Positions 1 to 19,954 of a DNA stretch of 19,954 bases are shown piece after piece. The translations under genes were made by a program, and so were the position numbers. A model generated the notes under the pieces. That model saw nothing but the letters and a program-made list of their open reading frames with translations, made no database searches and was not told the DNA's origin. Within the stretch, counting starts at the first letter, position 1, and each line of letters opens with the position of its first letter. Source of the DNA: Bacteroidota bacterium (GTDB lineage: Bacteria > Bacteroidota > Bacteroidia > UBA8524); contig DQHT01000025.1 in NCBI GenBank assembly GCA_003531115.1, positions 1 to 19,954 of the forward strand, given 5' to 3'.

Positions 1-16
1 AACGTTAGGGTGCATT

Positions 17-418
17 ATGAGACTTACTATTAAATTATCAATTCTAATCTTGTTACTTGTTGGATTTACCAATGAAAATGACAAACATGGGAAGAGATTT
101 GAAGGAGGTAGACTAATGTACTCTTCTATTAGAATTGACTTAAATGATGATTCCACATATTATTTGAGTGAATGGATGCATCCAACCTATTTTCGGAGGG
201 ATACGGGTACTTGGACTTATAGAAACAAGAAACTTATTCTAAATTCAATTTCGAAAACATGTTTGATTCCATGCAGAGATCCGAATGCTATTAGCTATCG
301 TTTCGAAAACCAAAAATGCGAATTGACTGACAGCACCTTGCAACTCCTACCAAAAAGGAGAAAGGATAAAGATTTTTACACGGAATACTTCAGATTATAT
401 CTTAGGGGAGAATATTAA
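17..418 (+). CDS. Cassette 1: small secreted protein of unknown function
   Basis: A 133-residue protein whose N-terminus (residues 1-18, two positive residues then a run of Leu/Ile) looks like a signal peptide, although no clear cleavage motif follows. The rest is polar and aromatic-rich with four cysteine-free stretches and one Cys-x3-Cys (CLIPC, around residues 82-86), plus alternating hydrophobic segments (STYYLSEW, TGTWTYRNKKLIL) suggesting a small beta-rich, perhaps lipocalin-like fold. I do not recognise the family. The start codon lies only 12 nt after the cassette boundary, so no promoter fits within the cassette. Transcription must come from upstream cassettes or an integron promoter outside the window. 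The AGGGTG of the recombination core is the only plausible ribosome-binding sequence. The stop codon falls just before the attC core at 420. Confidence 0.75.
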   Translation: MRLTIKLSILILLLVGFTNENDKHGKRFEGGRLMYSSIRIDLNDDSTYYLSEWMHPTYFRRDTGTWTYRNKKLILNSISKTCLIPCRDPNAISYRFENQKCELTDSTLQLLPKRRKDKDFYTEYFRLYLRGEY

Positions 419-419
419 C

Positions 420-551
420 GCACCCTAACACCATACTGGCGCTATGCTGCATTTCGTTTTCAGTCTGAAAATAAATGTTTAATTTGGGTCTTAAATTCCA
501 CCTCGCGTGATCGGTAAAATCCGCACAGCGCCAGTATGGAGAACGTTAGCC
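420..551 (+). other. attC recombination site of cassette 1
   Basis: The left core CCCTAAC (423-429) and right core GTTAGCC (545-551) flank a long imperfect palindrome. The outer stem pairs CCATACTGGCGCT (431-443) with AGCGCCAGTATGG (527-539), a 13-bp perfect match. As in the other sites, about five unpaired bases (AGAAC) separate the right stem from GTT. The ten bases 420-429 are the exact reverse complement of 4-13, the start of this cassette, so an excised circle would have a fully complementary core. The interior (GCTGCATTTCGTTTTCA..., ...CCGCACAG) is shared with the sites of cassettes 2 to 4. Confidence 0.9.
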
Positions 552-570
552 GAAATTTGCCGGCAATCGG

Positions 571-590
571 AGTAGCTTGTCGTAGCTACT
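571..590. repeat. Hairpin, 7-bp arms
   Basis: AGTAGCT (571-577) and AGCTACT (584-590) are perfect inverted repeats around a 6-nt loop, near the start of cassette 2. Confidence 0.7.
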
Positions 591-632
591 GAACGACGAA
601 TCAAAAAATCAATACATCTGAAGGGAAATCCA

Positions 633-699
633 CTTGCCAGGGTGCTTATGAATGACGCGCAAGCCTTTTTGTGACGGAGCGAATAAGCGCCCTGGCAAG
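633..699. repeat. Long inverted repeat, 17-bp arms
   Basis: The arm at 633-649 (starts CTTGCCAGGG) pairs with 683-699 (ends CCCTGGCAAG) over 17 positions. The only exception is one T643/G689 pair, which is a G-U wobble in plus-strand RNA. The loop is 33 nt. A stem this long is unexpected by chance in a gene-poor cassette. The loop contains ATGACGCGCAA, which recurs near the right edge of the window (19839-19849), suggesting a dispersed intergenic repeat. Confidence 0.75.
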
Positions 700-970
700 C
701 TACCCGAATTCCAGGACATTTAGGTTATTGAAAACGCCTTTTGACACCAGGCTGACAGAAGATTGACCGTTTTGTGACAATCGTTTCTATCAAGCGCGTG
801 CAGCATCAAAAGAATGCGGGGCCTTGCGCGACAAATCGCCTAGGAGATTTTTCAGAAGCGTGGGCCCGCGGGTGCGACAGCGGGGAAAAAGATCCAAGCG
901 ATGGCCTTCTTTTGATGCGGGTTGGCCCTGTGCGGTGGGAAGGCGCCTAGATAGAAACTGTCCTTTTTCG

Positions 971-998
971 GTTCCTTTTTGGACAAGCAAAAAGGAAC
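971..998. repeat. Hairpin, 11-bp perfect arms
   Basis: GTTCCTTTTTG (971-981) and CAAAAAGGAAC (988-998) form a perfect 11-bp stem with a 6-nt loop, about 35 bp before the attC core of cassette 2. It has no following T-tract on the plus strand, so a terminator role is uncertain. Confidence 0.75.
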
Positions 999-1032
999 AG
1001 TCGGCGAACTTGATCCGAGTCAAAAGCAAACA

Positions 1033-1163
1033 TCGGCTAACACCATGCTGCCCTATGCTCGTTTTCGTTTTCAGAGTGAAGCGAATTGGTTATCTTGAAC
1101 TTTAATTTCCAGCCTGGCGTGTTTGGTTAATTCCGCACTGTGTCAGCGCGGGAACCGTTGGTG
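1033..1163 (+). other. attC recombination site of cassette 2
   Basis: TCGGCTAAC (1033-1041) is the exact reverse complement of the cassette start (545-553). The right core is GTTGGTG (1157-1163). The outer stem is CCATGCTG (1043-1050) against CAGCGCGG (1145-1152), 6 of 8 pairs, weaker than in the neighbouring sites. The interior TTTTCGTTTTCA and the CCGCACTG block before the right stem are shared with the other sites in the array. Confidence 0.87.
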
Positions 1164-1208
1164 GCAATACTTTTTGGCAAGGAAAAGAAGAGAAGAACTT
1201 AATCACTA

Positions 1209-1240
1209 CTTGCAAAATGTTATCTAATTAGCTAACTTTG
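1209..1240 (+). promoter_or_regulatory. Promoter and 18-bp operator-like dyad of the HigBA cassette
   Basis: CTTG (1209-1212), a 20-bp spacer and TAACTTTG (1233-1240) match the Bacteroidota promoter consensus TTTG-N19-21-TAnnTTTG with one mismatch in the -33 element. Overlapping the spacer and -7 box is GTTATCTAATTAGCTAAC (1219-1236), a near-perfect palindrome (8 of 9 base pairs). It is well placed to be the site where the antitoxin represses its own operon. It lies 30-60 bp upstream of the higB start. Confidence 0.7.
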
Positions 1241-1269
1241 TGCTTGAGAACTAAGGACTAGAAAATCCA

Positions 1270-1626
1270 ATGAATAACTTTTTTCTCCGGGAGATATTCT
1301 ACTATGAAAATCACTATTTAGATTTTTTCGAAGGATTGCCCCCTGATGTAAAAAAGAAGTTCAACTGGACGCTCCAGTTAATTGAGACTACAGAAAGAGT
1401 GCCTGAGAAGTATTTTAAACACATGACAAACTCTACAGGCATTTACGAAGTGCGTGTTGAAGTTGGGTCCAACATATTCAGGGTCTTTAGTTTTTTTGAT
1501 AAAGGGAATCTGATTGTACTTGTGAATGGGTTCCAGAAGAAAACGCAGAAAACTCCGAAAAAGGAACTAGAACTTGCAGAAAAATTAAAAAAACAATACT
1601 TCGATGAGCAAAAAGGAATTAAATAA
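1270..1626 (+). CDS. higB: Cassette 3: HigB-type toxin, RelE superfamily (Gp49-like)
   Basis: A 118-residue protein with the hallmark block of the phage-derived Gp49-like/HigB family, around residues 57-105: GIYEVRVEVGSNIFRVFSFF, then KGNLIVLVNGFQKKTQKTPK and a C-terminal lysine-rich helix. Family members are ribosome-dependent mRNA interferases that stop translation when the antitoxin is lost. The toxin is encoded first and overlaps the XRE-type antitoxin by 23 bp, the usual higBA order. Both lie in one integron cassette (1158-2050) with its own promoter, in keeping with the known role of toxin-antitoxin cassettes in stabilising large arrays. Length and motifs are normal for the family. Confidence is high for the family; activity is inferred. 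Confidence 0.9.
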   Translation: MNNFFLREIFYYENHYLDFFEGLPPDVKKKFNWTLQLIETTERVPEKYFKHMTNSTGIYEVRVEVGSNIFRVFSFFDKGNLIVLVNGFQKKTQKTPKKELELAEKLKKQYFDEQKGIK

Positions 1627-1915
1627 AAAATTGACTTCATTCTCCTCCCATCTTGACGCACAGTATGGAAAACCTGGTAGTGTGACCAGAGAACTATATG
1701 AAGAAGAATTTGAAGCATTCAAGCTGGGTGCCATGATTCAGGAATTGCGGAAAGAACAAGGTTTGACCCAAGAACAACTTGCAGAAAAGTGTGGGACAAC
1801 CAAAACCTACATATCAAGAATTGAAAATAACGCCAGCGATATAAGACTCTCTACTTTAATGAGAATTATCCGCGAAGGATTAGGTGGACACCTGAAACTT
1901 AACGTTACACACTAA
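1604..1915 (+). CDS. higA: Cassette 3: HigA-type antitoxin, XRE helix-turn-helix
   Basis: A 103-residue protein. Residues 1-40 are a charged helical segment likely to contact the toxin. Residues 42-95 form an XRE/Cro-type helix-turn-helix domain (IQELRKEQGLTQEQLAEKCG, then TKTYISRIENN). The start codon at 1604 lies inside higB, giving a 23-bp overlap and probable translational coupling. Family members neutralise HigB and repress their own promoter. The 18-bp dyad at 1219-1236 is the obvious candidate operator. The stop codon is followed within ten bases by the attC core, so the pair fills the cassette tightly. Confidence 0.9.
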   Translation: MSKKELNKKLTSFSSHLDAQYGKPGSVTRELYEEEFEAFKLGAMIQELRKEQGLTQEQLAEKCGTTKTYISRIENNASDIRLSTLMRIIREGLGGHLKLNVTH

Positions 1916-1923
1916 AAAGTACA

Positions 1924-2056
1924 GCCACCAACACCGCGCAAGCACAATGCTCAACTTCGTTTTTAAACTCAAGTGAAATACTTACCTTGAACCTTCGTTT
2001 CCAAACTAACGCTCAGAGTTAAACTCCGCACTGGGCCTGCGCGGAGAACGTTGGCA
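1924..2056 (+). other. attC recombination site of cassette 3
   Basis: GCCACCAAC (1924-1932) is the exact reverse complement of the cassette start GTTGGTGGC (1157-1165). The right core is GTTGGCA (2050-2056). The outer stem pairs CCGCGCA (1934-1940) with TGCGCGG (2038-2044), followed by the unpaired AGAAC seen in the other sites. The interior is close to that of the cassette 4 site (shared AACTCCGCACTG and CGTTTCCAAACT). Confidence 0.9.
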
Positions 2057-2073
2057 ACAACCCATAAAGACAA

Positions 2074-3051
2074 ATGACACGTTGGACAACAATTATCTTT
2101 TTGACAGGGTTTCTTTCCGCGACAATAGCGCACGGACAGGCAATTACACCTGACAATATTTTATCCCCACAAAAAGGCGATCGGCAAGACACATTGTTGG
2201 AGTACTATCAAAAACATGACTTGATTTATGTCTTAGAAACAGGCGAAACATATTCTAATTTTCCATCGCTCTGCAATGGGTGGCGCTGTGATACAATTAA
2301 TGGAGGATACGGAAGTAAAATGGTTTATAGTAATCCGTATGACACCTGGAGTACTATGGTAAAATATCATTGTGGTTCCTCTTTCGCTTATTACTTTTAT
2401 AAAGAAGGAAAAAGATTTACAGGTAAAATTTCAGATTCCGTTTCGTATGGTGGAACAAAACAGATAGAATTTGAAGCAAATTGTATCAATGGAATGCTAC
2501 AGGGCAAGGGAAAATTTTATTTTACTCGTTCCGACAAAAATTTTCCCAAAGCAGGGGAAGTAAAATCGGAAGGAAGCTTTGAAGACGGAGAAATGGTAGG
2601 TGAATGGACTCATTATGAATATGACCATAATAACGACTGCTTTATTGACTATAAATTTTTCTACGTAAAAGACAAAGCATTTCCTAAAAAAGTATTTTCA
2701 TTTTACTCTAATGGTGAAATTAAATCGGAAACTGAATATGTGGATGATTATTTGATTTCCTACACAAAAGAATACAGGCTTGACCGAATGAATCCCAAAG
2801 TAAAGCACCTATATTTCGAGAAAACATTACTTGAAAACAATAAAAAAGACGAAACCTATAGAGGAAATGGTTCAATTTATTCATATAAGCAATACAATAT
2901 GGGACAAATTGAATTGACTGGACAGCCAAAATCAACAGACATATTTGGTGACAAACGGACAGGAACATGGTATTATTACAATGAGAAAGGGGAAATGACG
3001 AAAGAGGAAATTTATCAAGATGGAAAATTAATTGAAACTAAAAATCATTAA
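2074..3051 (+). CDS. Cassette 4: secreted MORN-type repeat protein
   Basis: A 325-residue protein with an N-terminal signal peptide (hydrophobic residues 6-19, then AHGQA, a plausible signal peptidase I site near residue 21). From about residue 130 it contains degenerate MORN-variant repeats of the kind seen in YwqK-like proteins: GMLQGKGKFYF, GSFEDGEMVGEWTHYEY, FYSNGEIKSETEY and, near the C-terminus, KRTGTWYYYNEKGEMTKEEI followed by YQDGKLIETK. Such repeats form beta-hairpin stacks. In Bacteroidota they are common in exported proteins of unknown role. The start lies 23 nt after the cassette boundary with no promoter between, so expression probably depends on read-through. Family is fairly sure; function is unknown. 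Confidence 0.82.
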   Translation: MTRWTTIIFLTGFLSATIAHGQAITPDNILSPQKGDRQDTLLEYYQKHDLIYVLETGETYSNFPSLCNGWRCDTINGGYGSKMVYSNPYDTWSTMVKYHCGSSFAYYFYKEGKRFTGKISDSVSYGGTKQIEFEANCINGMLQGKGKFYFTRSDKNFPKAGEVKSEGSFEDGEMVGEWTHYEYDHNNDCFIDYKFFYVKDKAFPKKVFSFYSNGEIKSETEYVDDYLISYTKEYRLDRMNPKVKHLYFEKTLLENNKKDETYRGNGSIYSYKQYNMGQIELTGQPKSTDIFGDKRTGTWYYYNEKGEMTKEEIYQDGKLIETKNH

Positions 3052-3151
3052 CTCAACACTCTTTACAAGCAGACAAATGACACCACAGACAACAACTCGC
3101 TCGACAGAAAAAATAATCGCTCGGCGGATAATTTCGCATAGACAAAAGGGC

Positions 3152-3285
3152 TGTTGCTGACACCGCGCAAGCCCAATGCTGCGTTTTCGTTTTCAAAGTG
3201 AAGTGAATTACTTAAATTACAATCCGTTTCCAAACTGGCGCTTAGAGTTAAACTCCGCACTGTGCCTGCGCGGAGAACGTTAGTG
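3152..3285 (+). other. attC recombination site of cassette 4
   Basis: TGTTGCTGAC (3152-3161) matches the reverse complement of this cassette's start (GTTGGCAACA, 2050-2059) at 8 of 10 positions. The changes fall inside the core (CCAAC to CTGAC), so the left core is degenerate. The right core is GTTAGTG (3279-3285). The outer stem CCGCGCA (3163-3169) pairs with TGCGCGG (3267-3273), then AGAAC. The interior closely resembles the cassette 3 site. The 100 bp between the preceding gene and this site show nothing else recognisable. Confidence 0.85.
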
Positions 3286-3384
3286 GGCATGCTTCGTGAG
3301 CATACGTTATTTGACAAGGCTGAAAAAAACGAAAATTTGATTGACCTTTTGAACTTCCCTTCCTTATAATTTGTAAACATACGA

Positions 3385-3897
3385 ATGATACTAATAGTAT
3401 TAGTGTTTCTAGTTTTTGTTAGCATAATTGGCGTGGCGCTTGTGGGACCCAAATGGTTTTCCAAAGGAATAACATTGGAAGACGAAGTTAAACTTGAGGC
3501 TCGGACTACCACCTTTATTGATTCTCTCAATTTTAAAATCGCTTATGCCGCAATAAATATATTCTTGATAGTTCCTGTTACAACTGGAGTTATCCTCAAT
3601 CGCTTTCATGGAGGCGTTGAGGTAAATAGACTGCCAAACTGGCTCGCGTCTTGGCTGAAATTAGGTTGGATCTTTCCGAGGGAATACGACAGCACATTTT
3701 CAAAGTTTGTATTGGCTATGTTTATTCTCACTGGCATTTTGAACCTATTTTTTACAATGAAAATTGCAAATAGAATAAAACCACAAACATTCAGATTACT
3801 TCTGAAGTCTATTGCCGCTACATTTAACATTATATTTATTTTGTATTGCATTTTGATATTGGCAATCTTGACTGCAGATTGGACGATGTATCTTTGA
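3385..3897 (+). CDS. Cassette 5: four-helix membrane protein, unknown function
   Basis: A 170-residue protein with about four hydrophobic segments: residues 1-21, 52-72 (AYAAINIFLIVPVTTGVIL), 108-125 (FVLAMFILTGILNLFFT) and 145-168. The loop between the second and third helices contains NRLPNWLASWLKLGWIFP, perhaps an interfacial helix. I do not recognise the family. The cassette leaves about 105 bp upstream of the start. A TATAATTTG at 3365-3373 resembles a -7 box but has one base too many between TA and TTTG, so its promoter is doubtful. Translation of the opposite strand (3063-3530) gives a longer ORF, rejected because it crosses the attC site. Confidence 0.72.
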   Translation: MILIVLVFLVFVSIIGVALVGPKWFSKGITLEDEVKLEARTTTFIDSLNFKIAYAAINIFLIVPVTTGVILNRFHGGVEVNRLPNWLASWLKLGWIFPREYDSTFSKFVLAMFILTGILNLFFTMKIANRIKPQTFRLLLKSIAATFNIIFILYCILILAILTADWTMYL

Positions 3898-3938
3898 GTT
3901 ATTCAAGTTCTCGCAAAACTTTAATCACGAGCACGCCA

Positions 3939-4069
3939 TACTAACAGCAAGCAAGCGCCACCGTCTTTCTTCACGGTACGTATCGGCTGAACGGTTGAAA
4001 TTTGTACATTCGTATTCGCAAGTATGTTGACCGGGAAAGCCGGCAGCCCCTGCTTGCAAAACCTTGCAG
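3939..4069 (+). other. Degenerate terminal attC of cassette 5
   Basis: The left core TACTAAC (3939-3945) sits in GCACGCCATACTAAC, which aligns with the reverse complement of this cassette's start (GCATGCCCACTAAC) with small differences. The outer stem pairs GCAAGCA (3947-3953) with TGCTTGC (4051-4057). The spacing then matches the other sites: one base between left core and stem, and five (AAAAC, compare AGAAC) before the right core. The right core reads CTTGCAG (4063-4069), so the G of the G|TT cleavage site has become C. Total length, 131 bp, matches the other sites. The interior is unrelated to theirs. Confidence 0.62.
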
Positions 4070-4149
4070 TGCATTTAACAACAGAAATAGCAATATTTGT
4101 TATTATTATTTGCATTATGAGAAATATCTAAAAGCTCGAGCGTTTGAAC

Positions 4150-5223
4150 ATGAAACATTTAAGGACCTTGAAGCTGTTAAAATTTTTGATAATATTCATT
4201 TTGCCAATGAATGTTTTAGCTCAGACCGACACTACCAAACACTTTAGTTGGAAATCATTTTTCGGCAAAAACTTAAACCCCGGAATTTCTATGGGTGTTG
4301 GGGGTGCAAGACCATATGGATTCATGCCTCAACCGACGATTAAATTAGGACGATTTGAATTTGAGATGAGTCCTATCTATCGTATTTCAGGTGCAGAATA
4401 TGTATTTTCAGCTCAGCTCGGGGTTGAAGTGAACAAAATGAAAGGTTATAAAGGCAAACCGGCGAGTATAGTTGCTTCATTTGGTGGTTTTACTAAAGGT
4501 TATAAAACATCATTCTTAGGGTTTAGAGAGAAAAACAATTTTGCATTTCTTGCAGGGATAAACCAACAAGTAACAAAGCGTTCACGCCTGTCTTTAAAAA
4601 TTGGAGCACTTTACACCTACAATTCCACCTTTGATGTGCATACTCTTCCTAATTATACTGAATACAATACCCATTGGTACCCTTATGGTGAACTTTCCTA
4701 TCGTTTGTACGCCATACCTTTTGGAGACAGGGATTTTTTTAGCGCTAAGAAGGCATACACGTTTCTACAACAACAGAATAAGGAAACAATATGCCGCTTT
4801 TTTTCAGCGTATTTCAACCCAAGAATTTCCTTTGGAGCAGGTGTAACACATCCAGCATTCTTTGGACCAACATTGGGGGTTAAAATATGGCGACTTGATG
4901 TCGGTCTTGGAGTAATAGGTTTAGGCGGAGAACCTTATTTTTCAATGAACGGAGACGTAGATATTCTTAAAATATTAAAGAAACACAAGCATCCATCCTG
5001 GATTACAGTCGGTGCCAGTGTCATGGGGTCTTACGACATTATATTCAGTTTTCATGCTGGTCTAAAGAAGTATTATAATCACGGTTCATTGTCTTTTAAA
5101 ATTGGCATTGGGAGTATAAGCCATTATGATGATTCACCATACCCTAGTGAACCTAAACCCAATACACGTGTTCCAACTCTCGACATTTCATACAACCTTC
5201 ATCTTTTTAAGTTCAGAAAATAA
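4150..5223 (+). CDS. Probable outer-membrane beta-barrel protein, unknown function
   Basis: A protein of 357 residues when started at the ATG at 4150; an in-frame TTG two codons upstream is less likely. The signal peptide covers residues 1-23 (LLKFLIIFILPMNVLAQ, cut before or after the Gln). The mature part alternates hydrophobic and polar residues with many Gly, Tyr and Phe (GISMGVGGARPYGF, RFEFEMSPIYRISG, RISFGAGVTHPAFFG, LDVGLGVIGLGGEPYFSMNG) and ends with an aromatic-containing segment, as in outer-membrane barrels. I cannot name the family. It lies directly after the degenerate attC but has no matching downstream core (reverse complement of CTTGCAGTGC), so it appears to be chromosomal rather than a sixth cassette. 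Confidence 0.75.
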   Translation: MKHLRTLKLLKFLIIFILPMNVLAQTDTTKHFSWKSFFGKNLNPGISMGVGGARPYGFMPQPTIKLGRFEFEMSPIYRISGAEYVFSAQLGVEVNKMKGYKGKPASIVASFGGFTKGYKTSFLGFREKNNFAFLAGINQQVTKRSRLSLKIGALYTYNSTFDVHTLPNYTEYNTHWYPYGELSYRLYAIPFGDRDFFSAKKAYTFLQQQNKETICRFFSAYFNPRISFGAGVTHPAFFGPTLGVKIWRLDVGLGVIGLGGEPYFSMNGDVDILKILKKHKHPSWITVGASVMGSYDIIFSFHAGLKKYYNHGSLSFKIGIGSISHYDDSPYPSEPKPNTRVPTLDISYNLHLFKFRK

Positions 5224-5284
5224 ATGTAGTGATGTGCTATCACAGCCAAACAGAGTAAGCCATCGATCCGCTAGCAGATATATT

Positions 5285-5629
5285 ATGAGACACACCACAA
5301 TTTCAATGCTAATTTTTCTGTTTTGTACCATTTCGGTTATGGGACAGACTTCTTCACTTAAATTAAGTGTATATTTTGACACGGATAAATCCAATGGAAC
5401 ATGAAAATACACCCGCTTAAAACAAGATATGGTGCATTTTAAAAAACTAAACATCAATATCGACAGCCTGATTGGAACGGTGGATTATGCCTTTTTGGAC
5501 GGCACCTTTTATGATGCCGAAGAAATAAACCACCGCGATATCCGGAACATACCTCACCCCTTTATCATTGAGTATGGAGTAGGTTCAGGCTGCAGGGCGC
5601 AGGCGACAGGCTGGGACTTAGGTGCTTAG
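5285..5629 (+). pseudogene. OmpA-like protein pseudogene with in-frame stop
   Basis: A signal peptide (MRHTTISMLIFLFCTISVMG, then QTSS) leads into LKLSVYFDTDKSN, the typical first strand of an OmpA-like peptidoglycan-binding domain (usually VYFDTDKS). An in-frame TGA at 5402-5404 interrupts it. The same frame then continues without a shift through KYTRLKQDMVHFKKLNINID and SLIGTVDYAFLDGTFYDAEE, which fits the continuation of that domain (helix, then I-x-G-x-x-D). The reading frame runs out in a GC-rich, CAGG-repeated stretch (5586-5615) and stops at 5629, well short of a complete OmpA domain. Seen: one nonsense codon plus a truncated C-terminus. Inferred: a decayed gene left beside the integron. 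Confidence 0.72.
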
Positions 5630-5685
5630 CCATTGAATTTGGGAGTTAATGTGTATATTTATGGCTGTTTGAAACATACTAAACG

Positions 5686-6504
5686 ATGAACCTAAAAAAA
5701 ATAATCATACTCCTTCTGGTCATCCAGGCATTGATCGGAACTTTTTTTGAAGTGACCCAGTTCTTTTTGCCGTCGTGGATCAGGCATATGTACCTCCCTG
5801 ACATTTTTGAGTTTGCCCGCACCTTAACCTGGTTATTTGGGATTTTAAGCTATGTCCTCACTTTTGTAGGGGTGATCCAAATCATACAGAATAAAAACGT
5901 AGAACTCTTTAGCGCTTTCAAGTTTCCCATCTTTCTCTTATTTGCCGAAAATATCTTTTGGTTTATTACCACATCATTAAGCACCGAATACTCCTTTTTT
6001 ATTCCCGGAGCGAATGCCCCGTGGCACTTCTATCTATACAAAACCCTCAGCCTGGCGCTTCTGATCCTTATAAGCATCCATTACCTGAATAAAAACAAGG
6101 AAGAAGACAATGCAGAAACGATACTTGCGGGCAAAGGAGCCCGATTCTTCAATTGGATAATCGACCTGAGCATTATTCTTTCATTCAGCTTCGGCCATAT
6201 GAAGACACTCTCACAAGGTTATATCTTTGAAGATATTGCCTTCTTAAATTCAAGTGCAAGCTGGTTCATTTTTATAAATATGTTTTGGTATTACCTCATT
6301 CTCGAACTGTTCTTTCACCAGACAATCGGGAAACTGCATAACAATAGCTATGTCCACTTTGAAGGCAGTAAGTTTAAAGCAATATTGCTAAGAACCTTGT
6401 GCCGGTTTATTCCCTTCGAAGCCTTTTCGTTTTTTGGAAAAGAAGGGTGGCATGATTCAATTTCAAAAACTAAAGTGACTGTTCCAACGAGGGACAAGGA
6501 CTGA
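5686..6504 (+). CDS. RDD family membrane protein
   Basis: A 272-residue integral membrane protein. Residues 5-27, about 42-66, 78-97 and 114-136 are hydrophobic helices. The segment from residue 150 (AGKGARFFNWIIDLSIIL) to about 262 fits an RDD domain: the Arg and Asp of RFFNWIID, a central helical pair, and the C-terminal signature RFIPFEAFSFFGKEGWHDSI. RDD proteins are membrane proteins of mostly unknown function; some have been linked to ion exchange. The extra N-terminal helices make this a longer-than-minimal member. Only 56 bp separate it from the pseudogene. A TATATTTA at 5654-5661 is a possible weak -7 box. Confidence 0.8.
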   Translation: MNLKKIIILLLVIQALIGTFFEVTQFFLPSWIRHMYLPDIFEFARTLTWLFGILSYVLTFVGVIQIIQNKNVELFSAFKFPIFLLFAENIFWFITTSLSTEYSFFIPGANAPWHFYLYKTLSLALLILISIHYLNKNKEEDNAETILAGKGARFFNWIIDLSIILSFSFGHMKTLSQGYIFEDIAFLNSSASWFIFINMFWYYLILELFFHQTIGKLHNNSYVHFEGSKFKAILLRTLCRFIPFEAFSFFGKEGWHDSISKTKVTVPTRDKD

Positions 6505-6581
6505 TTAACTGTAAAACAGCAGGCTGGACCAAAAGTTATGGAGGATGGGATTATGAGAAGAATAGATCTTCCCTGGAACAC

Positions 6582-7043
6582 ATGTATGTCTTAATAAGAA
6601 CCAACTCCGACGATCCTGATTTTCAAAAATTAGTCAAAGAACTGGATATGGATCTGGCTATTCGGGATGGGGAGGAACACGCCTTTTTTGCTCAATTCAA
6701 TAAAATTGATTCCATAAAATTCGTTGTACTGGCTTATGAAAACGGAAGAGCAGTGGGTTGTGGAGCCATAAAGGAATACGCCAAAGACACCATGGAAGTC
6801 AAAAGAATGTATGTACTACCGGAAGAAAGGGGCAAAAGCATCGCTTCGGTCATTTTGAATGAATTGGAAAAATGGGGACAAGAATTGAATTGTGAGAAAT
6901 TCATACTGGAAACCGGCATCAAACAACCAGAGGCCATCGGTCTGTATAACAAAAACAGCTACACCCTCATTCCAAATTACGGACAATATGATGGGGTGGC
7001 CAGCAGTGTATGTTTTGAGAAATATTTGCCTAAAAATTATTGA
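6582..7043 (+). CDS. GNAT family N-acetyltransferase
   Basis: A 153-residue protein with the GNAT fold in order: strand and splayed region KFVVLAYENGRAVGCGAIKE (residues 46-65), the acetyl-CoA-binding motif A MEVKRMYVLPEERGKSIASV (71-90), a long helix (ILNELEKWGQEL), then CEKFILETGIKQPEAIGLYN with the typical aromatic Tyr near NSYTLIPNYG. In the pyrophosphate loop the usual R-x-x-G-x-G/A reads RGKSIA, so the first glycine is Ser, which is tolerated in some members. The substrate is unknown. The start at 6582 is the only in-frame ATG; upstream ATGs (6538, 6545, 6553) are in other frames. It ends three bases before the toxin-antitoxin promoter. Confidence 0.85.
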   Translation: MYVLIRTNSDDPDFQKLVKELDMDLAIRDGEEHAFFAQFNKIDSIKFVVLAYENGRAVGCGAIKEYAKDTMEVKRMYVLPEERGKSIASVILNELEKWGQELNCEKFILETGIKQPEAIGLYNKNSYTLIPNYGQYDGVASSVCFEKYLPKNY

Positions 7044-7045
7044 TT

Positions 7046-7084
7046 TTTGCGCCTGACGTGTAATTTTTTTATATTTGTACGTCA
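7046..7084 (+). promoter_or_regulatory. Promoter and candidate operator of the VapBC-type operon
   Basis: TTTG (7046-7049), a 20-bp spacer and TATATTTG (7070-7077) match the Bacteroidota consensus perfectly. Inverted half-sites TGACGT (7054-7059) and ACGTCA (7079-7084), 19 bp apart, bracket the -7 box and could bind the antitoxin for autoregulation. Confidence 0.72.
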
Positions 7085-7096
7085 TCGCATTAGTCC

Positions 7097-7348
7097 ATGG
7101 AAACAAAACTAACCCTACGTCTGGATGACTTGGTCATCGAAAGAGCAAAAAAATATGCCCGGAGTCACAAGATCAGTCTATCAAAAATGATCGAAACCTA
7201 TCTTGACAGCCTCACCAAACAACAAGATTCGGAGAATCCAGGTACGATAACTCCCCTGGTAGAAAGTCTGAGTGGAGTAATGGAACCGCCTTCTGAATAT
7301 GATTACAAAAAGGGGTATGGCAATTATTTATCAGAAAAGTACAAATGA
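7097..7348 (+). CDS. DUF6364-like ribbon-helix-helix antitoxin
   Basis: An 83-residue protein starting METKLTLRLDDLVIERAKKY, an arrangement of beta strand then helix (KYARSHKISLSKMIETYLDSL) typical of ribbon-helix-helix DNA-binding proteins and close to the DUF6364 antitoxins found beside PIN toxins in Bacteroidota. The C-terminal half (residues 45-83, Gly/Pro-rich, ending EYDYKKGYGNYLSEKYK) is probably the toxin-wrapping tail. The gene overlaps the toxin gene by four bases (ATGA at 7345-7348) and follows a consensus promoter. By analogy with VapB it should neutralise the downstream toxin and repress its own operon. Confidence 0.85.
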   Translation: METKLTLRLDDLVIERAKKYARSHKISLSKMIETYLDSLTKQQDSENPGTITPLVESLSGVMEPPSEYDYKKGYGNYLSEKYK

Positions 7349-7758
7349 AAAGGATCTTTATTGATACAAATATTGTGATCGACCTATTATCACGACGAGA
7401 ACCCTTTTATAAAGAGGCCTCAGATCTCTTCTCACTGGCAGATAAAAAAAAATTCAGATTGAGCATTTCTGCTTTGACGGTGGCAAATACCCATTATTTG
7501 CTCTCTCGTCAAATGGATTCAGTCAAAGCAAAAACAATTCTAAGAAATTTGAAACTTATCGTGCATGTTGTGTCGCTTGATGACAAAATCGTTGACTTAG
7601 CCCTTAATGACACTTCTTTTACAGACTTTGAGGATAGTATTCAATACTTAACTGCGTTAGAAAGCGGTCAGGACATCATCATCACGCGAAATCTAAGCGA
7701 CTTTAAAAAGTCAAAATTACCCGTATTGACGGCAAAACAGTTTTTAGAAACCCTTTAA
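7345..7758 (+). CDS. PIN-domain ribonuclease toxin, VapC type
   Basis: A 137-residue PIN-domain protein. The N-terminal strand IFIDTNIVIDLLSRREPFY supplies the first conserved Asp (D7) and the Asn/Asp of the DTNIVID motif. A second acidic group lies in TDFEDSIQY (residues 93-101), and ITRNLSDF (113-120) carries the last conserved Asp, all in the expected order for a metal-dependent ribonuclease. Length is typical. Translation is coupled to the antitoxin by a 4-bp overlap. Together they form an accessory toxin-antitoxin operon outside the integron array. The RNA target cannot be predicted. Confidence 0.88.
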   Translation: MKRIFIDTNIVIDLLSRREPFYKEASDLFSLADKKKFRLSISALTVANTHYLLSRQMDSVKAKTILRNLKLIVHVVSLDDKIVDLALNDTSFTDFEDSIQYLTALESGQDIIITRNLSDFKKSKLPVLTAKQFLETL

Positions 7759-7778
7759 TTCGAAGGGTCTGCCTATAC

Positions 7779-8432
7779 TCACTTATAAAACCTCACTTTC
7801 CCCGTTTCAATATCATACAGTGCGCCAATGATCTGGACTTTCTTTGAATAATAATGATCCGCTAAAATGGGTGTTGAGGACCTCAGCAAGTGCACATCGT
7901 GGAAAATATTTGCATCGATAGCCTTTTCCAGGCTCAAACTGTCGCTGGCGATCAGCCTCTTCTCTTCTACCTCATTTCCGATAAAATCCATAACACTTTT
8001 GAGGTGATCCATATGCTTATAATCGCCTTTTGAATCAACGAATGCCTTGACCGCACCACAATGGGTATGCCCGAGAACCACGATCAAACTGCAGTGGAGA
8101 TGTTCTACTGCATATTCGATACTTCCCAACTCAAGATCATCAATCACATGGCCGGCTGTTCTAACCGAAAAAATATCGCCAAAACCCTGATCGAATACCA
8201 ATTCAGGGGGAACCCTTGAATCCGAACAGCTTACCACCGTAACAAAAGGGCGCTGGCCATCTTTCAATTGCCTGATCCGTAACGCTGTTTCGTTCGGATG
8301 GGAAGGTTTTCCATCTATAAACCTTTGGTTTCCCCGTTCAAGTCGTTCGATCGGATCCAGGTTTATGGGATTTTCCTGGTTGAAAACATTTAAGAATCCA
8401 AACAAGATAAACAGAAAAAATAGATTTTTCAT
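7779..8432 (-). CDS. Exported beta-class carbonic anhydrase
   Basis: A 217-residue protein. The beta-carbonic anhydrase signatures are intact: CSDSRVPPE (zinc ligand C69, with the D71-R73 dyad) and GHTHCGAV (zinc ligands H122 and C125), with the helical lead-in RLERGNQRFIDGK. Residues 1-18 (MKNLFFLFILFGFLNVFN) form a hydrophobic signal sequence, so the enzyme is predicted to act in the periplasm, interconverting CO2 and bicarbonate. It is the last gene of the Fe-S/NrfD operon, 16 bp after the preceding gene, which suggests it serves the same process. It faces the VapC-type gene convergently across 20 bp with no clear terminator. Confidence 0.88.
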   Translation of the reverse strand: MKNLFFLFILFGFLNVFNQENPINLDPIERLERGNQRFIDGKPSHPNETALRIRQLKDGQRPFVTVVSCSDSRVPPELVFDQGFGDIFSVRTAGHVIDDLELGSIEYAVEHLHCSLIVVLGHTHCGAVKAFVDSKGDYKHMDHLKSVMDFIGNEVEEKRLIASDSLSLEKAIDANIFHDVHLLRSSTPILADHYYSKKVQIIGALYDIETGKVRFYK

Positions 8433-8448
8433 TTTGCCTGCGGGAAGC

Positions 8449-9363
8449 TCACTCCCTGTTGAGCGTACCTAGCTTTTTGATCCTGAAAATCTGAATAACC
8501 AGATAGATGATCACACCCCAAACGGAAAATGCGATCCCATAAGCCATAACCAATAACCAGTAAGGTGCCCTGAAGCGTGTGGACCATAGAGAACGTTGTT
8601 CAAAGAACGAATCGTCGCCAATTACAGGCACGCCCCAGCGAGCTGTTTTTTCGATGATAAGATTTCCAAACAGATCACTTTCTTCGACTCTTGCACGCAA
8701 AATGATATTTCCCTGTTCATCGCCGGGCATATTGGCCTTATTCAGCTCCACGCTAACCATTCCTTCTTCATCGGTGGTATACGTTTCATCTTCCCCTGCT
8801 GAAAGGATCCCTCCCAGACGGCGTATGCCTACTTTCATTTCTACTTCTTCGGCAGGAACCCACACACTATCCTCCAGCATCATTACCATGACACTTATAC
8901 TTCTTACCCCATCTTCAGAAAGGGTGTCGATCTGTATCCTGGCTTTGGTTATTTCGATCTCGGTGGTGATCTCCTCTTCCTTGTCTTTGGTAACGGCAAT
9001 AAACAGGTGCATGGGCATTTCATCCCATAAGGCTTTAAGGGAAGGGGGAATAAAACATTTCGCTTTACCTTTTTCATCGGTAGTGACCTTTGCGATCAGG
9101 TTTTCTTCAATTTGCTCATCCATATACACCTCACAAACCTGATTGGGCAGCGGCACTGCAATTCTGCCCGTTTTCGACAGGCTTTCCAGTATGAGATACT
9201 GAAGCTGGTTGTTTTCATTAAAATACCTCAGCCTGAGTACAGTTTCCGTTACCGGAGCCTCTTCTTTTTCTTCTTCTTCCTGAGCTGAAACCTGATTCAC
9301 AGCCAGCATCAACAGAAGGGGTAACAGGAGGAAAAAACAATTAATGCGCTTCATCGTTTTCAT
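8449..9363 (-). CDS. Signal-anchored periplasmic protein with C-terminal membrane helix
   Basis: A 304-residue protein. A signal peptide (residues 1-27, ending VSAQ) is followed by an acidic linker (EEEEKEE) and about 220 residues rich in beta strands, with two segments resembling Ig-like or carboxypeptidase-regulatory repeats (KVTTDEKGKAKCFIPPSLKA; ETYTTDEEGMVSVELNKANM). A single hydrophobic helix near residues 271-294 (YWLLVMAYGIAFSVWGVIIY) ends in a short basic cytoplasmic tail. The predicted topology is a large periplasmic domain anchored at the C-terminus. The start overlaps the NrfD-like gene by 23 bp, so the two products are probably made together and may form one complex. No named family is recognised. 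Confidence 0.75.
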   Translation of the reverse strand: MKTMKRINCFFLLLPLLLMLAVNQVSAQEEEEKEEAPVTETVLRLRYFNENNQLQYLILESLSKTGRIAVPLPNQVCEVYMDEQIEENLIAKVTTDEKGKAKCFIPPSLKALWDEMPMHLFIAVTKDKEEEITTEIEITKARIQIDTLSEDGVRSISVMVMMLEDSVWVPAEEVEMKVGIRRLGGILSAGEDETYTTDEEGMVSVELNKANMPGDEQGNIILRARVEESDLFGNLIIEKTARWGVPVIGDDSFFEQRSLWSTRFRAPYWLLVMAYGIAFSVWGVIIYLVIQIFRIKKLGTLNRE

Positions 9364-10657
9364 GGTGTTCGGTTATCGTTTCCTGAATAGGGATAATTGG
9401 ATAGATCCTTGCAAATAATGTAATGATAAGCAGTACTCCTGCCATTGAGCCCATGGCAATAGCCCATTCTTCCCAACTTGGAAAATAATGATGGTAGGCC
9501 TCAGGAACTTCCTGCATGGGCAGGATAGGATGCAATAAGGTTGGTGTAACGATCAGGTACCTTTTAAACCAGGCCCCGATCACGATCATCACCCCCGCAA
9601 TAAACATGGGTAGGGGTTTCCGGCCTTTTTTGAAAAGAAGGATAATGATGGGTAAGATCATGCCTACGCTGATCGCAAACCAGAACATGAGCGAAAACTC
9701 ACCGGTAAACAATCCCATAAGGTGGGCTTCCTCCGCTTTTTTCATTTTAAAGGCAGGTACCAGATACTCATTGATATTAAAATACAGGTAGAGCATACAA
9801 AGCATCACCACGATCCTCCCCATTTTTTCAAAATGCATTTCGGTGATGTATTTTTCCAGCTTATAAAAACGCCGGAATACGAACATGGCTACCACCACTG
9901 CCCCTGCTCCTACAAGGAAGGCCCCGGAAATAAAATAAGCTCCGAAATTGGTACTGTCCCAACCCGGCCTGTACGTCGTGGCAAATAGCCAGGAAGTTAC
10001 CGTGTGGATACAAAAGGCCACAGGGATGATGGTGATACAAAGGGCAGTTATTGACCTTTCGCTAATTTTAAACTGGTCTTTTGTGCCTCTCCAGAATGAG
10101 CCCTGAAAGCGGTAGACTTTGTTTAACAATTTGCCTGAATTTTCTTTGAATTTGATGAGTATTTTGAGGTCGGGCAACAGCGGCACATACAATAATAACA
10201 CACTGATAACCAGGTAGGTTCCGATAACGATCACATCCCATAAAATAGGCGATTGGATCCTGCCGTGTATAAAGACATTGAGCAGGCGTTCCGGACGACC
10301 CATATCGATCACAATGATCAGGGAGGCAAAGATGATGGCCGATACTGCGATGATCTCAGCGATACGGGTTATGGGTGTTGCCCACTTGACATTCGCCAAT
10401 CGGAATATGGCCGTGATCAGCGATCCGACCAGACTTATGGCCACAAAAAACACAAAATTGGAAATGTAAATACCCCACGAAACATAGTCGCGCATATTGG
10501 TAACCACGAGTCCATACCTTAATTGACGGTAATAAGCGTAGAGCCCGACGAGCCCTATTATTACCAGAATTCCAGTCCAGATCATACCCCGTTTGCCAAA
10601 TTTTTGTGGCAGGAGATCCCTGGTAATTTGTTCTTCGGATACTGTTGAATTTTTCAC
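9341..10657 (-). CDS. NrfD/PsrC/DsrP-family membrane quinone-interacting subunit
   Basis: A 438-residue polytopic protein with about ten predicted helices (roughly residues 25-43, 60-86, 99-117, 138-160, 202-222, 238-262, 280-298, 321-342, 349-363 and 397-417). Family signatures include YVSWGIYISNFVFFVAIS (58-75) and the conserved DMGRPERLLN after the third helix. NrfD-type proteins exchange electrons between the quinone pool and a periplasmic Fe-S partner; the Fe-S subunit gene is immediately upstream (16 bp). The pair resembles the DsrO/DsrP and HmeA/HmeB modules. No catalytic molybdoenzyme is encoded here, so the donor or acceptor is unknown. Residues beyond 420 (His/Glu-rich tail) lie on the outside of the fold. 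Confidence 0.87.
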   Translation of the reverse strand: MKNSTVSEEQITRDLLPQKFGKRGMIWTGILVIIGLVGLYAYYRQLRYGLVVTNMRDYVSWGIYISNFVFFVAISLVGSLITAIFRLANVKWATPITRIAEIIAVSAIIFASLIIVIDMGRPERLLNVFIHGRIQSPILWDVIVIGTYLVISVLLLYVPLLPDLKILIKFKENSGKLLNKVYRFQGSFWRGTKDQFKISERSITALCITIIPVAFCIHTVTSWLFATTYRPGWDSTNFGAYFISGAFLVGAGAVVVAMFVFRRFYKLEKYITEMHFEKMGRIVVMLCMLYLYFNINEYLVPAFKMKKAEEAHLMGLFTGEFSLMFWFAISVGMILPIIILLFKKGRKPLPMFIAGVMIVIGAWFKRYLIVTPTLLHPILPMQEVPEAYHHYFPSWEEWAIAMGSMAGVLLIITLFARIYPIIPIQETITEHHENDEAH

Positions 10658-10673
10658 AGCGGTTTATTTTAGC

Positions 10674-11609
10674 TTAGTGGTGATGTAAATCCTGAGGATC
10701 CTGATTCTCTATACCAGATTCATAAGGGAAGTTCCTGCTAACAGGAGGCAGGTAATAAACACTCGGTTTTGTTCCCAGATCTTCCATAAGCCGGTAACCA
10801 GCCTTGTCTCTGATAAGGTCACTGAATCTGTATGTTTCAGCACCATTGGTTACCGAGTCTTCATTGATGTCGCCAAACATAAATACCCCGTTCGGGCAGG
10901 CAGAAACACAATGGGGCAATTCGCCCTTGCGGACCATATCCGGGCAAAAATCACATTTGCCAACTGTGCCCTTTTTCTGAGGAACACTGGTTTCGCAGGA
11001 ATAATGCTGTTGCTTAACCTCCTCAGGTATGTTGGTGGGTTCTTCCCAGTTAAATACCCGTGTGGAATACGGACATGCCGCCATACAAAAACGGCATCCG
11101 ATACACCGGTCGCTATCGATCGCTACGATCCCATCCTGCCTTTTAAAGGTGGCATCAACAGGACAAACCTTCACACAGGGAGGTTCATCGCAATGCATAC
11201 AGGTGGTAGGCTGCCAATAAGGAGCAGTAAGATCAGACTCCTGCATGGAATGGATCTTAACCCAACTTTGTCCTTCTTCTACAAAGTGAGCATGGTTACA
11301 GGATTCCTGGCATTTTTTCAGGTTCTTGCAACGTGCCAGATCTATAACCATAACAAACTTTTTGCCTTCTATACCCATCCGTTCCTGCTCATTGGTGAGC
11401 GGAGGCATTGCAGGTACGGGTTTTAAGTAAGCTTTATCGATCTCGATCACTTCGCCGGTTACGGAAAGCAGTTTCACTTTTTCACCGGTAAGGGCAACTT
11501 CTGCCTCCGGGAGAAAGGGATTTTCCGCTTCTCCACAGCCGGTCAGTGCCGCCGTGGCCAAAATTCCTGATAGAAGAAAGTCTCTTCTGGATGTGTTCTT
11601 ATTTTCCAT
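10674..11609 (-). CDS. Tat-exported Fe-S lipoprotein, NrfC/PsrB/DsrO-like
   Basis: A 311-residue periplasmic electron-transfer protein. TSRRDFLLSG (residues 6-15) is a twin-arginine signal and ALTGC (21-25) a lipobox, so it is predicted to be folded in the cytoplasm, exported and lipid-anchored. Cysteine groups suit four Fe-S clusters: C94/C100/C104; C137-x2-C140-x4-C145-x3-C149-P; C169-x2-C172-x2-C175-x3-C179-P; and C219-x2-C222 with C234-x3-C238-P. The first group has only three closely spaced cysteines; C205 or one from another group may complete it. It should pass electrons to or from the adjacent NrfD protein. Residues 46-62 share a short module with the small upstream protein. The C-terminus ends in three histidines. 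Confidence 0.88.
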   Translation of the reverse strand: MENKNTSRRDFLLSGILATAALTGCGEAENPFLPEAEVALTGEKVKLLSVTGEVIEIDKAYLKPVPAMPPLTNEQERMGIEGKKFVMVIDLARCKNLKKCQESCNHAHFVEEGQSWVKIHSMQESDLTAPYWQPTTCMHCDEPPCVKVCPVDATFKRQDGIVAIDSDRCIGCRFCMAACPYSTRVFNWEEPTNIPEEVKQQHYSCETSVPQKKGTVGKCDFCPDMVRKGELPHCVSACPNGVFMFGDINEDSVTNGAETYRFSDLIRDKAGYRLMEDLGTKPSVYYLPPVSRNFPYESGIENQDPQDLHHH

Positions 11610-11615
11610 ATCTCC

Positions 11616-11873
11616 TTATTTCTTTACCCAGGTTAATAATTCATCGTGGCTGATCTTCGTACCTGTTGGAGTCTGAGCAAGCATATTTTTATTGATCTCA
11701 ACCAGCTTGCCGTCTTCTGTCAGCATTTTTATCGTTTCCTCTTCCTTTGCAGCCGGTTCCTCTTTTTTGAGGGCGCGAAATGTGAGAAAGGGAAATACGG
11801 ATAACGACGCCAATGCTGCTGCACCCCAAACCAGTATTTTTTTTCTTGAGACTGTGTTCTTATTCTCTTCCAT
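11616..11873 (-). CDS. Small membrane-anchored protein of the Fe-S/NrfD operon
   Basis: An 85-residue protein, first gene of its operon and six bases upstream of the Fe-S gene. Residues 8-30 (VSRKKILVWGAAALASLSVF) resemble a Tat-like signal but with Arg-Lys in place of twin Arg, so it may instead be a simple N-terminal anchor. Residues 48-66 (IKMLTEDGKLVEINKNML) align with residues 45-62 of the Fe-S protein (VKLLSVTGEVIEIDKAYL), suggesting a duplicated interaction module. It has no cysteine and so cannot bind clusters itself. It may be a scaffold or docking subunit. Not a family I recognise. Confidence 0.72.
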   Translation of the reverse strand: MEENKNTVSRKKILVWGAAALASLSVFPFLTFRALKKEEPAAKEEETIKMLTEDGKLVEINKNMLAQTPTGTKISHDELLTWVKK

Positions 11874-11892
11874 AAAGAATCTTTTTGATATG

Positions 11893-11960
11893 TAAAATTA
11901 AGGAAGACCAAAATGCCTAATGGTGATATAGTTCATCTGGAAATATGATTTTTATCATGT
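11893..11960 (-). promoter_or_regulatory. Crp/Fnr-type dyad and promoter of the Fe-S/NrfD operon
   Basis: ATGA-N6-TCAT (11945-11958) has the half-site spacing of Crp/Fnr-family operators (TGTGA-N6-TCACA; TTGAT-N4-ATCAA). On the minus strand TAATTTTA (11900 to 11893) is a one-mismatch -7 box. The dyad centre (11951.5) is 55 bp from the box centre (11896.5), which places it near -61.5, the class I activator position. The start codon is about 20 bp further downstream. Confidence 0.55.
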
Positions 11961-11983
11961 GCCCTGGCTCGGCATAATGCATG

Positions 11984-12019
11984 AAAAAAGCCGGCATCCA
12001 TTGCTGAATACCGGCTTTT
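11984..12019 (-). terminator. Intrinsic terminator after the cytochrome c gene
   Basis: Read on the minus strand, AAAAGCCGGTATTC pairs with GGATGCCGGCTTTT (14 positions, two of them G-U) around a 6-nt loop, and the run continues into six T. The hairpin is more stable in minus-strand RNA than plus, so it serves the YceI-to-cytochrome operon and separates it from the next unit. Confidence 0.85.
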
Positions 12020-12037
12020 CTATAAAATTTGCGTTGA

Positions 12038-12448
12038 CTACTTTTTCAGTGTCCTCATATAATTCACCAAACTCCATCTTTCGTCTTCATCCGGAATTTT
12101 CTTTTTGAAGCTTGGCATATCATCACGTCCTTCTGAAGTTTTGTAATACAAAGCTCCATCCGTTTGTTTTTGAAAATCAGCTTTTGAAAAATCACCCGGA
12201 TCTGTTTTTAACTGAGCGGCTTTGCTACCATCACCCAAACCTTTTGTACCATGGCAGGATTTGCAGTGTTTACTCCACAAAGTTTTGCCTGTTGCAAGTG
12301 ATTCAGGATTGGAAGCCACAGGATTTTTCATTTTTACATAATTGTCCGGGGCATTCCATGGCTTTTTATCCTGGCTCAGTTTCGTGGTGAAACTTAACCC
12401 GATAAAGGCTACTGTCGTTGCGATTAACGCAAAATTTAAACTTTTCAT
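12038..12448 (-). CDS. Monohaem class I cytochrome c
   Basis: A 136-residue exported protein. A signal sequence (residues 1-21) is followed by a compact class I cytochrome c domain: haem-binding CKSCH (residues 62-66), GTKGLGDG after it, and the likely distal axial Met in GRDDMPSFKKKIPDED, ending with the usual WSLVNYMRTL helix. It should carry electrons in the periplasm. It is the last gene of the YceI-started operon, 39 bp after the DUF5777 gene, and is followed directly by a strong terminator. Its position between the two units makes it a plausible electron shuttle between the Fe-S/NrfD module and an outer-membrane partner, which is an inference from context. Confidence 0.9.
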   Translation of the reverse strand: MKSLNFALIATTVAFIGLSFTTKLSQDKKPWNAPDNYVKMKNPVASNPESLATGKTLWSKHCKSCHGTKGLGDGSKAAQLKTDPGDFSKADFQKQTDGALYYKTSEGRDDMPSFKKKIPDEDERWSLVNYMRTLKK

Positions 12449-12487
12449 GATGCTATTCTTTAGATACTTACAAGTTAAACAGATTAC

Positions 12488-13441
12488 TTAATAATTCCAT
12501 AATCTGGTAATGTTGAAACCGATCAAAAACTGGCCACCTTCAACTTCTTTTCCTGTAACGGCATCTGTATATTTAAACGGATTATTTGAATTATACAGGT
12601 TGTTCCGTTGTGGGCTCAAAGCAGAGTAGTTGCTTACAAAGAACTGGAAACTGTGGCTGCTGGTGTTCAGTTCAATTCCGATTCCTAAATTCGGGTTCGG
12701 GTTGTACTGGGAATGCTGGGTTAGAGGTTGGTCATAATTAAAGATGACTGCTCCTGCTTCTGAAAATTTATACCTTCCGGCAAAGGACAAAGCCAAATGA
12801 TCAAACTCCATGGATTTGTACACCTCTGTTCCGTTGATATAATAACCTCCCACAGCATTTTGATGGGAGAGGCTTAATGCTGCCTGAAGGGAAAACCTTT
12901 CGGTGATCTTTCTGGCAACCATCACCTGATGGAAGTACGAAAATCGTTCCACATCGTAATTTAATTCACTTCCATCGTAAATAGTTGGTGTTTTACGGGA
13001 ATCGTAGCCCATGTTTGCATAGTAGGTAACGCTGAATGGCATGCCACCCTTGGCCTGGTGCAAAAAGGCATATTTTGCGCTGGCGTCCCAAAGCATATTG
13101 GCTTTGGTAATTCCAATACCCACATTCAGGTTTTTAATTGGAACATAACTTACACCCAGGCGAATATTTGATGGGGCAAAAAATCCCCAAAAATCCTCAT
13201 ACCCGTTTTTTACCGTTCCAAATCGGTGAAGAATATCAAACTCCAGGGTACCTTTTACCGGAACCATAACCGTTTGATTGTCGATGATCCATACACTTTC
13301 AAAGGTGTTTTTCACAGGTTTTGGCTTCGAAGGAGCAGGTTGCTCCTGAGCATAGCTCGCAGAAAGGAGCAGCGTGGTGCCGATCGCAATGGCTAAACCT
13401 GCCCTTAGTGCTCTTATAGACTTATTTACAAAGCTTTTCAT
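12488..13441 (-). CDS. DUF5777 family outer-membrane beta-barrel
   Basis: 317 residues from the ATG at 13441. The longer frame to 13495 overlaps the upstream gene and is rejected; AAAGAT precedes 13441 and the signal peptide begins there. The signal sequence (residues 6-31) ends SYAQ. The next 60 residues carry the DUF5777 signature: NTFESVWIIDNQTVMVPVKG, LEFDILHRFGTV, then IRLGVSYVPIKNLNVGIGIT. Alternating strands follow to a C-terminal GFNITRLWNY, with the aromatic end usual for barrels. DUF5777 proteins are Bacteroidota beta-barrels of unknown function. Here the gene lies between two cytochrome-type genes, so a role in electron or small-molecule passage across the outer membrane is possible but unproven. 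Confidence 0.85.
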   Translation of the reverse strand: MKSFVNKSIRALRAGLAIAIGTTLLLSASYAQEQPAPSKPKPVKNTFESVWIIDNQTVMVPVKGTLEFDILHRFGTVKNGYEDFWGFFAPSNIRLGVSYVPIKNLNVGIGITKANMLWDASAKYAFLHQAKGGMPFSVTYYANMGYDSRKTPTIYDGSELNYDVERFSYFHQVMVARKITERFSLQAALSLSHQNAVGGYYINGTEVYKSMEFDHLALSFAGRYKFSEAGAVIFNYDQPLTQHSQYNPNPNLGIGIELNTSSHSFQFFVSNYSALSPQRNNLYNSNNPFKYTDAVTGKEVEGGQFLIGFNITRLWNY

Positions 13442-13460
13442 ATCTTTATTTTTTAGACAA

Positions 13461-13844
13461 TTAGTTGTTAGGAGCGCCATTTCTGATCCAGTCATAAACT
13501 TTCTGCCTGTCGGCTGCTGAAGGCATGTATTCCCTCATTTCCCCATTGATCATAATATAGAGGGTACTTTGTTTTGGGATTTCAGTGTTCACGTAGCCTC
13601 CATTTACTATTTGCTGGTAAGAAACATCGAGGGTCAGATAGGGTTTATGTGCGCCGCTCACGTGGCAACCTACATCGGTGCAGCTTGCATCGAAGAGTGG
13701 AGCAAGGTCGGTACTAAAACTCACAGCCTGTGGCGGACCATCCGGGTCTACCGCTATATCCGGCATAATCACATCCTTATAACACCCGCTAAGGGTAATA
13801 AGAACAAGGATGGATAAACTAATAACTAGGGTTACTGGTTTCAT
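13461..13844 (-). CDS. Cytochrome-c-like lipoprotein with CX4CH motif
   Basis: A 127-residue lipoprotein: residues 1-20 hydrophobic, lipobox LSGC (18-21). The mature part resembles the small cytochrome-like domains common in Bacteroidota: VSFSTDLAPLFDASCTDVGC, then H, gives C-x4-C-H instead of C-x2-C-H; next LTLDVSYQQIVNGGYVNT; then EYMPSAADRQKVYDWIRNGA, in which the Met could be the distal haem ligand. CX4CH sites can bind haem in some multihaem cytochromes, so haem attachment here is likely but not certain. It lies 24 bp after the YceI gene and 19 bp before the DUF5777 start, so it is probably an outer-membrane-anchored partner of that barrel. Confidence 0.78.
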   Translation of the reverse strand: MKPVTLVISLSILVLITLSGCYKDVIMPDIAVDPDGPPQAVSFSTDLAPLFDASCTDVGCHVSGAHKPYLTLDVSYQQIVNGGYVNTEIPKQSTLYIMINGEMREYMPSAADRQKVYDWIRNGAPNN

Positions 13845-13868
13845 AATCAGTCAATTTAAATAAAGACC

Positions 13869-14699
13869 TTACTTATTGTTAAAATTCATGTTACACTCAA
13901 TTTCCATTTTGTCGGAAATGCTGGTACTTGTAATACCAAAATCACGGCAGTTGAACTGGAAAGTGAGTTGTAATCCAAATACGTCGTAAGGGCTAGCGCT
14001 CTGGATTTTTGATTTTTTAATGTATTTCAATCTGCCCACAATCGATTTGGTAACCGGTGCGGTCATTTTTCCTTGCCAGGTGAAATCCATGGTCACGATA
14101 TAATCAGCGCTCAAAGGATCGAACTCCACTTTGGTGGTTTTGATTCTTGCTACATTGGTAATATTCAGGTTATGTGTTCCGGGAACGATCTTAACTGTAC
14201 CCATTCCTGAAATATTACAACCTGAGTCTCTTCCGGGTTCACCGGTGTTCGAGGTATTGATCTGAACATATCCGCTGAAGAACGTTTTGGTCGGATCATT
14301 TTCATAAAAAGCCCAGGAATTATCCTTAACGGGTTGACCGGTAACCTGATAGTCGGTCATTTCAGCAGGCAACAATTCATGAACACCAAACTGATTAAAA
14401 CGACCGGTAAGCAGTCCGGATGCGCCAACATAATTGGTTTCCCAGAGAACACTGGAGTGAGATTTGTCGAGTTTCCACTCGGTACTGTCTTTTGCCGTCA
14501 TGTCACCTGGCAGCATAATGGCATCGCCACGTACAATAGGTTGATTGTTGTTTGTTGGCTCCGGTGGTAATTCGTTTTCTTTCGTGCAGCTGTATATAAA
14601 AACAGTGCTGGCAACGAGCAGCATAAATAACAACAGAGAACTCATCTTAAGCTTGGCGAAAAATGATCGGCTTGTTCCTTGATTTTTTAAACGTTTCAT
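13869..14699 (-). CDS. YceI-family lipoprotein
   Basis: 276 residues. A long basic N-region precedes a hydrophobic segment (residues 20-35) and the lipobox IYSC (C38), then a Pro/Asn linker. The YceI-like domain runs from about residue 72: STEWKLDKSHSSVLWETNYV, SGLLTGRFNQFGVH, TFFSGYVQINTSNTG, later TKVEFDPLSADYIVTMDFTW and GRLKYIKKSK, a lipocalin-like barrel that in known members binds isoprenoid chains such as quinones. The insert with C161 (GCNISG) is unusual. It is the first gene of the YceI, CX4CH lipoprotein, DUF5777, cytochrome c unit, behind a consensus -7 box and a Crp/Fnr-type dyad. A role in quinone or isoprenoid handling is inferred from the family. Confidence 0.82.
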   Translation of the reverse strand: MKRLKNQGTSRSFFAKLKMSSLLLFMLLVASTVFIYSCTKENELPPEPTNNNQPIVRGDAIMLPGDMTAKDSTEWKLDKSHSSVLWETNYVGASGLLTGRFNQFGVHELLPAEMTDYQVTGQPVKDNSWAFYENDPTKTFFSGYVQINTSNTGEPGRDSGCNISGMGTVKIVPGTHNLNITNVARIKTTKVEFDPLSADYIVTMDFTWQGKMTAPVTKSIVGRLKYIKKSKIQSASPYDVFGLQLTFQFNCRDFGITSTSISDKMEIECNMNFNNK

Positions 14700-14739
14700 G
14701 TCTAGTGATTTTTATGGTGGATTTTGATTTAATCAAGAA

Positions 14740-14810
14740 CAAATCTAGACATGGAAAAACACCCTGCTTATGATTCTGGTCAACCGATTATATGAGATTA
14801 GTCATATAAT
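14740..14810 (-). promoter_or_regulatory. Crp/Fnr-type dyad and promoter of the YceI operon
   Basis: ATTATATGA (14787-14795) and TCATATAAT (14802-14810) are perfect 9-bp inverted repeats 6 bp apart, with core ATGA-N6-TCAT as in Crp/Fnr operators. On the minus strand TAGATTTG (14747 to 14740) is a perfect -7 box without a good -33 TTTG, as expected for an activator-dependent promoter. The centre-to-centre distance is 55 bp, placing the dyad near -61.5. Confidence 0.65.
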
Positions 14811-14838
14811 AATCTGCCTGTTATTCAGGCGTTTGAGA

Positions 14839-15360
14839 TTACGCCCGGCCTTTTCGGACGCGGGCCCATGCGTAACTAAGGAGGACCAGACAAAGGAGGC
14901 TAAAAAAACTGATAAGCACGCCGTCGAGCAAAACTTTCATATCGTTCTGCAGGATTTCAACACCAATTTTATTTCGCAGATATTTTACGAGATCGAGGCA
15001 GATATAGGAAAAGAAAAAGAGGCTATGCACTAAACTGAGCCAGGCCCTCTTTCTGAAAAATGGGATCCAAAACAAAAGGGATAAAAGTCCGACGTAGTGA
15101 AGGAGGGGAATATGAATTTGAATAGGCCCATCGGCCTGATTATTCACCAACAGAACTCCCTTTATCAGATAGCCGAGAAACAGGAGGCCGGTTAACACGT
15201 AGGACAGGGGAAGCAATGGAATGATCGAACGGATTTTTTCTTTGAACTTAATGTTTCCAAGGTCTGCCAACACATGTACGAAAGCATAAAGGATGGCATA
15301 GCCGGCAAAAAAAGCCATTACTTCGAGTAGCTCGAAATAGGCAAAGATATTTTCATCCAT
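14839..15360 (-). CDS. Multi-spanning membrane protein, unknown function
   Basis: 173 residues with about five hydrophobic helices (residues 8-32, 45-66, 85-98, 106-122 and 145-165) and a basic C-terminus (RVRKGRA). The short hydrophilic loops contain a conserved-looking LYAFVHVLADLGNIKFKEKI after the first helix. No family is recognised. It lies five bases downstream of a lipoprotein gene and is the last gene of the IMPase, glycosyltransferase, lipoprotein, membrane protein unit. A role beside the glycosyltransferase in envelope glycan handling is only suggested by position. Confidence 0.7.
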   Translation of the reverse strand: MDENIFAYFELLEVMAFFAGYAILYAFVHVLADLGNIKFKEKIRSIIPLLPLSYVLTGLLFLGYLIKGVLLVNNQADGPIQIHIPLLHYVGLLSLLFWIPFFRKRAWLSLVHSLFFFSYICLDLVKYLRNKIGVEILQNDMKVLLDGVLISFFSLLCLVLLSYAWARVRKGRA

Positions 15361-15365
15361 TCGTT

Positions 15366-15890
15366 CTAGTTTATGATAAAATAATTTTCCAGTTCCGTAT
15401 CGATATTCATCATATCAATATGAGCAGGCGCTTTCCCTTTTTCAAAAAGGATCAGTCCCCAGGGTTCATTCAATTCATCGAGATTAAGCGGCTTTCCCGT
15501 ATCGGATTGATCCGCACTTATCAGGTATTTGGCTTCTTTGCAATCGATTATTTCTACCTGTTTCCAGTTTGCCTTCAGCCTGTTTCTTGCATTGTTTATT
15601 TGAAACAGGTACTCGTGTTCCGAACTTTCGAAAGATTCCGGTATAAATTCCCTGTATCCTTCCCTTTGAAATGAATCGGGGTAAAAAAATACGGCTGAGG
15701 GAAGATTCAGGCGGATGGTATCCGTATGGATCCCCGGGAGCTTTTTAAAACTTTTTGGCTGCCCGACCTGTTGCTCGTTGCCCTGAACAGTTGGTTGTTG
15801 GCCAGTGTGATTGCAGTTTAAAAAGAATGCCGGCAACAGGAGAATAACTCCCGTACAGACCTTATTCACTATCCGGTATAAAACGCTCAT
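15366..15890 (-). CDS. Lipoprotein of unknown function
   Basis: 174 residues. A hydrophobic signal (residues 10-24) ends in the lipobox FLNC (C26). A Gln/Pro/Val-rich linker (NHTGQQPTVQGNEQQVGQPK) precedes a globular region with strand-like segments (TDTIRLNLPSAVFFYPDSFQ, EYLFQINNARNRLK, WKQVEIIDCKEAKYLISADQ, GLILFEKGKAPAHIDM). I do not recognise the fold. It lies 19 bp after the glycosyltransferase and 5 bp before the membrane protein gene, so all three are probably cotranscribed. Confidence 0.72.
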   Translation of the reverse strand: MSVLYRIVNKVCTGVILLLPAFFLNCNHTGQQPTVQGNEQQVGQPKSFKKLPGIHTDTIRLNLPSAVFFYPDSFQREGYREFIPESFESSEHEYLFQINNARNRLKANWKQVEIIDCKEAKYLISADQSDTGKPLNLDELNEPWGLILFEKGKAPAHIDMMNIDTELENYFIIN

Positions 15891-15909
15891 GTGTCTGAGT
15901 CAAAATTCC

Positions 15910-17196
15910 TCAACGAATCTCACTCTTCTTCCCCACTAATCCCAATCCGCTCAACAGAACCATAAAAGGCAATATGGCCGACTTATACCTGGCGGTACCA
16001 ACTGGTCCGGTCAGTATCCAGAAATAGGCGATGAGTCCGATCAATAAAATAACCAACATGGTTTCGTCGGGCAAACGCCGCAGTCCTTTGAGCGAATAAT
16101 AAAACAATACGGCAGAGCCAAATAAATTGACGATGAAGAAAAAGATGGTGAGGAAGTATTGTTTGCGCAGGGTATCCCACATTCCGCGAAAATCGCCGCG
16201 GGCCAACTTGTACATGAATCCTTGTTCCGTAGTATGAAGTTGAAAAAACTGCACATAGTCATAACGTCCGGGATCCAGCATCATAGCCATCATGCCTTTG
16301 GTATGAACTTTTGCATACGCCCATTTATTGGCTTTGATGATGGCTTTACAGGTATCCATAATAAAGCGGCTACGGTGACCGTAGTCGGGGATAAAAGCTG
16401 CGGTTCTGTTTAGCTCGGAAATAATAACATCGGCCGAATCAACTCCATGGATAGCTTCCAGCATGAGCCGGGTATTATAATCCTTAATATTAACTGTGCT
16501 TATGGATGAAAAGTGGGTCCATCCCGTTGAATTTTGATTGTGCGTGCTCCATAATAGTACGGTAAGCGGCATAAAAAATACGGGCCAGATAAGCTGAAAT
16601 CTCCTCCTTTGCCGGGCACGAAAGAAGGCGTAAACAAGAAGAGGCACCCAGAGGAAAAGCAAAACCGGCTTAAACAAAAGCGCTACCGCGAAAATAAACC
16701 CGGCCAGGAGCCAATTCCAGTTATTCTCATGCTTAAGATCTTTATATAAAAAATAAAAGCCCAAAAAGAGCAGGAACTGAAAGGGTATTTCTGCCAGTAT
16801 GCTGTTGGCATAAATAAGGGTATTGCTTTGAAACATAAGGACCAGCAGCACCAACCAGGCTGCCTTTTTTTCTTCAAGCTGAAATTCCAGTAAAAGTTTG
16901 AACACCATCCACCAGAGCAAAATGCTCATCAGGTTTTGAAGCAGCAAAACCAGCCACTCGGTGGATTGCAGGAGGTAAAGGATTACACCATAGCCGGGGG
17001 TTCGTTTTGTATAATAGTCGGGCTTAATGGGTTCCTCTAAATTCCCGGCATAAAAGGATCCTGAATTCCTCAGATTCTCAGCCTGATACAGGTAATCGTA
17101 TGAATCTGCGATGCGGGTATTCCCAACAGTAAGTGCCAGCACATAAAAGAGCAGGTGAAGGGAAAATAATGCGTATAAAAAATACTTCCTGCTCAT
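15910..17196 (-). CDS. GT-C type membrane glycosyltransferase, GT39/ArnT-like
   Basis: 428 residues with about eleven hydrophobic helices. The first extracytoplasmic loop carries RIADSYDYLYQAENL (residues 28-42), the acidic D-S-x-D motif expected in GT-C enzymes that use polyisoprenyl-phosphate sugars, followed by TKRTPGYGVILYLLQS, where the short-loop Pro-Gly also fits this superfamily. Residues 210-320 form a long periplasmic region. The start overlaps the IMPase-family gene by four bases (ATGA), so translation is coupled. It probably transfers a lipid-linked sugar in the periplasm to an envelope glycan, lipid or protein; the acceptor is unknown. Confidence 0.78.
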   Translation of the reverse strand: MSRKYFLYALFSLHLLFYVLALTVGNTRIADSYDYLYQAENLRNSGSFYAGNLEEPIKPDYYTKRTPGYGVILYLLQSTEWLVLLLQNLMSILLWWMVFKLLLEFQLEEKKAAWLVLLVLMFQSNTLIYANSILAEIPFQFLLFLGFYFLYKDLKHENNWNWLLAGFIFAVALLFKPVLLFLWVPLLVYAFFRARQRRRFQLIWPVFFMPLTVLLWSTHNQNSTGWTHFSSISTVNIKDYNTRLMLEAIHGVDSADVIISELNRTAAFIPDYGHRSRFIMDTCKAIIKANKWAYAKVHTKGMMAMMLDPGRYDYVQFFQLHTTEQGFMYKLARGDFRGMWDTLRKQYFLTIFFFIVNLFGSAVLFYYSLKGLRRLPDETMLVILLIGLIAYFWILTGPVGTARYKSAILPFMVLLSGLGLVGKKSEIR

Positions 17197-17990
17197 CCTT
17201 TAAAATGATGCCGTACTATATGGAGAAATTCTTCGGACACCCTTGGTTGACTGGCCACAATTTCTTTGCCGAAAAGAAAATTTTCGCCCCCGGAAAAGTC
17301 ACTTACCTTTCCACCCGCAGCTTGCACTATGAAGGCCCCCGCCGCCACATCCCAGGCGGCAAGGCCATATTCAAAAAATGCATCGAATCGTCCGCAGGCC
17401 ACATAGGCCAGATCTACTGCCGCTGAACCTAAACGCCGCAGACCCCGCGTTCCATGCATCAATGCTTTTAACACATTCAGGTATTCTTCCATTTGTTCGA
17501 AATCATAATAGGGGAAACCCGTGGCGATCAGCGAATCTTCGAGGTTAATTGCATTTGATACGCGGATCTCTTTTTCATTGCAAAAGGCTTTTCCTCCTTC
17601 CCAGGCATAAAAACACTCATCGAGGTTAATTTCGTATACGATCCCCCCACATAATTTTCCATCTATCATCAATCCCACACTCACACTGAAAACCGGTAAT
17701 CCGTGTACAAAGTTCGTCGTGCCATCCAGCGGGTCAACAATCCATACCACCTTGGCATGCCTGTTTCGTGCCACGGTGGCTTCTTCGGTTACAAAACCTG
17801 CTTCGGGAGTCAATGCCGTCAAGCCTTCTACCAGCATCTTTTCAGCTGTCAGGTCAACGTAAGACACAAGCTGATTCTGGCTTTTAAGATCAATAACAGC
17901 GCGGTCGAAGGTTTGGCCTTCTTTACGAATAAAGGCACCGACTTCTTTGACCAATGGAATGGCAGATTGTATAAGGAACTGAGGATCCAT
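17193..17990 (-). CDS. Inositol-monophosphatase family phosphatase
   Basis: 265 residues from the ATG at 17990. An in-frame extension to 18110 adds 40 unlike residues that cross the divergent promoter region and is rejected. Metal-site motifs are complete: GFVTEEAT (residues 65-72, EE), VDPLDGTTNFVHGLPVFSV (85-103, the DPxDGTxNF signature) and GLAAWDVAAGAFIVQAAGG near 212-230 (WDxxAG). The family is Mg-dependent, Li-sensitive and hydrolyses inositol or sugar phosphates, adenosine bisphosphate or related compounds; the substrate cannot be fixed here. It heads an operon with the glycosyltransferase. Candidate promoter TATCTTCG (18002 to 17995) lies four bases upstream of the start. Confidence 0.9.
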   Translation of the reverse strand: MDPQFLIQSAIPLVKEVGAFIRKEGQTFDRAVIDLKSQNQLVSYVDLTAEKMLVEGLTALTPEAGFVTEEATVARNRHAKVVWIVDPLDGTTNFVHGLPVFSVSVGLMIDGKLCGGIVYEINLDECFYAWEGGKAFCNEKEIRVSNAINLEDSLIATGFPYYDFEQMEEYLNVLKALMHGTRGLRRLGSAAVDLAYVACGRFDAFFEYGLAAWDVAAGAFIVQAAGGKVSDFSGGENFLFGKEIVASQPRVSEEFLHIVRHHFKG

Positions 17991-17994
17991 GTGG

Positions 17995-18002
17995 CGAAGA
18001 TA
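17995..18002 (-). promoter_or_regulatory. -7-like box of the IMPase operon
   Basis: TATCTTCG, a one-base variant of TAnnTTTG, ends four bases before the ATG in the minus-strand string TATCTTCGCCACATG. This would leave a leader of only a few bases. No clear -33 element is seen. Confidence 0.4.
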
Positions 18003-18005
18003 TGG

Positions 18006-18026
18006 ACTGAACACTGAAAACTGAAC
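18006..18026. repeat. Three tandem heptamers
   Basis: ACTGAAC, ACTGAAA and ACTGAAC (18006-18026) are three near-identical head-to-tail copies in the divergent spacer. They occupy the region where a -33 element for the minus-strand gene would lie, so they could be regulatory or simple intergenic repeat. Confidence 0.75.
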
Positions 18027-18091
18027 CCTCCTTCGCTTTGTGAAGATGCCATTTCCGCTGACAATTTTCGAAAAGCTTCGGCGGGTAATAC

Positions 18092-18099
18092 TATCTTCG
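18092..18099 (+). promoter_or_regulatory. -7-like box of purK
   Basis: TATCTTCG ends four bases before the purK ATG in TATCTTCGCGGCATG, with TTCG (18067-18070) 21 bp upstream as a possible -33 element. Nearly the same 15-mer precedes the divergent IMPase gene. Confidence 0.45.
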
Positions 18100-18103
18100 C
18101 GGC

Positions 18104-19270
18104 ATGTCATCCGCCTCCAACCTGCGCAAATCCATTGGAATCATTGGTGGTGGCCAGCTTGGCAAGATGTTGATCGAAGCGGCCCAACCCTGGAATACCT
18201 TTTTTCATATTCTGGAAAATACCCCCGATGCTCCTGCCAGCCGTATTGCCGACAGCCAAATTCTGGGCACCCTCACTCACGATGCTAAAATAAGGGAACT
18301 CGCTGCCAAAAGCGATGTGCTTACCTATGAAATTGAGCATGTAGGAATACAAACACTCAAGGATCTTGAAGCTAAAGGAATACGCGTAGTTCCTTCGCCA
18401 CGCATTTTGGAGATCATCCAGGATAAAGGATTGCAGAAACAGTTTTATGCCGACCATGCTATCCCGACTGCCCCATTCCGTTTGGTAAATACGCCCAATG
18501 AATGGCTGCCTGCAGCAAAAGAACTGGGCATAGACCGTTTTGCCGCAAAAAGCCGAACAGAGGGCTATGACGGAAAAGGTGTGGCTTTATGTAAGGTGAA
18601 AGAACTGGAACAAAGTGGGGATTTTCCTTTTATAGGCCCTACCTTGATCGAGGCTTTTGTCGACTGTGAAAAAGAACTTTCCGTCATTGTAGCGCGAAAA
18701 AAATCCGGAGAAACCTGCACCTTTCCAACCGTAGAAATGGAATTTGACCCCGAAGCCAATCTGGTTGAATTTTTAGCGTGTCCGGCGCAGATCAACCCAT
18801 CCATCGATAAAAAAGCCAAAGAAATCGCCGTTCAATGTATAGAAGCCTTTGATGGAGAAGGAATTTTTGCAGTAGAACTATTCCTGACCCGTTCAGGCGA
18901 AATCCTGGTGAATGAGATCGCCCCACGTCCGCATAATTCAGGGCATCATACCATTGAAGCCAATTATACCTCTCAATACGAGCAGCTCAACCGTATCTTA
19001 CTCGACCTGCCCCTGGGCGATACCGGTTTAATTTCTCCTGCCGTAATGATCAACTTACTTGGATCTGAGGGTGTTAACGGGGCATACGCAATATCAGGTC
19101 TTGATGAAATTTTAGCCTTACCCGGGGTGTATATTCATTTATATGGAAAGGCAGAAACGCGACCAAAACGGAAGATGGGTCACGCCACGATTTTAGCTTC
19201 AAGTTTAGCAGAGGCCATCGAAAAAGCTAAATTTGTGCGCAATACCTTTCGCTTTATACCTGCATTATGA
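18104..19270 (+). CDS. purK: N5-carboxyaminoimidazole ribonucleotide synthetase
   Basis: 388 residues, the normal length. The N-terminal nucleotide-binding strand [18 protein letters not shown] (residues 10-27) begins the PurK fold. ITYEIEHV-like LTYEIEHV (72-79) and [17 protein letters not shown] (101-117) follow. The ATP-grasp body includes [14 protein letters not shown] (147-160), [17 protein letters not shown], and [18 protein letters not shown] (near 269-286), the metal/ATP site. The enzyme uses ATP and bicarbonate to convert AIR to N5-CAIR in purine synthesis. It overlaps purE by four bases (ATGA) and starts four bases after a -7-like box. Confidence 0.96.
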
Positions 19271-19785
19271 CAGCACGCATTGGCATTATCATGGGTTCAG
19301 ACAGCGACCTTCCTGTAATGCAGGAGGCCGCCAAAATTCTGGATCAGTTCCAAATTCCTTATGAATTGAGTATCGTTTCTGCGCACCGAACCCCGGAAAA
19401 GATGTACGATTATGCCAAATCGGCCCGCGGTCGGGGTATCCAGGTCATCATTGCCGGAGCCGGTGGCGCTGCGCATCTTCCCGGTATGGTCGCTTCCATG
19501 ACCGAATTACCCGTAATCGGGGTACCCATTCAAAGCAAAAGCATGAGCGGCCTCGATTCCTTATACAGCATCGTTCAAATGCCTCCCGGCGTTCCCGTTG
19601 CCACCGTTGCCATCAACGGCGCCCGCAATGCCGGCATTTTAGCCGCCCAGATCCTTGGATGTGCAGATGCCAGGATAGGCGATCTTGTCGCTGCTTTTAA
19701 AGAAGGAATGAAAACCGAGGTAACTGAAAAAGCAAAGAAGGTGGAAACTATTGGGTTTGGGGAATATTTGAAGCAGATGAAATAA
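19267..19785 (+). CDS. purE: N5-carboxyaminoimidazole ribonucleotide mutase, class I
   Basis: 172 residues, class I length. Signatures in order: [13 protein letters not shown] (residues 6-18), [14 protein letters not shown] (34-47), [17 protein letters not shown] (58-74), [20 protein letters not shown] (82-101) and [14 protein letters not shown] (116-129), covering the catalytic His and the CAIR-binding loops. It moves the carboxylate of N5-CAIR to C4, following directly from the PurK reaction. The start overlaps the purK stop, so the two are translationally coupled, and they form a two-gene purine operon. Confidence 0.97.
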
Positions 19786-19823
19786 CCGGAGAAAGTTCCA
19801 AATTCCAAGGGTCGTCATTCTGA

Positions 19824-19934
19824 GGGAGAACGTTAAACATGACGCGCAAAATTTGATGACGTGATTTAAGCCCTTATAAGTCGCAGCCAAACGGCATTCC
19901 ATATACAGCCAAATTCCCATCCCGAAGGGATTTT
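19824..19934. other. Gene-free tail with intergenic repeat-like sequence and weak hairpin
   Basis: No ORF is supported after purE. GAGGGAGAACGTTAAAC (19822-19838) and ATGACGCGCAA (19839-19849) look like dispersed intergenic repeat; the second string also occurs in the loop of the cassette 2 hairpin. ATCCC-GAA-GGGAT (19919-19931) followed by TTT is a weak terminator candidate, 134 bp after purE and so not assigned to it with confidence. Confidence 0.4.
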
Positions 19935-19954
19935 CCAAACTTAGCCCCGGGTCG

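Follow-up and report, generated by a model that had tools for sequence, protein, structure and literature searches.

A candidate non-canonical chromosomal integron in Bacteroidota, adjoined by a XerA-like recombinase without the I2 helix

The window analysed here (the whole stretch of 19,954 nt, contig DQHT01000025.1 of a Bacteroidota bacterium) carries at 4-4072 the right-hand portion of a cassette array whose left end lies on a second contig of the same genome, C114. We judge from sequence, with a probability of roughly 80%, that this is a chromosomal integron of non-canonical type, adjoined by an I2-less, XerA-like tyrosine recombinase with a HARP/XPB-like N-terminus. The best reading is a variant of the integron, apparently undescribed, in which the integrase would work without the I2 helix. 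We do not regard the array as a false positive; it is real, though of another kind than the known integrons. The locus runs from the integrase gene (L016) through a GTT core at C114 4899, cassette 1 and its attC-like site to the 25-nt overlap with the window, the sole basis on which the two contigs are joined. Its features are as follows, in window coordinates except for the first.

C114 3678-4820, directed into the array: integrase L016, a tyrosine recombinase just left of the array
4-429, + strand: cassette 2; start core GTTAGGGTGC at 4-13, end core at 420-429, 10/10 complementarity
17-418, + strand: ORF of cassette 2, 133 aa, no family in the Pfam scan
420-554, + strand: attC-like site S2; 17-bp stem without bulge, spacer 1/5 nt, bottom-strand fold z -5.07
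545-1041, + strand: cassette 3; 9/10 core match, no convincing ORF in the ORF list, inverted repeats inside
1032-1166, + strand: attC-like site S3; degenerate stem with a one-base gap, R1 E 2.2e-6 (untrained), z -0.60 (weak)
1157-1932, + strand: cassette 4; 9/10 core match, toxin-antitoxin-like pair
1270-1626, + strand: Gp49-family gene of cassette 4, PF05973, E 6.8e-24
1604-1915, + strand: HTH gene of cassette 4, PF01381, E 6.6e-15
1923-2059, + strand: attC-like site S4; R1 E 1.8e-11 (untrained), z -2.73
2050-3161, + strand: cassette 5; 8/10 core match, ORF at 2074-3051 (325 aa)
3152-3288, + strand: attC-like site S5; R1 E 5.8e-10 (untrained), z -1.09 (weak)
3279-3945, + strand: cassette 6; 7/10 core match, the weakest of the array, ORF at 3385-3897 (170 aa) with no family in the Pfam scan
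3936-4072, + strand: attC-like site S6, last and degenerate; R1 20.9 bits, E 0.007, right core CTTGC instead of GTTAG

The ~135-bp repeats S2 to S5 delimit the units. The first-pass annotation had recognised a cassette array from complementarity between the start of each unit and the core of the attC that closes it, and this holds at 10, 9, 9, 8 and 7 of 10 positions for the five window units and at 10/10 for cassette 1. The observed start-end pairing totals 53/60, the best among all 720 possible pairings (mean 37.0, runner-up 51). The earlier description of the array needed correcting on three points: its start lies on C114, its last boundary (7/10) is weaker than the others and 545-1041 holds no convincing ORF. 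That the units have circulated as cassettes is supported by the same complementarity and by a relative, G050 (not the genome of the window), which holds an exact duplicate of a 1071-nt cassette, delimited by the predicted boundaries and with different neighbours. Right of S6, the R1 scan of the window found no further sites, and an Rfam search of the window and of L016 gave no match.

In G050, G033 and other relatives, one contig carries both the integrase and its sites, and at least one site was found in 20 of the 44 downstream regions examined. Behind the integrase match, 19 of these 20 site-bearing loci have a GTT core that fits the end core of the first site at 9 or 10 of 10 positions (the exception, L174, at 6/10); these cores lie 5-126 nt past the match, 17 of them at 69-126. 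Within the arrays, 61 of 70 units have a 9 or 10/10 start/end match, a figure biased upward because chaining picks the best earlier start. Downstream of the integrase gene the contig breaks off within 2.4 kb in 15/20 loci; upstream, none of the 20 does so over the same distance. Among loci from named genomes, many of which have little downstream sequence, 40 of 80 were scanned and a downstream site was found in five (L060, identical with L043 of G012; L061; L062; L076; and L088, where the first core matches at only 6/10). In a more distant subclade (L185-L189) 1/5 sites are few or absent, and the claim is therefore limited to the nearer subclades.

The first-pass annotation had suggested looking left of the window for an intI with its extra domain and an attI; an adjacent integrase and an attI-like core are indeed there, but the extra domain is absent. 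L016 scores 234.2 bits against the XerA family NF040815 (cut-off 220) and 192 bits against the integron integrase family TIGR02249 (integrase_gron; cut-off 265), and an IntI profile search of the genome returned nothing above the IntI cut-off. The inter-motif stretch is 40-46 residues in 54/54 rows of L016 type (L043 and L060 among them being one locus) versus 83 in 12/12 IntIs, close to that of Escherichia coli XerC/D (45 and 48). Residues 180-250 of IntI4 do not align with L016, which has 28 residues there. The sub-cut-off scores and the short stretch rule out that this integrase is a canonical IntI. For its catalytic part the best family and structure matches are XerA and other Xer proteins (NF040815; 5hxy, ranked first, and 4a8e). 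R236, K261, H325, R328, H351 and Y360, which we take to fill the catalytic roles, are invariant in 18/18 sequences. The integrase is separate from the other Xer recombinases of its own genome, which lie on C40 (342 bits, above the XerD cut-off) and C131, and it differs from Xer recombinases generally in the extra N-terminal domain of most members read and in its link to cassette arrays. That domain, DNA-repair-like in character, resembles HARP/XPB with weak to middling fold matches (4o66 ranks second in Foldseek at E 0.3, not significant), and the HARP profile PF07443 does not match the integrase of this genome. Unlike the HARP domain of SMARCAL1 or the N-terminal domain of archaeal XPB, it is accompanied by no helicase and is fused to a tyrosine recombinase. 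Three loci counted among the HARP-type rows (L051, L069 and L072) lack it in the frame read.

At all six sites of the locus (S1-S6) folding energy is lower for the bottom strand than for the top. Against shuffles, z is -4.1, -5.1, -0.6, -2.7, -1.1 and -2.0; S3 and S5 thus fold no better than shuffled sequence, the best fold of S3 differs from an attC hairpin, and a strict stem scan recovered neither. Bottom-strand folding, as anticipated, therefore stands in energy for all and in z for some, but extrahelical bases are mostly absent. The first-pass annotation had taken a lack of such bases as the mark of a false array; that expectation failed, the array being real nonetheless.

We trained a covariance model, R1, on S1, S2 and 44 sites from other genomes (the 74.9 bits of S2 are thus the score of a training member). 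It recovered the three untrained window sites S3, S4 and S5 as well as the degenerate S6. The stem it describes differs from those of the IntI arrays of Bacteroidota: bulges are few, one G.T wobble is nearly invariant and the spacer is 1/5 nt. Of its 20 stem pairs 19 vary on both sides and the remaining one is G.T in 43/46, a wobble that forms a standard pair solely on the bottom strand; percent-paired figures are inflated, as part of the site set was picked by stem complementarity. At five loci, selected for already having sites, 22 sites fit the 1/5 spacer, with the same offset at neighbouring settings; other offsets yielded 0-1 sites each, save 7 at 0/4, which is the same offset as 1/5. By eye, the first 14 stem columns are gap-free in 44/51 rows of R1-type sites, the other 7/51 having a single-base gap around stem position 11-12, whereas the IntI loci of Bacteroidota (n = 12) have a gap in 74/78 rows, both strands of each site being counted. 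A geometry scan with perfect 7-mers was too noisy for comparing the two site types and was replaced by a chain search combining core complementarity and gapped stems, whose 366 raw links over both strands include many that arise by chance. Applied to 12 canonical IntI loci, R1 gave 6 matches in 3 loci, and we dropped the claim that it is specific.

As the first-pass annotation had proposed, related genomes were scanned with the model, and 187 of 395 Bacteroidota genomes have an R1 match, some of them canonical attC sites. An I2-less integrase homologue occurs in 112 of the 395, with the N-terminal extension in 68; the other 44 have short matches only (frame below 340 aa, some of them fragments), and an earlier statement that all 112 carry a HARP-type integrase was withdrawn. 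A canonical IntI exceeds the cut-off in 105. Sites accompany the homologue in 98/112 genomes, IntI only in 16/77 and neither integrase in 73/206 (odds ratio 15, ignoring kinship). They occur in 60/68 genomes with the N-extended form versus 127/327 others (odds ratio 12, ignoring kinship), and as often with short homologues (38/44) as with the extended form.

The system shares several general features with IntI integrons. With the systems of VchIntIA/IntI4 and IntI1 these include an adjacent tyrosine recombinase, an attI (here an attI-like core), tandem cassettes, attC cores of the form YAAC/GTTR, a bottom strand that folds (here by prediction) and toxin-antitoxin cassettes. VchIntIA is reported to contact the extrahelical bases through K209, Y210, W219, P232, H240 and H241, residues that fall in the IntI4 180-250 stretch without an L016 counterpart. 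The R1-type sites differ in lacking regular bulges and in their 1/5 spacer, and the array here follows the integrase gene at its 3′ end and runs the same way as the gene.

Three other explanations were weighed. In a Xer/dif-like system the recombinase would use core sites in duplex form, which would leave the long hairpins some other purpose, such as termination. The XerA-like sequence and fold of the integrase would suit this, as would the absence of I2, to which published work ascribes the gain of single-strand recombination. We consider it unlikely, however, as duplex recombination has no evident use for 9-10-base end complementarity that differs from cassette to cassette, nor for the covarying stem pairs, and the near-invariant wobble pairs as standard on the bottom strand only. 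An orphan array (CALIN), its cassettes moved in trans by a canonical IntI with the Xer-like recombinase a bystander, draws on how common such IntIs are in Bacteroidota, on the genomes that have sites and neither integrase, and on one genome (G063, locus L208) where 4 of the 6 matches at canonical loci form an apparent R1-type array ~4 kb from the IntI. That genome also contains a short homologue. This second explanation is quite improbable: the genome of the window has no match above the IntI cut-off, site enrichment follows the I2-less integrase rather than IntI, the R1-type geometry is unlike that of the IntI arrays of Bacteroidota, and in nearly all site-bearing loci the I2-less gene is immediately followed by the fitting GTT core. 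Ordinary genes with dispersed REP- or terminator-like hairpins and immobile cassettes, which could account for the many genomes with R1 matches and for the single match on each of several contigs of this genome, were rejected as highly implausible given the exact duplication of a cassette beside new neighbours, unit-specific complementarity that is the best of 720 pairings and arrays that start at a fitting core behind the integrase.

In the integron that we favour, each cassette consists of one or a few ORFs and an attC-like site. The bottom strand of the site would fold into a hairpin; the recombinase would then cut the R box between G and TT and join the cassette to attI. As a guess, recognition and strand choice, the tasks of I2 and the extrahelical bases in IntI systems, may fall here to the HARP-like domain together with two traits of the site, its asymmetric 1/5 spacer and its strand-specific T.G wobble. 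A bolder proposal, possible but rather doubtful, is that the I2 helix is dispensable for single-strand capture, that a HARP/XPB-type domain reads the bulge-free, wobble-marked site, and that IntI may stem from this stock, having traded HARP for I2. Homologues without the HARP-like domain accompany sites equally often, which speaks against the domain being needed and lowers the odds of a HARP-based single-strand reading.

In a tree with XerC/D as the outside group, the I2-less recombinase splits from XerC/D with support 100/100 and IntI is nested inside a HARP-type grade (99/99 and 96/91). Such nesting appeared in two trees, but an AU test leaves a single clade of all HARP-type rows standing (p 0.17), and because of this IntI ancestry is not claimed.

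A generic search could miss such an array, as had been foreseen: two integron surveys took IntIs by their extra domain, and IntegronFinder 2.0 lists one complete integron in Bacteroidetes proper (Salinibacter ruber), besides Chlorobi and Ignavibacteriae. Our search of the literature, preprints and most subscription journals lying outside its scope, found no I2-less integron integrase in Bacteroidota. Should the system prove active in recombination, the view of the I2 helix as the source of single-strand recombination would need widening, a major phylum would offer a large reservoir of mobile genes, and the origin of IntI could be tested by direct comparison of the two integrase types.

The cassettes examined for size and gene direction (n = 70) have a median length of 912 bp, and the longest ORF runs in the array sense in 63/70. 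In the window, the start of the cassette 5 ORF resembles, as judged by eye, a secretion signal.

Five cassettes and five attC-like sites lie within the first 4.07 kb of the window, which is the start of contig C47 in an assembly of 161 contigs. In window order, the starts of the units complement the closing cores at 10, 9, 9, 8 and 7 of 10 bases. With the unit from contig C114 added, the true start-end pairing scores 53/60, top among all 720 pairings, which upholds the self-complementarity claimed in the first-pass annotation. C114 (5752 bp) and the window share 25 bases, at the end of the contig and at the start of the window, and the join is by this overlap only. The features listed for C114 are, from the left:

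C114 3678-4820: tyrosine recombinase, 380 aa, leftmost of the listed features
C114 4899: attI-like core GTTAGCAAGC, right of the recombinase
C114 4913-5602: ORF of cassette 1, between the attI-like core and the attC-like site
C114 5604-5740: attC-like site, with a left core exactly complementary to that at 4899

This feature order and the overlap give the locus order integrase, attI-like core, cassette 1, then window. An integrase and an attI had been expected left of the array; a tyrosine recombinase and an attI-like core are there, but the recombinase lacks I2, the additional domain of canonical IntI integrases. A 62-nt direct repeat, 85% identical, flanks the integron (window 5519-5578 and C114 3242-3302), perhaps as remnants of a single gene that was split or duplicated. 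A second array in the same genome, on C71, has core matches of 10/10, 9/10 and, for the third, 5/10; its region 1-5000 has no integrase among the listed ORFs and holds, by eye, a likely HigB/HigA-type toxin-antitoxin cassette.

A close integrase match (E up to 1e-60) was found in 20 of 60 genomes, including this one, and the catalytic columns are invariant in the alignment. The other 19 genomes have 20 such loci; a contig end lies within 2.4 kb of the gene on the downstream side in 15 of these and on the upstream side in none. Three contigs (in G058, G019 and G211) end precisely where a GTTA core downstream of the integrase gene ends, as would happen at an assembly fork. By eye, a TATA stretch lies shortly upstream of the post-integrase GTT in 14/20 loci. 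Downstream regions were examined at 44 loci (20 + 20 from two locus sets, the own one and three picked for having sites), many of them short. Twenty bear sites, 70 in total, and in 19 of these the first unit begins at a GTT 5-126 nt past the integrase match. The unit start matches at 9 or 10 of 10 bases for 61/70 sites, the AAC-to-GTT distance is exactly 121 nt in 36/70, the median cassette size is 912 bp and the longest ORF runs in the array sense in 63/70. In G050 one cassette is present twice, identical at 1071/1071 bases, with breaks at GTT boundaries and different neighbours. No other observation points more strongly to cassettes moving as units, and it supports the earlier proposal that they circulate. 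Three loci of a more distant integrase subclade (L185, L186, L187) share a motif, CCAATTGTTR, shortly past the gene, perhaps a second type of attI that goes with different sites.

The bottom strand of the site reads core, 5 nt, 20-bp stem, about 72 nt, stem, 1 nt, core. In five loci picked for having sites (77 kb), enrichment is confined to this 5/1-nt spacer offset, with 22 sites. Across 46 sites, 19 of the 20 stem pairs vary on both sides. Pair 14 is G.T in 43/46 and unpaired in the rest; within the 70-site set, 64 sites have a wobble there on the bottom strand and 2 have a Watson-Crick pair. The top strand would carry an A.C mismatch at this position, which can thus serve to tell the strands apart. 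At pair 5, 32/70 sites show an A.C mismatch on the bottom strand.

For a set less selected by stem, sites were chained by core complementarity, keeping gapped stem alignments scoring at least 16. At 15 loci of the I2-less type the 4-nt offset occurs in 51/58 rows, of which 44 are, by eye, gap-free in the first 14 columns; 19/58 rows have a gap anywhere. At 12 canonical-IntI loci, by contrast, 74/78 rows (each site counted on both strands) have gaps, mostly at two or three recurrent positions, the pattern expected of extrahelical bases. Sites of the I2-less type mostly lack such bases.

The proposed covariance model was built from such sites (R1) and found a site in 187/395 phylum genomes (E up to 0.001). 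With an E limit of 0.01 it finds six sites in the window plus C114, of which two were training sites, and with an E limit of 1 it finds 13 across the genome (on C42, C47, C114, C71, C25, C147, C57 and C58). At the 12 IntI loci there are six matches (E up to 0.001) in three loci. Four form an apparent R1-type array (L208 2834-5511) about 4 kb from the canonical IntI of G063, a genome that also has a short homologue elsewhere; either the locus is mixed or that IntI uses such sites.

A homologue of the integrase occurs in 112/395 phylum genomes (E up to 1e-80) and a canonical IntI above cut-off in 105/395, with one matching row of the IntI search, G093, marked as the window's own class. Of these 112 genomes, 45 have alignments that extend through the N-terminal part, a further 23 show a frame of at least 340 aa and 44 have shorter matches only, some of them fragments. 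Sites are present in 60/68 genomes with the N-extended form, 38/44 with short homologues only, 16/77 with IntI only and 73/206 with neither (raw genome counts, kinship ignored). The site therefore tracks the I2-less integrase and not preferentially its HARP-bearing form, which makes a need for the HARP-like domain less likely. Homologues at L051, L069 and L072 lack the N-terminal domain or are cut short; five others (L071, L074, L076, L085, L090) have longer N-termini with, by eye, seemingly two HARP-like repeats. A homologue and a canonical IntI occur together in 28/395 genomes, 11 with the N-extended form, and these would suit a side-by-side test.

Judged by its anatomy the system is an integron, and very probably by its function too; it lies outside the IntI class by the tested defining features, a reading from sequence to which we give a probability of about 0.8. 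Unlike the IntI class it lacks the additional domain and extrahelical bases and scores under the TIGR02249 cut-off. That sites are as common with short homologues, and that R1 matches occur at IntI loci, weakens the integron verdict slightly. Passages of two surveys (PMC9668308, PMC2426708) describe picking IntIs via the additional domain; others name Bacteroidota among integron-bearing phyla (PMC8618304), record one complete integron in Bacteroidetes proper (PMC9024848) and attribute single-strand recombination to I2 (PMC7790495). A passage of PMC8138268 has the insert not fully conserved in an integron-like subgroup yet indispensable for integrons to function; a few such proteins may therefore already have been seen, their arrays unnoticed. 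The literature searched gave no account of such an I2-less system, which is apparently an unreported integron variant.

The sequence itself shows the anatomy, the stem pairing, the wobble specific to one strand, the linkage to the integrase, a single exact duplication and the invariant catalytic columns. In the proposed working, the bottom strand of the site would fold into a hairpin, the integrase would cut at G|TT and the cassette would be joined to attI; the HARP-like domain might, at a guess, recognise the site. A folded single strand can serve Xer enzymes as a substrate, as with CTX phage.

Outside the array, window 7097-7758 holds a DUF6364 and PIN_3 pair, likely a toxin-antitoxin, and 8449-13844 (minus strand) a block resembling an alternative complex III cluster, with iron-sulfur, NrfD-like and cytochrome c ORFs, as judged from ORF letters. 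Integrases of the same or a related type also lie on contigs labelled archaeal or Firmicutes (L078, L073, L079), perhaps by transfer or contamination.
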